64,000 nucleotides of DNA from Phycisphaerales bacterium (lineage in GTDB: Bacteria > Planctomycetota > Phycisphaerae > Phycisphaerales > SM1A02), in NCBI GenBank assembly GCA_022446795.1, contig JAKVBX010000008.1, positions 1 to 64,000 on the forward strand, written 5' to 3'. Position numbers and translations under genes: made by a program. The stretch's first letter is position 1. Each line of letters starts with the position of its first letter. The notes beneath the pieces are model-generated. The model did no database searches and was not told where the DNA came from. It saw only the letters and a list, made by a program, of their open reading frames with translations. Below, piece after piece: positions 1 to 64,000 of this stretch.

Positions 1-1476
1 CAGGATGCGAACTTCACAAACGGTTCTGCGACAGACGGTGGCGGCGTGCTCTGCAGCAACGCTGATCTATCATTCATCAACTGCAGGTTCACATCAAACC
101 AGGCCACTGGATCCGGTGGTGGCCTGCGCTGTGAAGCGGATACCGTCATCAGCCTCAACAACTGTGTTGTGTACAACAATGTCGCCGGCACCAGCGGCGG
201 AGGCATCATGCTCGACAGTGCCGAGGCGACACTGGCCAACTGCACAATCGACAACAACACCAGCAGCCTCTACGGAGGCGGCATACTGCTCATCGGGACA
301 GCCAACGCCACCAACTGCTGGATCACCAATAACGAGGCCCAGACCAACAATGGCGGCGGAATACTACTCGCCACCAACGCACAGATGATCTTGGACTCCT
401 GCAGCATTCAAGGCAATACAGCCGGAACCGACGGCGGCGGCATGATCTGTGGCACTGGTTCAGACCTGACCGCAACAGACTGCTCGTTTGACAGCAATAC
501 CGCTGGCGATGACGGTGGTGGAATTGCAAACTACCAAGCCTCCATATCGCTAAGCAACTGCAACCTGACATCAAATAATGCCGTCTATGATGGCGGCGGA
601 ATAGAGATGCAATATTCCGATGCCACACTCTCCAACTGTCATTTTGTCATGAACATCGCGTGGCGAGGAGCGGGCGCCACGGTGCATCGGAACGGTGATT
701 CCCAGGAACGCGCATCAGTTTCAGACTGCAGCTTTGTTGACAACCAGTCCACCTTTGCAGGCGGACTCTTCCTGCTACGAACATCAGTGGATGTGACCAA
801 CACCCTGTTCCAGAACAATCACGCCTCAACACGATCAGGCGGTATTGAATTCAACAGCACCACCAACTTCGGCAAGGATGTAAAACTGCTTGACTGCCAG
901 GCATTTGACAACTCCGCACCGGAAAATGCATTTGCATCAGTCTTCTTTTCTCCATTCACGACCGAAGATACGATCATCTGTGGCAGCACGGATGCACCCA
1001 TCGGCGCCCCGCATGGCACGTGGTCAGATCTGGGCAATACGTGCATTACCGAGTTCTGCGACAGCGATTCGGACGGGGCCCTGGATTGTGAAGACGGATG
1101 CCCGGACGATCCGCTCAAGACCGAGCCCGGTGACTGCGGCTGCGGCAACCCGGACACGGATTCGGATGGAGATGACACCGCCGACTGCATCGACGGCTGC
1201 CCCGACGACCCGCTCAAGATCGACCCGGGCGAATGTGGCTGCAACGTTCCCGATGAGGATGCCAACGACAACGGCATCATCGACTGCCTGGAAAGCGACT
1301 GCCCGGCCGACATCGATGGGGACGGACTGGTCACGATCGAAGATCTGCTGGATGTGATCGGCAGTTGGGGCGACTGCGCCGACCCCGACAACTGCCCCGC
1401 CGACCTGGACGGCACCGGCAGCGTCGACATCGAGGATCTTCTGGCTGTGATCTCGGGCTGGGGCGCCTGCCCCTGA
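1..1476 (+). CDS. Secreted parallel beta-helix protein with TSP3-like and dockerin-type C-terminus (5' partial)
   Basis: The frame is open from base 1, so the true start lies upstream; 491 residues are visible. About the first 330 residues are imperfect repeats of 25-30 residues with GGG turns, Asn ladders and NC motifs, as in right-handed beta-helix or polymorphic-outer-membrane-protein repeats. Next come two units of the DSDGxxDCxDGCPDDPxK..PGxCGC kind, which resemble calcium-binding thrombospondin type 3 repeats. The end holds two dockerin-type units (ADIDGDG..TIEDLL and ADLDGTG..DIEDLL), each closing with a GSWGDC or GWGAC motif, typical of Phycisphaerae secreted proteins. The role is probably cell-surface or extracellular adhesion or glycan binding; the substrate is unknown. 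It converges with the next gene, leaving one base between stops. Confidence 0.85.
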   Translation, partial: QDANFTNGSATDGGGVLCSNADLSFINCRFTSNQATGSGGGLRCEADTVISLNNCVVYNNVAGTSGGGIMLDSAEATLANCTIDNNTSSLYGGGILLIGTANATNCWITNNEAQTNNGGGILLATNAQMILDSCSIQGNTAGTDGGGMICGTGSDLTATDCSFDSNTAGDDGGGIANYQASISLSNCNLTSNNAVYDGGGIEMQYSDATLSNCHFVMNIAWRGAGATVHRNGDSQERASVSDCSFVDNQSTFAGGLFLLRTSVDVTNTLFQNNHASTRSGGIEFNSTTNFGKDVKLLDCQAFDNSAPENAFASVFFSPFTTEDTIICGSTDAPIGAPHGTWSDLGNTCITEFCDSDSDGALDCEDGCPDDPLKTEPGDCGCGNPDTDSDGDDTADCIDGCPDDPLKIDPGECGCNVPDEDANDNGIIDCLESDCPADIDGDGLVTIEDLLDVIGSWGDCADPDNCPADLDGTGSVDIEDLLAVISGWGACP

Positions 1477-1477
1477 C

Positions 1478-3334
1478 CTACCGGTCGCGTTGGATCGTGT
1501 GCTGCCGGTCGATCGAAAGCCCGGCGACCGGAACCTCCTGGACCTGGCCGTCAGGCCAGGTGACCTGAACCGACTCGATCGAAGTCGACTCACCCAAGCC
1601 GAAGGTCACCGGCAATTCCACCTGGGACAGGTACGAACGAGTCGGCATGACCTGCCGCCGCTGCGTGATGCCATCAGCAGTCAGGTCGATCCAGGCCCCG
1701 ATCGCGCTGCGATTGCCCGAGGTGGAATCCTCCAACTTCAATCGCATCCAATGATGGCCCAGGGACTGATCATTCCGCAGGAGCAGCGGACGATCGCCCG
1801 CCTGGGTCACGATCACGTCAAGATCACCATCCGCATCGATGTCGGCGAAGGCTGCGCCTCGGCCGACGATGGGTGTCACCAGGTCCCCCGCGGTCTCGGA
1901 AGGCACGATCTCGAAACAGGCCGGTCGATCCGGACCCGCATTCCAGAACAGCTGACCCGGTTGCCGGTAGTGCTGGCTGGCCTGGATCTCGTTGATCTCC
2001 TCCTCCAGGTGACCATTGGTCTGAAACAGATCCAACCGCCCATCCAGGTCATAGTCGAAGAAGAAGAGGCCAAAGGACAACAGCGGCCGGGTCGGCGAAC
2101 CGATCCCCTCCAGGATCGCCTCGTCGGAAAACAGGTCGCCCTCGCCGACGTAGAAGCTCGTCATCTCGTTGGCGAAGTTACCGATGCCGATACCGATGGA
2201 CTCGTCATTTCGGTAATGCGCCGCATCAATTCCCATCGCGCCCGTCGCCTGCCCACGATCGTCATAGGCCACGCCGGTGATCGTGCCGATCTCCTCGAAA
2301 GTGCCGTCACCCAGGTTGCGATACAGGAAGTTCCGCGTGGTGTCGTTGGCGACCAGCAGGTCCATCCAGCCATCTCGATCGAGGTCGATGGGCACCACGG
2401 CCAGCGACTTGCCGACGGCCACACCAGTTGCGGAATTGACCACGTGCAGCCCCGCCGCTTCCGAGACCTCCTCGAAGGTGCCATCACCACGATTGCGGTA
2501 GAGCCGCGGCTGGCTGCCCTCGTACTGCTTCGGTGGCCCGTAGGCCCGATCCGTCCCGTTGAGCGTGAAGTTCAGCGCCTGGTCCTTCTCACGTGACCAC
2601 TGGACATAGACCGGAACGAAGATGTCCAGGTCGCCATCACGGTCATAGTCCAGCATGGCCGGGCTGCTGGTCCATTGATCATCATCACCAGCAACGCCGG
2701 CGGCCGCGGTGATATCGACGAAGCCCTCCGGGGTATTGCGATAGAGGCGATCCCCTCCTACCGCGCCAATGAAGAGGTCACGGCGGCCATCGGCATCGAT
2801 GTCACCAACAGCCACGCCCGTGCCATAGAACGCGTGGTCCAGGCCGACGGCTGCCGTCACGTCCTGGAACTGACCACGACCATCATTGGCATACAGGGCC
2901 ATCGTGCTGGGCGGCTCGCCACTGGAGGAGTGCGGCCAGGCCATCGCATTGACCAGGAGCAGGTCCTGGTCACCATCATTGTCGTAGTCCAGGAAGGCCG
3001 CACCGGATCCCATCGTCTCGGGAAGGAGCTTCTCGCCCTCGGCCCCCGACTCATGTTGAAAATCCACTCCCGCCCCACTGGTGATGTCCGCGAAGGAAAC
3101 GGACGGCAGCACCGCGACATCAGGCACCAGGGCCTCGGGCGCGGAGACTTCCTTCTCGATGATGACTTCCTCCTGGGCGCCCCCCTGACCCACCAGCAGC
3201 CAGATCAGGCCGCCGATGACGAGCAGGGCCACGATGACCACCAGCGACCGCCGGAAGACGATCCCGATGATCTCGTCATCCTGGACGTGCTCATCCACGG
3301 GTGGATCAGGTGGCGGTGTGTCAGGCTCGGTCAT
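1478..3334 (-). CDS. Membrane-anchored CRTAC1-family protein (FG-GAP repeats, ASPIC/UnbV domain)
   Basis: 618 residues. A single membrane segment lies near residues 30-52 after an acidic, Pro-rich N-terminus, so the bulk should face the periplasm. At least six FG-GAP/VCBS calcium-loop motifs follow (DYDNDGDQD, DIDADGRRD, DYDRDGDLD, DLDRDGWMD, DYDLDGRLD, DIDADGDLD), which form a beta-propeller. The last 90 residues match ASPIC/UnbV, with a VTWPDGQVQEV motif. Its ATG overlaps the stop of the upstream multihaem cytochrome gene by four bases, so the two are translationally coupled and probably act together in the envelope. No enzymatic function is assigned to this family; calcium-dependent binding is inference. 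Confidence 0.9.
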   Translation of the reverse strand: MTEPDTPPPDPPVDEHVQDDEIIGIVFRRSLVVIVALLVIGGLIWLLVGQGGAQEEVIIEKEVSAPEALVPDVAVLPSVSFADITSGAGVDFQHESGAEGEKLLPETMGSGAAFLDYDNDGDQDLLLVNAMAWPHSSSGEPPSTMALYANDGRGQFQDVTAAVGLDHAFYGTGVAVGDIDADGRRDLFIGAVGGDRLYRNTPEGFVDITAAAGVAGDDDQWTSSPAMLDYDRDGDLDIFVPVYVQWSREKDQALNFTLNGTDRAYGPPKQYEGSQPRLYRNRGDGTFEEVSEAAGLHVVNSATGVAVGKSLAVVPIDLDRDGWMDLLVANDTTRNFLYRNLGDGTFEEIGTITGVAYDDRGQATGAMGIDAAHYRNDESIGIGIGNFANEMTSFYVGEGDLFSDEAILEGIGSPTRPLLSFGLFFFDYDLDGRLDLFQTNGHLEEEINEIQASQHYRQPGQLFWNAGPDRPACFEIVPSETAGDLVTPIVGRGAAFADIDADGDLDVIVTQAGDRPLLLRNDQSLGHHWMRLKLEDSTSGNRSAIGAWIDLTADGITQRRQVMPTRSYLSQVELPVTFGLGESTSIESVQVTWPDGQVQEVPVAGLSIDRQHTIQRDR

Positions 3335-6147
3335 GATCCCTCGTCCCCACTGGGGGGCGATATCGGCTCAAGATCGTAGATGACAACAGCCTCGGAGGCC
3401 TGATTGGCCGCCGGGTACTTCTCACGGGCTTCGGCGATGGCTCGATCCCGAGCGTTGTCATCCACCTTGTAGGTGCCGTGAAGTTCGGCATGTGTTGCGG
3501 ACTGATCGTCCTTGTTCAGGTCGGCCCAGATCTGCTTGAGGTTGTAGTGGGCATCGGCATTCTCGGGATCCAGGGCCAACGCCTGGTGGAAGACCTCGGC
3601 GGCCTCCATCATGAGTTCCTCCCGCTGCTGCCGCTTGGCCGGCCCGCGTTCCTGCCGCGCCCGCTGGTACAGGGTGTTGCCCAGTTCATTGAGCACCCGC
3701 CAGTCCTCCGAGAAATCGAAGTTGCGCCCCTGCGCCTGGACGAACCCACCCTCGATGACCTGGCGGAACTTGTCGATCGCCGCATCGAGCCGACCATTCT
3801 GCTTGTCCACCTGCCCACCGAACCACAGGAGATGCCACTCCCGGGCGGGATGCTCCATCTGGGCCGCCCGCGCCAACGCCGCAGGCGCGTCTTCCGTCAC
3901 ACGACCTTCCTTCAGGTAGACCCGGGCCAGGTTCACCGGACCCTCGGATCGCCCCAGGGACTCGACACGAGCAAAGGCCTCTTCGGCGCCTCGAAGTTCG
4001 CCCAGGTCACCCTTTCGCAGGAGACCGATGCCATAGTCATTCCACCGCGTCCACTCCGGAACCGCGAGTTCCTCGACGGGGTCGACCGGCACGCCACCCT
4101 TCACCGGCAGCACGACGACATCCTCGGCCATCGTGGTGACCGGCAGATCATTGATCCAGTCCGCATCCTCATGAACGAAGCGCATGTACTCGGTATCGAA
4201 CTTGCGGTACTTGAGCGAGGCGTGGATCGTGATGGGCCCGGCACAGTCCTCCGGGACCTCGAACCGGTAGTGAATCACGTCGGCCGCACCGGGCGGGATC
4301 TGGTGGTTGTAGAGCGACGTGAAGATGTCCTGGGCATTGCGACGCGAGATCCGGTTGCCGTCACGGTCGATCACGAACGAGTTGACGAAGTGGGACCACG
4401 GGTCCACCTGGCCCTCTTCGTCCATCGCGCCGCTGTGACCGATCACGGTGTCGCCGCAACTCACCACCACCTCGACCCAGACCTGGTTTGAGTCGGCCGT
4501 GCCCTGGGTGAAGAGATGGCCCATCTTGACCGTCCGCAGGATGGCTTCCAACAGGTAGGACTCGCCCGGATCAAGCTCCGGGAGATCCGGTCGCAACGGC
4601 CCCATCAGTTCGCCGTCGATCCGCCCGCCCTTCTTGAGGCCGAACAGGTCCAGTCGCATGACGCCCTCGAGGAACTCCTGGTGCTTGGCGATGGCTTCCT
4701 CGGCCCGGGGCATGTCGACCATGGTCGGGATGGCCGTATTGGCGGACGGGAACATGTGATCGTGAACCTTGGGCACGCCCGAGTCGTCACGCAGCTGGGC
4801 CCCGAAATCGGTCGAGGCCATCAATGGCATGTGACAGTCGTTGCAGTTCACCTCGGCCACCGGCGGGTAGTAGAAGCTCTCCACGCCATGGCCCGACACG
4901 CCACTGAGCCGGAAGGAATCGAGGTGATTCTGGCCACGCAGCCACTTGTAATCGTTGAGCTCCGGCGGCAGGTGCACCTTGTGGCAGGTCCCGCAGAAGT
5001 CGTCCGACTCGTGCAGGGGCTTGAGGAACATCTTCTTGTGGAACTCGGGCTTGGCCTTGACCAGTTGCTTGTTGACCCACGACAGCACGGGATTGTCGCT
5101 GAAGGCGAATGGATAGTGCTGCGGCTCGTCGATCGTGTAGTCGGCATTGCCGCGAGGCGAATTGACGTGACTGATGCTGTGGCAGACCGTGCAGGTAATC
5201 CCGGCATGAGCCGTCGGATCGTGCACCATGTCGTAATCGGGGTCATTGAAGGCCCCGCTGAAGAACGGAACCGGGTCATGGCAGCCGGCGCAGAAGCGGG
5301 AGGCATTGACCGTTCCATCCCGCTCCATGGCGACCTCACGGGTTTCCTTCACGGACGCGAGGTAGGCCGGGTTGTTGAACGAGGAGAACTTGTGAACCGA
5401 GTGCATCCACGAGTCGTGGATGTCCGCGTGGCATTCCAGGCAGTACTCGTCGTTCTGGAGCACCTCGGGTCGAATGAAGTCACCGGAGACCGTGCGGGCC
5501 AGCGAGGGGAAGAAGTACTGCTCGCCCTCGGGGTTGCCTTCGACATTCCACTGCCGTGGATCCTGCGACTGGAAGAAGACCATCACCAGGGCGAAGACGC
5601 CGGCCACCGCCGCCCAGCCCAGCCCCACGCCCCACTTGATCCGACGACCAGCCAGTCGATGGAGAATGAACAACCAGACCACGACCAATGGCGTGATGAC
5701 ATGAATCCACCAGATGATGGCCCGGGCCGTCTCGTCGCGGATGTCGATGAGACCCTCGACCCGCATCAGGACCACCCCAGTCACCAACAGGATGATCGAA
5801 CAGGTGAACAGGGCATACCCGGCTCGAACCGCTCGTCGATTGGGCCGGTTGTGGGCATTCCGGATATGGGCGGCCCCGAAGATGATGAAGGGGACCAGGA
5901 GCACCAATCCCAGCACCAGGTGGGCCAGGAACATGGTCAGGTAGAACCAGTTCTCGTAGGTCTCCCCCGTCACCAGGCCCATGGCCCTGATCGCCACCAG
6001 GTAGACCGAGTTGACGATCAGCAGGGCGAAGAGGGCGAAGATCCCGATCAGCAGGATCTTCAAGCGCGGCCCAACCACCGGCCGGTATTTCCGCCGAGGC
6101 GCTCCGGCTGAAGCTGCTGATGTCGCGTTCTTTCCTGGGCGAGCCAT
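3331..6147 (-). CDS. Multihaem cytochrome c with five-helix membrane domain and TPR tail
   Basis: 938 residues. Five hydrophobic helices lie at about 31-56, 71-92, 110-130, 144-163 and 175-192, with membrane His residues (H76, H149, H163) that could ligate haem b. Five CxxCH c-type haem sites follow at 236-240, 286-290, 319-323, 385-389 and 435-439, then a beta-rich region and a C-terminal TPR section. The plan is that of a quinone-linked electron carrier with a periplasmic multihaem domain; the electron donor and acceptor are unknown. It overlaps the downstream CRTAC1 gene by ATGA. The motif spacing resembles the cytochrome c554-like multihaem group, but catalytic activity cannot be read from the sequence. 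Confidence 0.9.
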   Translation of the reverse strand: MARPGKNATSAASAGAPRRKYRPVVGPRLKILLIGIFALFALLIVNSVYLVAIRAMGLVTGETYENWFYLTMFLAHLVLGLVLLVPFIIFGAAHIRNAHNRPNRRAVRAGYALFTCSIILLVTGVVLMRVEGLIDIRDETARAIIWWIHVITPLVVVWLFILHRLAGRRIKWGVGLGWAAVAGVFALVMVFFQSQDPRQWNVEGNPEGEQYFFPSLARTVSGDFIRPEVLQNDEYCLECHADIHDSWMHSVHKFSSFNNPAYLASVKETREVAMERDGTVNASRFCAGCHDPVPFFSGAFNDPDYDMVHDPTAHAGITCTVCHSISHVNSPRGNADYTIDEPQHYPFAFSDNPVLSWVNKQLVKAKPEFHKKMFLKPLHESDDFCGTCHKVHLPPELNDYKWLRGQNHLDSFRLSGVSGHGVESFYYPPVAEVNCNDCHMPLMASTDFGAQLRDDSGVPKVHDHMFPSANTAIPTMVDMPRAEEAIAKHQEFLEGVMRLDLFGLKKGGRIDGELMGPLRPDLPELDPGESYLLEAILRTVKMGHLFTQGTADSNQVWVEVVVSCGDTVIGHSGAMDEEGQVDPWSHFVNSFVIDRDGNRISRRNAQDIFTSLYNHQIPPGAADVIHYRFEVPEDCAGPITIHASLKYRKFDTEYMRFVHEDADWINDLPVTTMAEDVVVLPVKGGVPVDPVEELAVPEWTRWNDYGIGLLRKGDLGELRGAEEAFARVESLGRSEGPVNLARVYLKEGRVTEDAPAALARAAQMEHPAREWHLLWFGGQVDKQNGRLDAAIDKFRQVIEGGFVQAQGRNFDFSEDWRVLNELGNTLYQRARQERGPAKRQQREELMMEAAEVFHQALALDPENADAHYNLKQIWADLNKDDQSATHAELHGTYKVDDNARDRAIAEAREKYPAANQASEAVVIYDLEPISPPSGDEGS

Positions 6148-6267
6148 CTGCCGAGTCCCCTATCGGCTGCCGGCGGTGACCGCAGCCCGATATTCACCGA
6201 TGATTCACCCACGAGGGGGAATTCTCAACCCTAATCGTGAGGATATGCAGTTGATTTCCAGGCCGGC

Positions 6268-6732
6268 TCAGATCTGCCGATCGCTCCAGGACCCGATCCG
6301 AGCCAGTTCTGACTGGAGCTGGCGGGCATGGGCGGCCACGGCCGTGGCCACGAGCACCGTATCCCGCCCGGCCACTGTCCCCAGCACCGAGGCGAGCCCG
6401 AGGGCGTCCAATTCGGCCGCAATGGGGCCGGCATGGCCCGGGGTGGTCCTGAGCACCAGGAGCGTCCCCGCGGGCTGCATGCCCACCAGGGAGCTCTTGA
6501 ACAGGCTGGCCAGCCGTTTCCGGGCGGCCCGGTCCACGGTGGCCGATTCCGGAGCCACGTAGCCATCTGGCCCCTTCACGATGCCGATGCTCCGGAGATC
6601 CCGGGACAGCGTTGCCTGAGTGACCTCCACCCCCTCCGCCAGCAGCAGGCTCAGCAACTCCCCCTGGGAGCGGACCTGGTTGCGTCGCAGCACATCCAAC
6701 AGCACTGATTGTCGACGCTCCTGATCACGCAT
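6268..6732 (-). CDS. argR: Arginine repressor ArgR
   Basis: 154 residues, the usual ArgR length. The N-terminal winged helix carries the SQGELL...TQATLSRDLRSIGI pattern of the family, and the C-terminal hexamerisation and arginine-binding domain has GTVAGRDT, equivalent to the canonical GT(I/V)AGDDT. ArgR normally senses L-arginine and represses arginine biosynthesis or activates catabolism. No arginine gene lies in this window, so its targets must be elsewhere. It sits downstream of and on the same strand as the TPR/FG-GAP gene (12-base gap), so it may be co-transcribed with it. The Arg replacing the first Asp of the AGDDT motif is a small departure. Confidence 0.92.
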   Translation of the reverse strand: MRDQERRQSVLLDVLRRNQVRSQGELLSLLLAEGVEVTQATLSRDLRSIGIVKGPDGYVAPESATVDRAARKRLASLFKSSLVGMQPAGTLLVLRTTPGHAGPIAAELDALGLASVLGTVAGRDTVLVATAVAAHARQLQSELARIGSWSDRQI

Positions 6733-6744
6733 CCAGGTCTCCCA

Positions 6745-9700
6745 TCAATGACCACCCATCCAACGATCGTTGTAGCGTTGATGCAGCAGTCCGGCCTCAC
6801 CGGTCGCCTCGACCGGCAACGGCTCGATGGTATCGCCATCCCGGGTGAACAGGTCCTGGTCCTTGCACCAGCCGTCGATCTCGAACACCAGGCGACGAGT
6901 CCAACCGGCCGCCGGTGCCCCCGGGACCGATTCGAACTGGAACGCAATGGCCTCACCCGGACCGAAGATGGCCAGGGCCGAATCGGTCTCTGCGACCAGT
7001 TCCGTGACATCGCCGTAGCGACTGTGCCAACCACGTTGATGACGGGTATCCCACAAGGGGACACGCTGGCTCCAGTCAAAGCCCGGGTACTGCTGTGGCC
7101 CATTGCGACGAACCGGGAAGCCCGGCTCGATCAAGTCAGCCACCCCCGGGTGCATCGTCGTCTTGATGGCCTCCGGGCATGACGTGCCGGCCACGACAGC
7201 GGCGGCATCCCAGTAGATCTCCAGGTTGCTGCTGATGCGAAGCGCCGTGGTTCCCGTTGGAAGCAGACCGAGCGGAACGGACATCTGCCGAGGCATTCCC
7301 GCGGGATAGCCCGCCTTCTCGAGCACCATCTGCCATGGACCATCACCGACACGTGCCTCGACCGACGGCGGGTCGTAGGTTGCACCCGCCTGCCAGGCGG
7401 CGAAACAGGTCTGTGAATAGGGATACTCGACCCATCCATCCAACACGAGAACCGGCTCGCCATCGAGTGCATCCAACGCCTGATCAAAGGACAACTCCAG
7501 CACATGCGGCCTTGCCAAGCGACCAAGGAATCGGTGATCACGAGGCGTTGGTTCCGCCGCCACGCCATCGACGACGGCCAACGCCTCGGAGACGTCGCCC
7601 TCGCTGTTGTCCCAGCAGGACACCGGCTGAAGCCGCTGGCGATAGAAGACCGGTTCGCCACTGGGCGCCGGTCCACCAGCCGCCATGCGTTCATCCAGCG
7701 TCATCGACCAGCCCGGTGGCAGATCCCATTGGACGAGACGGGCCGCATCCAGGTAGCAGGATTCCTCCATGGGCTCGGCAACCGTGATCTCGTAGTGACC
7801 ATCGTGTGGAATCAGCACGCCCTCGGGCATCAGGAATCGCTCCCACGGTCGCGGCGAGACCACCGTATCGCGACCCGTTCGAAAACCGATCCCCCCCACG
7901 CCCAGCAGGTCACTGACGAACCGCTGGGTATCACCATCACGAACGAACAGCACCGGACAACTGGCCAGTTGCCGTTGCGTCTCCTCGATGACCGTGGATT
8001 CAGAGAGCCCCAGTTCCGTCTGGTACACGCCATCGGACCATTCAATGGCCAGGAAGTCGAGACGCGGTGACGGGCCAAGCCCGATCGGGATCGGCTGCAG
8101 GCTCTGGCCGGGCCCCGAACCATCCCGAAGCACACGCCCCATGGTCCAGCGAGCACCTCGGCGAGCGGCGTACCGGGTGCCGATGCCGCTGGCATTGGAT
8201 CGCATCGACTGACCCTCGTCATGCTTGCCCGTGAACGACACGGCGACGAAGGGATAACGCCCATCACCAGGATCGTGACTGATGATCGTCATCGAATCCG
8301 ATGCCACCCCTTCAGTCGAGTCACTGGAACGCCCCGCATCAAGGGCCACCAGTGAATACCCCCGCTCAGGTTCCAGCAATACCGGTGCCCATGCCCGCAG
8401 GTCATCAAAGCTGAAACGCTTGCCAGGTGTCGTGAGCCCCTGCTCCAGGTCAAGGTCGGATACCAGGACGCCATCCCATTGGCTTCGCACCAGGGCAAGC
8501 TGCCCCGTGCCGGTGACATCCATCAGGACCAGTTGTGGATCCGGTTGCTGGATCGCCGGCCCCTCGTAGGCCGCGCCCTGGAAATCAGCCAGCGACTTCT
8601 CCAGGACCTTTGGCGACCATCCGGACTGGCTCGTCCAGAGGGTCACGTCGAGGTTCTTCGCGAGCGAGACCAGTTCGACCCGGCCATCAGCGTCGATGTC
8701 ACCGGCCGCCGCAGCCACCATCGGAGCAGACGTAAAGGCTTCGAAGCCTTCCGCTGCCTGATAGCGCCACAGCCGATCATTCACATAGACCTCGTGTGGC
8801 GGTGCGTCGTTGATCACGACGAGGTCCACGTCACGATCATTGTCCAGGTCGGCCACGATGATCTCGCGTGAAGCACGATCCGGCGACGGCAGGCCCTCGG
8901 CCTCGCCGATCCGCCGCCAGGTGCCGTCGCGGTTGTTGTTCAACAGGGCGTTGGGCCCATTGGCATTGACCACGAAGACATCCAGGTCGCCATCATGATC
9001 CGCATCGAAGAGCGCTCCGTCCACCGAGCGATATGGATCTCCCTCCGCCTCGGCCAGCCCCGTATCCTGCGACCAATCTCCCGCATCCTGCAGCCACAGT
9101 TGATTGGCTCCATCACGACAGAGGTACACGTCGGGCCACCCGTTTCCATCGACATCGCCCCAGAGCGCCGCATGGACGTCAGTCACCGCGGCCAGTGGAA
9201 GCGAGTCGTCCATCGACCAACCGTCCTCGCGATTCCAGAGCACGCGGGATGCCGGTGGCTCCGTTCCGGACTGAAGCCCGGTGCAGAACACGTCCACGCG
9301 GCCATCGAGATCAATATCACACGCCGTCAGGCTGGGACGCTCGACTGGCCGAAACGTGTCGGTGGTGATGAGCGTCGTCGACTGTCCCCAGGCCGCTTTC
9401 CGATCACGTGCCGGTGGAGGTGGTGACTCCCCGAGCACCTGGACCTCGGCCCGTGGCCCCATCCGCGTGTACTTGATCTCCGCCAGGCGAGCCCGCGGGT
9501 TCTCCGCCATGGCCTGGAACTGATCCAGGTAGGCCATCGCTTCATCCGCCTGCCCAACTCGCCTCGCGGCCTGGGCCGCACCGTAGTACGCACTTCGCAG
9601 GTACGGATCGACCTCCATGCACCGTTGGTACCACGCCAGGGCCTCCTCGGGACGGTCCAGCTGCGACAGGCATTGGCCGGTGTAGTACGCGGCATACGCA

Positions 9701-10128
9701 TCCGTCGGGTCCGCCTCGGCAACCGTTCGAAATCGGTCCAGGGCTTCCTCGGAACGGCCCGCGTAGAAATCGAGAATGCCGGCAACGTAGAGGGCCGCCA
9801 GGTTCCCGGGCTCGTCCTCCAGGACGGTCTTCAGCACCACCAGGGCCGCCGCTTCATTCTCCTGGCCCTGCCGATTCAACTGGGCGATGGCCAGGTTGAT
9901 CCGGAGGGGCACGTTGTCGGGAGACTCATCGACCAGGGTGCGGAACGTCTCATAGGCGTCGGTGTAGTTGAACTGACCCATCAGGCCCACGGCTCGATTG
10001 TTCGCCTCGATGATGGCTGCTGTCGGGGCATTGGTCGCACCGGACTGGCCAGGTTCAGCCTGCTCATCCCCGCATCCGGCCAGGAGAGTACCGATGAGAA
10101 CAGGAAGCCAGGACCAATGGCGAGTCAT
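6745..10128 (-). CDS. Lipoprotein with TPR and FG-GAP repeats, CRTAC1-like
   Basis: 1127 residues. The signal peptide ends in the lipobox LLAGC (Cys19). TPR units fill roughly residues 45-210, then FG-GAP/VCBS loops (DIDLDGRVD, DVDGNGWPD, DADHDGDLD, DLDNDRDVD, DIDADGRVE) span about 265-540. An ASPIC/UnbV-like IEWSDGVYQTEL stretch lies near residue 690. The last 400 residues are an uncharacterised beta-rich domain. It is expected to be a periplasmic or outer-membrane lipoprotein. It overlaps the upstream nitrilase-family gene by ATGA, indicating coupling. The mix of TPR, propeller and ASPIC modules parallels the separate TPR and CRTAC1 genes on the plus strand at 11.2-14.3 kb. Function unknown. 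Confidence 0.88.
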   Translation of the reverse strand: MTRHWSWLPVLIGTLLAGCGDEQAEPGQSGATNAPTAAIIEANNRAVGLMGQFNYTDAYETFRTLVDESPDNVPLRINLAIAQLNRQGQENEAAALVVLKTVLEDEPGNLAALYVAGILDFYAGRSEEALDRFRTVAEADPTDAYAAYYTGQCLSQLDRPEEALAWYQRCMEVDPYLRSAYYGAAQAARRVGQADEAMAYLDQFQAMAENPRARLAEIKYTRMGPRAEVQVLGESPPPPARDRKAAWGQSTTLITTDTFRPVERPSLTACDIDLDGRVDVFCTGLQSGTEPPASRVLWNREDGWSMDDSLPLAAVTDVHAALWGDVDGNGWPDVYLCRDGANQLWLQDAGDWSQDTGLAEAEGDPYRSVDGALFDADHDGDLDVFVVNANGPNALLNNNRDGTWRRIGEAEGLPSPDRASREIIVADLDNDRDVDLVVINDAPPHEVYVNDRLWRYQAAEGFEAFTSAPMVAAAAGDIDADGRVELVSLAKNLDVTLWTSQSGWSPKVLEKSLADFQGAAYEGPAIQQPDPQLVLMDVTGTGQLALVRSQWDGVLVSDLDLEQGLTTPGKRFSFDDLRAWAPVLLEPERGYSLVALDAGRSSDSTEGVASDSMTIISHDPGDGRYPFVAVSFTGKHDEGQSMRSNASGIGTRYAARRGARWTMGRVLRDGSGPGQSLQPIPIGLGPSPRLDFLAIEWSDGVYQTELGLSESTVIEETQRQLASCPVLFVRDGDTQRFVSDLLGVGGIGFRTGRDTVVSPRPWERFLMPEGVLIPHDGHYEITVAEPMEESCYLDAARLVQWDLPPGWSMTLDERMAAGGPAPSGEPVFYRQRLQPVSCWDNSEGDVSEALAVVDGVAAEPTPRDHRFLGRLARPHVLELSFDQALDALDGEPVLVLDGWVEYPYSQTCFAAWQAGATYDPPSVEARVGDGPWQMVLEKAGYPAGMPRQMSVPLGLLPTGTTALRISSNLEIYWDAAAVVAGTSCPEAIKTTMHPGVADLIEPGFPVRRNGPQQYPGFDWSQRVPLWDTRHQRGWHSRYGDVTELVAETDSALAIFGPGEAIAFQFESVPGAPAAGWTRRLVFEIDGWCKDQDLFTRDGDTIEPLPVEATGEAGLLHQRYNDRWMGGH

Positions 10129-11111
10129 GTCGATCTCCCGGGAGACTGGTCAATTCGGTGCTTGAGTGATTCGAGCGTGATGGGATGTTCCGTGGCCGGC
10201 GTCAGGGTGCCCCGGGAAGCATAGGGATGTGCTTCGGCTCGGTAGTGCGCCTGCATGTCATGCCCGCGACGTCGTGCTCGTTCTTCGCGCAGGGCTCGAA
10301 CATCGATCGGAGCCACCACGACCTTCTCTCCCGGTCCCGGATCGGCCTGGGCCAGGATCCGACCGTCATAGTCGACCACCATGCTCCCGCCCGGCCAGGA
10401 GAAGGGCGGGTAGTCGGTCATGGCGGCGCCCTGGTTGGCAGCAACCACGAAGACCCGGTTCTCGATTGCTCGCGCCCGGTTGATCACCGTCCACCAGTCC
10501 ATCGGTGCCGTCGCCCCCCAGGGATCCATGTAGGCCGAGATGCGACAGATGATCTCCGCGCCGTTGAACGCGATCTGCCGGATCGACTCGGGGAACAACC
10601 AGTCATAGCAGGTCGCAACACCGATGCGACCAATCTCCGTATCTGCCACGGGGAAGTGATCGCCGCCAGGATCAATGTCATGAGGCGAGGCATGCACCTC
10701 CCAGGGAATCCACGGGTTGACCTTGCGGTACTTCAGGAGCGGCCCCTCGGGCCCGACCAGGACTGTCGTGTTGAAGATGATGTCATCACCCAGGTCCGGG
10801 TCGACCTCCAGGAACGAACCCGTCTGGATGAAGCACCCCCACTTTCGACAGACGCGCTCATAGGCCTCGATGTGCTCATTGGGCACCTCGACCGCCAGGT
10901 CCCGGCGGAGCCTCTCGACCGTCTCGTGGATCGGAACAGCATGGGCGAATTCCGGGAACACCAGCAGCCGGACATCGAAGAACGGCTCGTACCCCACGAT
11001 GGTCTGCTCGACCATCTGGATCATCCGCCGCACTCGATCAGCAATCTCGTCGCGGTGGCGTGGGGCCTCGAAGGCCGTTTGACAGGCCGCGGCGTAGGGG
11101 ATGCTCGCCAT
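10125..11111 (-). CDS. Carbon-nitrogen hydrolase (nitrilase superfamily amidase)
   Basis: 328 residues from the ATG at 11111. The open frame extends 19 codons further upstream, but the conserved family N-terminus (IPYAAACQT) begins here. The Glu-Lys-Cys triad is visible: E54 in FPEF, K130 in LKYRK and C168 in ATCYDWLFPE. Members hydrolyse non-peptide C-N bonds in amides or carbamoyl compounds; the substrate cannot be told, although an N-carbamoyl-amine or amide amidohydrolase is the most common assignment. No signal peptide is seen, so it is cytoplasmic. It is the first gene of an operon with the TPR/FG-GAP lipoprotein (ATGA overlap) and diverges from the TPR lipoprotein gene. A -10-like TACCAT lies seven bases before the start. 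Confidence 0.9.
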   Translation of the reverse strand: MASIPYAAACQTAFEAPRHRDEIADRVRRMIQMVEQTIVGYEPFFDVRLLVFPEFAHAVPIHETVERLRRDLAVEVPNEHIEAYERVCRKWGCFIQTGSFLEVDPDLGDDIIFNTTVLVGPEGPLLKYRKVNPWIPWEVHASPHDIDPGGDHFPVADTEIGRIGVATCYDWLFPESIRQIAFNGAEIICRISAYMDPWGATAPMDWWTVINRARAIENRVFVVAANQGAAMTDYPPFSWPGGSMVVDYDGRILAQADPGPGEKVVVAPIDVRALREERARRRGHDMQAHYRAEAHPYASRGTLTPATEHPITLESLKHRIDQSPGRST

Positions 11112-11118
11112 CGGCAGA

Positions 11119-11124
11119 ATGGTA
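11119..11124 (-). promoter_or_regulatory. Possible -10 element for the nitrilase-family operon
   Basis: On the minus strand the hexamer TACCAT (within GATACCAT) ends seven bases before the ATG at 11111. No convincing -35 is seen. If used, transcription would begin at or next to the start codon (leaderless mRNA). Inference from position only. Confidence 0.35.
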
Positions 11125-11162
11125 TCAGGCGACCCCCCATCACCGGAACAGGCCCCGAGAAG

Positions 11163-11168
11163 TATCAT
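11163..11168 (+). promoter_or_regulatory. Possible -10 element for the TPR/CRTAC1 operon
   Basis: TATCAT lies five bases before the ATG at 11174 and is divergent from the TACCAT of the opposite gene. No clear Shine-Dalgarno sequence precedes that ATG, which fits leaderless expression. Inference from position only. Confidence 0.35.
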
Positions 11169-11173
11169 CTGGC

Positions 11174-12586
11174 ATGGCGCATTCGAACCGGTCCCGCCTG
11201 ATCATGACCACGGCTGCCCTGGTGACGCTGCTGGCGACAGGCTGCGGTGAACCCGACGTTCCTCCGCCGCCTCAACCCGTGGATACCGCGGTGCTGGGTG
11301 GCCAGGTCCGGGAGGCCATCGAAGCCCAACTCGCCATCGTGGAATCGAATCCCGCCGACATCGAAGCTCGCGCCCAACTGGCCCTCCTGTACCAGGCCAA
11401 CAGCCTGCCGGCTCGATCGGTCGAGACCTGGGACCAGGTGGTCACGGCTCAACCCGATATCGCTCGGTACTGGTACTGCCGGGCCCTGGCCTTCGAGGAA
11501 CAGGGCCGCTACGAGGACGCCCTGGCGTCCGCCAAGACGGCTCGCTCGCTCTCACCGGACACACCGGCGCTCTGGTGGCGACCCGCGTTCTGGGAACTGG
11601 ACATGGGTCGGCCGGAGGAGGCCGAGGTCCTGGCCAGCAAGGCCATGGCCATCGCACCGGACAATGCCGGCAGCTATGTCGCCATGGCCCGGTCGCTCAT
11701 GGACCAGGGGCGCCCCGAAGAAGCCATACCGGTCCTGGACGAGCTTCGGAAACTGACACCGCACCCCTACGTCGTCTACCTCATCGGACAGGCCTACCAA
11801 CGCAATGGCCAGCCGGAAGAGGCGGCCCCATTCCTGTTACAGGGAAAAGCCACGCAACCGCCATTCCCCGATCCATGGAATCGCGAGGTACTCGATGCAC
11901 AGCGTGGTATCGATGCAACCATCGCCCGCATCGATCGCCTGCTGGATGAGTCACAACTCGAGGCCGCCACCCAGGTGGTCCAGGAGGCACAGGTAACGTG
12001 GCCCGATGACGTCAACCTCGTACATCGCCGCAGCGAGATCTACCGCCGTCGCGGAGACGTCAAGAAATGGACCCTCGAACTGAAGAAGGCGCTCCGCATG
12101 GAGCCGGAGAATGCGGCTACGCACCTGAATCTCTCGGTGGCCTACCTGCAGCAGAACGAGCGATCCAAGGCCCGCAATCACGCCGTTTCCGCGGTCACCT
12201 ACAACCCGTCCATCCCCGCGATTCATGTGCAGATCGCCCAGCTGCTGCTCCAGGAGAACAACCTGGGCAAAGCTGCCCAGGCACTGGACGAGGCCTTCCG
12301 GCTTGGCCTGCAGGATCCCCGGCAGCGACTGCAGTATGCCCACGTCCTGTTGCGTGTCGGCCGCTACGCCGAGTCGGAGCAGAACGCCCGGAAGGTGGTC
12401 GCTGTTGATCAAAGCAATCCGCTGGCCTGGGGGGTCCTGGCGGAGTCCCTGTTCGCCCAGGGCCGACGCGAAGACGCCATGAACACCCTGCAATCGGGGC
12501 TGGCGATCGTCCCCGGTGATGAATCCCTGCTGATGCTCAGCCAGCGGTTCCAGCAGTTGCCCACGCCCGGGAGTTCCACGCCATGA
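11174..12586 (+). CDS. TPR-repeat lipoprotein
   Basis: 470 residues. The ATG at 11174 is chosen because it gives a compact signal peptide with lipobox LLATGC (Cys24). The rest is almost entirely tetratricopeptide repeats, with recurrent A-x-G-R-x-E/D-A motifs and repeat ends such as PDTPALWW, PENAATHL and QSNPLAWG. TPR proteins scaffold protein complexes; as a lipoprotein this one would work in the periplasm. Its stop overlaps the ATG of the CRTAC1-family lipoprotein by four bases, so the two are made together and may interact, matching the TPR plus FG-GAP fusion encoded on the opposite strand. The partner is not known. Confidence 0.88.
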   Translation: MAHSNRSRLIMTTAALVTLLATGCGEPDVPPPPQPVDTAVLGGQVREAIEAQLAIVESNPADIEARAQLALLYQANSLPARSVETWDQVVTAQPDIARYWYCRALAFEEQGRYEDALASAKTARSLSPDTPALWWRPAFWELDMGRPEEAEVLASKAMAIAPDNAGSYVAMARSLMDQGRPEEAIPVLDELRKLTPHPYVVYLIGQAYQRNGQPEEAAPFLLQGKATQPPFPDPWNREVLDAQRGIDATIARIDRLLDESQLEAATQVVQEAQVTWPDDVNLVHRRSEIYRRRGDVKKWTLELKKALRMEPENAATHLNLSVAYLQQNERSKARNHAVSAVTYNPSIPAIHVQIAQLLLQENNLGKAAQALDEAFRLGLQDPRQRLQYAHVLLRVGRYAESEQNARKVVAVDQSNPLAWGVLAESLFAQGRREDAMNTLQSGLAIVPGDESLLMLSQRFQQLPTPGSSTP

Positions 12587-14295
12587 CCGCATTCGGCGTC
12601 CGTCTGCCCGTCCTCGCCCTGGGCCTGCTCGCCACGGCCTGCTCTGACGACACGACGACGTCACCGGGGACCACGAAGACCGCGGAGACCACGACATCCT
12701 CCAGCCCATGGTTCCAGGACGTGGCCACTGAATCGGGCATCGACTTCACCTGGCAATCGAGTGCGGCCGGAGACTACAACCTGCCGGAGATCATCGGCGG
12801 TGGCGTGGCCCTGTTGGATTACGACCAGGACGGGGACCTGGATGTCTACCTGGTCCAGGGCGGCGACCTCATCTCCACACGGGCCACCCCGCCATCGAAT
12901 ACGGCTTTCAATCGGCTCTACCGCAACGATGGCAACATGAGCTTCATCGACGTGACCGAGGCGACCGGCGCGGGTGATCCCGGATACGGCATGGGCGTGG
13001 CCACGGGCGATTACGACAATGATGGTGACGTGGACCTGTACATCACCAATGTCGGCCGCAACACCCTCCTCCGAAACGATGGCGACCGCTTCTCCGACGT
13101 GACCGATACGGCCGGAGTCGGTGATCGTGGCTGGGGCACCGCCGCCATGTTCGTCGACTATGACCGTGATGGAGACCTCGACCTCTACGCCAGCAACTAT
13201 CTCGTGTGGTCTCCCGAGACGGAAATCACCTGCCAGGCCGCCCAGGGAGGCGAGGACTACTGTGCACCGGGCAACTACCCGGTAGCCGCGCCCGATCGGC
13301 TCTATCGCAACCGCGGGGACGGTACGTTCGAGGATGCCAGCGAGACCGCTGGTATCACGACGGCCTCGCGAACGGGACTGGGCATCGCAGCCGGAGACTA
13401 CGACGGGGATGGCCAGGTGGATCTCTTCGTGGCCAATGACGGCATGCCGGACCTCATGTGGCGAAACCAGGGTGACGGACGGTTCGTCGACGTCGGGCTG
13501 ACGATGGGCTGTGCCATCGACAATGACGGCAAGGAGAAGGCGGGCATGGGCGTCGGGTCCACGGACCTTGATGACGACGGTGACCTGGACCTGATCGTCT
13601 GCAACCTCGTCGGCGAATCGGACTCGATCTTCCGCAACGAGGGGACGTACTTCATCGACACGACCGCGCGAACGGGCGTCAAGGCGGCCACCTCCGCCTA
13701 CACCCGCTTTGGCCTGGGCTGGCTCGACTTCGACAACGACGGCTGGCTTGATCTCTACGAAGCCACCGGACGTGTCCAGCGATCCCCGGAGTCAGGTGAT
13801 GCCGACCCCTATGCGGAAGAAGATGTGCTGATGCGCGGTGATTCGTCCGGACGATTCACCCTGGTCTCGCCCATGGGCGGCACCACGTCTCGGACCGCCC
13901 GGACCAGCCGCGCCGCCGCGTTCGGTGACCTGGACAATGATGGTCGACTGGATGTGGTGGTGGTCAATCGCGACGCCGCCGCCAATGTCTATCGCAACAT
14001 CTCGGCCGCCCCCGGCCACTGGGTACTGATCAGGGCCCTCGACGACAACGGCCGCGATGCCCTCGGGGGCATGCTGTCGGCCCGGGTCGGACAGCGGCGG
14101 CTCACCCGCCCCATCCAGACCGCCTACAGCTACTTCGCCGCCAATGACCCCAGGGTCCACCTGGGGCTTGGCACCGCCTCCACCCTCGAGGATGTGAGCA
14201 TCCGCTGGCCCGACGGCGTGACCGAGCACTTCGGTTCATTGCCGGTGGATCGCATTCACACGCTGCAGCGGGGCAATGGCCAGCCCAACCCATAG
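12583..14295 (+). CDS. CRTAC1-family lipoprotein (FG-GAP repeats, ASPIC/UnbV)
   Basis: 570 residues. The signal peptide ends with lipobox LLATAC (Cys20). Seven FG-GAP calcium loops are visible (DYDQDGDLD, DYDNDGDVD, DYDRDGDLD, DYDGDGQVD, DLDDDGDLD, DFDNDGWLD, DLDNDGRLD), forming a beta-propeller over about residues 65-465. The last 100 residues are an ASPIC/UnbV domain with IRWPDGVTEHF. It is the closest full-length parallel to the membrane-anchored protein at 1478-3334. It is expected to be lipid-anchored and to bind calcium. Coupled by ATGA overlap to the TPR lipoprotein. Biochemical role unknown. Confidence 0.9.
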   Translation: MTAFGVRLPVLALGLLATACSDDTTTSPGTTKTAETTTSSSPWFQDVATESGIDFTWQSSAAGDYNLPEIIGGGVALLDYDQDGDLDVYLVQGGDLISTRATPPSNTAFNRLYRNDGNMSFIDVTEATGAGDPGYGMGVATGDYDNDGDVDLYITNVGRNTLLRNDGDRFSDVTDTAGVGDRGWGTAAMFVDYDRDGDLDLYASNYLVWSPETEITCQAAQGGEDYCAPGNYPVAAPDRLYRNRGDGTFEDASETAGITTASRTGLGIAAGDYDGDGQVDLFVANDGMPDLMWRNQGDGRFVDVGLTMGCAIDNDGKEKAGMGVGSTDLDDDGDLDLIVCNLVGESDSIFRNEGTYFIDTTARTGVKAATSAYTRFGLGWLDFDNDGWLDLYEATGRVQRSPESGDADPYAEEDVLMRGDSSGRFTLVSPMGGTTSRTARTSRAAAFGDLDNDGRLDVVVVNRDAAANVYRNISAAPGHWVLIRALDDNGRDALGGMLSARVGQRRLTRPIQTAYSYFAANDPRVHLGLGTASTLEDVSIRWPDGVTEHFGSLPVDRIHTLQRGNGQPNP

Positions 14296-14580
14296 TGCCG
14301 CCTCTTGCGCTTCGCCCCATGCTGTTCTCGGACCTTGAGCGCAACCTTGACCGTGAGCCGGTCGGGCGCCTGATTCCCGGACGTTGGCCGGACGCAGCGG
14401 CAGGATATTTTTTGCCCCCTACATGATGTGGTTGGATGCGACGGTGTCTGCACCCGCTAGCGGATGCCCCTGGTTCACCGGTGACCACCGCGACATGGAC
14501 GGTCGTTATCCGCTCCCCGCAATCACCGAATCGTGCCGAAAGTGACTCAGCACGAGAGCACTCAAGCAAGAGGAGCGGAC
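14296..14580. other. 285-bp intergenic leader, no gene recognised
   Basis: No open frame with coding character, tRNA or known riboswitch was recognised. It holds a T6 run at 14408-14413 preceded by only a weak short inverted repeat (possible terminator of the operon before it), and a Shine-Dalgarno AGGAG at 14571-14575 for the small downstream gene. Its length relative to the otherwise tight spacing makes it the most likely place nearby for a regulatory RNA or long leader. Confidence 0.4.
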
Positions 14581-14781
14581 ATGATGATGACGAAGACTGG
14601 CCTGATCGAGTTGATCCATGACATCAACCCCACAGCCGACCTCGGCTGGCTCGACGAGTTCTCCCCCGAGGACCTCCAGCGGTACCTGGCCCATCTTCAG
14701 CACACCATCGAGCCCCGCGGCTCAATCTGGGAACGACAGGGCGATACCACCGCCGTCGTGTCCCGCAGGCCCGCTGCCTGA
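14581..14781 (+). CDS. Small hypothetical protein, 66 residues
   Basis: The start is one of three tandem ATG codons at 14581-14589, with AGGAG at 14571-14575, so any of them could be used. The product is soluble, without signal peptide or membrane helix. It begins with an Ile/Leu-rich amphipathic helix and contains LGWLDEFSPEDLQRYL, which looks like two short helices with a Trp-Leu core, then a polar tail. No family was recognised. It stands alone, with a 285-base leader upstream and a convergent unknown gene downstream. The good ribosome binding site and codon use support a real gene. Confidence 0.55.
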   Translation: MMMTKTGLIELIHDINPTADLGWLDEFSPEDLQRYLAHLQHTIEPRGSIWERQGDTTAVVSRRPAA

Positions 14782-14862
14782 TCCCTGGACATCACGACGT
14801 TGACGATGCACCCGGGATCTCTGGTGGGACCGGGTGTGTCGCTTGCGCTCACATGACGTCAT

Positions 14863-15336
14863 TCAGTGGCTTCGCAGCCAGGCCACCTTCTGCTTGACCA
14901 GGCCCGCCAACTCGGTCATCAGCCCCGGGGTCGGGATCGACCAGACCGCCCACCGGGTCGTGAATGGCTTGCAGCCGAGTTCCAGGCCCTCTCGAACCCC
15001 CCGCTTGAGACGCCGGGTGTTGATCGAGGCCACGAACTCCGGATCGATCGACATGGCCAGTTGAACATCCTCCGGGGCCGGGATGATCAGGGCCATGGGC
15101 TCCCACTCCTCCGAGGGCTCCATGAAGGCCTGCTCATCAAGCAGGTAGGACAACGTCCAATGCCAACAATCCCCGTACCAGCGGCACCGCTCCTCCATGC
15201 CGCTGTAGCCGTTGAGCATCTTCCGGAGTTCATCGAACACCTCGCAGGACTCCGGAACCAGTTCGCTCCGGAGTGCCTCGGGCGTGGGCACGTTGAATTC
15301 ATCGGTCCAGATCACCGGCTTCTGGATCTCGGTCAT
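14863..15336 (-). CDS. Hypothetical protein, 157 residues
   Basis: The start at 15336 (MTEIQKPVIW) is chosen over an upstream in-frame codon at 15417 because the extra 27 residues are low-complexity and basic. The soluble protein has a central Trp/Cys-rich patch (RCRWYGDCWHWTLSYLL) and an acidic middle (PSEEWEPMAL), ending in a region with conserved-looking RLKRGVREGLELG. No signal peptide. No family recognised with certainty. It is transcribed divergently from the response regulator gene, with a 197-base spacer between them. Confidence 0.65.
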   Translation of the reverse strand: MTEIQKPVIWTDEFNVPTPEALRSELVPESCEVFDELRKMLNGYSGMEERCRWYGDCWHWTLSYLLDEQAFMEPSEEWEPMALIIPAPEDVQLAMSIDPEFVASINTRRLKRGVREGLELGCKPFTTRWAVWSIPTPGLMTELAGLVKQKVAWLRSH

Positions 15337-15533
15337 TGGGCGGCTCCGATCGGGAAAGGGAGTGGGAACCGCGTATTGTAGGACCCGGCAGGGGTCACGT
15401 GGGCGCCCTGCCGGCAATCACCCCATTGAGGGGTCCCCGGCGGGCAGTACCGGTATCATGGCCCGCAGCCGACGCCCGGACCGGTCACGGGCAAGCAGCC
15501 CGGAGGTCCGATTCCTCCCCGGAGCCGATTCCC

Positions 15534-16058
15534 ATGAGCGACGCCCCGACGACGACGCCGCCCGATCTCAGCACCGCCACCATCCTCATCGTCGATGACA
15601 ACCAGCAGAACCTCGAGCTCATGCAGGCCTATCTCGAGGACCTTGGCTGCCGGATCGTCACCGCAACCGACGGGGATGAAGCCATCGAGATGGTTGATCA
15701 GTCCAACCCGGACCTGATGCTGCTCGATGTCATGATGCCCCGCGTGTCCGGGTTCCAGGTCTGCGAGAAGCTCAAGTCCCAGCCCTCGACCCGCGACATC
15801 ATCGTGATCATGGTCACCGCGCTCAACGAGGTCGGTGACTACGAGCGAGCGGTCGAATGTGGCACGAATGACTTCATCGCCAAGCCGGTCAACAAGCATG
15901 AACTCATCACCCGGGTTCGATCCCTGCTGGAACTGGGCCTGCTCAAGCGACAGTTCGACCAGTTGCCGGTCGGGGATCGTGACGCGGCAGCGGACCGAGG
16001 CCTGCTCGACGAAGGCGACAGCATGTTGCCCCCGCCAGACCCCGAGGACGACGAGTAG
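15534..16058 (+). CDS. Single-domain response regulator (receiver domain)
   Basis: 174 residues from ATG 15534. The receiver fold covers residues 15-135: acidic pocket D21/D22 in LIVDDN, phospho-acceptor D65 in LLDVMMP, T95 in VTAL and K117 in AKPVN. There is no output domain, only an acidic 38-residue tail. It should be phosphorylated by a histidine kinase or accept phosphate in a relay; no kinase gene is adjacent. The pattern DVMMPRVSGFQVCEKLK and the NDFIAKP block resemble PleD/DivK-type receivers. A TATCAT -10-like hexamer lies at 15454-15459 upstream. Confidence 0.93.
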   Translation: MSDAPTTTPPDLSTATILIVDDNQQNLELMQAYLEDLGCRIVTATDGDEAIEMVDQSNPDLMLLDVMMPRVSGFQVCEKLKSQPSTRDIIVIMVTALNEVGDYERAVECGTNDFIAKPVNKHELITRVRSLLELGLLKRQFDQLPVGDRDAAADRGLLDEGDSMLPPPDPEDDE

Positions 16059-16062
16059 TCGA

Positions 16063-16806
16063 CTACTCCCACTGGCCGTTGCGGAAGCTGGACCGCTTCG
16101 CGTCGATCCCGAAGACATCGGTCAGCGGCACCGGCTCGATCACGGTCATCGGCTGGCCTTGGTGAATCTGCAACACGACCGACCAGGGCCGCTGCTCGCT
16201 GCCGAGCAACTCCCCCTGTGCCTCAAGGGTCGCGATCACCGCATCCTCGTCCAGGGTTTCGGGCCCAAAGGTCTCGCTCCGAGAGATACGCAGCGCCCAG
16301 ACACTGTCACCAGGCAGTCGCTCCGACACGGCGTCGAATCGCGCCGTCGCCTTGTCGACCGCCAAGGCCCGACGAAGGTCGGCCCGATCACCACTTCTCA
16401 GCGAAGACAGCGCGTCCACGGCGGCCATGGCGGCGTCTTCACCGGTCTCCTCGGTTTCCCCGCTGGCGGGCAGGAAGTCCACGTCACTGCTCCAGGCACG
16501 CAGGTTGGCGTCGAGCAATCGATGAACCGAGGCCTCCTTCACCAGTGGCTTGATGGCGAGAATGGCGCTCCGACGCCACCGATGCGGATCAAGATGATCC
16601 GCCAGGGCAAAGAGCCGGATCGCCAACTCCCGGTCCGCATCGTCACGGGCAATCTCCGCCACTTCTTCGCCCAACCGGAAGTACTGCTCCGGGTCAACAG
16701 GCCGAAGGTCTTCCAGGCGTTCCTTGAAGCGACTGGTCATCACGGGCGAGGCCCCCACGACCAGCAGCAGCAACAGGCCCAACACGATGGTCAACAGCGT
16801 CTTCAT
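16063..16806 (-). CDS. Hypothetical membrane-anchored protein, last gene of the Tol-like operon
   Basis: 247 residues from ATG 16806. An N-terminal hydrophobic helix (residues 1-20) ends in ASPVMTSRF and could be a signal peptide or anchor. The remainder is soluble and helix-rich: a short repeat-like section (AIRLFALADHLDPHRW) and a beta-rich C-terminus. The start overlaps the stop of the 1012-residue J-like gene by ATGA. No family recognised. Its place as the eighth gene of the minus-strand run suggests a periplasmic helper of that system. Confidence 0.75.
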   Translation of the reverse strand: MKTLLTIVLGLLLLLVVGASPVMTSRFKERLEDLRPVDPEQYFRLGEEVAEIARDDADRELAIRLFALADHLDPHRWRRSAILAIKPLVKEASVHRLLDANLRAWSSDVDFLPASGETEETGEDAAMAAVDALSSLRSGDRADLRRALAVDKATARFDAVSERLPGDSVWALRISRSETFGPETLDEDAVIATLEAQGELLGSEQRPWSVVLQIHQGQPMTVIEPVPLTDVFGIDAKRSSFRNGQWE

Positions 16807-19800
16807 CCGGTGGCCTCCTGGTCCTCGAGGGCCCGCTGGCGAAACTCCTCCAGCACGATCCGCCAGGTCTCGCCAATCGCCTCTTCCACGATGATCAACT
16901 GTTCCAGGACATGCCCCGCCACGGGCAACTCGACCAGCGCATCCTCCCGAACCATGGCAATCGTCGAGGCCTGCGACGGCAGCGTGATGGACCACTCCAT
17001 CGAGACCAGGTCGAGCAGGGCCACGGACCGCACCAATGCCAGTTGCAGATCGTCACCGGCCAACCGCTCCCTGGCCTCGTGCTGTTCCAGGTAGTCACGC
17101 AGAACAGCCCGATCCTCGACCGACATCTCTGCCCGGATGCGATCGACCCTTGCCTCCGCGAGGAGTGTCATGGCCTCGGCCGGCGAGATCATCAATCGTA
17201 CGGGAACCGGTTGACCGGTCAATCGAGATGACTCCTGCAGGATGGACTGGGCAATCGAATCGACCACGTCGTCGATTTCCTCGCCGCTGTCGACTCGCAG
17301 CGCCAGCGACCGCTCGACCAGCGCCCGCTTGGCGACCCACGGCCATCGCGCCGAGCCGACATCGGGAAGCTGCTGATCAACAATGAGCTCCAGGAACTCG
17401 GACTGTGTCTTGGAGACCCGGTTGCGCGGCATTTCATCGAGCAGCGCCAGGACGAGTTCCGGATCATCGAAGAACCGACGCTCAACGATCCCCCGGGCGT
17501 GGTCACGAACCGTCGAATCCTCCGTGTAGATCACCCGGGCCAGTTCAGCCGCGTCCGTGGGTGTCAACGAACCGGAACGGAACTGGAGCAGTTCATCAAG
17601 CACATTGAGCTTGGCTTCCCGCCCACGAGCCTTGGCCATGCGACGAGCCCACCCCGAGCTTGATCGCGATGGCTGACTGGGCGCTGCCTGACCGCCCGAC
17701 GGAGCAGAGGGCTGCATCGCGGGCACACCAGGTTGCTGTCGAGGCGGCGTACTCCCCCCTGCGCCACTCCCCGACCCGCCACCCGGCGATGTCGATGGTG
17801 TGACCGGTCCCGTTGGCTGGCTCGGCGAGGACGGTGCTGTCATGGGATCGGCCACGGCCGCTCCACCGGCCCGAAGTTCCACCGCCCGGATGACACCAAG
17901 CGCCGATGGGATGTTCCCATCCGCCAGGGCTGCGGCCGCCTGGTTCAATTCCCGAAGCGAACGCAGGTACCGGGCCATCTCGATCGCCGATCGACCCGGT
18001 GGGTCGTCCAACGTGTCGTCCCACATGGTGAACCAGAGATCGACGGTCCCGACGTCAAAGCCTGCGGGAAGTGGACGGATTCTTTCGTGTCGAATACGAG
18101 TCGGCACCGGCCATCGGTTGGCGAGACGATCGTGTTGCCGCCGTCGCTGGCTCTCATTGGCAGAGGGATCGACCACGCTGTCACCATCGAACCACGGCGT
18201 CTCGGCCAGCTTGGCCAGGAGACTCGTGACGACCCACAGTCGTGCCGGCGACAGGTCCGGATCAACATAGAGTGCCAGCACGCCATCACGCACCATCGCC
18301 GAGTCGGTGTAGTCCAGCGACGTAAGCAAGCGAGCAAGAATCCGACGAGTGGGACCCGGTTGCCCAACGGCCAGGCCCTCCCGAGCCAGTTCATCGGTCG
18401 CACCCAGCAGCATGGCCTGTGACCGTGCCGAGTCATCGACTGCTTCCACGCACTGCATCCAGGCCAGCCAGGCCAGTTCCGCATCATTGAAGGTCTCTGA
18501 GGCATCGATCAGGCGGGCCTTGCGAAGGTCCAACCATCGCAAGGCGGCCGGTGCGAACCCGGGACCATCGACCGCACTGATACCACGGGCCGACAGGAGC
18601 GCCCGGGCCTGTTCCCGGATGATCGGTGAGACCGTCTCGTCATCGGCGATGAGCATCGTCATCCCTGACCGCCACGAATCAACTGGTATGGCATTGACAT
18701 CCAGGTAGCCCGGTGGCTCCGGCGCCAACTCGGCCAGGAGATCATCACCAAGCTGGGCGTTGTCACCGATCACGCGGAAGACACGCTGCACGGCGGCCGC
18801 CAGTTCAGCCCGGGGCCCCGCGGTCGACAGGAACCAACCACGTGAGGCTGAATCAATCAACTCGGCGAACCGCGACTTCAAGCGTGTACTCTCGTCTCCC
18901 CCGGCGATCTCATCGGCCACCAGGTGAAGTGCCGCCGTCGTTTCCACGAGCGCATCAGCGGCATCATGCAAAGGTCGCGGCAGGGTGATGCTCGTCAACA
19001 GCACCTCGCCGGCCCCCACCACCTCGTCCATCACGAGACCACCCGTGGGCTCATCACGAACCGATGGAGAGACTGCCGCTTCCGTCCCTTCCGGTGTTGC
19101 GGCCTGAAGTTCCTCCGGCGGCGCCGCATCCGGAGTCGACAAGGCGAACCCGACGGTCAGGACCACGAGGAACAGGGCGATGACACCGAAGATGACCGAC
19201 AAGCGGGTCACGGATGCCGAATCCGCACGGCGAAGGTCTGGGGTCCATCGGTCGACGAATCGATCAAAGGCCTCCGACGCCGGTCCCTGGCTGGTCACGG
19301 CCAGGGCCGCCGCCGAGGCGGAACCGATACCGGGCTCGGCAGCGGATTCAACAGTCGTGTCTGAACTCGCCCCCTCCCGAAGCCACCTGGTCATCCCGAT
19401 GAGGACTCCCATCAATTGATCGGGCGCGACATCGTGCTGTGCAGCGAGCGCCATCAGCCTCGATCGGCTGCGACTGTTCCACCCACCGGACGCCATGAGC
19501 ACGCCAAGCACCTGCTGATCGAATTCCGTGATGGCCTTGGCATTGGCCGGTGCCGCGGACCGCTTCGCCGCTCGCAGTCGAGCAGGGACGTGTCGCGCAA
19601 GAATCGGGAGCCGAGCCTGTGGATCCAGCAACACGGCCGCCGCATCGCGGATGTGGGCCCGAACCTGTTCCGCCTCCCGCGTTCGACCATCCGGATGATC
19701 GTCGATCTGCTTTTCACGAGCGGCCCGCGCCTGAAGGATGAGGTCATCCTTGAGTTGCCCGGGATCCAGCCCGAGGACATCAATGGGATCAGCCGAGGCG

Positions 19801-19841
19801 TCCAGGCCCAGGAATCGCCGCATGGGGTCGTTCTGGCTCAT
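16803..19841 (-). CDS. Large membrane protein with N-terminal J-like (HPD) domain
   Basis: 1012 residues. Residues 20-77 read like a J domain: DPIDVLGL start, a basic helix II (AARAAREKQ type), HPD at 49-51, and a helix III ending in AAAVLLDPQAR. A single transmembrane helix lies at about 213-235, followed by a Pro/Ser/Gly-rich linker near 670-735 and helical domains at the C-terminus. The HPD loop is the contact for Hsp70 ATPase activation in true J proteins; here the match is by motif and layout only. With the N-terminus in the cytoplasm the rest would be periplasmic. Overlaps both neighbours by ATGA. No family name recognised for the remainder. Confidence 0.8.
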   Translation of the reverse strand: MSQNDPMRRFLGLDASADPIDVLGLDPGQLKDDLILQARAAREKQIDDHPDGRTREAEQVRAHIRDAAAVLLDPQARLPILARHVPARLRAAKRSAAPANAKAITEFDQQVLGVLMASGGWNSRSRSRLMALAAQHDVAPDQLMGVLIGMTRWLREGASSDTTVESAAEPGIGSASAAALAVTSQGPASEAFDRFVDRWTPDLRRADSASVTRLSVIFGVIALFLVVLTVGFALSTPDAAPPEELQAATPEGTEAAVSPSVRDEPTGGLVMDEVVGAGEVLLTSITLPRPLHDAADALVETTAALHLVADEIAGGDESTRLKSRFAELIDSASRGWFLSTAGPRAELAAAVQRVFRVIGDNAQLGDDLLAELAPEPPGYLDVNAIPVDSWRSGMTMLIADDETVSPIIREQARALLSARGISAVDGPGFAPAALRWLDLRKARLIDASETFNDAELAWLAWMQCVEAVDDSARSQAMLLGATDELAREGLAVGQPGPTRRILARLLTSLDYTDSAMVRDGVLALYVDPDLSPARLWVVTSLLAKLAETPWFDGDSVVDPSANESQRRRQHDRLANRWPVPTRIRHERIRPLPAGFDVGTVDLWFTMWDDTLDDPPGRSAIEMARYLRSLRELNQAAAALADGNIPSALGVIRAVELRAGGAAVADPMTAPSSPSQPTGPVTPSTSPGGGSGSGAGGSTPPRQQPGVPAMQPSAPSGGQAAPSQPSRSSSGWARRMAKARGREAKLNVLDELLQFRSGSLTPTDAAELARVIYTEDSTVRDHARGIVERRFFDDPELVLALLDEMPRNRVSKTQSEFLELIVDQQLPDVGSARWPWVAKRALVERSLALRVDSGEEIDDVVDSIAQSILQESSRLTGQPVPVRLMISPAEAMTLLAEARVDRIRAEMSVEDRAVLRDYLEQHEARERLAGDDLQLALVRSVALLDLVSMEWSITLPSQASTIAMVREDALVELPVAGHVLEQLIIVEEAIGETWRIVLEEFRQRALEDQEATG

Positions 19842-22447
19842 TCGCCGTCCTCCCCCGGAGGCTCACTGGCGTCTGCACCACCGACACCCAATCGAATAGC
19901 GGCCTGTCGCAATCGATCCCCCCATGGTGCCGGCCCGTACTCGGGATAAAGCGCCCGATGTTGCACCATGACCTCGCGTGCCCGCTCCGGGTCGGCCTTC
20001 TCCAGGATCTCCACGAGCGCCGTGCGGGCTTCGAACCAGTCATCGGAGCCCGAGCGACTCCCGACGGTCACGATCCGCCAGCACCGCAGTGCTTCCTCGG
20101 TGTCACCACGACTGGCGGCCAGTCGGCCACGTCCCGCAAGGAAGACCCGGTTTCGTGGCGAGTGCTCCAGGAGAGCGCCGTAGAGTTCCCAGGCGCGATC
20201 ACCTGCCGACGCATCACCACCCTGCAGCCACAGATCCGTCGCCGCCGACGCCACGGCCGAGGCGACCGAGAGTCCGATCCGGGACTCGAGCGACTCCTGG
20301 AGCGTCGCTGACTCGGCCAGCAACCGATTTCCATTGACCATGATTCGTTTGAGCGCATCGCGGACCGCCTCACCCTCGGCCTGGTCGCAGTCCTGGCGCG
20401 CTCGATCCAGGGCTCGCCGCGTGGCCAACCTCGTCCAGATGGCGTCGGGACGCCTCTGGTACAGGGTCTCGATGATCGCCTGGGCATCGGCTGTGTCATC
20501 GCGAGCGAGGGCCAGGAGGATTCGGCGATAGTCCACCTCGTCTTCCAGGTCCTGGTCCTCGACCTGGACCAGCACATCACGGTTCAGCAGAACCAGGAGT
20601 GCCGAGTCAGCCGCCACGAGACGCAGGACATCCGGATCGGTCGCAACTTCCAGCACCCGGCGAGCGCGAGCAACGCTGCGAGCCCCCGCCACCTCACCGG
20701 CAGCCGAATAGTCCTCCTGCATCATCGGAACCGCAACGACCAGGTAATCGCTGGCGACATCGACTCGTTCCTGCCCCTTGGCAGCACGAAACAGGCGGTA
20801 CAGCATGTCCGCCGCCCGCATCTGGGCCAACGGCCGAGCAGGTGAATCCAACGGAACACGCAGCAGTTCCTCGATCCGTTCCCGTGATGGCTCTTCGCCT
20901 CGCGAGGCCCGGCGGACCATCAACTCACCGGCACGCATTCCACCGGGAAAACGCTCGAGGTACAGGTCGACCAGGCGATTCATCGTCTCGTCCGTCGCGG
21001 ATCGATCACGTTCGCATCGCCGCTCCTCGGAAACGTAGGCCATCCAGATGGCCTCGCTCGCATCCGCCTCGGGAAGGAAGCCCGCCACTTCCTCGAACAG
21101 GTTGCGGGCGTCTTCGAATCGATCCAGGTAGTAGACGGACCAGGCATAGAGAAGCTTGGCCTGCTGGCGAGCCGCACCAAACTGGTCCGCATCTGGGGCC
21201 GACAGCGCCTGCTCGATGGCCTTGGCCGCCACTCGCCACGCGTTCAGTCGATCAGGCTCGGCTACCTCCGGCACACGGTCTTCCAGTTCACGTGCTGCCC
21301 GGTAGTCGATGATGGCCCTCGCGTACCGGAACGGGAACCGGTCACCGCCAGCTGATTGACCGAAGCGGCCCACGATGTCCTGGATCTGCCCCAGTTCACC
21401 CATCGACGCCAGGTCAGCCAGGGCCTCCGCAGCCAGGGCATCCGCCGCCGGATCACCGGTGTTCTCCAGGGCATGCACGGCCGCCATGCGGACCCAGGCC
21501 ACCGGGCGTTCCGCCACCTGGTTGCCGCTGGCCCGCAACAGCCGAAAGGCCTCGTCGAATTGTCGATGCTCCAGCAGGACCGCCAACCGCCACCCGGGCA
21601 ACTGGTCACGGATATCGACCGGCACGTTCGGCAGGTCAAGAAGGTCCAACCATCGCAGGGCCGAGACCGCTGAAGATGTCACGCTGTTGGCCATCGCCAT
21701 GCCGATGATGGTCCACGCGATGGCACGCTCTGATCTCAGGTCCTGGGACACGTCACCGGGCGTGAATTCTTCCAGGTCGAGGATTGATGCGAAGTGCTGC
21801 TCGGCGCGCTCAGCATAGGGCGTCTGGCCCGTCAACCACGCGCGGTAGTACTGGCACCAGCCCAGCAGGAAGTCGATCCGGTTGAGCATCTCCTCCAGCG
21901 AATCGAGCCGGGATTGCCCGGACGACCGACGGCTCGCTCGATTGCCCGCCGTCTTCCGTGCTCGCTGGGCGCTGACATCGATCTTCTTCCGAAGATCACT
22001 CATCTCACCGATCAGATCCTCGAGTCGTTCGATGGTCCTCGCCTGCTCGGCCGCTTCCAGCAGTCGAATTCGATGTCGTTCGCCGCTCTGCTCAATCCCG
22101 AGGTAGGCACCATGGCACAGTTCCAACCGAAGCGCGTTGGCGGCCATGCCCGTGACCTCTTCCAGGAGCCGCCGCCCCCGCTCCTCGAGGCTGATACGCT
22201 CGGCCCGATCTTCGGTCTCGCTCAGCAACTCGGCGTACAACCGGGCCAGTTGAATGGCGGCCTGCCCACGGGCCTCACCGCTGAGGGTCGGCAGTCGCTG
22301 CTCCAGGTGTTCCGCAAGCAGCCTGTTCAGGCCGCGGCGTTCCAGCCAGACGTCGACCTCATCACCAGCGGCGATGGCAGGAACGATCGCCAGCAGGATG
22401 ACCGCGCACCATGTTGACCATGATGGCCCTCGGCTGGCTCCCCGCAT
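19838..22447 (-). CDS. Secreted helical repeat (TPR-like) protein of the Tol-like operon
   Basis: 869 residues from ATG 22447; an in-frame ATG at 22477 overlaps the upstream exbD-like gene by 17 bases and would add ten residues. Either way a hydrophobic segment followed by AIAAGDE suggests a signal peptide. After a region with coiled-coil character (about residues 140-210, ERLEDLIGEMSDL) come many helical pairs with TPR/SEL1-like Ala and Leu spacing (LLYAWSVYYLDRFEDARNLF, LAASRGDTEEALRCW). It is probably a periplasmic scaffold. Stop overlaps the next start by ATGA. No enzymatic motif seen. Confidence 0.8.
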   Translation of the reverse strand: MRGASRGPSWSTWCAVILLAIVPAIAAGDEVDVWLERRGLNRLLAEHLEQRLPTLSGEARGQAAIQLARLYAELLSETEDRAERISLEERGRRLLEEVTGMAANALRLELCHGAYLGIEQSGERHRIRLLEAAEQARTIERLEDLIGEMSDLRKKIDVSAQRARKTAGNRASRRSSGQSRLDSLEEMLNRIDFLLGWCQYYRAWLTGQTPYAERAEQHFASILDLEEFTPGDVSQDLRSERAIAWTIIGMAMANSVTSSAVSALRWLDLLDLPNVPVDIRDQLPGWRLAVLLEHRQFDEAFRLLRASGNQVAERPVAWVRMAAVHALENTGDPAADALAAEALADLASMGELGQIQDIVGRFGQSAGGDRFPFRYARAIIDYRAARELEDRVPEVAEPDRLNAWRVAAKAIEQALSAPDADQFGAARQQAKLLYAWSVYYLDRFEDARNLFEEVAGFLPEADASEAIWMAYVSEERRCERDRSATDETMNRLVDLYLERFPGGMRAGELMVRRASRGEEPSRERIEELLRVPLDSPARPLAQMRAADMLYRLFRAAKGQERVDVASDYLVVAVPMMQEDYSAAGEVAGARSVARARRVLEVATDPDVLRLVAADSALLVLLNRDVLVQVEDQDLEDEVDYRRILLALARDDTADAQAIIETLYQRRPDAIWTRLATRRALDRARQDCDQAEGEAVRDALKRIMVNGNRLLAESATLQESLESRIGLSVASAVASAATDLWLQGGDASAGDRAWELYGALLEHSPRNRVFLAGRGRLAASRGDTEEALRCWRIVTVGSRSGSDDWFEARTALVEILEKADPERAREVMVQHRALYPEYGPAPWGDRLRQAAIRLGVGGADASEPPGEDGE

Positions 22448-22460
22448 GGAATGGCTCGTG

Positions 22461-22880
22461 CTATTCCATCGGGACATAGGTCACCTCTTCGAAACCGGCA
22501 TCACGCGCGGCCTGGATGGCCGCCATGGCAAATCCAACGGAAATCCCGCTGCTCCCCCGGATGAACACACCCAGGTCGGTCGGCAGGTTCGCAAGCTTCT
22601 CCTCCAACTGCTCCGGTGACACCATGTCATGCTGCCCCAGTCGATAGGTCGGCACGTTGTTCACCAGCATCACTTCGACGACCTGTGGCTGGAAGTCCGC
22701 GGCATCCCCACTGACTGATTCATCCTGGGTCCGGATCGTCGGATTCAACCGATCCTCCGGACGGGAAATCACCATCGAGACCATGAAGTAGACCAGCAGC
22801 AGGAAGGTCACGTCGATCAGGCTGGTCATGTTCATGACCAGTCGCTTTCCACGGTCTTGGTTTCGGGCGGTGAACTTCAC
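22461..22880 (-). CDS. ExbD/TolR-family biopolymer transport protein (second copy)
   Basis: 139 residues from a GTG at 22880, four bases after the previous stop; an upstream in-frame codon at 22925 would overlap the previous gene. A basic N-terminus is followed by one transmembrane helix with the family Asp (NMTSLIDVTFLLLVYFMV), the proton-channel residue of TolR/ExbD. A periplasmic domain with VEVMLVNN...GFEEVTYVPME follows. It would work with the TolQ-like protein to convert proton flow into motion across the envelope. Overall layout matches ExbD, and the paired copy next door suggests a heteromeric motor. Confidence 0.9.
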   Translation of the reverse strand: MKFTARNQDRGKRLVMNMTSLIDVTFLLLVYFMVSMVISRPEDRLNPTIRTQDESVSGDAADFQPQVVEVMLVNNVPTYRLGQHDMVSPEQLEEKLANLPTDLGVFIRGSSGISVGFAMAAIQAARDAGFEEVTYVPME

Positions 22881-22884
22881 GGAT

Positions 22885-23304
22885 CTACCTTGGCACCTCG
22901 GTCGCGATACGAGCGGATGACACACCAGCCTCGTCCAGCACCCGGATCACCTCGTTGAAAACCTTCATGGGCCCCTGCCGGTCCGCTCTCACCGTGACTC
23001 GCGGCGTCTCTTCCCCGGCGACATGCAGGCGGACCCGCTTCGCCAATTCGTCCATGGAAATCGGATCCTCCGAAGTGGACAGCACGATATTGCCGGCCTC
23101 ATCGATGTTGATGAACAGGCCTGCTTCCTCTGATTGTTCCAATTGCTCCCCGGCAAGCCGGGGCAATTCCACATCCGCTCGCGCATCGCGAGCGAATTCC
23201 GACGTGACCATGAAGAAGATGATCAACAGGAAGACGATGTCCACCATCGGCGTCAGTTCCAGCAGCAGCCGGCGATCTCGCTTTCCAACCGGGGTCAGCC
23301 GCAT
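22885..23304 (-). CDS. ExbD/TolR-family biopolymer transport protein (first copy)
   Basis: 139 residues. The N-terminal helix carries LTPMVDIVFLLIIFFMV with the conserved Asp, and the periplasmic domain has FINIDEAGNIVLSTSEDPI and the family end VIRVLDEAGVSSARIATEVP. Its ATG shares one base with the stop of the TolQ-like gene (TGATG), a tight coupling. Together with the TolQ-like product it should form a proton-driven stator of the ExbBD/TolQR/MotAB class in the inner membrane. Confidence 0.93.
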   Translation of the reverse strand: MRLTPVGKRDRRLLLELTPMVDIVFLLIIFFMVTSEFARDARADVELPRLAGEQLEQSEEAGLFINIDEAGNIVLSTSEDPISMDELAKRVRLHVAGEETPRVTVRADRQGPMKVFNEVIRVLDEAGVSSARIATEVPR

Positions 23305-24029
23305 CAGCCTGTCCTCGCGCCCATGGCCGGCGCCATGTTGCTTCCGGCCACCGCACCACTTTCCAGGTGGGTCACCAGGCGTTCCACTTCACGACCCGCC
23401 TCGGAGGCCAACGCATCGATCCGGTTGCGGAACCACGTGAACAGGGCGACACAGGGGATGGCCAGGGCCAGCCCCATCAAGGTCGTGACCAGCGCCATGC
23501 TGATGTTCGCCGCCAACTGTTCGTAGTTGGATCCGCCGCTCATGGACATGGACTCGAAGGCGCCGACCATGCCGATGACCGTTCCGAGCAGACCCAGCAG
23601 GGGCGAGATCGTACCGATCACGCCCAGTCCGTCTGTCGATCGGTAGAGCCTCGCAGCCTGGTCCTGCCCCGCTTCCTCGATGGCGTTCTTGATCTCGAAG
23701 ACCCCGAACGCGGATGCCTGGTACCGCGATAGTCCGGCCGACAGCACCCGGGTCAGGAACGAGTCATTCGCAGGATCCATGCAGTAGGCCGTGGCCCCCT
23801 CGATGTCTCCTGCCAGGAGTCGCTCATCGACTTCCTTGAGTTGCTGGGCCGGCAACAGTGTCGGCCGACGAATCTGGATGAAGTGCACGATGCACAACGC
23901 CAGCGCGATGATGCTCAAGGCAATGATGATGAATCCGACCGGGCCACCATCCATGACGGTGTCCCACCACGTGCGTGCCGCCGCGGCATCAGGATTCACG
24001 GTGCCAAGCATGACATGAACAACTGTCAT
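23304..24029 (-). CDS. TolQ/ExbB/MotA-family proton channel protein
   Basis: 241 residues. The helices are at about 28-50 (GFIIIALSIIALALCIVHFI) and two in the second half around the family core (GVIGTISPLLGLLGTVIGMVGAF and ISMALVTTLMGLALAIPCVALF). The conserved P-L-L-G-L-L-G-T-V-x-G-M pattern is the MotA_ExbB signature. It energises the two ExbD-like partners encoded just downstream. Start overlaps the upstream secreted-protein gene by ATGA. It could serve Tol-type outer-membrane constriction, TonB-type import, or another envelope motor; the VWA protein heading the operon argues for a dedicated system. Confidence 0.94.
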   Translation of the reverse strand: MTVVHVMLGTVNPDAAAARTWWDTVMDGGPVGFIIIALSIIALALCIVHFIQIRRPTLLPAQQLKEVDERLLAGDIEGATAYCMDPANDSFLTRVLSAGLSRYQASAFGVFEIKNAIEEAGQDQAARLYRSTDGLGVIGTISPLLGLLGTVIGMVGAFESMSMSGGSNYEQLAANISMALVTTLMGLALAIPCVALFTWFRNRIDALASEAGREVERLVTHLESGAVAGSNMAPAMGARTG

Positions 24030-25150
24030 CGGGCGTCTGCCTCCTTTGCTGTGACCGCGCCGAGTGGATCACTCGTGCGATTCACAGGATGATTGGGATA
24101 CGTTCTCTTCAATTCGGCCTCGAGACGCATGGCGGCCTTCAAATCGCCTTGCGCGGCCAGTTCGCGGGCCATGATAGCCAGCGCTACCCCTGCCAGATAT
24201 GGATGTGACCGGCCGTGCCGGGCCGGCAACCACGCCAGTTCGACCAGGCCCTGCCGGCGAAGTCCTTCGCCGGGTTCCAACAGCAGCGACGTTCCGAGCA
24301 TGTACCGGAACAGCGGCTCCTGCCAGTCATCCCGTCGCGACAACTGGTGGCGAAGATCGCCCTGGGCTGATCGTCGGGCTGTTGACGAAGCGCGTCGAGA
24401 TTCGATGGCCAGCCTCAGCACGTTTGGCAACGACGAGTCACCACCCCCGGTTTCGGTTTCGGAAGAAGGCGTTTCGACACTGTCCGGGATCGTGCCGCCG
24501 GCATGTTCCGCCAGGATGCGATAGCCCTCGGCGATATTCGCGAGTCGCTCGTCACCACCGGACTTCCACTGCTCCAACTGCTGGATGAGCCTGGTTGTCG
24601 ACACCTGGTCGGTCCAGGGCGGCGCCAGGAACACGCAGAGCGAAGTGGCCTCGTCATACACGGGCACGAGATCGTCGTAGCGATCCGACTTGATCCCCAG
24701 CCGCCGCAACCGCGCCGTCTCCAATGCCGGCAGGTAGGCCTCCAGGATCGCGCCACGATTGAGCCGGGACCGAAGCAGTCCCTCCGCAATGATCAGGTCG
24801 GTCTCGCCCCGTCGTTCGGGCGAGGCCACGAAGAGCCGTTCGAAGATCGGTTCCGCCAGGGCCGCATCACCACGCTGCAGTCGTGATCGAGCCCGCCAGA
24901 TATCCTCCGCACGCTTCATCCGCTCGGTCATGGAACCGGGGGTCGCCGCGGCGGAGTCAAAGCGGACGGCCCGGATCACATCCCAGGCCACCTGCCGACG
25001 CTTGCCATCGAGGGTCTCGATCCGCAGGGCGGAGTCATCCGAGGCCTGGATGGTCCCGGTCAATTCACCCTGTCCATCCCGCAGCACGACGACATCTGCC
25101 GCCATGGCCGACGAGACCAGGAACACGATGATGAGAAGACCCAGCCTCAT
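24026..25150 (-). CDS. Secreted hypothetical protein, second gene of the Tol-like operon
   Basis: 374 residues. A signal peptide is clear (residues 1-17, LIIVFLVSSAMAAD). Residues 18-60 form a small beta-rich module (VVVLRDGQGELTGTIQASDD, then ALRIETLDGKRRQVAWDVI), very like the N-terminal module of the HtrA-like protease at 38.9-39.9 kb. The remainder is helical with TPR-like spacing. It overlaps the VWA gene upstream and the tolQ-like gene downstream by ATGA each. No known enzyme motif; a periplasmic structural or peptidoglycan-side component is a reasonable guess from context. Confidence 0.78.
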   Translation of the reverse strand: MRLGLLIIVFLVSSAMAADVVVLRDGQGELTGTIQASDDSALRIETLDGKRRQVAWDVIRAVRFDSAAATPGSMTERMKRAEDIWRARSRLQRGDAALAEPIFERLFVASPERRGETDLIIAEGLLRSRLNRGAILEAYLPALETARLRRLGIKSDRYDDLVPVYDEATSLCVFLAPPWTDQVSTTRLIQQLEQWKSGGDERLANIAEGYRILAEHAGGTIPDSVETPSSETETGGGDSSLPNVLRLAIESRRASSTARRSAQGDLRHQLSRRDDWQEPLFRYMLGTSLLLEPGEGLRRQGLVELAWLPARHGRSHPYLAGVALAIMARELAAQGDLKAAMRLEAELKRTYPNHPVNRTSDPLGAVTAKEADAR

Positions 25151-26091
25151 CGAACCGCCCTCGCCGGGACAAACCGGTAGGTGCCATCCGAATCGCGGGC
25201 GATCTGCTCCAGGAGCGCCTGGCTCTCGTCATTGGCGAAGGCAATCGTGTTGATGACCGCGGGCCGGCGGATCTTGTTCAGCTTGGCCACGTCGGCTGCG
25301 GTCATGCTGTTGATCTGGCCATCCGTCAGGAAGAAGATCACATCCGGAGGAGGATCCAGCGAGAAGACCTCCTTGAAGGACCCGTATGGGAAAGTCCCGC
25401 CGGAGGCCGTGATCTCGTCAATCCAGTTGGTCACCGCCCGAACCTGGGTCCGACGAGCACGCAACCAGCCGGTCTGGAACGGCGGCATCGCCATGCGATC
25501 GGAATAGAACACGACGACGAACTCGGCATAGTCCGGCAGTTCACGCAGCGATCGCTTGAGTTCATCCTGGGCCTGCGTAAGACGGGCGTTGGCCATCGAG
25601 CCGGATCGATCGACGATATAGGCGAAGCGTCGACCTTCGCTGGCGATACCGAAGAAGGACGCCGCCCCACCGGCACCGCCAAGGGCCCCTCGGCCACTGA
25701 CGCCACCCTGCCCGGACCCACCCAGGGTCGGCGTGGCTCCCACGTCCGATTCAGAGAGTTCCGCGGCCGACGACTCCTCGGGCGCCGCAGTGTCGGGCTC
25801 AAGCACCGAATCCAGTTCGGACCAGGACTCGGGGTCCGGCTCTGACAGGTCGGTCTCGGTCAGGCTGGTCAGTTCCTCGACCGTTCGTATGGTCGGAAAC
25901 TCCATGACCATCTCGACCACCTGGGGCGGTGGCGGCTCCCGCTCGATCAGGTGCAGGTAGATCATGACCCCGATATGGACGACCACCGAAAGCCCGGCAC
26001 CAATGCCCAACAGTTGCCAGAATCGCCGCTTGGCCACCTCTCGGCGAAGCCACTCGGCCTGGTCAACCTGGATGCGGTCACGGGAGGGCAT
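25147..26091 (-). CDS. Membrane-anchored VWA-domain protein with TonB-like N-terminus
   Basis: 314 residues. One transmembrane helix lies at about 28-48, followed by a PPPPQVVEMV stretch like that of TonB-type proteins and an acidic, Ser-rich linker to residue 135. The von Willebrand A domain starts near 150 with the MIDAS motif DRSGS at 161-165; later metal-site residues appear in the ASGGT and FLTDGQ regions. VWA domains bind ligands through a metal ion. As the first gene of an eight-gene operon with TolQ/ExbD homologues, it is likely the transducer that links the proton motor to a periplasmic target. That role is inference. Confidence 0.88.
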   Translation of the reverse strand: MPSRDRIQVDQAEWLRREVAKRRFWQLLGIGAGLSVVVHIGVMIYLHLIEREPPPPQVVEMVMEFPTIRTVEELTSLTETDLSEPDPESWSELDSVLEPDTAAPEESSAAELSESDVGATPTLGGSGQGGVSGRGALGGAGGAASFFGIASEGRRFAYIVDRSGSMANARLTQAQDELKRSLRELPDYAEFVVVFYSDRMAMPPFQTGWLRARRTQVRAVTNWIDEITASGGTFPYGSFKEVFSLDPPPDVIFFLTDGQINSMTAADVAKLNKIRRPAVINTIAFANDESQALLEQIARDSDGTYRFVPARAVR

Positions 26092-26290
26092 GGAGACCTC
26101 GAAAAAGCCACGGAGCGAATCTTCGATACGCTCCTCCCAGCCTACTCGTTCTCTCTGCCGGCGTCCGCCTCACGGCCTGCACGACCGCGATGGCCCCTGG
26201 GGCTGCCACCCTCGGTAGCACCCACCGAGAATCTCATTCGCCTTGACCCCCCCGGCGGTTGCGGGTCCAATGCCAATGGAAGGAAATGAA

Positions 26291-27040
26291 ATGCCCGGCC
26301 AGTCCCCGTACCGCAGAGTACTGCTCAAGATCAGTGGCGAGAGCCTGTGCCAGGCCGATCAGTCGGGAATCGACCCCGAGGCCCTGAGCCACATCGCTTC
26401 CGAGATTGCCGACGCCGCCTCCAGCGGCACCCAGATCGCGGTCGTCACCGGCGGCGGCAACATCATCCGGGGTGCCGACCTGGCCGCCCGCCTCAAGATT
26501 GATCAGTCAACGGCGGACTACATGGGCATGCTCGGCACCGTGATGAACGGCATGGCCCTGAAGGAACGCCTTGAGCAACTCGGCCAACCGGCACGCCTGA
26601 TGTCGGCGATCGATCTTCCGGCCCTCGCCGAGTCATTCATCCGCAAGCGGGCCCTGCGACACCTCGACAAGGGTCGCGTCGTCATCCTCGCCGCGGGCAC
26701 GGGCAATCCCTTCTTTACGACCGACACCTGCGCCTCGCTCCGAGCCACCGAGCTCAACTGCGATGTGCTCCTGAAGGCCACGAAGGTCGACGGGATCTAC
26801 ACGAGCGATCCCAAGAAGAACCCCAACGCCCAGAAATTCGATCGGCTGACGTTCCGTGAAGCCGTCGACCGGAAGCTCGGCGTCATGGATATCACCGCCA
26901 TGTCCATGTGCATGGAACAGGACCTGCCCATCATCGTGTTCAACTACCACGAGTCCGGCAACATTCGCCGGGTCGTCGATGGTGAAATGATCGGGACACT
27001 CGTGACCGGATCCGAGACCAATGAGTCGGTCACCAAGTAG
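26291..27040 (+). CDS. pyrH: Uridylate kinase (UMP kinase)
   Basis: 249 residues. The ATG at 26291 is preceded by GGAAGGA and the product begins YRRVLLKISGESL, the family N-terminus, so longer in-frame starts are rejected. Signatures include VVTGGGNIIRG, STADYMGMLGTVMN and the ATKVDGIYTSDPKK block. It phosphorylates UMP to UDP with ATP and feeds pyrimidine nucleotide synthesis. The ribosome recycling factor gene follows 53 bases downstream, the common pyrH-frr order; tsf and rpsB are not in front of it here. It diverges from the Tol-like operon across a 199-base spacer. Confidence 0.97.
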   Translation: MPGQSPYRRVLLKISGESLCQADQSGIDPEALSHIASEIADAASSGTQIAVVTGGGNIIRGADLAARLKIDQSTADYMGMLGTVMNGMALKERLEQLGQPARLMSAIDLPALAESFIRKRALRHLDKGRVVILAAGTGNPFFTTDTCASLRATELNCDVLLKATKVDGIYTSDPKKNPNAQKFDRLTFREAVDRKLGVMDITAMSMCMEQDLPIIVFNYHESGNIRRVVDGEMIGTLVTGSETNESVTK

Positions 27041-27093
27041 ATCCGTCAGAACCGGCACTGGCACCAACTGAATCACGCTCCGCGAGAGAAATC

Positions 27094-27660
27094 ATGAACG
27101 ACAAGGCGATCCTGAACAGCACGAAAGACGGCATGAACAAGGCACTGGAGTACCTGGGACGGGAACTCCGGGGCGTGCGGACAGGACGGGCCACGACCGC
27201 GCTCATCGAGTACGTCAAGGTGGACTATTACGGATCGAATACCGATCTCCGTGACCTCGCGGCGATCAGCGTTCCCGAGCCGACCCTCCTGATGGTGAAG
27301 CCCTTCGACCCCTCCGTCAAAGGCAGCATCGCCAAGGCCGTCGAGGCCGCCGAACTGGGACTCAATCCGATGGTGGATGGCGACACGATCAGGATTTCCG
27401 TGCCGGCACCGTCGGCGGAGCGACGCGCTCAGCTCGCTTCCCAGGCCAAGAAGATGGGCGAGGAGTCCAAGGTCGCCGTTCGTAATGAACGCCGCGATGC
27501 GCTCAAGCAGATCGACACCCTCATCAAGGACAAGTCGAACTCGATGTCAGAGGACCAGGGCAAGGTCGCCAAGTCCAACATCGATGACATGACCAAGGAC
27601 AACATCAGCCAGATCGACAAGATCGTGTCGAAGAAGGTTGAAGAGATCACGACGCTCTGA
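27094..27660 (+). CDS. frr: Ribosome recycling factor
   Basis: 188 residues, close to the usual 185. The family N-terminus is seen (a helix ending in ELRGVRTGRATTALIEYVKVDYYGS), with SVPEPTLLMVKPFD and [16 protein letters not shown] in the hinge region and the long C-terminal helix (SNIDDMTKDNISQID). It splits post-termination ribosomes together with EF-G. It follows pyrH on the same strand. The GAGAGAAATC stretch upstream of the ATG gives a moderate ribosome binding site. Confidence 0.97.
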   Translation: MNDKAILNSTKDGMNKALEYLGRELRGVRTGRATTALIEYVKVDYYGSNTDLRDLAAISVPEPTLLMVKPFDPSVKGSIAKAVEAAELGLNPMVDGDTIRISVPAPSAERRAQLASQAKKMGEESKVAVRNERRDALKQIDTLIKDKSNSMSEDQGKVAKSNIDDMTKDNISQIDKIVSKKVEEITTL

Positions 27661-27679
27661 AGCCCGTGGTCCAGCGAAC

Positions 27680-29197
27680 CTAGTATTCCTTGCGCAGTCG
27701 ACCGGGTGGAATACCCAGCTGGTGCCGGTACTTCACAACGGTCCGGCGGGCGATGTCGATGCCCTTTTCCTTGAGCGCCGCGGCAATCGCCTCATCGCTG
27801 AGCGGATGGGACTTGTCCTCCCCATCCACGATTTCCTGCAGCACGGCCTTCACGGCCTCCCAGCTCATGTTGTCGCCGCTGGCCGTCTCCGTCCCGCCCG
27901 AGAAGAACCGCCGCAGTGGAACGATGCCGCGTGGCGTCTGGACCCACTTGTCCGAGACGGCCCGGCTCACGGTCGCCACGTGGATGCCCAGTTGCTCGGC
28001 CACTTCGACCATCGGCAGTGGCTTGAGGTTCTGCGGGCCCACGTCGAAGAACTCACGCTGACGACTCAGGACGACGTTGACCACCCGGAGCAGGGAGTTC
28101 TTCCGCTGGTTGATCGACTCGATGATCCAGCGGGCGTTGCCCACGCTCCGGCTGAGAATCTCGCGGGCCGCCTTGTCGACGCTCTTGTCCTTGGACATCT
28201 CCTCGTAGCGAGGTGACACGCGAAGCGGCGGAATGACCCCATCGCACAGCGCCGCGACATACTCGTCGCGTTCCTCGTCGTACTCCACGATGACATCGGG
28301 GAGGATCGGCGTGACTTCCTCGTTGACGAGATTGCGCCCCGGCGCCAGGTCGAGCCGGTGCATCAAACTCTTGGCCTCCAGGACCCGTTCCATGCTCAGG
28401 TCAGTGTCCTGGACGATCCGTGGAAGTCGGTTCTGAACAAGATCATCAAGGTGATCCTCGATCAGGCAGTGAACATCGAGCCACCCCTGGTCATTCTCGC
28501 CGTCATCGAGCCGGCGGTAGGCCTCCGCCTGCAACAGCAGACATTCCTTGAAACTCCGGGCCGCAAGCCCCGGGGGTTCGACCCAATGGTGGATCGCTTC
28601 CAGGGCTTTCTCCAGGACTTCCAGGGTCAGACCGGCGCCTTCGGCAGTGCCGCCTCGCTGCTCAAGAATGGTCTCCAGGTCCACTTCCAGCAGCCCCTCG
28701 TCATTGAGGTACTCCAGGATGACTCGCCCGGCCTGCGCCACGGGTTCGGGGACCTCGGCAAAGGTCCACTGGTGGAGGACCTGTTCCGCGAGTCGTTCCC
28801 CGCGGGCGGTGATGTTCGCCATCGCGTCCATCTTGCCGTCGCGTTCGCCGGCCATCCGCGATGGCGAGTAGCTTCCGGAGGAGTACTCGTTGTCGAAGGC
28901 CTCGCTGTAGGTCTTCTCCATCGACTCCAGGCGTGCGAAGTCGTCCGCGCCATCCGCCGTGGTGTCCCCCACCACCATCTCGCGACTCTCGATCTCGCCA
29001 TCCTGGTCAGCCGGGGACGGACCCGCCGCTTCCTCCTCGTTGATCTCCAGCGCGATGTTGGATTCCAGTTCCTGGTCGATTCGCTCCTGCAACGCCAGCG
29101 TGGGCATCTGCAGGATCTCCATCGACTGGATCATCCGCGGGCTCAGCTTCATCTGCTGGCCGAGCTTCATCTGCTGTGAGGTTTCGAAACGCATCAT
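27680..29197 (-). CDS. rpoN: RNA polymerase sigma-54 factor
   Basis: 505 residues from ATG 29197; an in-frame GTG at 29224 would add nine residues. The N-terminal region I is Gln/Leu-rich (QQMKLSPRMIQSMEILQMPTL pattern), followed by an acidic region II. The core-binding region and the helix-turn-helix (VEVAEQLGIHVATVSRAV) come next. The C-terminal RpoN box reads ARRTVVKYR against the canonical ARRTVAKYR, a conservative change. Sigma-54 needs an AAA+ enhancer-binding protein; none is in the window. It converges with frr with only 19 bases between stops. Confidence 0.96.
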   Translation of the reverse strand: MMRFETSQQMKLGQQMKLSPRMIQSMEILQMPTLALQERIDQELESNIALEINEEEAAGPSPADQDGEIESREMVVGDTTADGADDFARLESMEKTYSEAFDNEYSSGSYSPSRMAGERDGKMDAMANITARGERLAEQVLHQWTFAEVPEPVAQAGRVILEYLNDEGLLEVDLETILEQRGGTAEGAGLTLEVLEKALEAIHHWVEPPGLAARSFKECLLLQAEAYRRLDDGENDQGWLDVHCLIEDHLDDLVQNRLPRIVQDTDLSMERVLEAKSLMHRLDLAPGRNLVNEEVTPILPDVIVEYDEERDEYVAALCDGVIPPLRVSPRYEEMSKDKSVDKAAREILSRSVGNARWIIESINQRKNSLLRVVNVVLSRQREFFDVGPQNLKPLPMVEVAEQLGIHVATVSRAVSDKWVQTPRGIVPLRRFFSGGTETASGDNMSWEAVKAVLQEIVDGEDKSHPLSDEAIAAALKEKGIDIARRTVVKYRHQLGIPPGRLRKEY

Positions 29198-29238
29198 GCG
29201 GCTCGCTCCGGCGGCCCGTGTCACGGGACCATACGAAC

Positions 29239-29244
29239 ATCATA
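29239..29244 (-). promoter_or_regulatory. Possible -10 element for rpoN
   Basis: The minus-strand hexamer TATGAT is a near-consensus -10 placed 41 bases before the rpoN ATG. No good -35 is seen at 16-18 bases. Positional inference. Confidence 0.35.
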
Positions 29245-29304
29245 GTCCGCCCCTGCCTCAGGACACGGGGGCGATTGGCTGGTAACCGAGAAGAGTCCTG
29301 CTGA

Positions 29305-29943
29305 TCAAAATCCCTGCCGGCCGTGTATGGCATCGGCCAGAACGGCATTGTTCGCGAACTCCAACTGGGATCCGCTGGGAAGTCCTCTTGCCAGGCGTGT
29401 CACCTTGACCTCCCGGCGAGCCAGTTCGTCCCCCAGGTACAGCGTCGTACTGTCACCCTCGAGATTGGGATTCAACCCGAGAATGACCTCCTTGACCGCA
29501 ACGCCCTGGGCGTTTCGCTCCGGGGTATCGATCCGTTCCAGGAGCGATGGCACCGTGAGATCCTCCGGGCCGACACCCGACAACGGATCGATTCGTCCAG
29601 CCAGGACGTGGTACACCCCCCGGAACATCCCCGCCCCTTCCAGGGTCATGAGGTCGCCGGGCTGTTCGACGACCAGGATGGTCGAAGCATCACGGGAGGG
29701 ATCGGCGCAGATTCGACACGGTTCGATGTCCGTCAACTGGAAGCAGATGCCGCAGCACGACACGTGCGTCTTGACGTCCTCGATCGCCGTGGCCAGTGCC
29801 CGGGCGTTGTCCTCCGTGTCCTTCAGCACGTGGAAGGCCAGCCGAGTCGCCGTCCGTCGGCCGATCCCGGGAAGCCGTTCGAACTCGCGGACCAGGCGGT
29901 CAACGGGTTCCGGGAATGCATGCAGTCCATCGCGACTCGCCAT
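29305..29943 (-). CDS. recR: Recombination mediator RecR
   Basis: 212 residues from ATG 29943 (a TTG codon directly before it is less likely). It has the helix-hairpin-helix ERLPGIGRRTATRLAF, a C4 zinc finger (CCGIC and CRIC about residue 70-83), and a TOPRIM domain with ILVVEQPGDLMTLE. RecR works with RecF/RecO to load RecA on gapped DNA. It sits in the widely conserved dnaX-ybaB-recR order, downstream of ybaB with a 20-base gap. Confidence 0.97.
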   Translation of the reverse strand: MASRDGLHAFPEPVDRLVREFERLPGIGRRTATRLAFHVLKDTEDNARALATAIEDVKTHVSCCGICFQLTDIEPCRICADPSRDASTILVVEQPGDLMTLEGAGMFRGVYHVLAGRIDPLSGVGPEDLTVPSLLERIDTPERNAQGVAVKEVILGLNPNLEGDSTTLYLGDELARREVKVTRLARGLPSGSQLEFANNAVLADAIHGRQGF

Positions 29944-29963
29944 CAATACGCTCCTCGTATCGG

Positions 29964-30335
29964 TCAGGACCCCAGCAAACCACCCGGGGGCATCGGCAAT
30001 CCCAGTTCACTGGCGGCCGCCGCCAGGTGCTGCTGCGCGGCATCCCGGGCCCGATCCATCGCGGTGTTCACCGCTCCGGCCACGAGTTCTTCCGCCATCC
30101 GGTGATCCTCGGGCGACGACGTATCGACCAGGCTCGACATCAAGGCGGGCTCGATGTGGACGGACTGGATCTTCATGTCGGCCGTCGCCACGACCTGCAC
30201 GGCGCCACCGCCGGTCTCGGCCTCGACGCGAATGCCTGCCAACTCATTCTTGACCTGCTCGAACTTGGCCTGCATCTTCGGCAGATCCTTCATCATCGAG
30301 GCCATTCCCGCGATGTTCTTCAATCCATCGAACAT
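29964..30335 (-). CDS. ybaB: YbaB/EbfC-family nucleoid-associated protein
   Basis: 123 residues. The small dimeric DNA-binding family is recognised by the N-terminal helix with MMKDLPKMQAKFEQVKNEL, a short beta hairpin (GGGAVQVVATADMKIQSVHIEPALM) and a C-terminal helix (LVAGAVNTAMDRARDAA), plus its fixed place between dnaX and recR. It lies six bases after dnaX, so the three genes form one transcript. The exact role of the family in DNA recombination or nucleoid structure is not settled. Confidence 0.95.
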   Translation of the reverse strand: MFDGLKNIAGMASMMKDLPKMQAKFEQVKNELAGIRVEAETGGGAVQVVATADMKIQSVHIEPALMSSLVDTSSPEDHRMAEELVAGAVNTAMDRARDAAQQHLAAAASELGLPMPPGGLLGS

Positions 30336-30341
30336 GGCTTC

Positions 30342-32057
30342 CTACTCCTTTGTGTCATCTCGTGGCGCCACGTCGATGATGACGGCGCCCAACAGGTCCT
30401 CGGCCAGGCGAACACCGGGATCTTCGCGAATGGCCTCGGTGATCTTCCCGGGCTTGGCCTTGGGAACAGGCTCGGCCCTCACCTCACCTCGCGATTCACT
30501 CCCCGGATCGGTTCCCGCCTCGGTCTCGGGCTCGTCACCCAGGATCTTGACGCGAGCGGGCGTACCGGCCGCACGGGTGATCATCTTGTTCAGCGACTCC
30601 ACCTGGGTCCGCAGGAAGTCACCGCCGACCGCTGCACGGATCTTCAACTGCAGAACCCCGTCAGTGAAGTCGACCGGCTCGAAGGAGGCGATCTTCGCCC
30701 GTGCACTGGGGGTCGTGGCCAGTTCGTTCACGCGGGCCCAGAGTTCATCCTTGTCTCCCACCGCCGAGGTGGACGCCGGTGCCGTGGATGGCGACGGCTT
30801 GGGCGTGGCGGCTGGTGGTGGTTCCACCGGCCGCGATGCCTTGGCAGACGCCTTGGAAGACGCCTTGGCAGCCGGCTTGGCCGACGGCCGTTTCACCGCC
30901 GGAGCGGGCTCACGTTGCGTTTTTTTTTGCGTCCTAGTCGCCGGCGCCGTTCCCGACAGGATCGACTGGACATCAGCGAGGTTCTCCGCCAACGCCATTC
31001 GCACGATGGTCGTGTCGAAGACCGCGCGTGCCGAGGCCGAGAGCCTTGCGGCACGTGATGCATGTTCACACAGCGCCAGGAGATGAAGCACGCCCGGGGC
31101 ATCCAGTCGAGCCGCCTGTGCAGCCAACTGATCGCGGGTGGCATCCGTGACCTCGATCAAATCGGAATCCTGCCCGCAAGTCACCATGATCAGGAGTGAC
31201 CGCAGGGTCTCGATGAGACAGTCCATCGCCTGGTCGAGACTCGTTCCCTGCGACAGCAGTCCACCAGCCCGGGCCAGGGCCTCGCCCGGGTCACCATCGA
31301 GAATCGCCGCGAGGATGCCGCCCACCTGTTCCTGGTCGGGCAGACCCAGCACTCGGTCCACGGCCCCCGCCTCAAGCGTCGACGTCCCCGTCGCGAGCAG
31401 TCGTTCCAGCACGCTCAGGGCATCGCGCATGGATCCGTTGCCCAGTTCCGCCACGCGGGCGATCGACTCGGTATCCGCTTCAACCCCTTCCTGCTGGAGT
31501 ACCCCCTGGAGGTGCTCGACGATCATGGAACTGGGGATCGGGCGGAAATCAAACCGCTGGCAGCGACTCTGAATGGTCTGGAGCACCTTGTTGGGCTCCG
31601 TCGTGCACAGGATGAACTTCACGTGCTCGGGCGGTTCCTCCATGGTCTTCAGGAGCGTGTTGAACGACTCCGTCGTAAGCATGTGGACCTCGTCAATGAT
31701 GTAGATCTTGTAGTCCGACCGGGCCGGTGACAGCCCCGCATTGGCAATCAGGTCACGGGCTTCCTGGACACCGCGATTGGAGGCCCCGTCGATCTCGATG
31801 ACATCCAGGTCATCGCCCCGCATGATGGCATCCCGGATCGACTCGTCACCGTCCGCACTGCCCGCGAGGTTGATGGCGGCCGCCAGCAATCGCGCCATGG
31901 TCGTCTTCCCGACGCCACGGGTTCCGCAGAAGAGGTACGCATGACCGATGCGATCGTTGTCGAGTGCCGTCTGCAGCGTCCGGGCGATCGTCTCCTGGCC
32001 GACGACTTCGTCGAAGGAACGTGATCGGTAACGGCGAGCAAGGACGGTGTAGGTCAC
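30342..32057 (-). CDS. dnaX: DNA polymerase III subunits gamma and tau
   Basis: 571 residues. The N-terminal AAA+ clamp-loader core has Walker A GTRGVGKT (45-52), Walker B IYIIDEVHML, the sensor region TTEPNKVLQTIQSRCQRF and a lid. The zinc-module cysteines that DnaX normally carries between Walker A and DVIEIDGASN are absent, replaced by a Cys-free segment (NLAGSADGDESIRDA). Domain III ends near residue 370. Then comes an Ala/Lys/Pro-rich linker and the tau-type C-terminus. A run of nine A in the coding strand at codons 377-380 offers a slippage site that would give a short gamma-like product of about 382 residues. Heads the dnaX-ybaB-recR operon; an SRP RNA gene lies upstream. Confidence 0.95.
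   Translation of the reverse strand: MTYTVLARRYRSRSFDEVVGQETIARTLQTALDNDRIGHAYLFCGTRGVGKTTMARLLAAAINLAGSADGDESIRDAIMRGDDLDVIEIDGASNRGVQEARDLIANAGLSPARSDYKIYIIDEVHMLTTESFNTLLKTMEEPPEHVKFILCTTEPNKVLQTIQSRCQRFDFRPIPSSMIVEHLQGVLQQEGVEADTESIARVAELGNGSMRDALSVLERLLATGTSTLEAGAVDRVLGLPDQEQVGGILAAILDGDPGEALARAGGLLSQGTSLDQAMDCLIETLRSLLIMVTCGQDSDLIEVTDATRDQLAAQAARLDAPGVLHLLALCEHASRAARLSASARAVFDTTIVRMALAENLADVQSILSGTAPATRTQKKTQREPAPAVKRPSAKPAAKASSKASAKASRPVEPPPAATPKPSPSTAPASTSAVGDKDELWARVNELATTPSARAKIASFEPVDFTDGVLQLKIRAAVGGDFLRTQVESLNKMITRAAGTPARVKILGDEPETEAGTDPGSESRGEVRAEPVPKAKPGKITEAIREDPGVRLAEDLLGAVIIDVAPRDDTKE
30920..30928 (-). other. Nine-A slippery tract in dnaX (candidate frameshift site)
   Basis: The minus strand reads C-AAAAAAAAA-C, decoded CAA AAA AAA ACG at codons 377-380. 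A -1 shift (or one extra A in the mRNA) continues AAC GCA ACG TGA, stopping at 30910-30912. Loss of one A continues for eight codons to TGA at 30893-30895. Either outcome truncates the protein just after the clamp-loader core, the same plan as the E. coli and Thermus dnaX gamma/tau switch. Confidence 0.6.
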
Positions 32058-32119
32058 GGGAGATCCAGGAGTCGAAAGTCACGATCACAATGGCCACGAG
32101 ATCGGCCAGGCAGGGAAAC

Positions 32120-32231
32120 GGAAAGGGCGACCAGGACTCCCGCGGCGTAGATGACGACGCTTATGGCTGCTGCGATCAAGCCCTGACCAGGTTCACGAGC
32201 CACCCACCCAGGGGGCCCGGCCGCCCTTTCC
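32120..32231 (-). ncRNA. ffs: Signal recognition particle RNA, small bacterial type
   Basis: About 112 nt. The conserved domain IV core is present on the minus strand: GTGAACCTGGTCAGG on the 5' side and AGCAGCCATAAGCG on the 3' side, as in actinobacterial and other bacterial 4.5S RNAs. The ends pair perfectly for ten bases (GGAAAGGGCG with CGCCCTTTCC), then GCCGGG with CCTGGT, giving one long rod. The position, 62 bases upstream of dnaX on the same strand, matches the scr-dnaX order of other bacteria. The apical part between the symmetric-loop strands reads GC-TTGATC-GC rather than a GGAA tetraloop. A TACCAT -10-like hexamer lies about 20 bases upstream. Exact 5' and 3' ends are estimates from the pairing. 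Confidence 0.85.
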
Positions 32232-32311
32232 ATTCCCCCACTGCCGGTGCATGGTAGCACCCGACCGGCTGACCGGGTCGCCTTCCACAGGGGACGCCAG
32301 GGGTGCCTTGG

Positions 32312-32317
32312 TACACT
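32312..32317 (+). promoter_or_regulatory. Possible extended -10 for the PIN/TRAM gene
   Basis: TACACT preceded by TGG (extended -10 style), six bases before the ATG at 32324. No Shine-Dalgarno sequence lies between, fitting leaderless initiation. Positional inference. Confidence 0.4.
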
Positions 32318-32323
32318 CGGGCC

Positions 32324-33556
32324 ATGACCACGCCAGACCGCTCAAGTCCGGATCCCATCGAGGTTGCTGATCAGCGCGAGGGCGACGGCAGCAGTGACCC
32401 GCAGCATTTTCTGCTGCTGTCGACGAGGCTGGTCTACGTCGTCCTGATGATCGCCGTCTCAACGCTGCCATTCATCAGCATCGTAAACCCGGCGGATCGC
32501 GGCCTCGTGTTCTGGGACTACGCCGGACCGATCCTCGCCACGCTGGCCCTGGCGGCCATCGTCCTTCTGCTGGACATCATGAACCCCAGGAAGGGGCTCG
32601 CCAATGTCTTCGGCCTGTACCTGGCCGTCGTCGCCGGCCTCTTTGCGGCCCTCGCCGTCGGTGCCCTGATCGACCTGATCGCCGATGCCTGGGGCCTGGG
32701 TCGAGGCGACTCCGCCCTGAAGTATCTCACCCTGCTGAAACTCGCCGTCGGCCTGAGCCTGTGCTACCTGGCGGTCTCGATCGTATTGACGACCAAGGAC
32801 AACATCCGAATGGTCGTTCCCTATGTCGAGTTCTCGCGACAGGTCCGAGGCATCCGACCCATGGTGCTCGACACCTCCGCACTCATCGACGGCCGTATCA
32901 ACAGCTTCGGCCAGACCGGGTTCCTCGACGCCCCGCTCCTGGTGCCCCAGTTCGTGATCGACGAGATGCACCGGTTGTCGGACTCGAATGAACAGGCCAA
33001 GCGGGAGCGAGGCCGCCGTGGGCTCTCCAACCTCCGGCTGCTGCAGGACAGCACGAGGACCAATGTCACCATCGACCAGGTGGAGACGGAGGAGGACGAG
33101 GTCGACCAGGCGCTGCTGTCGATCGCCGCGGAGAAGAACCTCCGGATCGTGACCACGGACTACAACCTCGCCCGCGTGGCGGAGATCCGCGACGTGGCCG
33201 TCCTGAACCTCAATGATCTTTCACATCTCCTGCGGGGCCATGTGGTTCCCGGGGAGGAGATGCCCCTGGAGATCATGCGGGCCGGCGAGTCCAAGGACCA
33301 GGGGGTCGGCTACATGCCCGATGGCACCATGGTGGTTGTCGAGAATGCCCAGGATCGAATTGGCCAGGAAGTCATGGTCATCATCAACAACGCGGTGCAG
33401 ACCAGCGCCGGCCGGCTGGTCTTCGCTCGCCTGGCGAACGCCGACACGAGCGGTTCGATCGCCCAGGCGGCCACTTCCCAGGCCCGCCATGTCGATGACG
33501 GGCCTCGCAAGCGTCCCGGCAATGATGATCACAGTGGCCGAAGCCCGCGCCGCTGA
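32324..33556 (+). CDS. Membrane protein with PIN and TRAM domains (YacL-like)
   Basis: 410 residues from ATG 32324. Four hydrophobic helices fill about residues 28-160. They are followed by a PIN nuclease-fold domain (MVLDTSALIDGRI with its acidic site, and later acidic residues in VTTDYNLARVAEI) and a C-terminal TRAM-like beta barrel (GVGYMPDGTMVVVENAQDRIG). The layout equals the B. subtilis YacL family, whose RNA target is not established. It diverges from the SRP RNA and dnaX and converges with guaA; the two stops are 15 bases apart. A basic tail ends the protein. Confidence 0.9.
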   Translation: MTTPDRSSPDPIEVADQREGDGSSDPQHFLLLSTRLVYVVLMIAVSTLPFISIVNPADRGLVFWDYAGPILATLALAAIVLLLDIMNPRKGLANVFGLYLAVVAGLFAALAVGALIDLIADAWGLGRGDSALKYLTLLKLAVGLSLCYLAVSIVLTTKDNIRMVVPYVEFSRQVRGIRPMVLDTSALIDGRINSFGQTGFLDAPLLVPQFVIDEMHRLSDSNEQAKRERGRRGLSNLRLLQDSTRTNVTIDQVETEEDEVDQALLSIAAEKNLRIVTTDYNLARVAEIRDVAVLNLNDLSHLLRGHVVPGEEMPLEIMRAGESKDQGVGYMPDGTMVVVENAQDRIGQEVMVIINNAVQTSAGRLVFARLANADTSGSIAQAATSQARHVDDGPRKRPGNDDHSGRSPRR

Positions 33557-33571
33557 ACGCGGCACACGACC

Positions 33572-35164
33572 CTATTCCCACTCGATGGTCGCGGGCGGCT
33601 TGCTGGAGATGTCGTAGACGACGCGGTTGACTCCCGGCACCTCGTTGATGATCCGGCTGCTGATCGTTGCCAGCACGTCATGTGGAATCCGGGCCCAGTC
33701 GGCGGTCATGAAGTCGGAGGTCGTCACCGCACGGACGGCGACCACAGAGTCGTACGTTCGGCCATCGCCCATGACTCCGACCGATTGCACCGGCAGAAGG
33801 ACCGCAAAGACCTGGTCGGTACTTCGGTACAGGTTCTTGGCGACGATCTCCTCCAGCAGGATTTCATCACACTCCCGAATCAGGTCCAGTTTGTCTCGCG
33901 TGATCTCGCCCAGGACCCGCACCGCCAGGCCCGGCCCGGGGAAGGGGTGACGCCACACGATGTGGCTCGGCAGACCGAGCACTTCGCCCAGGGCACGAAC
34001 CTCGTCCTTGAACAGGTCTCGAAGGGGCTCGATCAGATCAAACCCCAGGTCCTCGGGCAGGCCACCGACATTGTGGTGAAGCTTGATGTTCGCGGCCTGG
34101 CCGGCATGGCCATGCCCGGACTCGATCACGTCGGGGTAGAGCGTCCCCTGCGCGAGATAACGGGCTTCCCCACGTCCTTCCTTGGCGACTTCCGCCGCGG
34201 AACGCTTGAAGACGTCGATGAACCGGTGCCCGATCAGGCGACGCTTCTCCTGGGGATCCGTCACACCCGCGAGATCTGAAAGGAACTCCTCCGACGCGTC
34301 CTCGACTCGCAGGTCGATGTCGAAGTGATCCCGGAAGGTGGATTCGACCAGTTCCCGCTCCTTCTTCCGAAGCAGGCCGTTGTCCACGAAGATGCACGTC
34401 AGCCGATCACCGATGGCTCGCGACAGCAACGCGGCAACCACCGAGGAGTCGACGCCCCCACTCAAGCCACAGATGACCCGATCCTCCCCCACTCGCTCGG
34501 CCACCTCGCGACAGGCGGTCTCCAGGAAGTCGGACATTCGCCAGGTCCCACGGCAACCACAGACCTCGTAGAGGAAGTTCCGAAGGATGTCCACGCCGTG
34601 AGGCGTATGTGTCACCTCGGGGTGGAACTGAATGCCATGGAAAGGCAGCTTGAGGTGACGGACCGCCGCATGCGGACACGTCGGTGTCGACGCCAGCGTT
34701 TCGAACTCGGTCGACAGGCCCATCACCTGGTCGCCGTGGCTCATCCAAACCGCGGTCTCCTGCGGAATGTTGGCCAGCAGCCCTTCGGCGGATTCGATGG
34801 TCAGCCGGCTTCGCCCGTACTCCCGGGCCTCGGCCGCCTCCACATCGCACCCCAGCAGGTGGCAGCCCAGTTGCATGCCGTAGCAGATCCCCAGGACGGG
34901 AACGCCCAGGTCGAACAGCCGCTCGTCACACCGGGGTGACCCTGCCTCGTTGATGCTGGAAGGACCACCCGAGAGGATCAGGCCCTTCGGGTCATGCTTC
35001 CGCAGCGTCTCGATGGGCGTATCGGGTGACACCAGCAGGCTGAACGCCCCGGCCTCGCGAACCCGGCGGGCGATCAACTGGGCATACTGGCTCCCGAAGT
35101 CGAGAATCAGGATCGTCTCGACGTCTCGCACCGCGGGACCTCGACCATCATCACCATCGGACAT
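33572..35164 (-). CDS. guaA: GMP synthase (glutamine-hydrolysing)
   Basis: 530 residues from ATG 35164; in-frame upstream codons would add up to 18 residues without family similarity. The N-terminal class I amidotransferase has [21 protein letters not shown], the nucleophile in [15 protein letters not shown] and the His/Glu pair in [11 protein letters not shown]. The ATP pyrophosphatase has the P-loop [14 protein letters not shown] and the C-terminal dimerisation domain ends PPATIEW. It converts XMP to GMP with glutamine and ATP, the last step of guanine nucleotide synthesis. A TACCAT -10-like hexamer lies at 35216-35221. Confidence 0.98.
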
Positions 35165-35305
35165 GCCGGCAACTCCGTGGGAGCAAGCCTCCATGGCTGC
35201 CCCCGAGAAGCGTGGCATGGTATCACGGGGCTCGAGCCGGGGATGACGGCAGCCCCTGGGGCCACCTCGGCCAATCCCGTATCATGCCCGGGAGGAGTGG
35301 AACCG

Positions 35306-35812
35306 GTGACAGACGCTGCCGTAGAGTGCCGGAACCAGGCTGCCATGGTCGAACACGAGCAACTTCCGGACATCAGGCTGGAGTTCTTCAGCCGCCCAGC
35401 TTTCCTGGGTGTTATCCGGAGGATGCTGGATACCCTCTGTGAGCGGCTGGGCCTCAGTTCCCACGAATCGGCCCGGATCTGCCTGGCCATCGACGAAGCC
35501 ATCGCCAACGTCATTCGACATGGCTACCAGAATGACCCCGATGGCCGCATCGAGCTGACGGTGACCCGGATCGAGTCCCCCGAGCCGGAACTGGTGATCG
35601 AGATCCTGGATCGAGCGGATACCGTTGATATTGATACGATCCGCTCTCGAAACCTGGACGACATCAGGCCCGGCGGGCTGGGGGTACACATCATCACCGA
35701 GATCATGCAGGGCGTGGAATACAGTCATCGCGAAGGAGGCGGCATGTGCCTTCGCATGCGCCACCCGCTCGGCCAGAACTCAACCGTTGGGAGATCCAGT
35801 TCAGATGGATGA
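35306..35812 (+). CDS. Anti-sigma (RsbW-type) serine kinase / HATPase
   Basis: 168 residues from GTG 35306, chosen because GGAGGAG at 35291-35297 lies eight bases upstream; an ATG at 35345 is the alternative and would remove 13 residues. The GHKL ATPase fold is seen: N-box in ICLAIDEAIANVIRHGY, a degenerate G1 box (IEILDRADTVD), and the G2 box GGLGVHIITEIM. Such switch proteins bind or phosphorylate a STAS-domain partner, and that partner gene overlaps this one by eight bases. Target sigma factor unknown. Together with the STAS and permease genes it forms an operon. Confidence 0.9.
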   Translation: MTDAAVECRNQAAMVEHEQLPDIRLEFFSRPAFLGVIRRMLDTLCERLGLSSHESARICLAIDEAIANVIRHGYQNDPDGRIELTVTRIESPEPELVIEILDRADTVDIDTIRSRNLDDIRPGGLGVHIITEIMQGVEYSHREGGGMCLRMRHPLGQNSTVGRSSSDG

Positions 35813-36152
35813 ACAGGCGAATATAGGCATCCAAGTCGACCGCCAAGGTGACGCCATCGTTGTTCGCCCGCAAGGCGACATCGACCTGGCCAGTTCACCT
35901 GGCCTTCGAGCCCGGCTCCGTGAGCTGATCGAAGAAGCCAAGGGCCGGATCGTCGTAGACCTTTCCGAGGTGCCCTACATGGACTCCTCTGGCGTTGCCA
36001 CGCTGGTCGAGCTTCTCCAGTCCTGCCGTCGCGCCGAACTGGAGCTCTTCCTCTGCCAGTTGAACGAGCGCGTGCTGTCCGTCTTCCAGATCGCTCGACT
36101 GGACGGCGTGTTCACGATCAAGGAATCCCTGGAAGAAGCAATCGGAGCCTGA
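35805..36152 (+). CDS. STAS-domain anti-sigma factor antagonist
   Basis: 115 residues from ATG 35805. Single STAS fold with the phosphorylation motif YMDSSGVATL (S61/S62) and the family pattern DIDLASSPGLRARL. In partner-switching systems the serine is phosphorylated by an RsbW-type kinase such as the protein encoded just upstream (8-base overlap). It also resembles MlaB, the STAS subunit of MlaFEDB-type lipid transporters; the MlaE-type permease gene starts six bases downstream. So it could serve a signalling switch, the transporter, or both. Confidence 0.92.
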   Translation: MDEQANIGIQVDRQGDAIVVRPQGDIDLASSPGLRARLRELIEEAKGRIVVDLSEVPYMDSSGVATLVELLQSCRRAELELFLCQLNERVLSVFQIARLDGVFTIKESLEEAIGA

Positions 36153-36158
36153 TCCCGC

Positions 36159-37001
36159 ATGGATGCCTCCGGCGAAACTCCTGCTCGCACCAATGCCCTG
36201 ATCCGAGCAATGGCCCGCTGGGGCGGCTTCTGGATGGGCCTCTTCGCCCTCCTGGGCGGCCTGTGGTACATCGTCTCCTCGTCCTCGAGCTGGGTCTTCC
36301 GCTCCATGATGCCCGGTGGCGCCCGGCTGGGCCGAGCCGCCGTCGTGGCCCAGATGGTCCGCGTCGGCGTCAAGTCGATCGCCATCGTCCTGGTCGTCTC
36401 ATCCTGCATCGGCCTGATCCTGGCGATGTCGATGTACACCCCGCTGGCCGAGTTGGGTCAGCAGAACATGATTGCCAACATCGTCGGGATCGCGGTCTTC
36501 CGGGAACTGGCTCCGCTGATCTCCGCCATCGTCCTGACCGGCTTCGCCGGCGCCTCCATCGCCGCCGAGATCGGAACCATGGTCGTCGGCGAGGAGATCG
36601 AGGCGTTGGAAGCCCACGCCCTGAACCCCATCCGGTTCCTGGTCGTGCCGCGGGTGCTCGCGACGGTCGTCAGCCTGCTGTTGCTCACCATCCTGTCCGA
36701 CGTCGCCGCCGTCGTGATGTCCGGCGTGATCTCGGTGCTCTTCCTCGGCGTCGGCGCCCAGGTCTACATCGAGAACACCCTGGCACAGGTCGGCCTGTCC
36801 GACTTCTTCAGTGGCCTCGTCAAGGCCCTGGTCTTCGGCGTCATCCTGGCGTCCATCGCCTGCTACAACGGCCTCCGGGTTACCGGCGGCGCCGCAGGCG
36901 TCGGCAAGGCCACGACCGACACCGTCGTACAGACCATCGTCCTGGTGATCATCACCGACCTGATCTTCACCGCGGTGTTCCTGGAACTGGGCTGGGTGTA
37001 G
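36159..37001 (+). CDS. MlaE-family ABC transporter permease
   Basis: 280 residues, multi-helix. Family signatures: the NIVGIAVFRELAPLISAIVLTGFAGASIAAEIGTMVVGEEIEALE block, LNPIRFLVVPRVLA, and SGLVKALVFGVILASIACYNGL. MlaE permeases transport phospholipid or sterol between the membranes with an MlaF ATPase and an MlaD MCE protein; neither is next to it here, so they must be encoded elsewhere. It is the last gene of the switch-kinase/STAS operon. A hairpin just after the stop may terminate transcription. Confidence 0.93.
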   Translation: MDASGETPARTNALIRAMARWGGFWMGLFALLGGLWYIVSSSSSWVFRSMMPGGARLGRAAVVAQMVRVGVKSIAIVLVVSSCIGLILAMSMYTPLAELGQQNMIANIVGIAVFRELAPLISAIVLTGFAGASIAAEIGTMVVGEEIEALEAHALNPIRFLVVPRVLATVVSLLLLTILSDVAAVVMSGVISVLFLGVGAQVYIENTLAQVGLSDFFSGLVKALVFGVILASIACYNGLRVTGGAAGVGKATTDTVVQTIVLVIITDLIFTAVFLELGWV

Positions 37002-37004
37002 ACA

Positions 37005-37031
37005 GGCCGAGGCACACAAGGTGCCCCGGCC
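37005..37031. terminator. Bidirectional terminator-like hairpin
   Basis: GGCCG-A-GGCAC, loop ACAAG, then GTGCC-C-CGGCC, a ten-pair stem with one mismatch. It lies three bases after the permease stop and is followed by a T-rich stretch (TTCTGGTCTTCT) on the plus strand. It sits between converging genes. Confidence 0.6.
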
Positions 37032-37064
37032 CGTTCTGGTCTTCTGAAATCCGATGATCGGCGA

Positions 37065-38846
37065 TCAGTCGCCTGAAGGTTCCAGGACCCAGCCCTGGCC
37101 CTTGAAGCCATTCTCGTCGGACATGAGTTCCCAGCCCAGCAGGCCGATGCACTCGGAGATGGTCGTCATCATGGCGGACATTTCCTGATCGCCACCGCCC
37201 ATCATCTCGGCCAACTCCTCGGCCAGTTCCGGATCCTGCTGCTCCAGTCGCTGCATCTCCGCCTTGAACTGCATCGATGAGATCTCGGCCGCGGCCTTGT
37301 AGGACGCTCCAACATTCACCATGTACCACATCGCAATGTCATCACTGCTCATGTAGGTCTCAAGCGGTGCGAAGCTCTTGGCCACGGCGGAGTCATCGGC
37401 TGATCGCTCGCCGACCGATCGAAGCGCCTGCTCGACCGCTGCCGACGTGCCCATGAAGATCTCATCTCCACCGACAGCCACACCCATCTCGCCACCGCCC
37501 ATCCCCATGCCGCCGCCCATCATGCCGCCCAGGTCCATCGAGTAGATCTGGTGGCCCTGGAAGTCACGCGGCTCCATGCCCATTCCCGGGCCGACTTCCG
37601 CCATGGCATCCGTGAACGCCTTCGGATCGGAGGCCTCCATGGCCCACAAGGTCGTCGCACTCTCGGCCGTCAACGGGTAACTGATTCCCCCGCTGATCTG
37701 CAGCCGTGAGCCCATGCCGGCCAGGATCTTCTCGAGCATCGGCTCGACGCTCTCCATGGCCTGGCCCATCTGCATCGCCATCATCGGGTTGGAGTTGATG
37801 ACACTCTTGATCCAGGGCATGACCCCGGCCATGTCGAAGTTGAGCCGGGAATACGAAACCGTGTCCGCACCCAGCCAGCCCGGGAGCGGTTCCCGAGGCG
37901 AGTTGCGATCCATCAACTTCATGAGGCCGGTCTTGCCTCCGGGCATGTAGATGCCCATGTTCATGGTGGCCAGGGCCGGTGCAGAACCCGCGGTCATCGA
38001 AATGCCCATGGCATCGATTCGACCCATCATGGCGACGACCATCGGCTTGGCCATGTCAACGATGAACGGCTGCCCCATGGCCTTCATCATCTCTCCGAGG
38101 TGATCGGTCAGCATGACCATGCGAATGCCGTCCTGGCCGATGTACTCGCTGACACCCTTCCAGGTCGCGGACTCGGACAAGCCACCGTCGACGTCCTGGC
38201 CGGCGATGATGTCGAGCATCCGCTCCATCTGCGTCCGACGCGTACTGAACAGGATGTGCTCATCGACGCGGACCATGAAGAATCGCTGCGGGAAGGCGTC
38301 CTCGATGGACATGCCCATGCCCATGCCGCCTCCATTACCGAACGGATCATCATCCTCGTCATCGTCCCGTGGCGGCTCGTACCGGATGACTTCGACCTCG
38401 GCGATCTCCATCATCTCCATGCTGTCGCCTTCGTCCTCCTGGGCGCGTTCCATGGCCTCGTCCCAGAGCGGCCCCATCTCCTGCTCGCTGTCGCCGAGGT
38501 TGACGAACGCGGTGAGACCGATCGTGACGGCAGTCGTCTCCGGATCGATGACCGGGTAGACCGCCATGCCCATGCTCATGGACCCGATGATCTCGAGCAT
38601 GGCCTTGTCCTCAAGCGCTTCCTTCCAGGCATCCGCCATGCGGTTGGAAGCAGCATCCAGGAAGTCATCCTTCATCTCGTCGACTTTCGACAGATGGTCT
38701 TTCGCAGCGCTGTTCCGGAACCGATCGACCATCGGGCCCAGGTCGTCAAACGACATCGCGATGACGGTCTGCTCGGGTGCCACATTCTCGATCGAAAGAT
38801 CGGCGGCAAGAACGGAATTCACGACAAGAACGGAAGCAAGTAACAC
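37065..38846 (-). CDS. Secreted hypothetical protein, Met/Gly-rich
   Basis: 593 residues from a GTG at 38846 with GAGGAGA nine bases upstream. The signal peptide (residues 1-14, LLASVLVVNSVLAA) is clear. The N-terminal part begins IENVAPEQTVIAMSFDDLGPMVDRF, a pattern of proteins that compute a per-item check of folded repeats. A central region is acidic and Gly/Met-rich (DDDEDDDPFGNGGGMGMGM), and another Met/Gly tract lies near residue 450. No enzyme motif; family not named. It is separate from the HtrA-like gene upstream by 63 bases on the same strand. Confidence 0.75.
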   Translation of the reverse strand: MLLASVLVVNSVLAADLSIENVAPEQTVIAMSFDDLGPMVDRFRNSAAKDHLSKVDEMKDDFLDAASNRMADAWKEALEDKAMLEIIGSMSMGMAVYPVIDPETTAVTIGLTAFVNLGDSEQEMGPLWDEAMERAQEDEGDSMEMMEIAEVEVIRYEPPRDDDEDDDPFGNGGGMGMGMSIEDAFPQRFFMVRVDEHILFSTRRTQMERMLDIIAGQDVDGGLSESATWKGVSEYIGQDGIRMVMLTDHLGEMMKAMGQPFIVDMAKPMVVAMMGRIDAMGISMTAGSAPALATMNMGIYMPGGKTGLMKLMDRNSPREPLPGWLGADTVSYSRLNFDMAGVMPWIKSVINSNPMMAMQMGQAMESVEPMLEKILAGMGSRLQISGGISYPLTAESATTLWAMEASDPKAFTDAMAEVGPGMGMEPRDFQGHQIYSMDLGGMMGGGMGMGGGEMGVAVGGDEIFMGTSAAVEQALRSVGERSADDSAVAKSFAPLETYMSSDDIAMWYMVNVGASYKAAAEISSMQFKAEMQRLEQQDPELAEELAEMMGGGDQEMSAMMTTISECIGLLGWELMSDENGFKGQGWVLEPSGD

Positions 38847-38909
38847 GGTGATCTCTCCTCAGCTTGACGTCATCTCAATGACGAGCCGACTGCATGTATG
38901 GATCCGGGG

Positions 38910-39857
38910 TCATTGGCTCAGTTGGTCCGCGGTCCCCTCGTTGGAGCGGGCCGGCGGCACCTGGTAGTTATGCCCGGAATTGGGGTTCTTGGGGTCATAG
39001 GCGAAGGCTTCCCGGTTCCGAATGAAGTCCTTCACGTATCGGGTCGGGATGGCGAAGTTCAGGCCCTCGCCGGCCAGGATCCCCATGTTGGTGATTCCAA
39101 TGACCTCGCCACGGGTATTGAACAGCGGCCCACCGGAGTTCCCCGGGTTGATGGCCGTGTTGGTCTGGATGTATGTCAGCCCCTGGAAGTTCCGTTGCGT
39201 CGTCGAGACGACGCCGTCACTGGTGGTCTGCTCCAGGCCCAGCGGGTTACCGATGGCGAAGACCGGCTGGCCCACGACGATGCTCTCCCAGGACTCCAGC
39301 GGGGAATACTCGAAGGGCTCACCATCGGGGTGGGTGAACTTCAACAGGGCCAGGTCGAGGTGGTTGTTCACGGCCACGATTTCGACGTTCTCGAGTGTCG
39401 AACGCCTCGTCTTGCCGCCTTCGGCGGGCATCCAGATCGTGGCCCGAAGATCTGTCTCGCCCTGGATCACGTGTGCGTTGGTGATGGCGTAGCCATCCTC
39501 GTTGATCAGCACACCGGAGCCCAGGCCCTTGGGCGTCTGGACCTTGATCACGCTGGGCTTGACCCGGTTGGCCTGCTGCTCGATGCTCAATTCGGTTGGG
39601 TCTTCCTTGGTATGGAAGAGGAACCGCCGGATGACCTGGCCGCCTTCCTCCGAGTCCGACACCTCGTGCGAGACCACCTGGCTTCGCTTGATCTGGATGA
39701 CCTGCGAGCCGACCTTGACCCAGAGACTGGCATCATCGCTGCCGATGACATCACCACGGATTTCGTGGTTGCCCTCGAGGGTGATCACGTCACCGGAGGC
39801 AAAGCCGACAAGTGCTGCCGCCAGGCCAGCGGCCAGTAGTGAGATCTTGTTTCGCAT
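38910..39857 (-). CDS. HtrA-like secreted trypsin-fold serine protease without PDZ domain
   Basis: 315 residues from ATG 39857, giving a signal peptide (SLLAAGLAAALVGFASG); upstream in-frame codons lack this. Residues 23-65 are a beta-rich module (VITLEGNHEIRGDVIGSDDA). The protease domain has the triad H129 (TNAHV), D168 (NHLDLALL) and S241 (NPGNSGGPL). HtrA proteins degrade damaged periplasmic proteins; the usual C-terminal PDZ domains are missing, so substrate sensing must differ. It is transcribed divergently from the FG-GAP protein at 40.0 kb, with 156 bases between the starts. Confidence 0.92.
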   Translation of the reverse strand: MRNKISLLAAGLAAALVGFASGDVITLEGNHEIRGDVIGSDDASLWVKVGSQVIQIKRSQVVSHEVSDSEEGGQVIRRFLFHTKEDPTELSIEQQANRVKPSVIKVQTPKGLGSGVLINEDGYAITNAHVIQGETDLRATIWMPAEGGKTRRSTLENVEIVAVNNHLDLALLKFTHPDGEPFEYSPLESWESIVVGQPVFAIGNPLGLEQTTSDGVVSTTQRNFQGLTYIQTNTAINPGNSGGPLFNTRGEVIGITNMGILAGEGLNFAIPTRYVKDFIRNREAFAYDPKNPNSGHNYQVPPARSNEGTADQLSQ

Positions 39858-40013
39858 CAACGGGACTCCTTGGCTGTCAGGGCCCCTGAGTATAGGGCCC
39901 CGCCCCCCTCCCGGGGCAGGTCTCGACCATGGATCCCGCCCCATCGGATCAGGCCGCCACAGGGTGCTACGATGCCCCGTCACCTTGCCGGGGCCTGCCC
40001 CGAGGAGAACCTC

Positions 40014-42314
40014 ATGTCGATCCGGACCGCTGTCACCTGGACCACGATTTCACTGTTCATCGCCGCCCCGGCCAGTGGGTCAGACACCCCTCTTGGCGAC
40101 TACTTCGGCTTCTCCGGCCTGGAGATCATCTCCATCGGGGACCGGCCCGGACCGATGAAGGTCGCCGACCTCAATGGGGACGGCCTCCAGGACATCGTCA
40201 TCGTCAACAATCGCGACAGCCGCATCGACCTGCTCTACCAGAAGGCCGACGCCAGCCCCGATGACCCCATCGAGGTCCCGGCCCGGGTCAATGATCTGCC
40301 CGACCACTGGATGTTCGAGCGCGAATCCGTGGGCGTCGCGGATGAGATCTCGGCAATCGAGATGAACGATATTGACGGTGATGGCGACCTCGACCTGATC
40401 TACGCCGCCGCCAAGAACGACCGGATCGTGTTCCTCTCCCAGGATTCGCCGGGAACGTTCAAGGTCGATACCCGCCGTTCCGTCCGCAAACTCGAGAGTG
40501 GCCCGGCCAGCTTCGCCATCCTCGATGTGATCGGAGATGACGCTCATGAACTCGTGTCCATCACCGACGGGAAGATCACGATCTGGCCGCTTGATGGCAC
40601 GACACTGGGATCGCCCGAGATGCTCTCGGCAGGATCCCGCATCCAGGCCTTCGTGCCCGGTGATTATGACGGAGACGGACTGCTGGATCTCGCCGGGATC
40701 ATCCCGGATGACATGGCTCCGGTTCGGATCTGGTTCGGCCAGAAACATGGCGATGATCGCCTCATGGGTGCCCAGACCATCTTCGAGATGCCTCCCATCA
40801 TCGAGTTCGAGGCGGTCGGCCTCCCCAATCGGGACAACGATCGGATCGCCGTGATCGAACGGGCCTCGCATCGCGTGGTGGTCTACGACCTCGCCTCCGA
40901 GTCCGCCGAGGGCTCCGGTGACCGCGAGGCCTCGTTCATCGTCTACAGCTACACCGATCCCGGGAATCGCGAGCGTGACCAGGTCATTGTCGACATTGAT
41001 GGCGACGGTTACGAGGATCTCGTGACCACGGACACCCGAGCCAACGCCATCGTGCTGCATCGGCAGTTGCCCGGCCGCGGCATGCTCCCGGGCGAGACCT
41101 TCTCGAGCCTGTCGGACATCGGCTATATCGCCGCTTCCGACCGGACCGACGACCAGCCAGCCGAGTTGTATGTCCTCTCCGAGAAGGAAGGCGTCATCGG
41201 TCGGGCCCCGATGTCCGTGGACAACATCCCATTCCCTCGCCCGCTGTCCGTGACCGAGGGCTACACCCCGGTCGCAATGAACCTGGTGCACCTGGAGAAC
41301 GGTCCTCACATCGCCGTCGTCGCCAGCAAGAAGCGTGACTACGTGATCGATCTGCTTGGCCCCGGCGGCAGCAGCGAAACGGTTGAACTGGGCCAGATCA
41401 GCAAGGCCCCCGAGACCGTCGTCGCCACCGATGCCGACCAGGACGGGATGACCGACCTCCTGCTGTTCACGCAGGACCGCCCGATGATCATGCTTCACGC
41501 CATCGAGCCCTCCGAGGACGGCGCTCGATTCGAGACGATCGAGAAGGACAACATGGGCCAGTTCGGGCTGGTCGCCGCAGCCTCAGCCGACAACACCCTG
41601 CCCTTCGACATCGACGAAGACGGTTCACCGGAACTGCTGATCGCCGACAAGAACTTCGTCCGCGCCGTCCGCTACGACCCGAAGCCCGCTGATGGCGCCA
41701 GCCCCGGCTGGCAGGTCATCGAGCAGATCAACATGGAAGACCCCACTGCGGAACTCGTGGCCGTGGCCGCCGAGGGACGCCGCATCGTTGGCGCCGACAA
41801 GGCCGGCAACCGCCTGGTGGTCTTCGAACCCGACGCCGAGGGGCGATGGGCACAGTCGGAGACCCTCACGCTGCAGGGCTTCCCGCTGGGCCCGATCTAC
41901 ACCGGCTCGTTCGGTGGCGATGGTGAGCCCAGCGTCATGGTGATGGGCAAGGACGGGTATGCCGTCGTCCGCCTCGGCGGCGACCGGCGATCACTCGAGG
42001 AAGTCGGTTCCTGGCGGAGTGATCTCGACCGCAGCGTCCCCCACGAACTGGCCGTCGGCGACATCAACGCGGACGGATACGGCGACATGATCTCGCTGGA
42101 CGCCGGCAACCAGAACTTCGACATCTTCACCTACAACAACTCGGGTGAACTGCTGCATGCCCGCGGGTTCAAGATCTTCGAGTCGAAGATGTTCTCCGGC
42201 GGCGACGGCCGGGAGTACCAGCCGACACAGGTGATCATCACCGACCTCACCGGCGACAACCGTCACGACGTCGTGATGCTCTGCCACGACCGGGTGCTCG
42301 TGTACCCGCAGTAG
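40014..42314 (+). CDS. Secreted FG-GAP/VCBS repeat protein
   Basis: 766 residues from ATG 40014, preceded by GAGGAG and giving a signal peptide (WTTISLFIAAPASG). Repeated calcium-loop motifs run throughout (DLNGDGLQD, DIDGDGDLD, DYDGDGLLD, DIDGDGYED, DADQDGMTD, DIDEDGSPE, DINADGYGD), so two beta-propellers are likely. There is no ASPIC/UnbV domain and no lipobox, unlike the CRTAC1 proteins in the first 14 kb. It is predicted to be periplasmic or extracellular with an unknown ligand. It converges with citrate synthase across a strong hairpin. Confidence 0.88.
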   Translation: MSIRTAVTWTTISLFIAAPASGSDTPLGDYFGFSGLEIISIGDRPGPMKVADLNGDGLQDIVIVNNRDSRIDLLYQKADASPDDPIEVPARVNDLPDHWMFERESVGVADEISAIEMNDIDGDGDLDLIYAAAKNDRIVFLSQDSPGTFKVDTRRSVRKLESGPASFAILDVIGDDAHELVSITDGKITIWPLDGTTLGSPEMLSAGSRIQAFVPGDYDGDGLLDLAGIIPDDMAPVRIWFGQKHGDDRLMGAQTIFEMPPIIEFEAVGLPNRDNDRIAVIERASHRVVVYDLASESAEGSGDREASFIVYSYTDPGNRERDQVIVDIDGDGYEDLVTTDTRANAIVLHRQLPGRGMLPGETFSSLSDIGYIAASDRTDDQPAELYVLSEKEGVIGRAPMSVDNIPFPRPLSVTEGYTPVAMNLVHLENGPHIAVVASKKRDYVIDLLGPGGSSETVELGQISKAPETVVATDADQDGMTDLLLFTQDRPMIMLHAIEPSEDGARFETIEKDNMGQFGLVAAASADNTLPFDIDEDGSPELLIADKNFVRAVRYDPKPADGASPGWQVIEQINMEDPTAELVAVAAEGRRIVGADKAGNRLVVFEPDAEGRWAQSETLTLQGFPLGPIYTGSFGGDGEPSVMVMGKDGYAVVRLGGDRRSLEEVGSWRSDLDRSVPHELAVGDINADGYGDMISLDAGNQNFDIFTYNNSGELLHARGFKIFESKMFSGGDGREYQPTQVIITDLTGDNRHDVVMLCHDRVLVYPQ

Positions 42315-42331
42315 CGGCCCCTGACGAGTTC

Positions 42332-42368
42332 AAAAAGACCACCGCCCGCTTCCGTGGAAGCGGGCGGT
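42332..42368 (-). terminator. Rho-independent terminator of citrate synthase
   Basis: A near-perfect 11-13 bp stem (ACCGCCCGCTTCC with GGAAGCGGGCGGT, 42341-42368) is followed on the minus strand by TTTTT at 42332-42336. The hairpin lies 25 bases after the gltA stop. It may also block read-through from the convergent FG-GAP gene, though the plus side lacks a T run. Confidence 0.8.
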
Positions 42369-42393
42369 GTTGTGTTCACACTGGTGTGCTGGA

Positions 42394-43548
42394 TCAGCGA
42401 TTCTCGATCGCGACGTAGGGTGCCCCGTGCGGCCCCGTGTAGTTACACCGCGGTCGGATGAGGCGATTGTCCTCATGACGCTCCAGGGCGTGGGCGGCCC
42501 AGCCAGCGTTGCGGGCCAGGGCGAAGACCGGGGTGAAGAGATCAATGGCCAGGCCCATCGAGTAGTACGACGTCGCGGAGAAGAAGTCGACATTCGGGTG
42601 GATACCCTTGGCGCCGACGGCGGCCTCCATGATGCCTTCGATGGTGCTGCTCATCTCGTAGAGGTCGTGGTTGCCGGTCTCGTCAGCAATCGTCTCGGCA
42701 AAGGTCTTGAGATACTTCGCTCGCGGGTCGTACGCCTTGTAGACGCGATGACCGAATCCCGGGACCTTCTCCTTGCGTTCCAGGCGGCCCGTGACGAAGC
42801 CCTCGACCGCATCGATGCTGCCGATCTCCTGGAGCATCCGCATGACCCGCTCGTTGGCGCCGCCGTGCAGCGGACCCCGCAGGGTGCCGATGGCCGCCGT
42901 GATGGCGGAGTACATGTCACTCTGGGTGCCGATGGCCACCATGGTGGCGAAGGTCGAGGCATTGATGCCGTGATCGGCATGCAGGATCAGGCAGACATCC
43001 AGGGCCCGAGCCGTCTGCTCGCCGGGCATCTCGCCGTTGAGCATCAGCAGGAAGTTCGTGGCGATATTCAGGTTCGGATCCGGATCGATCAGTGACTCAC
43101 CTCGGCGATGCCGGTCGAAGCCGGCGATGATCGCGGGGGTCTTGGCCAGGACTCGCAGGGCCTTGCGTTCCTCGGCCTCGATCGACTGGTCATTGCACTC
43201 GGGATCCTCCATTCCCAGGGCCGAGACGAGCGTCCGCACGACGTGCATCGGGGAAGCGTCCTTCGGCGTCTGCTGGAGCATCTGCTTGATGTTGTCGGAC
43301 AGCATGTAATGCGACCGAATGTCCTTCTCGTAGGACGCCAGCTCGTCGGCCGTGGGCAGCCGGTCGTACCAGAGCAGGTAGCAGCACTCCTCGAACGTGG
43401 AGTTGCGGGCGAGATCATCGATCTCGATGCCGACATACTCGAGCACGCCCTCCGCGCCGTCGATGAAGGACTTCGCGGAGTCACCGATGATGACCCGATC
43501 CAGTCCCTTGTCAGTCACCATCGTTGGGGTAGCGGTCACATCGGCCAT
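42394..43548 (-). CDS. gltA: Citrate synthase
   Basis: 384 residues. The start at 43548 is preferred over ATG 43554 because GGAAGG (43557-43562) is then eight bases away. The family core is present: ADHGINASTFATMVAIGTQSD (catalytic His), GPLHGGANERVM, and PGFGHRVYKAYDPRA with the later catalytic Asp in the PNVDFFSA region. It condenses oxaloacetate and acetyl-CoA in the TCA cycle. It stands alone between convergent and divergent neighbours, with its own promoter and terminator. Confidence 0.97.
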   Translation of the reverse strand: MADVTATPTMVTDKGLDRVIIGDSAKSFIDGAEGVLEYVGIEIDDLARNSTFEECCYLLWYDRLPTADELASYEKDIRSHYMLSDNIKQMLQQTPKDASPMHVVRTLVSALGMEDPECNDQSIEAEERKALRVLAKTPAIIAGFDRHRRGESLIDPDPNLNIATNFLLMLNGEMPGEQTARALDVCLILHADHGINASTFATMVAIGTQSDMYSAITAAIGTLRGPLHGGANERVMRMLQEIGSIDAVEGFVTGRLERKEKVPGFGHRVYKAYDPRAKYLKTFAETIADETGNHDLYEMSSTIEGIMEAAVGAKGIHPNVDFFSATSYYSMGLAIDLFTPVFALARNAGWAAHALERHEDNRLIRPRCNYTGPHGAPYVAIENR

Positions 43549-43637
43549 GAGCATTGCCTTCCCTCGTATTCCTTCCTGAGAACCCTCTCGGCCACGTGGG
43601 AAGCCCACCTTCGTCCACTGGCTCGCGAGGACCCATC

Positions 43638-43666
43638 ATCATAGGGGGCGCCTCCCCTCTTCGCAA
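43638..43666 (-). promoter_or_regulatory. Sigma-70-type promoter of gltA
   Basis: On the minus strand TTGCGA (43661-43666), 17-base spacer, TATGAT (43638-43643). This is the best consensus match noticed in the window. The start codon lies about 90 bases downstream, leaving a leader of about 80 bases. Confidence 0.6.
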
Positions 43667-43709
43667 TTGATTCCTGCCTCGATCGGCCATCACGGCCCCG
43701 GATCGGGCC

Positions 43710-43715
43710 TAAACT
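43710..43715 (+). promoter_or_regulatory. Possible -10 element for rhomboid-TPR gene
   Basis: TAAACT six bases before the ATG at 43722 with no Shine-Dalgarno between them; another candidate for leaderless initiation. No -35 match seen. Positional inference. Confidence 0.35.
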
Positions 43716-43721
43716 CTCGCC

Positions 43722-44906
43722 ATGTTCATCCCCCTCGGTACCGATCGACCGCGTCGACGGCGGCCTCGCGCGACCGGGGTGATCATCGTGCTGAACATGC
43801 TGGTCTACCTGGTCGGGCTGATCCTGGACGTCACCGGGACGTCGGAACTGGAGACGTTCATGTCCAGCCTCGCGCTGAGCAAGTCGGGCCTGGAAAACGG
43901 GTCCGTCTGGCAGTTGCTGACCTACCAGTTTGCCCACAGCCCCAATGACATCTTCCACATGGCGGGCAACATGCTCTTCCTCTGGATCTTCGGCTCGGCC
44001 CTGGAGGACCGCCTGGGACACGTCAACTTCGTCGTGTTCTACCTGCTCGGTGGCATCGTGGCCGGCGTCGCCCACACGCTGGTCGCCGTCAACCCCGTGA
44101 TCGGGGCGAGCGGCGCGGTCTGTGCCGCCACCGGGGGATTCATCGTGCTCTTCCCGCGAGCCCGGGTCAAGATCCTGTTCATCTTCATCCTGATCGGGAT
44201 CTTCATGATCCCGGCCCTCTGGGTCGTCGCCCTCTTCGTGTTCTTCGACCTGTCGGGCATCTTCAAGGCCACTGGCTCGGTCGCGCACACGGCCCACCTC
44301 GCCGGGTATGCCTATGGCTTCCTGCTGGCGTTGCTGCTGGTGGCGACCCGGATCGTCAAGTCGGATGAGTACGACCTGATCTACCTCATCCGACAGCGGC
44401 ATCGTCGCAGTGCCTATCGACGAGTGGTCCGTGAAGCCGAGTCTGCCACTCGCGTCTCCAGCGACAGCGATACCGTGATCCCGGTTCTCGCCCCCGCCGT
44501 CGAGAACCCGGAAGAGGCTGCCGCTCGCAACCGGGTGATGCAGTTGTTCCGCGCCAACCAACACGAGGAGGCCCAGCAGGCGTTCCGCGAGTTGCAGAAA
44601 TCCCACCCCGACGCCGTACTGCCCGAGTCGATGCAACTGGACATCGCCAACCGGCTCCAGGCCACGGGTGACCGCAGGACCGCCGCCTCGGCCTACGACC
44701 GCTTTCTCGATCGCTATCCCACGTCACGACAAGCCCCGGAAGTGCGACTGTTGCTGGCTTCCCTGATGGTGCGGTTCCTCAACCGCCCTGATGATGCCCG
44801 CATGCTGCTGGAGAAGGCCATGCCCGACCTGCAGTCAGACGGCCACCGGGCCTTGGCCCAGCGGCTGCTCGAGGAATGCTGCAGCGGACAGGAGCCCACG
44901 ACGTGA
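43722..44906 (+). CDS. Rhomboid-family intramembrane protease with TPR tail
   Basis: 394 residues. Six to seven helices run from residue 18 to about 225. The rhomboid signature HMAGNMLFLW (H79, N83), catalytic S130 in GASGA and H192 in AHLAG give the Ser-His dyad. After a basic linker the soluble C-terminal 140 residues are TPR-like (RNRVMQLFRANQHEEAQQAF, LQATGDRRTAASAYDRFL). The protease cleaves transmembrane segments of substrates; the TPR tail could recruit them. Its stop overlaps the GTG of trpF by four bases, an operon with no obvious functional link. Confidence 0.92.
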   Translation: MFIPLGTDRPRRRRPRATGVIIVLNMLVYLVGLILDVTGTSELETFMSSLALSKSGLENGSVWQLLTYQFAHSPNDIFHMAGNMLFLWIFGSALEDRLGHVNFVVFYLLGGIVAGVAHTLVAVNPVIGASGAVCAATGGFIVLFPRARVKILFIFILIGIFMIPALWVVALFVFFDLSGIFKATGSVAHTAHLAGYAYGFLLALLLVATRIVKSDEYDLIYLIRQRHRRSAYRRVVREAESATRVSSDSDTVIPVLAPAVENPEEAAARNRVMQLFRANQHEEAQQAFRELQKSHPDAVLPESMQLDIANRLQATGDRRTAASAYDRFLDRYPTSRQAPEVRLLLASLMVRFLNRPDDARMLLEKAMPDLQSDGHRALAQRLLEECCSGQEPTT

Positions 44907-45544
44907 CCGACCAGACCTGGCCTGCCGCCGATGGCGACACCCGGATCAAGATCTGTGGTCTCCGTGACCCGGAGATGGCCGCCATCGCCATCGACGCCGG
45001 TGCCTCGGCCATCGGCCTCGTCCGCCACGAACCCTCGCCACGCCACGTGGACGATCAGACCGTTGCCGCGATCCAGGCGGTGATCCCCTCCCCCGTCGCC
45101 AGCGTGCAGGTCTTTGTCGACCCACCGCCGCCAACTGTCCGCGAGACGGCCGGCTGGATCCAACTCCATGGCGAAGAAACCGAGGACCTGGTCGCCATGG
45201 CCACTGGTCCCGTAGTCCGCGGGTTCTCCTTCTCACCGGACGCCGTCCGACGTTGGGATCAGTGCCCCGACGTGAAGATCCTGCTCATCGATGGGCCGGG
45301 CAAGGGCGCCGGACGTGGGTTCGACCACGAGGCCTTGCTGGCCATGCGGGACGAATTGACAACACCGATCGTGATCGCCGGTGGCCTGTGTCCGGATTCC
45401 GTCGGCCCCTGCATCGAGACTCTTCGCCCCTGGGGAGTCGACGTCAGCAGTGGCGTGGAATCCGAGCGCGGCGTCAAGGACCCGGGTCGGATCCGCGCCT
45501 TCTGCGAAGCCGTCCGGGCCGCCGACCAGGCCAACAGGACCTGA
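44903..45544 (+). CDS. trpF: Phosphoribosylanthranilate isomerase
   Basis: 213 residues from GTG 44903 (GTGA overlap with the rhomboid gene), since the family N-terminus RIKICGLRDPEMA follows shortly. Other signatures are LHGEE, the LLIDGPGKGAGRGFDHE region, IAGGLCPDSV and GVDVSSGVESERGVKDP. It catalyses the Amadori rearrangement in tryptophan synthesis. The other trp genes are not adjacent, apart from a trpG/pabA-like gene 5 kb away on the other strand. Confidence 0.95.
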   Translation: MTDQTWPAADGDTRIKICGLRDPEMAAIAIDAGASAIGLVRHEPSPRHVDDQTVAAIQAVIPSPVASVQVFVDPPPPTVRETAGWIQLHGEETEDLVAMATGPVVRGFSFSPDAVRRWDQCPDVKILLIDGPGKGAGRGFDHEALLAMRDELTTPIVIAGGLCPDSVGPCIETLRPWGVDVSSGVESERGVKDPGRIRAFCEAVRAADQANRT

Positions 45545-46000
45545 TCACCCCTTCTGCTTGAGTACGAGCCGGACGCCTTCGATCCGCATGTCCTTGTCGA
45601 TGGCCTTCGTCATGTCGTAGAGGGTCAACGCCGCCACCGAGACCGCGGTCAACGCTTCCATCTCGACACCGGTACGAGCCACCACCGTCGCCGACGCCTC
45701 GATCCGGATGCGGTCCGATTCCTGACGATCGAAATCAACCGTGACCTGGTCGAGCGGAAGACCATGGCACAGGGGAATCAGTCGATCGCAGTCCTTGGCC
45801 GCCTGGATCCCGGCGATCCGCGCCGTTGCCAACGCGTCACCCTTGGGCAGGTCACCATCCAGCAGTCGATCAAGCGTGGCCTCGGCCGCCACCAGGAATC
45901 CTTCCGCGACCGCGCGCCGCAGGATCGGTTCCTTGGCGGACGTGTCCACCATGGTGACGCGGCCCTGTTCATCTACATGAGTCAACGGTGAATCCGTCAC
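45545..46000 (-). CDS. moaC: Cyclic pyranopterin monophosphate synthase MoaC
   Basis: 151 residues from GTG 46000, which overlaps the stop of the amidohydrolase gene (GTGA). The family pattern is complete: VTMVDTSAKEPILRRAVAEG near the start, IPLCHGLPLDQVTVDF in the middle and GVEMEALTAVSVAAL with the YDMTKAIDKDM end. MoaC forms cyclic pyranopterin monophosphate in molybdenum-cofactor synthesis. moaA is not in the window. A molybdopterin oxidoreductase-like gene lies 2.4 kb away on the same strand. Confidence 0.96.
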   Translation of the reverse strand: MTDSPLTHVDEQGRVTMVDTSAKEPILRRAVAEGFLVAAEATLDRLLDGDLPKGDALATARIAGIQAAKDCDRLIPLCHGLPLDQVTVDFDRQESDRIRIEASATVVARTGVEMEALTAVSVAALTLYDMTKAIDKDMRIEGVRLVLKQKG

Positions 46001-47580
46001 GAGGCTGTCTCCTGGACCGGTACCGTACCGGCAACCTGCTCCCCACCGACGAAGGTCGACAGGATCCGTGGCCGGACGCGGGCCCAGTCCACGTCGAATG
46101 GATCATGATCCCAGGTCACGAAGTCGGCCAGGTGGCCGATCGCCAACGAGCCGGACCCCTCCAACTGCGAGGCTTCAGCGGCCTCGACGGTGTACCCACG
46201 GAGTACCGTTTCCATGTCGAGGCATTCCTCGGCATGGAACGGCCGACCACGACTGTCCCGACCGGTGATTGCCGCCTCCATGCCCGCCAGGGGATCGACC
46301 GTGACCACGGGCCAGTCGGATCCAAAGGACAGTCTTGCACCGGCCTTGGCCAACGAGGCCAGCGGCATCATCGAGGCGGTTCGTTCCGAGCCCAGCGCCT
46401 GCTGGGCATACACGGCATCCGTTGCCCGATGCCAGGGCTGCATTGACAACCGGATCCCCGGCGTGGCCGCCACCAGGTCCATGACCCGTGGCGTCACGAT
46501 CTGCGCATGCTCGATGGTCGCTCGGCAGGACTCATGTCGATCACGGACCGTCTCCAGCGCCAGGTAAACCGCCTCGTCACCGATCGCATGCATCACCGGC
46601 GATCGTTGCCCGGCCACGACTTCATCAACCCACTCCGCAAGCCGTCCCTCCAGCGCGTGGTCGGTCCACATGCCGCGATTGTCCTGCCCATCCGCGAACG
46701 CCTCGAACATTCGGGCCGTGCGTGAACCAAACGTTCCATCGACGAATGACTTGCACCCCGTTACCCGCAGCCACTCGTCGGTCGGCACCTCTGCCATCCA
46801 CTCCAACTCAAGCGGAAGAACACGGTCCAGTTGCACGATGGAGAGCCGCAGCCCCCCCGGACCTCGGGTCGGAAGGTAGTACTCGCGAACGTCCTTGGTG
46901 TATTCCATCGACCGCACCGCCACCAGGCCGAGTTCCAGGCAATGCCGCTGGGCCGCCACCAGGGCCTCGGCACGCTGCTGCGGCGGCAGTGGTGGAATGC
47001 GGGGAATCAGGTACATCCAGGCTGCGGCTTCCTGCAGCAGACCGGTCGCCCCGCCCGCATCATCCCGGACCACTCGCCCGCCCTCGCTCGCCAGGGTGGC
47101 ATCATCAGGAAGCGCGAGCTTCTCCAGCACAGCGTCATTCACGAGCGCTGCGTGCAGGTCCATACGCCAGCACACGACGGGCCGATCACCACAACACGCC
47201 AGCCAGGTCTTGTCCGGTGGCGTCGTTGAATCCCAGTTGGACTCGGACCAGCCCGAAGCGATCAACCATTCCCCTGGTTCACGAGCCTCGTGAGCCTCTG
47301 CGATCGCCTCCTGGAACTCCGCCGGACTGGTGGCCCGGGACAGATCGACGTGCCGAAGGGACTCGCCGCCCATCAGCAGGTGCACATGCGCATCGATCAG
47401 CCCAGGTGAAACGAATCGGCCCCCAAGATCAACGGCATCGGTCTCGCCCGGTCGACAGGTGCTCGACTCCAGCAACTCGACCACCCGGCCATCCTTGACG
47501 CGGAAGCTTCCCGCGAACCGAGGCGTGTCCAGGCCAGTCCAGATCCTGGCGTTGTAATAGAGGGTCTCGCGGCCAACCAT
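45997..47580 (-). CDS. Amidohydrolase family protein (YtcJ-like)
   Basis: 527 residues. Metal-dependent hydrolase fold with the first metal ligands H65 and H67 in LIDAHVHLLMGG. The later His of the family are in HAIGDEAVYLAL and TIEHAQIV, and the Asp in FGSDWPVV. The C-terminus closes the beta-sandwich with LAIGHLADFVTWDHDPF. YtcJ-type members hydrolyse amide-like substrates that are mostly unknown. It is in an operon with moaC (GTGA overlap); the two have no known link. No signal peptide. Confidence 0.9.
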   Translation of the reverse strand: MVGRETLYYNARIWTGLDTPRFAGSFRVKDGRVVELLESSTCRPGETDAVDLGGRFVSPGLIDAHVHLLMGGESLRHVDLSRATSPAEFQEAIAEAHEAREPGEWLIASGWSESNWDSTTPPDKTWLACCGDRPVVCWRMDLHAALVNDAVLEKLALPDDATLASEGGRVVRDDAGGATGLLQEAAAWMYLIPRIPPLPPQQRAEALVAAQRHCLELGLVAVRSMEYTKDVREYYLPTRGPGGLRLSIVQLDRVLPLELEWMAEVPTDEWLRVTGCKSFVDGTFGSRTARMFEAFADGQDNRGMWTDHALEGRLAEWVDEVVAGQRSPVMHAIGDEAVYLALETVRDRHESCRATIEHAQIVTPRVMDLVAATPGIRLSMQPWHRATDAVYAQQALGSERTASMMPLASLAKAGARLSFGSDWPVVTVDPLAGMEAAITGRDSRGRPFHAEECLDMETVLRGYTVEAAEASQLEGSGSLAIGHLADFVTWDHDPFDVDWARVRPRILSTFVGGEQVAGTVPVQETAS

Positions 47581-47683
47581 GCGAATCTCCCGTTCCTGAA
47601 GGAGGCGAAGTCCCTATGCTATGGAAACCGGGCCGGATGAACAGCACCATTCAGCCCGCGAATCCACTGGATCCCACTCCTCC

Positions 47684-48373
47684 ATGTACCGACTCCTGGC
47701 ACCCCTGTTCGTCATCGCCCTGTCGCTGACTGGCTGCGAAGACTCGCCCCCGCTTCCTCCCGCTGAAGCGGGCGAGGCGGCGTCCATGCCCGGTACGTCG
47801 ACAGTGGACCGGTTGCCCGCGCCGAATCGGGTCACTCCAGAGGAATCCTCCTCGGCCGAGGCCAAGGACCCACCACCGCCACCCAAGCCACCTGAGAACC
47901 CCGACCGGGCCCAGTTCGCCGGACTGGTCGGCCCTGTCCCACCGACGTGGCAGTGGCAACCGCCCCGCCACCACTTCCGCGTGGCCCAATGGATGGTTCC
48001 CGGCCGGGACGGCAGCGAACCGGCTGAACTCGTCGTCACGACCTTTCCGGAAGCCTCGGGAAACACGGTCGCCAACAACTTGGAACGCTGGGCCCGCCAG
48101 TTCCGCACCACCGATGGCTCGCCATCAAAGCCCGAGGTCGAGTCGTTGACCGTCCACGAGATGCCCGTCACGATCGCTGACTACAGCGGCGAGTACCTCG
48201 GCATGGGCGGTGGCTGGCACAAGGAGGGCTACCGGATGATCGTGGCCATCGTGGAGTCACCCAGCGGGTCCGTGTTCTTGAAACTGCTCGGTCCGGATGC
48301 AACAGTCTCGGCCAATGCCGATGGCTACCGACACCTGGTGATGAACCTGGAAGTCGACGAGGCCAGCCCCTAG
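47684..48373 (+). CDS. Hypothetical lipoprotein
   Basis: 229 residues from ATG 47684, which gives a signal peptide with lipobox LSLTGC (Cys18). Residues 19-85 are Pro/Glu-rich (KDPPPPPKPPENPD), a linker from the membrane. The remaining globular domain contains FRVAQWMVPGRDGSEPAELVVT, NLERWARQF and YRMIVAIVESPSGSVFLKL, similar in plan to small planctomycete exported proteins. No family named. It diverges from the amidohydrolase and converges with the molybdopterin protein, four bases apart at the stops. Confidence 0.75.
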   Translation: MYRLLAPLFVIALSLTGCEDSPPLPPAEAGEAASMPGTSTVDRLPAPNRVTPEESSSAEAKDPPPPPKPPENPDRAQFAGLVGPVPPTWQWQPPRHHFRVAQWMVPGRDGSEPAELVVTTFPEASGNTVANNLERWARQFRTTDGSPSKPEVESLTVHEMPVTIADYSGEYLGMGGGWHKEGYRMIVAIVESPSGSVFLKLLGPDATVSANADGYRHLVMNLEVDEASP

Positions 48374-48377
48374 GCGG

Positions 48378-49013
48378 CTACCACCCGAATCGTTCCTCGC
48401 GCCAGGGATCCCCATCATTGTGATAGCCATTGACTTCCCAGAAGCCGGGACGATCCGCTTCCGTGAACTCGATCCGGCTCAGCCACTTGGCGCCTTTCCA
48501 GAAGTACAGGCGAGGGATCACCACTCGGACCGGACCGCCATGATCCGGTGACAACGGTTCGTCATCGTGCGCACGGGCCAACAGGCAATCATCGCCCGCG
48601 AACTGGTCCATGGGGACATTGGTCGTCCAACTGCCGTCTGGATCGGAATCGGCATGCTGAACGACGAACCTGGCTTCCGGCGTCGGGCGAACCAGGTCGA
48701 TGATCGCCTGCGTCGAGACACCGGTGAACCGGTTATCAAGGCGGGACCATCGGGTGACGCAGTGGATGTCACAGTGAACATCGACCTGCGGAAGCTGCAT
48801 GAACTGTTCCCAGTCAAGTTCCAGTGGCTGTTCGCAGCAGCCGTCGATCCGCAGTCGCCAGGTCGACCGGTCGATCCGGGGCACTTCGCCGAAGTGAAGC
48901 ACGGGCCACTTCGCCGTCAGGGTCTGCCCGGGCGGTGTTCGAGCCTCCCGGTCACCACGCTGGGTGTCCGAGCTGATGATCGTCGGGCGAGCCGAGGCAT
49001 CTGCCGTGCTCAC
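48378..49013 (-). CDS. Sulfite oxidase-like molybdopterin oxidoreductase
   Basis: 211 residues from GTG 49013, overlapping the stop of the upstream gene by GTGA. It has the SUOX/YuiH fold: LRIDGCCEQPLELDWEQFMQLP, the molybdenum ligand C85 in HCVTRWS, ADSDPDGSWTTNVPMDQF, and the C-terminal PRLYFWKGAKWLSRIEF...GYHNDGDPWREERF block. No Tat or Sec signal is seen, so it appears cytoplasmic. The physiological substrate is unknown for this subgroup. It probably uses cofactor from the Moa pathway represented by moaC nearby. Confidence 0.9.
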   Translation of the reverse strand: MSTADASARPTIISSDTQRGDREARTPPGQTLTAKWPVLHFGEVPRIDRSTWRLRIDGCCEQPLELDWEQFMQLPQVDVHCDIHCVTRWSRLDNRFTGVSTQAIIDLVRPTPEARFVVQHADSDPDGSWTTNVPMDQFAGDDCLLARAHDDEPLSPDHGGPVRVVIPRLYFWKGAKWLSRIEFTEADRPGFWEVNGYHNDGDPWREERFGW

Positions 49014-49411
49014 GATGAGGCCTGCTGGAAACGCGCCCCGGACTCCACGTGGAAGTTCACGAACTCACCGGGAACACAGGCGGCACGATCCGCTTCATCG
49101 TCCACGTTGACGAGGATGGGAATCGCGGAACGCACCAGGACGGTCCCGGCGCCATCGTTCGACAACACGCGGCCCGCAACGATCCTCGGCTGACCCACGA
49201 CCGGTTCAATGAAGGCTCCGCCACCGGTCGCGCGATGCACGCGGAGGGCGTGCGCATGGGCTGTGCCGGAGATCCGATCCCCCAGCCCGGCGCCGGTGAG
49301 CGGTGACTCCACCTCCAGGTGAACCTCGTAGCTGTTCCCGGGCGGCGCCAGTACGACGCTGGAGGAATCACTCGCCTGCAGGATCGATTCAAATCGGGGG
49401 TCGATGGTCAT
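49010..49411 (-). CDS. Hypothetical protein upstream of molybdopterin oxidoreductase
   Basis: 133 residues from ATG 49411 (MTIDPRFESI); a further upstream codon adds 17 residues with no clear support. Soluble, beta-rich, with a SYEVHLEVESPLTGAGLGDRI stretch, a Gly-rich GGGAFIEPVVGQPRIVAG part and IPILVNVDDEADRAACVPGEFV near the end, suggestive of an OB- or barrel-like fold. No family recognised. It is coupled to the molybdopterin gene (GTGA), so a role in that enzyme or its substrate is inferred. Confidence 0.65.
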   Translation of the reverse strand: MTIDPRFESILQASDSSSVVLAPPGNSYEVHLEVESPLTGAGLGDRISGTAHAHALRVHRATGGGAFIEPVVGQPRIVAGRVLSNDGAGTVLVRSAIPILVNVDDEADRAACVPGEFVNFHVESGARFQQASS

Positions 49412-49471
49412 CCGGCACTCCTGTGGGTCGGAACACGCACGGTACCGCGTTCCGCGGCGCATCTCCAGCGG

Positions 49472-50398
49472 TCATTCCGCAGCGGGCGCCTGCTTGACGA
49501 CATAGGCCTCGATGGTCGCATCCAGGTGCTCGTCGAGAAACTGCATCAAGGGCACTGCGTAGGTGGCCAGCGGAGGCATGTGCGGGGCTCCCGGGATGAC
49601 CGTTGTCTCACAGGGCACCTGGGCTCGCTCGCAGGCCTGCTGCATGATCGTGACCTGCCCGACCGGACAGATCGTGTCGGCCTCTCCATGGATCAGCAGG
49701 ACCGGCGGATCACCCGGATCGATCCAGTGAACCGGGCTGTAGAGCGCCCTGGGACCCTTGCCATCCGGCTGGGCAGGCCCCGCCCAGGCGGTCACGACAC
49801 CCTCTGCAGCCGCAGGAATCTCTGCCGAGAGATCCATGGGACCGCCGATGGACACCACGCACTCGACCGAGGGCCGGGCACGATCCATCCCCTTGGGGCC
49901 AGGCGGATCAAGTGCGCCGGTATCCGACGTCGCCCCCGCCAGGGCTGCCAGGTGCCCCCCCGCGCTGAAGCCCATCAGGGCAATGCGATCGCGATCAATT
50001 CCAAGGTCCTCCGCATGGCGATCAAGCCACCGCAGGATGAGTTTCACATCGTGAATGGCTGCCGGCGCCGGGTCTGTCGGTGCCAGTCGGTAGTTGGGCG
50101 CGACGACCAGGCATCCACCACCAGCCGTCGGTGGCAGGAACGACCGCACGGTCGCCTTGTCACCCTGCATCCATCCGCCACCATGGATGATCACGACGAC
50201 CGGCAACAGGCCCTCGTGCGCCAATGGTGTAGCAACATCCATGACCTGCCGTTCGTGTTCATCTCCGTAGGGGACGTCGTCAACGATCAGGACATCCTCG
50301 ACGCGTTGTACCCCGGGAAGCCCGTCGAGCAGTTGGGCCGCTGGCTGTGCCAGCGATACCAGCATGACCAGCACGCCGGTTCCCAATGCACTGATCAT
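49472..50398 (-). CDS. Secreted alpha/beta hydrolase (carboxylesterase type)
   Basis: 308 residues. A signal peptide is present (residues 1-22). The oxyanion motif HGGG lies at 72-75, the nucleophile S145 in GFSAGG, the Asp in HGEADTICPVG and the His in PGAPHMPP. Sequence type is the esterase/lipase (hormone-sensitive lipase-like or BD-FAE) family, which acts on acetylated polysaccharide or other esters outside the cytoplasm. Start overlaps the upstream trpG/pabA stop (ATGA). Confidence 0.88.
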   Translation of the reverse strand: MISALGTGVLVMLVSLAQPAAQLLDGLPGVQRVEDVLIVDDVPYGDEHERQVMDVATPLAHEGLLPVVVIIHGGGWMQGDKATVRSFLPPTAGGGCLVVAPNYRLAPTDPAPAAIHDVKLILRWLDRHAEDLGIDRDRIALMGFSAGGHLAALAGATSDTGALDPPGPKGMDRARPSVECVVSIGGPMDLSAEIPAAAEGVVTAWAGPAQPDGKGPRALYSPVHWIDPGDPPVLLIHGEADTICPVGQVTIMQQACERAQVPCETTVIPGAPHMPPLATYAVPLMQFLDEHLDATIEAYVVKQAPAAE

Positions 50399-51003
50399 GC
50401 ATTCGCTCCGATCGGTGCCTCGAGAAAATTCTCCAGCAGGGACGGGCCTCGCGTGGTGAGAAAGCTCTCGGGATGGAACTGGACGCCGACCATCGCCGCC
50501 CGTTCCCCCGCGGGCCAGCCCTGCGCCCAGCGCAGACCCATGACATCTCCCTCTTCCGTCCAGGCACTGACCGTGAAGTCATCCGTCACGCGATCACGTG
50601 GGACGACCAGGGAGTGGTACCGCGTCGCTTCGAAGGGATCCGGCAGTCCGGCGAAGAGCCCCTGCCCGTCATGATGGATCCAGGAGGTCTTTCCGTGCAT
50701 TGGAGACGGATGCTGAACCACGGGCATCCCGTGAACATCGGCGATGGCCTGGTGCCCCAGGCAGACGCCCATGATGGGAATCCGTCCGGCAAAGGTCCGC
50801 AGGAGATCGCGACAGACACCCGTCTCTTCCGGGGTACAGGGCCCGGGCGAGATCACCAGGTGGGTCGGCGCCAGAGCCTCCGCATCGGCCACGGTGAGTT
50901 CATCGTTGCGACGGACCTCGATGGTCATGTCCGGGCGCAACGCCCCCATGCCATGGACGAGGTTCCATGTGAACGAGTCATAGTTGTCGATGAGCAGCAG
51001 CAC
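50395..51003 (-). CDS. Glutamine amidotransferase subunit, anthranilate or 4-amino-4-deoxychorismate synthase
   Basis: 202 residues from GTG 51003. Class I amidotransferase with LLIDNYDSFTWNLVHG, the nucleophile C in GVCLGHQAI, and VGVQFHPESFLTTRG. It supplies ammonia to TrpE or PabB; the two cannot be told apart from the sequence, so the call could be trpG or pabA. It lies 43 bases after the DUF1444-like gene and is coupled to the esterase. Confidence 0.93.
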   Translation of the reverse strand: MLLLIDNYDSFTWNLVHGMGALRPDMTIEVRRNDELTVADAEALAPTHLVISPGPCTPEETGVCRDLLRTFAGRIPIMGVCLGHQAIADVHGMPVVQHPSPMHGKTSWIHHDGQGLFAGLPDPFEATRYHSLVVPRDRVTDDFTVSAWTEEGDVMGLRWAQGWPAGERAAMVGVQFHPESFLTTRGPSLLENFLEAPIGANA

Positions 51004-51045
51004 GACAGACCATCATACCGACCGGGCGATGGCCATCCCGCGAGC

Positions 51046-51837
51046 CTAGGCGGCCTGTGTACCGGCGACGCCGTCCCGCGTGACGACGAACAGGTCGTCG
51101 GTGATGGGGTACGGCAACCTTCGGAAGTCACGGTTGGTACGCTTTCGAAGGCGGTCCACGAATGACTCGGGCTTGGACGTCATCGCCAGGAACAGGTCCC
51201 GTGCCGGCGTGGCCACGAAGAAGTCACCACGCAGTTCCGGTGCCAGTCGTTCGTACAAGGTGCCCAGCAGCAGGCGTGCCGCGTCATAGCCATCCTGCAC
51301 GGACAACACGGCCGCTCGTCCACCATCCTGTCCCTCGATGAACTGGACCTTCAGATCCGGCGTGTACCCCTGGAGGTTCTCGCGTGACCAGAGGTCCAGG
51401 TCCTCGACCGTGATGCCCCAGCGGAGCACCTGCTCGGTCGTGATACTCACGGTGAGACGTGGCATGTCGATGACGAAGACGATCACCGTGCCATTGACGT
51501 ATGGCACGTGGGCAACCTGCTGACGATCCAGTCGCTCGAAGATCGCTTCGGGCTGGATACGGGGCATGATCCGGGGCCGGGCCAGTTCCAGTGGCATGGC
51601 GACACTGCCGATGCTGTCTCCCTCGGCCATGCGGTCGAGGAATTCGTCGACGATCTCGACGCCCCGTTCCGGATCACAACAGACCATCCGGTACAGGTTG
51701 CTGAGCGACAGGTGTCGGCCGTTGTAGACCAGGTCCATCGGACCGGCCAGGTCGACCTCCCCCTCGGGATTCAACCGCTTGAGGATGCGAAGCACCTGTT
51801 CAGAGAACGCCTCGGGTTCGCGTGGCATCTGGGACAT
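51046..51837 (-). CDS. DUF1444-like protein
   Basis: 263 residues. It matches the general plan of the YtpQ/DUF1444 family: an N-terminal part with FSEQVLRILKRLNP, a middle MDLVYNGRHLSLSNLYRMV, the block HVPYVNGTVIVFVIDMPRL with VLRWGITVEDLDLWSRENL, and a C-terminal DLFLAMTSKPESFVDRLRK. Soluble, no signal. The family function is not known. It is transcribed with trpG/pabA. Alternative starts were not supported. Confidence 0.75.
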   Translation of the reverse strand: MSQMPREPEAFSEQVLRILKRLNPEGEVDLAGPMDLVYNGRHLSLSNLYRMVCCDPERGVEIVDEFLDRMAEGDSIGSVAMPLELARPRIMPRIQPEAIFERLDRQQVAHVPYVNGTVIVFVIDMPRLTVSITTEQVLRWGITVEDLDLWSRENLQGYTPDLKVQFIEGQDGGRAAVLSVQDGYDAARLLLGTLYERLAPELRGDFFVATPARDLFLAMTSKPESFVDRLRKRTNRDFRRLPYPITDDLFVVTRDGVAGTQAA

Positions 51838-52034
51838 TGGTCATGGCCTCCTGGGGCACCAAAACGGCTGGATGCACGTCCGGGCCCAACACAACAGATC
51901 GGTCGAGACTGGGGTCGAGTCAAGCGGAATCACCCATCCTGGACTCCTTACATGACGAATCTCACCAAGGAGAGGTTCGCCATCCGCCCTCAGGCGCCGA
52001 TAACGGCCGGTTTTCCCTGGTCGCCAGCCCCGTA

Positions 52035-52040
52035 TACGCT
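52035..52040 (+). promoter_or_regulatory. Possible -10 element for kdsA
   Basis: TACGCT (with TATACG overlapping at 52033) lies six bases before ATG 52047, and TTTTCC at 52011-52016 could act as a weak -35. No Shine-Dalgarno in front of the ATG; candidate leaderless start. Confidence 0.38.
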
Positions 52041-52046
52041 GTCTGC

Positions 52047-52895
52047 ATGGACACCATGTGCCGGATTGGAAATATCACCGTTGGACCGGGGCACCCCCTG
52101 GTGATCATCGCGGGCCCATGCGTCCTGGAGGGGGCCGAGATCGACCTCGGGATCGCCAGGTCATTGGCGGAGACCTGCTCGGACCTGGGCCTGCCCCTGG
52201 TCTTCAAGGCCAGCTTCGACAAGGCCAATCGCACCAGCATCACCTCCAGCCGGGGCCCTGGCCTGGAAGAGGGCCTGCAGACGTTGGCCAGGATCAAGGA
52301 GCAGACGGGCCTCCCGATCTGCACCGATGTCCATCATCCCGAGCAAGCCGGACCCGCGGCGGAGACGGCCGACCTGGTCCAGGTGCCCGCCTTCCTCTGT
52401 CGACAGACCGACCTGCTGGTGGCCTGTGCCCGGACCGGCCGCGCGGTCAACGTCAAGAAGGGCCAGTTCCTCTCACCCGCCGAGATGGCACACGTCATCG
52501 GCAAGCTGAAGGATGCGGGCTGCGAAGACATCATGCTGACGGAACGAGGAACGTTCTTCGGCTATCACCGGCTGGTCAATGACTTCATCGGACTCGGAGA
52601 CATGATGGACCTGGGTCGTCCCGTCTGTTTCGACGTCACGCACTCCACGCAACTGCCGGGCGCCGGCGAGGGGCAGTCCGCCGGGCGACCGGATCGAGCG
52701 GACCTTCTGGCTCGAGCCGCCACGGCCGCCGGAGCCCACGCCCTCTTCCTCGAATGTCATCCTGATCCCAAGGCGGCCTCCAGCGATGCCGCAACCGTGC
52801 TGCCCATGGCTCGCGTGCCGGATATCCTGGCACAAGTGGCCGCGATTCGAGATGCCTTGAAAACAGGACTACCGACAGCCACGACCAATGCGTAG
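52047..52895 (+). CDS. kdsA: 3-deoxy-8-phosphooctulonate synthase (KDO-8-P synthase)
   Basis: 282 residues from ATG 52047; the ATG at 52056 is equally plausible. The family signatures are VIIAGPCVLEGAEI, the VFKASFDKANRTS region, the GLEEGLQTLARIKE run, CTDVHHPEQA, VQVPAFLCRQTDLL and the AVNVKKGQFLSP pattern. It makes KDO-8-phosphate from arabinose-5-phosphate and phosphoenolpyruvate for lipopolysaccharide, supporting an outer membrane. It precedes mcsA by 29 bases on the same strand. Confidence 0.96.
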   Translation: MDTMCRIGNITVGPGHPLVIIAGPCVLEGAEIDLGIARSLAETCSDLGLPLVFKASFDKANRTSITSSRGPGLEEGLQTLARIKEQTGLPICTDVHHPEQAGPAAETADLVQVPAFLCRQTDLLVACARTGRAVNVKKGQFLSPAEMAHVIGKLKDAGCEDIMLTERGTFFGYHRLVNDFIGLGDMMDLGRPVCFDVTHSTQLPGAGEGQSAGRPDRADLLARAATAAGAHALFLECHPDPKAASSDAATVLPMARVPDILAQVAAIRDALKTGLPTATTNA

Positions 52896-52924
52896 ACTTG
52901 TAGAGTCGGATCCCGGAATCGTTC

Positions 52925-53446
52925 ATGAAGTGTGATATCTGCGACAAGCCAGCCGTCGTCCACGAGGTCACGATCGCCAACGGCGTCAAGAAAGAGGTAC
53001 ACCTGTGCCTCGACCATGCCCGTGACGCCGGCGTCGCCATGCCCGGGCAGCAGCCCATCAACAAGCTGCTGTCGAAATTCTCGGTGGCCGGCAAACCCAC
53101 GGTCGTCGCCCCCCGCTGCGAGCAGTGCGGAACCAGCTTTGCGCAGATCCGACAGAACAGCCTGATCGGTTGCCCGGCGTGCTACGACACCTTCGAGGAA
53201 CCGCTGGGACGGTTCATCGAGCGTGCGCAGGCCGGCGCCACCCATCACGTGGGCCGCGGGCTTCCGCAGGAAGAAGGCAAGTCTCGACAACAGCGAGAGG
53301 AACGCCAGCTCATGCGAGCCCTGGAGGCCGCCCTGAGCCGTGAGCAATACGAGCGGGCCGCCGAGATCCGCGACCAGATCAACCAGTTGTCCGACAGGCC
53401 CAGCGAGGAATCCCAGGAACCCAGCAGCGAAGGCGACGAGGCATGA
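52925..53446 (+). CDS. mcsA: McsA-type zinc/UvrB-motif activator of arginine kinase
   Basis: 173 residues. The zinc-type cysteines C3/C6, C65/C68 and C83/C86 form CxxC pairs, with a lone C28. The C-terminus has a UvrB/UvrC motif (LEAALSREQYERAAEIRDQI). McsA activates McsB, the protein-arginine kinase that tags proteins for ClpCP. Its stop overlaps the mcsB start by ATGA. Assignment rests on the motifs and the partner gene. Confidence 0.92.
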   Translation: MKCDICDKPAVVHEVTIANGVKKEVHLCLDHARDAGVAMPGQQPINKLLSKFSVAGKPTVVAPRCEQCGTSFAQIRQNSLIGCPACYDTFEEPLGRFIERAQAGATHHVGRGLPQEEGKSRQQREERQLMRALEAALSREQYERAAEIRDQINQLSDRPSEESQEPSSEGDEA

Positions 53447-54477
53447 GCGGCGGCAGCACTGCCCCCGAGCAGGACGTCGTCCTGAGTTCCCGAGCCCGCA
53501 TCGCCCGGAATCTCGATGGCATCCCCTTCGTGAATCGCGCGAACGAGGAGCAGTGCGAGTACGTGATGCGTACGGCCCGGCACCTGCTCCTCCACGTCCC
53601 CCTGGACGAACGGATGATCTGGGTCGACCTGGAGCAATCCTCCAGCCACGAGCGACAGTTGCTCGTGGAACGACACCTCATCTCCCGGCACCACGCCGAG
53701 AGCACGGTCCGGCGCGGAGTCGCCGTTGGTGAGAGTGAACACGCCAGTGTCATGATCAACGAAGAGGACCACATTCGGATGCAGGTCCTTCGCCCGGGAT
53801 TGCAGTTGGAAGACGCCTGCCGAACCTGCCGGTCCATTGATGAAGCCGTCGGGACCCACGTCGAATATGCCTATCGCGAACGGTGGGGCTACCTGAGCGC
53901 CTGCCCGACGAACGTGGGCACGGGAATCCGTCTCTCCGCCATGCTTCACCTTCCCGCCCTGCGACTGACCAATGACATCGGCCGGGTCCGGCAGACGGCC
54001 AAGGATCTGCACCTGGCGGTTCGCGGCTACTTCGGCGAAGGCTCTGACTCCACCGGGAACTTCTACCAGGTGAGCAACCAGATCACCCTCGGCCGAAGCG
54101 AGGATGAGATCCTCGACGAATTCGAGAACACGATCATCCCTGGCCTGGTGCGCTATGAACAGGCCGCCCGCCAGGTCCTGCTCGACAAGCATCGCCGGGA
54201 ACTGGAGGACCAGGTCTTCCGCGCCTTCGGCGCCCTGGGCACGGCTCGCATGCTCAAGTTGGATGAGTCGATGAAGCTCCTGAGCCGGCTGCGACTGGGC
54301 GTCTGCCTGGACATGCTCAAGGAAGCGGCCGACACGATCACGCTGGACACGATCAACTCCCTGCTGCTGCTGGTGCAGCCGGGGCATCTTCGCCAACACG
54401 TGGGATGCACGATCTCACCAGAGGAGGCCCGCGGGGTGCGGGCCGACCTCGTCCGTGAACTGCTGATCGGAGATTGA
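53443..54477 (+). CDS. mcsB: Protein-arginine kinase McsB
   Basis: 344 residues, close to the B. subtilis McsB length. The phosphagen-kinase fold shows VVLSSRARIARNLDGIPF, INEEDHIRMQVL, AYRERWGYLSACPTNVGTGIR and RVRQTAKDLHLAVRG. It phosphorylates arginine residues on proteins, a degradation tag, and is activated by McsA (upstream, ATGA overlap). In Firmicutes ctsR and clpC are usually in the same operon; neither is present here. Confidence 0.95.
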   Translation: MSGGSTAPEQDVVLSSRARIARNLDGIPFVNRANEEQCEYVMRTARHLLLHVPLDERMIWVDLEQSSSHERQLLVERHLISRHHAESTVRRGVAVGESEHASVMINEEDHIRMQVLRPGLQLEDACRTCRSIDEAVGTHVEYAYRERWGYLSACPTNVGTGIRLSAMLHLPALRLTNDIGRVRQTAKDLHLAVRGYFGEGSDSTGNFYQVSNQITLGRSEDEILDEFENTIIPGLVRYEQAARQVLLDKHRRELEDQVFRAFGALGTARMLKLDESMKLLSRLRLGVCLDMLKEAADTITLDTINSLLLLVQPGHLRQHVGCTISPEEARGVRADLVRELLIGD

Positions 54478-54481
54478 CCGG

Positions 54482-54757
54482 CTACAGCCGATCAATCGTC
54501 CCGGCCATCTCGAAGTCCTTCTCGGTCAGGCCACCGGCATCGTGCGTGGTCAGTGTCAACGTGACCTTGCCATAGCGGATCATGATGTCCGGATGATGCT
54601 GGGCCGCTTCAGCCGCGTCGCCAACCTTGTTGACGAAGGCCATGGCTTCCTTGAAGTCACTGAAGCCCAGGGTCCGCTGGAGATTGTCGCCACTGAGCGT
54701 CCACTCGGGGAGGGACTCCAGGCGGGTTTCGATCTGGTCGGCCTCTAGCTTGTCCAT
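54482..54757 (-). CDS. 4a-hydroxytetrahydrobiopterin dehydratase (PCD/DCoH family)
   Basis: 91 residues, the usual size. Signatures EWTLSGDNLQRTLGFSDF, MAFVNKVGDAAEAAQHHPDI, and TLTLTTHDAGGLTEKDFEMA with the conserved HHPD. It recycles the pterin cofactor of aromatic amino acid hydroxylases, although many bacteria use it for other purposes; no hydroxylase is in the window. Convergent with mcsB, four bases between the stops. Confidence 0.93.
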   Translation of the reverse strand: MDKLEADQIETRLESLPEWTLSGDNLQRTLGFSDFKEAMAFVNKVGDAAEAAQHHPDIMIRYGKVTLTLTTHDAGGLTEKDFEMAGTIDRL

Positions 54758-54848
54758 CGTGGGCTCCGCGGGTCAGTTGGCCATACGTTCCCCGCTGCGA
54801 GTCCACCTGTCAACGCCGGGCGGTTTCCCCTCGCGTGCCCGTCGGTCG

Positions 54849-54854
54849 TAGCAT
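54849..54854 (+). promoter_or_regulatory. Possible -10 element for gluQ
   Basis: TAGCAT ends six bases before the gluQ ATG at 54861, with no Shine-Dalgarno between. Positional inference for leaderless initiation. Confidence 0.33.
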
Positions 54855-54860
54855 GCCCCC

Positions 54861-55796
54861 ATGCCTACCGCGTGTTCCCGCCTGGCCCCGTCCCCCACCG
54901 GCGCACTTCATCTGGGAAACGCGCGGACGTTCCTCTGGAACTGGGCCCTGGCCCGCACCCAAAGCTGGCAACTCGTCATGCGAATCGAGGACTTCGACGG
55001 CCCCCGGGTCCGCCCGGGCGCCGCACAGGCCAGTTTGGAGACACTCAAGTGGCTCGGGCTGGACTGGGATGGCCCCGCCCTGGTGCAGACTGATGATCGG
55101 GACCCATATGTCACCGCCATCGAGGGGCTCGCCCAACGCGGGTTGGCCTATCCCTGCACGCTCTCGCGACGGGAGATCGCCGCGGCCGCCCCCCACGAGG
55201 ACGACCATGAAATTCCCTTCGAGCCCTCCCTGCGACCACCGGACGCCGGTCGCCCAATGGACTTCCATCCAGAAGAAGGCACGCACTGGCGACTCGTGGT
55301 CTCACCTGAGGCGGAACCCGTGTCGGACATGCTCCGTGGCGAGTTGGACTGCTATCCCGCACGGGAGTGTGGGGACTTCGTGATCTGGACGGTCCGCGAT
55401 GAACCGGCCTACCAGTTGGCCGTGGTTGTCGATGACATCAGGCAGCAGGTCACCGATGTCGTCCGTGGAGACGATCTGCTTCCCAGCGCGGCGCGGCAGC
55501 AATTGCTCTACCGACACCTGGGCCACCCCGCCCCGCGATGGTGGCACCTGCCACTGGTCCGGGGATCCGATGGGCGACGCCTGGCCAAGCGACATGGGGA
55601 CACTCGGATCGATCACTACCGGGACAGCGGTGTTCCACCCGAGCGCGTCGTCGGTCTCCTCGCCTGGTGGTGTGGGCTCCTGCCGGAACGATCGCCCCTG
55701 TCGGCCGCGGATTTCCGCGACCGGTTCGACGAGACCGCCCTGCCAAGCGATGATGTGGTGATGACCGCGGAGGATGATGCGTGGCTGCGTGGCTGA
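54861..55796 (+). CDS. gluQ: Glutamyl-Q tRNA(Asp) synthetase (truncated GluRS paralogue)
   Basis: 311 residues, the usual GluQRS length, without an anticodon-binding domain. HIGH-like signature PSPTGALHLGNART, MRIEDFDGPRVRPG, YPCTLSRREI, WTVRDEPAYQLAVVVDD and the KMSKS equivalent RRLAKRHGD are present. Such proteins attach glutamate to queuosine in tRNA(Asp). The zinc-binding cysteines seen in E. coli after YPC are mostly missing here. The frame overlaps the next gene by 16 bases. Confidence 0.9.
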   Translation: MPTACSRLAPSPTGALHLGNARTFLWNWALARTQSWQLVMRIEDFDGPRVRPGAAQASLETLKWLGLDWDGPALVQTDDRDPYVTAIEGLAQRGLAYPCTLSRREIAAAAPHEDDHEIPFEPSLRPPDAGRPMDFHPEEGTHWRLVVSPEAEPVSDMLRGELDCYPARECGDFVIWTVRDEPAYQLAVVVDDIRQQVTDVVRGDDLLPSAARQQLLYRHLGHPAPRWWHLPLVRGSDGRRLAKRHGDTRIDHYRDSGVPPERVVGLLAWWCGLLPERSPLSAADFRDRFDETALPSDDVVMTAEDDAWLRG

Positions 55797-56296
55797 AGAT
55801 GATCTGCATATTCGTGCTGCTGGCGGTGACCGCCTGTGAGCCGGCTGCCCCACCGACGCACACCGACCTCTCGTTCGGCGGCGAAGCATGGAACATGGAA
55901 CTGGCGATCGGTGAGGCCGCCATCGAACGGGGGCTCATGGGCCGCGAGATGATTCCCCCGGGAACCGGCATGATTTTCCTCTTCGAGGACAACCGGGTCC
56001 ACCAGTTCTGGATGGGTCATTGCCTGACCGACATGGACCTCGTCTTCGTGGATGGCCTTGGCCGCATCACCGCCGTGCACGAGATGGTGGCCGAGGCTCC
56101 CCAGGAACCTGGTGAATCCGAATTCGCCTATCACCAGCGATTGGCGCAGTACTCCAGTGTCTTCCCAGTCCGCGTGGCCCTGGAGTTCCCGACAGGCACG
56201 ATCAAGAGATTGGGCCTCGCCCCCGGCCAGGCAACACCACTGGACATCCGGGCACTGGATGACCTTCGTGACCGGGTGACGGCCGCGCGGCGCTAA
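55781..56296 (+). CDS. DUF192-family lipoprotein
   Basis: 171 residues from GTG 55781, with GGAGG seven bases upstream; an ATG at 55799 would lie just after the previous stop and leave a very short signal. Lipobox VTAC gives Cys19. The DUF192 fold shows WNMELAIGEAAIERGLMGRE, GTGMIFLFEDNRVHQFWMGH, and the DMDLVFVDGLGRITAVHEM block. The family has no known enzymatic role. It overlaps gluQ and converges with ribE. Confidence 0.88.
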   Translation: MAAWLKMICIFVLLAVTACEPAAPPTHTDLSFGGEAWNMELAIGEAAIERGLMGREMIPPGTGMIFLFEDNRVHQFWMGHCLTDMDLVFVDGLGRITAVHEMVAEAPQEPGESEFAYHQRLAQYSSVFPVRVALEFPTGTIKRLGLAPGQATPLDIRALDDLRDRVTAARR

Positions 56297-56919
56297 CGCG
56301 GGGTCAACAGCCCACGGGCTTCCATCAGGTGCCGCATGGATCGAAGCAGGATGTCTGATTCGAGGTTGACGCGATCACCCTCGACCAACGATCCCAGCGT
56401 GGTCTCCTCCAGTGTGGTTGGCACCAACGCAACGTCGAAGGTCCCGTCGGTGACACCCGCCACCGTCAACGACACACCAGCGACCGTGATGGACCCCTGT
56501 GGAACGATCAGTTCCAGGATCTCGGCCGGCGGCTGGATCCGAATCCGAACATCACCATCCTGGCTCCGGTTGGAGATCACCTGGCCCACCCCATCGACGT
56601 GCCCCTGGACGAGATGGCCCCCGAGGAGCGTTTCGGTCGTCGCTGCCGTCTCCAGGTTGACCGCCTGACCCTCCTGCAGGGCCCCGAGCGTGGTCATCTG
56701 GAGCGTCTGGGGCACCACCTGGAAGTGGAGTTCCAGTTCGTCCTTGCCGCTCTCGCGGGCCTCCACGATGGTCAGGCAGCAGCCGTCCACGGCAATCGAG
56801 TCGCCTGGGCCGGGGCAGGCGGTCCATCGCGGGGCGGCCAGGCTCAGCGACATGACGCCAGAGGCCTCGCGATGGGCCTGAACGGCTCGGCCGACGGCTT
56901 GGACCAGACCGGTGAACAT
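56293..56919 (-). CDS. ribE: Riboflavin synthase alpha subunit
   Basis: 208 residues from ATG 56919, the conserved MFTGLVQAVGRA start; the frame is open for 45 more codons that are not family-like. Two tandem lumazine-binding barrels are seen: the first with IAVDGCCLTIVEARESG and NLETA, then the GGHLVQGHVDGVG linker, the second with GSITVAGVSLTVAGV and NLESDILLR. It forms riboflavin from two lumazine molecules. No FMN riboswitch was recognised upstream. Confidence 0.96.
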   Translation of the reverse strand: MFTGLVQAVGRAVQAHREASGVMSLSLAAPRWTACPGPGDSIAVDGCCLTIVEARESGKDELELHFQVVPQTLQMTTLGALQEGQAVNLETAATTETLLGGHLVQGHVDGVGQVISNRSQDGDVRIRIQPPAEILELIVPQGSITVAGVSLTVAGVTDGTFDVALVPTTLEETTLGSLVEGDRVNLESDILLRSMRHLMEARGLLTPR

Positions 56920-57008
56920 GGACACCACTGTAGTCGCGACCCGAGTCTGGCGGTCACCCCCTGCCGCGGCCTTCCCGCCACCTTCGCCCCCCCCTGGGCA
57001 CCGCAATC

Positions 57009-57014
57009 TATACT
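57009..57014 (+). promoter_or_regulatory. Possible -10 element for the PQQ-propeller and purH genes
   Basis: TATACT matches the -10 consensus at four or more positions; a weak TTCGCC lies about 20 bases before it. The leader to ATG 57078 would be about 55 bases. Confidence 0.35.
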
Positions 57015-57077
57015 GCTCGACTTGTGCCCAGCGACACGGCTGGACCGGAGCCACGGCCCCACCAGGAGATCCGATCG

Positions 57078-58289
57078 ATGTTCACCGCTGCGTCTCGCAC
57101 CGGAATAGCCCGCCACACCGGCCTGCTGGTCCTTGCTGGCCTGCTTGCCATGACCGGGTGCAAGAGCACATCGGACAGCCGCACGGCCGATTCGTCCTCG
57201 CCCCGGACGGCACGTGATGCCAGCCTTCTCGATGCTCTGGAACGTGAGTATGCCATCGGCCCACGGGCGGCACGCTCGCTGGGCTATCGCCTGGGATGGC
57301 AGGCCCCCGACGCGGGCAAGACCACGATCCGCGTGGAACCCCAGGGTGACTCCATCCTGGTGCTCTCGGGCGACAACATCCTGAAACGACTCACCGCCGA
57401 CACGGGAACCCGCTTGTGGTCCGCCAGCGTGGGCAGCCCGGTGGCCGAGGTCCTTGGGCTGACCTACCTCCCTGACCAACAGCGGATCTACATCACTCGC
57501 GACAGCAGCATCCTCTCGTTGGAGTCCGCCACCGGTGTCATGACGTCGGAGCCTGGACGGTCACCCGTACAGGAACTGCAGTGGATCGCCAATACGGCGC
57601 CGGTCGTCTTTGACGACTTTCTCATCTACGGCTCGCGAGCCGGCGAACTGGTCTGGCAGATCTACAGCCTGGGACACTCGTTCCGAGCCTACAACATCGG
57701 CCAGTCGGTCCAACTGACCCCGCAGTTGATCGGAGACTCGGTCATCGCGGTCGCCACCAGCGGCGAGATCGTTGTGCTGGATGCCGCCCAGGTCAGTACT
57801 CGCTGGCGACACAAACTGCTCGACAAGGTCGTGGCCGAACCGGGCGTCGGTGCCGAGGTCGTCTACGTGGCCAGCCGCGACCAGTACCTTCGTGCCTTCG
57901 ATCTGTTATCTGGTCGCCTGAAGTGGCGGGCCCTCACCGAGGCACCCCTGAGCCACAGCCCGAGCGTCATCGGACGTGATGTCTACCAGTTGATTCCCGG
58001 CAGCGGCCTGGCCTGCTATGAAGCACGCCCGGTCAACCGATATGACGGTCGCCGGCGGTGGATCAACCCCGAGATCACCGGAACAGTGCTCACCAAGCGT
58101 GGCGACAACCTCATCACCTGGGATGACCAGAAGCGGGAATTGGCCCTGGTCAGCGCCTCGACCGGCGTTGTCGAAACAACCGTCGCGCTACCGTCGGTCC
58201 GGATGATTGTCACCGACAACCAGGTCAATGGTCGGATCTACACGCTGGACGACCGAGGCCGACTCGACTGCCTCATTCCCGCCAACTGA
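57078..58289 (+). CDS. PQQ-like beta-propeller lipoprotein
   Basis: 403 residues from ATG 57078. The signal peptide ends with lipobox AMTGC (Cys28). The rest is a beta-propeller of PQQ-type blades, e.g. LKRLTADTGTRLWSA, GLTYLPDQQRIYITRD, IVVLDAAQVSTRWRHKL and LRAFDLLSGRLKWRAL. Resembles BamB/PQQ enzyme propellers in fold, but there is no sign of quinoprotein active-site residues. It is probably a periplasmic scaffold. It precedes purH by 23 bases on the same strand. Confidence 0.87.
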   Translation: MFTAASRTGIARHTGLLVLAGLLAMTGCKSTSDSRTADSSSPRTARDASLLDALEREYAIGPRAARSLGYRLGWQAPDAGKTTIRVEPQGDSILVLSGDNILKRLTADTGTRLWSASVGSPVAEVLGLTYLPDQQRIYITRDSSILSLESATGVMTSEPGRSPVQELQWIANTAPVVFDDFLIYGSRAGELVWQIYSLGHSFRAYNIGQSVQLTPQLIGDSVIAVATSGEIVVLDAAQVSTRWRHKLLDKVVAEPGVGAEVVYVASRDQYLRAFDLLSGRLKWRALTEAPLSHSPSVIGRDVYQLIPGSGLACYEARPVNRYDGRRRWINPEITGTVLTKRGDNLITWDDQKRELALVSASTGVVETTVALPSVRMIVTDNQVNGRIYTLDDRGRLDCLIPAN

Positions 58290-58312
58290 AACGCCGCTGG
58301 GAGCCCCCTGAG

Positions 58313-59899
58313 ATGACCGACCTCGTTCCGGTTCGTCGGGCCCTGCTGTCAGTCAGTGACAAGACCGATCTCGTTCCATTCGCCAAGTCGCTGGTGGGCA
58401 TGGGTGTTGAACTGCTGTCCACCGGCGGGACCGCCCGCGCGCTTCGCGAGGCCGACGTGCCCGTGACGGACGTCTCCGAGGTCACCGGCTTTCCCGAGAT
58501 CATGGACGGCCGCGTCAAGACCCTGCACCCCGCCATTCATGGTGGCCTGCTCGCTCGACGTGACGTCGAATCACACGTGCAGGCGATGAAGGACCATGGC
58601 ATCGAGCCCATCGACCTGGCCTGCATCAACCTCTACCCCTTCGAGCGGACGATCCAGCAGGAGGGCATCAGTGATGCCGAGGCCATCGAGCAGATCGACA
58701 TCGGTGGCCCATCGATGGTTCGATCAGCGGCCAAGAACCACGAGTCGGTCTGCATCGTGACCTCGCCCTCGCAATATGATCACGTCGTCAGCGATCTCCG
58801 GAAGAACGATGGCGCCACCTCCCGCGACCTGCGACTGACCCTCGCGGCAGCCGCCTTTGCCCGGACCGCCCGATACGACGCCGCCATCAGCGCCTGGATG
58901 AGCGGCCCCGCCGCCGGCGGCATGCCCGAGACCATCGAACTGGCCGCCACCCGCGAGCAGGTGCTCCGATACGGAGAGAACCCCCACCAGCGAGCGGCGC
59001 TGTACATCGACCCCAGCAGCCATGAAGCTGGCATTGCTGCGGCGACCCAGCATTCCGGCAAACCGCTGAGTTTCAACAACATCAATGACGCGGCCGCCGC
59101 GTTGGAAACCAGCCGCGATCTGCACCTGGCCTCCGGGCAACTCGCCGCCGTTGTCATCAAGCACACCAACCCCTGCGGCGCAGCGGTCTCGGACTCGGCC
59201 ATCACGGCCTTCGAGCAGGCCTACGCCGGTGATCCCCTGGCGGCCTACGGTGGCATCCTCGCCCTGACCGCTCCCATTGATGCGGAGGTCGCATCCTCGA
59301 TCACCGGAACGGCCCGCTTCCTCGAGGTCATCCTGGCTCCTTCCTTTTCGACGGAGGCCATCGATCAACTTCAGGCGCGGTGGACCAACGTCCGGCTCCT
59401 GGAGATCCCCGATCTGACCTCCCGACCGGAACAGTCCTGGAACATCCGATCCATCGGCGGCGGACTGCTGGTCCAGGATCGGGATCGCCAACTGGCGACA
59501 CCCGACAGATGGCAAACCGCCGTCGGTACGGACCCGGGTGACGAGATGATGGCCAACGCCGTCATTGCCTGGACCGTCGCCAAGCATCTCACGTCCAACG
59601 CGATCGCCATCGCTGGAGGCGGCCGCCTCCTCGGCGTCGGATCGGGACAGGTCGATCGCGTGACGGCCTGCCGGCTCGCCATCGACAAAGCGGGTGAGGA
59701 CCTGGCCTCAGGCGGCGATGCCGTGGCTGCTTCGGATGCCTTCTTCCCCTTCGCGGATGGCCCTGAACTCCTGCTGGAGGCCGGCGTCACGTGCATCGTG
59801 CATCCTGGCGGGTCCAAGCGGGACGAGGACACGTTCGAAGCCTGCCGAGCGCATGACGCCACCTGCCTGCTGACCGGCATTCGAACCTTCCGACACTGA
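58313..59899 (+). CDS. purH: Bifunctional AICAR formyltransferase/IMP cyclohydrolase
   Basis: 528 residues, normal length. The N-terminal methylglyoxal-synthase-like domain has ALLSVSDKTDLVPFAKSL, LLSTGGTARAL, VKTLHPAIHGGLLARR and CINLYPFERTI. The AICAR transformylase half has LRYGENPHQRAALY, VVIKHTNPCGAAVSD and EAGVTCIVHPGGSKRDEDTFEACRAH. Together they form IMP in purine synthesis. SD GGGAG precedes the ATG. Confidence 0.97.
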   Translation: MTDLVPVRRALLSVSDKTDLVPFAKSLVGMGVELLSTGGTARALREADVPVTDVSEVTGFPEIMDGRVKTLHPAIHGGLLARRDVESHVQAMKDHGIEPIDLACINLYPFERTIQQEGISDAEAIEQIDIGGPSMVRSAAKNHESVCIVTSPSQYDHVVSDLRKNDGATSRDLRLTLAAAAFARTARYDAAISAWMSGPAAGGMPETIELAATREQVLRYGENPHQRAALYIDPSSHEAGIAAATQHSGKPLSFNNINDAAAALETSRDLHLASGQLAAVVIKHTNPCGAAVSDSAITAFEQAYAGDPLAAYGGILALTAPIDAEVASSITGTARFLEVILAPSFSTEAIDQLQARWTNVRLLEIPDLTSRPEQSWNIRSIGGGLLVQDRDRQLATPDRWQTAVGTDPGDEMMANAVIAWTVAKHLTSNAIAIAGGGRLLGVGSGQVDRVTACRLAIDKAGEDLASGGDAVAASDAFFPFADGPELLLEAGVTCIVHPGGSKRDEDTFEACRAHDATCLLTGIRTFRH

Positions 59900-59910
59900 A
59901 TTGGTACGGC

Positions 59911-60480
59911 TCAGGTCACCCCGATGCTGACATCGATGGGCTGCTCGGAGGGACGGTGCGTGGGCTCCAGGGCCAACGACAGCGGGACACGCTTGCCCTC
60001 TCCGTCGAAGGGGATGTTGTCCTCATCGATGATCCGCTGGATCGCCATGATGCCCTCGATGAGCATCTCGGGACGAGGCGGACATCCGGGCACGTACACG
60101 TCGACCGGCAGGAACTGGTCAACCCCCTGGACGACTGCGTAGGTATCGAACACCCCACCAGTCGATGCACAGGCGCCCATCGAGATGACCCACTTGGGCT
60201 CACACATCTGGCGATAGATGTGCTGAAGCACCGGGAGCATCTTGACGCTCACCCGACCCGCGACGATCAGCAGGTCAGCCTGCCGTGGGCTGAAGCGGAA
60301 CACCTCGGCACCGAAACGGGCCAGGTCGAACCGACTCGAGGCCGTGGCCATCAGCTCGATCCCGCAGCAGGCCGTCGCAAATGGCATCGGCCACAGCGCC
60401 GAACGCCGGGCCCAGTTGATGACCCGACTGAGCTGGGTCGTCAGGTATCCGTCTACCGGGATGGCTGCTTCAAGGCCCAT
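59911..60480 (-). CDS. nuoB: NADH-quinone oxidoreductase subunit B
   Basis: 189 residues. The N2 iron-sulfur cysteines are C38 and C39 (ATACCGIEL), C104 (GACAST) and C133 (VPGCPPRPE). It forms part of the peripheral arm of respiratory complex I. The other nuo genes are not beside it: it converges with purH and has a STAS-domain gene 93 bases upstream. A TACCAT -10-like hexamer at 60519-60524 suggests its own promoter. Confidence 0.95.
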
Positions 60481-60573
60481 GCCATGCTGCTCCTCGCGGG
60501 GACTCCGCGGTCACCCGCATGGTATCGGCATGGGCCGTTCGTTTCCCTTCCACAAGGAGAAAAAGCCCCTTGA

Positions 60574-60948
60574 TCAACCGGCACGTCGGCGCCGGGCGGT
60601 CCAGGCCCGCGGTCGCGGCTTACCGCCGAGGAGTCGATCGAGCCTCAGGAGCCTCAGGACGTCGCGGATGGGCTCGCTCACGTCGTTGAGTACGAGTTGG
60701 GCCTGCCATTGTCGGGCCAGGCGTTCGAACTCGAGGCACATGCCCAGGGCGGTGATCGACATGGTGTACACCTCGGTCAGGTCCAGTTCCAGGCGTCGGA
60801 CACTCCGGCCCTTGGACCTCATGATGGTCCCCACTGATGAGGCGAGGCGTGAGGCTTCACGATCACCGATTCGAGGCCCACCGGGCCGTACGGTCAGTGT
60901 GCCATGATGCAGGTTGCACCCATGAATCGCTTGCGTCGTTGTCGGCAT
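60574..60948 (-). CDS. STAS-like domain protein
   Basis: 124 residues. A STAS-type fold is suggested by LTVRPGGPRIGDREASRLASS, the strand-loop RRLELDLTEVYTMSITALGM and the final helix RDVLRLLRLDRLLGG. The usual phospho-Ser motif DSSG is replaced by MSITALG, so regulation by phosphorylation may be lost. It ends in a basic tail (RPRAWTARRRRAG). It stands upstream of nuoB. Role unknown. Confidence 0.7.
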   Translation of the reverse strand: MPTTTQAIHGCNLHHGTLTVRPGGPRIGDREASRLASSVGTIMRSKGRSVRRLELDLTEVYTMSITALGMCLEFERLARQWQAQLVLNDVSEPIRDVLRLLRLDRLLGGKPRPRAWTARRRRAG

Positions 60949-61114
60949 CTTCGGATTCCCTCCAGAAACAAATTCCTCTCAACCCGACGGCCATCGGCCC
61001 CTGGGAGGCCCAACTTCACCACGGAAGCCGTCCAACCCCGCCAGGTGGCCCAATAACGCCATCCGAGCCGTCAGAATCCGCACATTCGGGCAATCAGGAC
61101 CGGCATTTCGCCGT

Positions 61115-61120
61115 TACTGT
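61115..61120 (+). promoter_or_regulatory. Possible -10 element for the metalloprotease-like gene
   Basis: TACTGT, four bases before ATG 61125 (ten before the second ATG, 61131), with no ribosome binding site seen. Positional inference. Confidence 0.3.
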
Positions 61121-61124
61121 CTCT

Positions 61125-62303
61125 ATGAGCATGACCATCAACCGCTCCATCCTCGCGATCGTCCTCGCCGCCCTTCTCTTCAGCCCGGCCACCGTCGCCC
61201 ATGCCTCGGAGGAGGCGGCCACGGACACCCGGAAGGCGCCCGAGATGCCCCGCGAGGTCGACGGCGTCAGCCTGCCCATGGAAGCCTCGGGCGATGACTC
61301 CATTGAACTGGCCAAGAAGCTGCTGCCCCGCTCATTCAAGCGCAACCGCAGCAGCAGCCATGTCATGTTCACGGACTCGGACTGGGAGGCCATCAGCCAG
61401 GCCCGGACCGTACTGCAGCGAGCCTGGTCGGAATACCGGGGATTCTGCCGCCGGGTCGGCATCGTCGTGCCGCGTCCCGACGAGAAACTCGTCTGCATCA
61501 TCTTCAATGAGCACCATGACTTCCTCGAGTTCGCCAAGAAGACCGAGGGCGAGCACGCCATCCTCGAACATGCCAGCGGCTACTTCAGCCCGCGTTTCGA
61601 CTGGATCTGCTTCTTCGAACCCGAGCATCACGACTCGGCCGACGAAGCCCATGGACACCTGGACGAGCAGCAGGGCGTCCTGGATCAGGAGCAGCGCAAC
61701 ACCAGGCTCGACACGCTGGATGCCGCCACGGCGGAACGGATCAAGAGGAACTGGACCTGGCGGCAGAAGCAGATCGACACCGCCCGCTCGAACATGGCCC
61801 AGTGGTCGGAAAACCGCCGGACGATGATCACGATCCATGAGGCCGTGCACCAGTTCACCCATGTCTGCCACACCTGGCCGGGCAAGAAGCTCTGGCCGAT
61901 CTGGTTGCACGAGGGCCTGGCCACGTCCTTCGAGACGATCGATGCCAAGAGCGGTTTCGGCCCGGACCAGCTGTGCGAGTCACAGGACCTGGAGTTCCTC
62001 AACTGCCTGGACCAGGACCGGCTGATTCCCCTGCGGGACTTCATCGCCTTCCCCCACTACGGTGACCAGACGCCCGAGACCCTCGAGGTCCTGTACGCCC
62101 AGGCCTATGGCCTGATGACATGGCTGTACGAGTTCCGGAAGCCCCAACTGGCCCAGTTCCTCAAGCGACTCGCCGCCCCGCCGGCCGAGGATGGTGAGGC
62201 CGATCCCGTCGTGCTCTTCGAAGAGATCTTCGGCGACATCGAGCGGCTTGAGAAGCGGTGGTACAGCCTGGAATCAGGCGACTGGCGGGCCAAGCAACGC
62301 TGA
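61125..62303 (+). CDS. Secreted DUF1570-like protein with metalloprotease HExxH motif
   Basis: 392 residues from ATG 61125 (or 61131), which yields a signal peptide (LAIVLAALLFSPATVAHAS). Residues 238-242 read HEAVH and a second motif, HEG at 262-264, follows, the gluzincin arrangement. The neighbourhood FTHVCHTWPGKKLWPIWLHEGLATSFE is close to planctomycete DUF1570/peptidase-MA-like proteins. No activity is established for that group. It is isolated between two minus-strand genes, 176 bases after the STAS gene start. Confidence 0.83.
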   Translation: MSMTINRSILAIVLAALLFSPATVAHASEEAATDTRKAPEMPREVDGVSLPMEASGDDSIELAKKLLPRSFKRNRSSSHVMFTDSDWEAISQARTVLQRAWSEYRGFCRRVGIVVPRPDEKLVCIIFNEHHDFLEFAKKTEGEHAILEHASGYFSPRFDWICFFEPEHHDSADEAHGHLDEQQGVLDQEQRNTRLDTLDAATAERIKRNWTWRQKQIDTARSNMAQWSENRRTMITIHEAVHQFTHVCHTWPGKKLWPIWLHEGLATSFETIDAKSGFGPDQLCESQDLEFLNCLDQDRLIPLRDFIAFPHYGDQTPETLEVLYAQAYGLMTWLYEFRKPQLAQFLKRLAAPPAEDGEADPVVLFEEIFGDIERLEKRWYSLESGDWRAKQR

Positions 62304-62305
62304 CG

Positions 62306-63280
62306 TCAGGTTGTCTGGAGTCGTTGGCGAATCGCACCGATGCGGCCGGCGACCGCGGCGAACTGCAGGCCGTAGAGCAGGCTCAACCAGTTCAAGTACA
62401 GCCAGAAGAGGAACAGGGGTACCAGGCCCAGTGATCCCATGGGTGACCCCACGACCGCGTGCCTGACATAGACGCGAAACCCCCAGTGCGCCGTCAACAG
62501 CACGATGGACGCCACGACGCCCCCGATCGCCACGGCACCGAATGACAACCGGTGAGCCGGGACGAAGAGATAGCCGAGCACGATCACACCCCAGATCAGC
62601 AGCCAACCGAGGATCATCTCGGCCCATCGGACCAGGCCGACATGGTCGCTGCCGATATCCATCAGTTGGCTTGAACCCCAGCGGAGCGTCCACAGTCCAC
62701 CGATCACCGCGAGCGGCCCCAGCAACAGCACCCCGGCATACATGCTCCACCGTCGCCACCACACGCGACGCCGACCACGTCCACTCACGATACTGAAACT
62801 GGTCTCGATCTCGCGGAACAACTTGATGGCCGAGTAGAGGAGCACGATGCCCCCGACGATCGTCAGACCGGAGGCGTCATAGTTCACGGCGCGCGTCGCC
62901 ATCTGGACGATCCATGAACCCAGCGAGAACGGACTTGAGCCATCCATCGCCGCCTCGAGCCGCTGATCGTGAACCTGGATTGCATTCAACTGCAGTTGCG
63001 CCACCAGTTGCTCCGTCGCATCGGTCACCTGCTTCCGGCTGACGAAGATCTGGATCACTGCCGCGGCGATCACCATCAGGGGAACCAGGGCGAACAGCAG
63101 TCGATAGGTCAGGGCAGCCGCCATCATGGCCGCCCGGTCCCGACGCATCTGCCGCCCGGCAATACGGCCGGCCTCGATCAGAAAACGGAGCAGGCGTTCA
63201 CGGCGCCCCAGTTCATCACTGGTGCGCTGCATCAGCGCTCGAAACCAAGCCTGCAAGCTCCGATGCCACCGCCCGAACAC
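62306..63280 (-). CDS. YihY/BrkB-family inner membrane protein
   Basis: 324 residues from GTG 63280, with GGGAGGA nine bases upstream. About six transmembrane helices lie in the main part, with the family pattern MMAAALTYRLLFALVPLMVIAAAVIQIF and LYSAIKLFREIETSFSIV...WRRWSMY. These proteins were once called RNase BN; their true role is not settled. It converges with the metalloprotease-like gene, two bases apart. Confidence 0.92.
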   Translation of the reverse strand: MFGRWHRSLQAWFRALMQRTSDELGRRERLLRFLIEAGRIAGRQMRRDRAAMMAAALTYRLLFALVPLMVIAAAVIQIFVSRKQVTDATEQLVAQLQLNAIQVHDQRLEAAMDGSSPFSLGSWIVQMATRAVNYDASGLTIVGGIVLLYSAIKLFREIETSFSIVSGRGRRRVWWRRWSMYAGVLLLGPLAVIGGLWTLRWGSSQLMDIGSDHVGLVRWAEMILGWLLIWGVIVLGYLFVPAHRLSFGAVAIGGVVASIVLLTAHWGFRVYVRHAVVGSPMGSLGLVPLFLFWLYLNWLSLLYGLQFAAVAGRIGAIRQRLQTT

Positions 63281-63325
63281 GTCCGAGTTCCTCCCGACCT
63301 GTTGCGGGCCGAACCCGCGATCTCG

Positions 63326-63691
63326 CTAGTAGGAGGCCACGAAGATGAAGAACACCGCAGCCCAGATCCAACACATGGCATTCATCACCGCACCAATGAT
63401 CGCCGACGCCTGGCCACGGTCACTGGTCGTGAATCCGAGGATCCCGTAGATGAAGCCGACGATCGCCGCCAGTCCCGCCGCGCCCATGATGATCATGATC
63501 ACGAAGGCCCCCATCTGGTCCTCGGGCATGGAGGCCGTTCCGGCGGAGGCCATGTTCTTGAAGCTGGCACCGAGCATCCCCATGCCGACCAGGGGCGCCA
63601 CGATCTGGATGAGCCAGAGAATGATGCCCATGCCCAGCGAAACCGTCCCGAAACTGGACCGTCTCCCTGCCCTGTGATCTGCCGTTGTCAT
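63326..63691 (-). CDS. Small multi-helix membrane protein
   Basis: 121 residues from ATG 63691, preceded by AGGAG (GGAAAGGAGCCGGACC). The frame continues upstream without a better start. Three hydrophobic helices are visible: LGMGIILWLIQIVAPLVGMGML, FVIMIIMGAAGLAAIVGFIYGI and IIGAVMNAMCWIWAAVFFIFV. The short form with a Gly-rich core recalls DUF4190-like small membrane proteins. No family assigned. It is 45 bases upstream of yihY on the same strand. Confidence 0.7.
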   Translation of the reverse strand: MTTADHRAGRRSSFGTVSLGMGIILWLIQIVAPLVGMGMLGASFKNMASAGTASMPEDQMGAFVIMIIMGAAGLAAIVGFIYGILGFTTSDRGQASAIIGAVMNAMCWIWAAVFFIFVASY

Positions 63692-63799
63692 GGTCCGGCT
63701 CCTTTCCTGGGCCACTCGTCCCGACTGGCTTGTCCCGGTCGAGGTACGCTGTGTCACGAGTGGCAGACCGGTGGCGACAGGCGTCACGCTCATGCCCCC

Positions 63800-64000
63800 A
63801 TGGATAGTACAAGAGGTGGGAGCCTCGCGGTGTCAACCGGCTGGAACAAGGAAACCCCTGCAACACCCCCGGATCACGGGGGGCATCAGCACGACTTCCG
63901 CGATGCGTCGCGTGGCGAGCGGATCCAGAAGGTGCTGGCCTCTTCGGGCCTGGGATCACGTCGCCACTGCGAGGTCCTGATCGCCGAGGGTGTCGTTCGC
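63800..64000 (+). CDS. rRNA pseudouridine synthase of the RsuA/RluB type, N-terminal S4 part (3' partial)
   Basis: The frame from ATG 63800 runs to the window edge (67 codons); a GTG at 63830, with GAGGTGGGAG before it, could instead be the start. After a polar leader (about 40 residues) the sequence is RIQKVLASSGLGSRRHCEVLIAEGVVR, the S4 RNA-binding domain of RsuA/RluB/RluE enzymes. The synthase domain lies beyond the window. Which rRNA position is modified cannot be said. Confidence 0.75.
   Translation, partial: MDSTRGGSLAVSTGWNKETPATPPDHGGHQHDFRDASRGERIQKVLASSGLGSRRHCEVLIAEGVVR

Follow-up and report, generated by a model that had tools for sequence, protein, structure and literature searches.

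An eight-gene VWA/TolQ/ExbD operon of Phycisphaerales as a candidate envelope force transducer

What does a motor of the TolQ/ExbD type drive when a VWA protein stands where TolA or TonB would be expected? The question is raised by an operon in the window, a stretch of 64,000 nucleotides from a Phycisphaerales bacterium (contig JAKVBX010000008.1, positions 1 to 64,000). Gene content and order, a motif in the VWA membrane helix, the motor residues and the clade of the TolQ protein together argue that this operon codes for a vWA-type force transducer that spans the envelope and is driven by protons, a reading to which we give a probability of roughly 0.68.

Layout of the operon

Eight open reading frames on the minus strand, from 26091 down to 16063, are read as one operon from the ORFs and the sequence of the window. 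The earlier note had described them as a single run, and all eight were confirmed at the following coordinates:

25147..26091, minus: g1, putative VWA force transducer, 314 aa (Pfam VWA_3, 3e-12; PDB VWA-type chains by profile; conserved order)
25975..25989, minus: residues S35-V-V-V-H39 of the g1 membrane helix, corresponding to the Ser/His half of "SHLS", the motif with which TonB and TolA bind their motors
25171..25623, minus: VWA domain of g1, residues 157-307 (Pfam VWA_3)
24026..25150, minus: g2, secreted protein, 374 aa; small N-terminal domain (DUF6897-like, below cut-off) and TPR-like helices
23304..24029, minus: g3, TolQ/ExbB-like motor protein, 241 aa (Pfam MotA_ExbB, 1.4e-28; PDB ExbB/TolQ chains)
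22885..23304, minus: g4, first ExbD/TolR-like protein, 139 aa, membrane Asp in ELTPMVDIVF (Pfam ExbD, 6.9e-24)
22461..22880, minus: g5, second ExbD/TolR-like protein, 139 aa, GTG start, membrane Asp in NMTSLIDVTF (Pfam ExbD, 1.5e-12)
19838..22477, minus: g6, exported protein, 879 aa; predicted all-helical, TPR-type superhelix (AlphaFold2, Foldseek, profile match)
16803..19841, minus: g7, inner-membrane protein, 1012 aa; cytosolic J-like N-terminus, long helical periplasmic part
19557..19841, minus: J-like N-terminal region of g7, residues 1-95, HPD at 49-51 (profile comparison)
16063..16806, minus: g8, exported protein, 247 aa, N-terminal hydrophobic stretch (order in relatives)

The eight genes meet at seven junctions. 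ATGA is common to four of them (g1/g2, g2/g3, g6/g7 and g7/g8), not to five as had been counted before; the remaining ones were described correctly, with one shared base at g3/g4, a 4-base gap before the GTG start of g5, and at g5/g6 either a 17-base overlap or a 13-base gap, depending on the start chosen for g6. The longer g6 is favoured because the 17-base overlap recurs in both named relatives, L010 and L011. A Pfam search of the eight proteins gave no match above cut-off for g2, g6, g7 and g8. The order of all eight genes is identical in L010, L011 and six further genomes; g2, g6 and g7 of these six are just 21-32% identical to the window proteins, and an order conserved at such identity is not due to chance.

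Motor genes and the VWA protein

The membrane aspartate was found in 100 of 101 ExbD rows (95 by pattern and five more by eye; the remaining one has Asn). The pattern GxxG[TS]V is present in 46 of 48 TolQs, and a second, Thr-containing pattern, A-L-x-T-T, in just 29 of 48. TolQs from the eight-gene version of the operon, the long form, fall into one clade with a support of 100/99.3 (12 rows versus 46) in a tree from which three long-branch rows were left out; when these are included, the long-form label needs two changes instead of one. The tree separates the long-form TolQ from the short-form copy in the same genome.

The VWA protein g1 consists of a short cytosolic N-terminus, a single membrane helix, a Pro/acidic linker of about 110 residues and the C-terminal VWA domain. 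In an alignment of 18 diverse VWA proteins S35, H39, D161, S163 and S165 are invariant and D257 is nearly so; D161, S163, S165 and D257 are presumably the residues of the VWA metal site. All 58 TolQ-adjacent VWA ORFs, from 48 loci, have [SA]xxxH in the membrane helix (56 SxxxH, 2 AxxxH), versus two with SxxxH and four with AxxxH among 197 control first TMs. The rest of SHLS is poorly kept in these ORFs, with Leu at H+7 in 12/58 and Ser at H+11 in 0/58, counts in which one row, L091, was read from the wrong His. The window protein has L46 at H+7 but E50 at H+11 and hence does not carry the full SHLS. Linker length has a median of 107 residues in the 49 of the 58 proteins that have DxSGS. The motif is also present in seven VWA ORFs with no TolQ nearby (L054, L065, L083, L088, L089, L090 and L101), where no contig end explains the missing TolQ, and it is lacking in 8 of the 20 VWA ORFs of the same sample that are not adjacent to TolQ; the VWA family is therefore mixed. 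Judged by its sequence, g1 is very probably the TonB/TolA equivalent of the operon. The earlier statement that a TolA/TonB partner is absent is misleading in that the VWA protein with its Ser-x3-His is most likely that partner.

Eleven genomes that carry the long form, the genome of the window (G000) among them, were searched by profile, and TolB_N matched in none. G000 has no match to TonB_C or to the TonB receptor (PF00593) either. Four of the 11 genomes have TonB_C and four a TonB receptor, and replacement of Ton by this operon is therefore not general; in the other seven, G000 included, no receptor barrel was found. There are five TolQ-type places in G000, none with a Pal-type gene beside it, and three OmpA-family places; of these, one adjoins flagellar MotA, and the other two lie on contig C45, which carries none of the five. 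A Tol-Pal or TonB locus was rejected on the TolB_N, TonB_C and receptor results. The proposal of a dedicated envelope motor fits these results, together with the gene order kept in two families and the TolQ clade of its own.

Periplasmic parts, tail and distribution

At profile level, g2 matches its positional counterpart in three short-form loci (E 2.8e-5), and g6 matches the TPR proteins of three such loci (E 7.8e-8); an unrelated control pair gave E 0.51. The AlphaFold2 model of g6 is all-helical with a mean pLDDT of 72.5, and Foldseek matched it to helical-repeat proteins at low TM-scores. From model, Foldseek and profile match, g6 is predicted to be of TPR type, though Pfam gave no TPR match for the protein itself.

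The tail begins with g7, which has one TM (residues 216-234). Its J-like nature, claimed before from the window alone, could not be upheld on that ground and is suggested instead by the profiles of its relatives. Compared with a profile of 16 real J-domains, six outgroup J-like rows gave E 4.8e-9 and 14 pooled rows (eight from families f1 and f2 plus the six) E 2.3e-7, whereas the eight f1/f2 rows alone gave E 0.0084 and five control segments E 0.04-0.45. The J-domain model PF00226 did not find g7 in eight genomes. Among the rows shown, HPD is confined to the window, L010 and L011; other f1/f2 rows have HPL, HPQ, HRY or HRF, L049 is without the region, and no HPD is present in L047, L052 and L056 in the g7 alignment. 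HPD as proof of co-chaperone activity was ruled out, since it is not conserved beyond those three. Profiles of g7 from f1/f2 and from L047/L052/L056 align over the first 150 residues only (E 4.5e-5, prob 69). The predicted structure of g7 is weak (mean pLDDT 52.2), and neither it nor its Foldseek search was used; Foldseek gave no match to this model at E <= 0.001, and the matches listed, all worse than that, are mostly of what we take to be HEAT/ARM type. At the place of g8, two outgroup families have a gene for a CxxCxGxG protein (G056, G017). The window g8 has no cysteine motif, and homology with these proteins was unsupported by profile comparison (prob 4.5, E 0.009), so that they share position only.

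J-like proteins were also seen elsewhere. Those of G099 and G057 do not adjoin TolQ and were left out of the counts; in G057, another one lies directly beside an Hsp70 gene. Outside the class, G237 has a g6-like gene (E 6e-17) followed by a J-like gene, where the contig ends.

Searching planctomycete genomes for the gene order recovered it in two families, f1 and f2, and in L010 and L011. Of the 101 class genomes sampled, 7 have the full order, as do two named MAGs, and four more have reduced forms; free variation of the tail genes was rejected within f1 and f2. The core of VWA, TolQ and two ExbD genes is more widespread (45 of 60 fetched class loci), its order being kept across many families, and 36 of these 45 lack the g7-g8 tail. 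No g7 match was obtained by profile search in 88 of the 101 class genomes; the matches of G000, G084, G096, G032, G003, G046, G013, G008, G017 and G056 are by construction, their sequences being part of the profile, as are most second-round model scores for loci L045-L064. G000 has a second VWA-TolQ-ExbD-ExbD set on its contig C8, and the gene that follows it there encodes an exported protein of 824 aa. In a relative, G090, exactly the three motor genes are absent, and g1, g2 and g6-g8 are retained. With the VWA gene kept yet the operon's own motor lost, the eight do not have to work together as one self-contained unit. The suggested eight-part system thus holds as an order kept in two families but not as an indivisible unit, in view of G090 and the tailless core loci.

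A proposed transducer and its rivals

Williams-Jones et al. 2025 proposed "vWA force transducers" in the PVC group, in which the VWA gene is accompanied by tolQ, a pair of dissimilar tolR genes and a TPR gene (PMC12204202, Fig. 4a,b). The window shares with them, as described there, the Ser/His membrane helix, a linker of about 100 residues (disordered in theirs) and the C-terminal VWA fold, as well as the adjacent tolQ-like, two unlike tolR-like and TPR-type genes. It differs in that its VWA gene leads, whereas theirs lies downstream of the motor genes, and in that just the Ser/His half of SHLS holds; this is not disqualifying, because that paper grants the full SHLS to many members, not all. 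A second vWA family of the same paper has VWA and TolQ in common with the window, but it comprises only TolQ and a VWA protein with a transpore helix, in contrast to the ExbD pair and the Ser/His instead of the transpore Asp found here. The VWA/TolQ/ExbD/ExbD/TPR core is thus already in print, as a prediction made independently, which speaks for the transducer reading. The longer version with secreted g2, J-like g7 and exported g8 looks new; section 8 of PMC12204202 is silent on g2, a J-like membrane protein and g8, and DnaJ, J-domain and Phycisphaer are absent from its main text. The main texts of the Planctopirus and Verrucomicrobium essential-gene papers contain none of TolQ, biopolymer, TonB and von Willebrand.

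Among classical systems, TonB-ExbB-ExbD has the same motor family and Ser/His helix, but the window has two ExbD genes, and VWA in place of TonB_C. The best named models are TolQ and TolR (TIGR02796, 8e-19; TIGR02801, 8e-16), both far below cut-off, and a periplasmic TPR partner is known from Tol-Pal as CpoB; here, VWA stands where TolA would. The wider gliding system of Myxococcus includes a VWA adhesin, CglB; unlike AglRQS-Glt, the window has its VWA protein anchored in the inner membrane. The likeness lies in one TolQ with two ExbD proteins (AglR, AglQ and AglS, of 245, 162 and 194 aa) and in several TPR proteins, there AgmU, AglT, AgmK and AgnA (PMC3169522).

From this we infer how the complex might assemble. 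TolQ, in five copies by analogy, would ring an axle of ExbD1 and ExbD2, and passage of protons at the two membrane aspartates would turn or move it. The VWA helix may dock on the side of the motor via Ser35/His39, as in TonB and TolA, with the acidic/Pro linker bringing the VWA domain into the periplasm, where its metal site could hold a periplasmic or outer-membrane partner and force would go outward. Together with g2, the predicted superhelix of g6 may form a periplasmic scaffold or clutch. A second inner-membrane component, g7, would connect a J-like domain in the cytosol with a long solenoid in the periplasm; through g7 the machine is probably linked to a regulator or client in the cytosol, Hsp70-type or other, with g8 as a putative exported accessory. 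The likeliest job would be Tol-like maintenance of the outer membrane or envelope in a lineage where neither Tol-Pal nor Ton can be recognised.

Other readings have to be weighed. That VWA, TolQ and ExbD are mere neighbours, with an ordinary ExbBD pair that happens to adjoin a promiscuous VWA gene, is very unlikely: VWA domains are common and the mixed VWA family would agree with it, but the order is held across many families, the motif is present in every linked copy, and relatives of g6 and g2 travel with the set. A gliding or surface-adhesion machine, in which motor, TPR proteins, a connector from cytosol to periplasm and a VWA adhesin move adhesion complexes along the cell, would match the make-up of the Agl motor and its TPR parts (PMC3169522), and gliding is the guess of the transducer authors themselves (PMC12204202). 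We consider it unlikely, since Pfam found neither a Glt-type outer-membrane barrel nor a TonB-type connector among the eight genes, G000 has flagellar-type genes (MotA by Pfam, adjacent MotB- and FliP-like ORFs by eye), and the core in 45 of 60 loci suggests a housekeeping job. Quite unlikely is TonB-like import, with the VWA domain opening an outer-membrane transporter for large substrates; the TonB-like motif and the lack of TonB_C in G000 speak for it, the missing receptor barrels of seven genomes against it, and Pfam recognised no transporter or binding protein in the operon.

Doubtful, too, is a motor-coupled chaperone or export device, in which parts derived from DnaJ, namely the J-like tail and, in relatives, the CxxCxGxG protein, would pass clients to, or regulate, a puller driven by the PMF. 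The outgroup J-like profile, the CxxCxGxG proteins at the g8 place and the J-like protein adjoining Hsp70 in G057 are in its favour, but J-like rows beyond the close kin of the window lack HPD, PF00226 misses g7, and the window g8 has neither the cysteine motif nor supported homology. It is tempting to speculate that a VWA transducer absorbed DnaJ-derived parts, the J-like region of g7 and an ancestral secreted protein of the CxxCxGxG zinc-finger type at g8, and stands in for Tol-Pal in Phycisphaerae, but we regard this as improbable; if true, it would link envelope pulling by the PMF to chaperone-type client handling.

Taken as a vWA-type force transducer, the locus bears on the question of how the outer membrane is energised in diderms that have neither Tol-Pal nor Ton. 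For the study of vWA transducers it offers a defined set of eight genes, a motif test at Ser35/His39 and, with G090, a natural case of motor loss. Its J-like and exported tail suggests that such machines may have accessory modules that are absent from the proposal in section 8 of PMC12204202.

Operon layout, core and tail

Among vWA force-transducer operons this one is a long variant. Williams-Jones et al. 2025 (PMC12204202) propose vWA force transducers that carry a docking motif in the PVC group, encoded next to a TPR gene, tolQ and two unlike tolR genes, and leave their function unassigned; DnaJ, J-domain and Phycisphaer do not occur in the main text of that paper. Among the matches listed in a literature search by title, no other title addressed this transducer class and none linked such an operon to a phenotype. 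A motor of one TolQ and two ExbD proteins with TPR parts is also common to this operon and AglRQS-Glt, as outlined in PMC3169522.

Tightly packed genes of the operon, from ORF reading (window 26091-16063, minus strand)
g1, VWA protein, 314 aa
g2, secreted protein, 374 aa
g3, TolQ-like, 241 aa
g4, ExbD-like, 139 aa
g5, ExbD-like, 139 aa, GTG start
g6, repeat protein, 879 aa
g7, membrane protein, 1012 aa
g8, exported protein, 247 aa

The eight-gene operon described in the earlier note holds apart from a small miscount, since ATGA is shared at four of the seven junctions and not at five; one junction shares one base, one is a 4-base gap and the seventh is a 17-base overlap or a 13-base gap. The window is on contig C77 of a host genome whose 78 contigs total 3.54 Mb (completeness 95.96%, contamination 3.39%). 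A response-regulator-like gene (by eye; 15336-16058, plus strand) is convergent with the operon, and its relatives adjoin the operon's end in L010 and L011, the loci of two named relatives, and in L046.

In 45 of 60 fetched loci TolQ has a VWA gene no more than 3.5 kb away on its own strand, and adding L007, L010 and L011 gives 58 TolQ-adjacent VWA ORFs in 48 loci. The g7-g8 tail that marks the long form is missing from 36 of the 45. The window's own genome (G000) has a second VWA-TolQ-ExbD-ExbD set on contig C8; the gene after it encodes an 824-aa exported protein with no Pfam match. G096, G084, G056, G017 and G008 have extra VWA-TolQ copies away from their long forms, each with a single ExbD gene or a pair. 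The long-form g6 profile (7 rows) matched the TPR proteins encoded in three short-form loci with E 7.8e-8 over 495 columns, and the g2 profile matched the gene at the g2 place of the same loci with E 2.8e-5 (unrelated control pair, E 0.51); two of the three TPR proteins were checked and both match Pfam TPR. Because these profiles tie g2 and g6 to short-form counterparts, the core, as read from sequence, is VWA, g2, TolQ, ExbD, ExbD and TPR, with g7 and g8 as the long-form tail. g2 is missing from many loci; VWA and TolQ frequently sit side by side. The short-form loci L060, L063, L073 and L074 have three successive ExbD-like genes, not two.

Probable coupling of the VWA protein to the motor

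g1 has a single membrane helix with S35VVVH39. S35, H39 and the metal-site residues D161, S163 and S165 are invariant in an alignment of 18 diverse rows. All 58 TolQ-adjacent VWA ORFs have [SA]xxxH in a membrane helix (56 Ser, 2 Ala), and strict DxSGS is present in 49. Among the first TMs of 197 other ORFs of the 60 loci, which were called mechanically and include some that are not genes, SxxxH occurred twice and AxxxH four times; for first TMs of other operon proteins [SA]xxxH was found in 2/101 ExbD, 2/51 TolQ and 4/27 g2, g6 or g8 proteins. Twelve of 20 VWA ORFs without a nearby TolQ match the pattern and eight do not; the twelve comprise three near a contig end, one in G090, the seemingly spurious L006 and seven with no visible motor gene. 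L054 (G001) and L071 (G009) contain four and two successive VWA genes; no TolQ was seen there, and only one of the six has the Ser-x3-His helix.

TonB and TolA dock on their motors via such a Ser/His-type motif, according to PMC12204202, but in the TolQ-adjacent VWA proteins the Ser/His half alone is conserved: Leu at H+7 is found in 12/58 and Ser at H+11 in 0/58 (one row misread). The motor residues are largely in place. The membrane-helix Asp is present in 100 of 101 ExbD rows, GxxG[TS]V in 46 of 48 TolQs and A-L-x-T-T in 29 of 48. The one ExbD exception, the second ExbD-like protein of L069 (4931-5386; G068), reads NLTPVVNVAM with Asn for Asp, and its partner retains Asp. Coupling of the VWA protein to the motor is well supported at the sequence level. 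What its partner and its job are, and what the J-like tail does, can at present only be inferred.

Motor clade and Tol-Pal or Ton components

In a tree of 58 TolQs, from which the three long-branch rows L008, L140 and L104 were omitted, the 12 long-form TolQs split off by one branch with support 100/99.3 (the long label was set by hand for L047, L052 and L056). With the three rows restored (61 rows), the very long-branched L140 falls beside the long forms, and two changes of the label are then required. The TolQs of the window and of C8 are far apart.

The single clade of the 58-row tree speaks for the dedicated envelope motor proposed in the earlier note. Against it stands G090 (L049), which retains g1, g2, g6, g7 and g8 without TolQ and both ExbD genes; the absence is clean (13659-14121), a GTGA overlap joining g2 to g6. 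Its g1 keeps SVLVH and its g7 is without the J-like part. Elsewhere this genome has two TolQ-ExbD-ExbD sets in another TolQ clade, and it may borrow a motor, or its operon may be decaying.

TolB_N was found in 0/11 genomes examined; TonB_C and the TonB-receptor barrel were each found in 4/11 and are absent from G000. True absence of all three from G000 is likely but not certain because the genome is 96% complete.

MotA/ExbB-type places in G000 (five; the MotA_ExbB matches are by profile, all other gene names by eye)
1, the window operon
2, C8, short form
3, C1, beside MotB- and FliP-like ORFs (by eye)
4, C34 (L008 8194-10154), lone TolQ-like gene that overlaps one of 414 aa
5, C10 (L009 8411-10103), short ExbB-like and ExbD-like genes, then a Pro-rich ORF

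No ExbD was seen by the lone TolQ-like gene of L008, and the 414-aa gene presumably resembles TraB-type proteins. The Pro-rich ORF of L009 has AIGLH within a hydrophobic stretch and is possibly a divergent TonB-like protein; G000 has no TonB_C match.

Repeat protein, tail and inheritance of the long form

g6 is predicted to be an all-helical superhelix (mean pLDDT 72.5). Its Foldseek matches are helical-repeat proteins, including a Campylobacter flagellar periplasmic scaffold (E 2.3e-5, TM-score 0.24-0.27); TM-scores were low and rmsd large across the matches, and therefore the fold type alone is taken.

g7 has one TM (residues 216-234) and a helical remainder in a poor predicted model. A profile of six J-like N-termini from outside families f1 and f2 aligned end to end with 16 real J-domains of the same genomes (E 4.8e-9). 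The E-value was 2.3e-7 once eight f1/f2 rows had been added and 0.0084 for those eight by themselves, against 0.04-0.45 for five control segments; L046 (ORF start cut) and L049 (region missing) were left out. In L159 (3550-6180; G057) a gene immediately downstream of Hsp70 encodes a J-like domain fused to an FGE-sulfatase domain, an arrangement that agrees with kinship between the planctomycete J-like module and J-domains. HPD is limited to the window, L010 and L011, so Hsp70 stimulation by g7 cannot be assumed. The proteins at the g8 place in G056 and G017 have CxxCxGxG repeats (Pfam DnaJ_CXXCXGXG 0.018 and 0.0033, below cut-off), the two aligned f2 g8 proteins have two CxxC sites and one, respectively, and outside the signal region the four f1 proteins lack such sites altogether. 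Such a series from CxxCxGxG proteins to f1 g8 is suggestive; profile comparison gave no support for g8 homology along it.

The g7 profile matched 13 of 101 class genomes, or 11 after removal of G057 and G099, whose matches are not beside TolQ; there was no match in the seven genomes sampled from families f3 and f4, which share the window's taxonomic order. With at most four candidates scored per genome, it matched 12 of 199 genomes of the phylum, six of them outside the class, and four of these six matches are confined to the first 90 residues.

The VWA profile matched 99 of the 101 genomes sampled from the class, and in 60 of the 100 non-window genomes context was taken at a single locus, that of the top listed VWA match. 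The gene-order check suggested earlier found the complete order in 7 of 101 class genomes (G000 and G084 of f1; G096, G032, G003, G046 and G013 of f2, a family of the same taxonomic order) and, with all eight genes in unchanged succession, in L010 and L011, which come from two named MAGs (Phycisphaerae and Phycisphaerales). Identity to the window's g2, g6 and g7 is 21-32% in the six other class genomes with the complete order. G056 (f18) and G017 (f10) have VWA-TolQ-ExbD-ExbD-TPR-J-like-exported without g2; an extra 323-aa ORF, which we take to resemble a REP-associated transposase, splits the ExbD pair of G017 (L052). G008 (f11) has the same g2-less order through the J-like gene, then a different, presumably MsrA-like gene. 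In each of the nine f1/f2 loci tested, pyrH is the neighbour of g1 (eight times divergent, co-directional in L045), which points to vertical inheritance.
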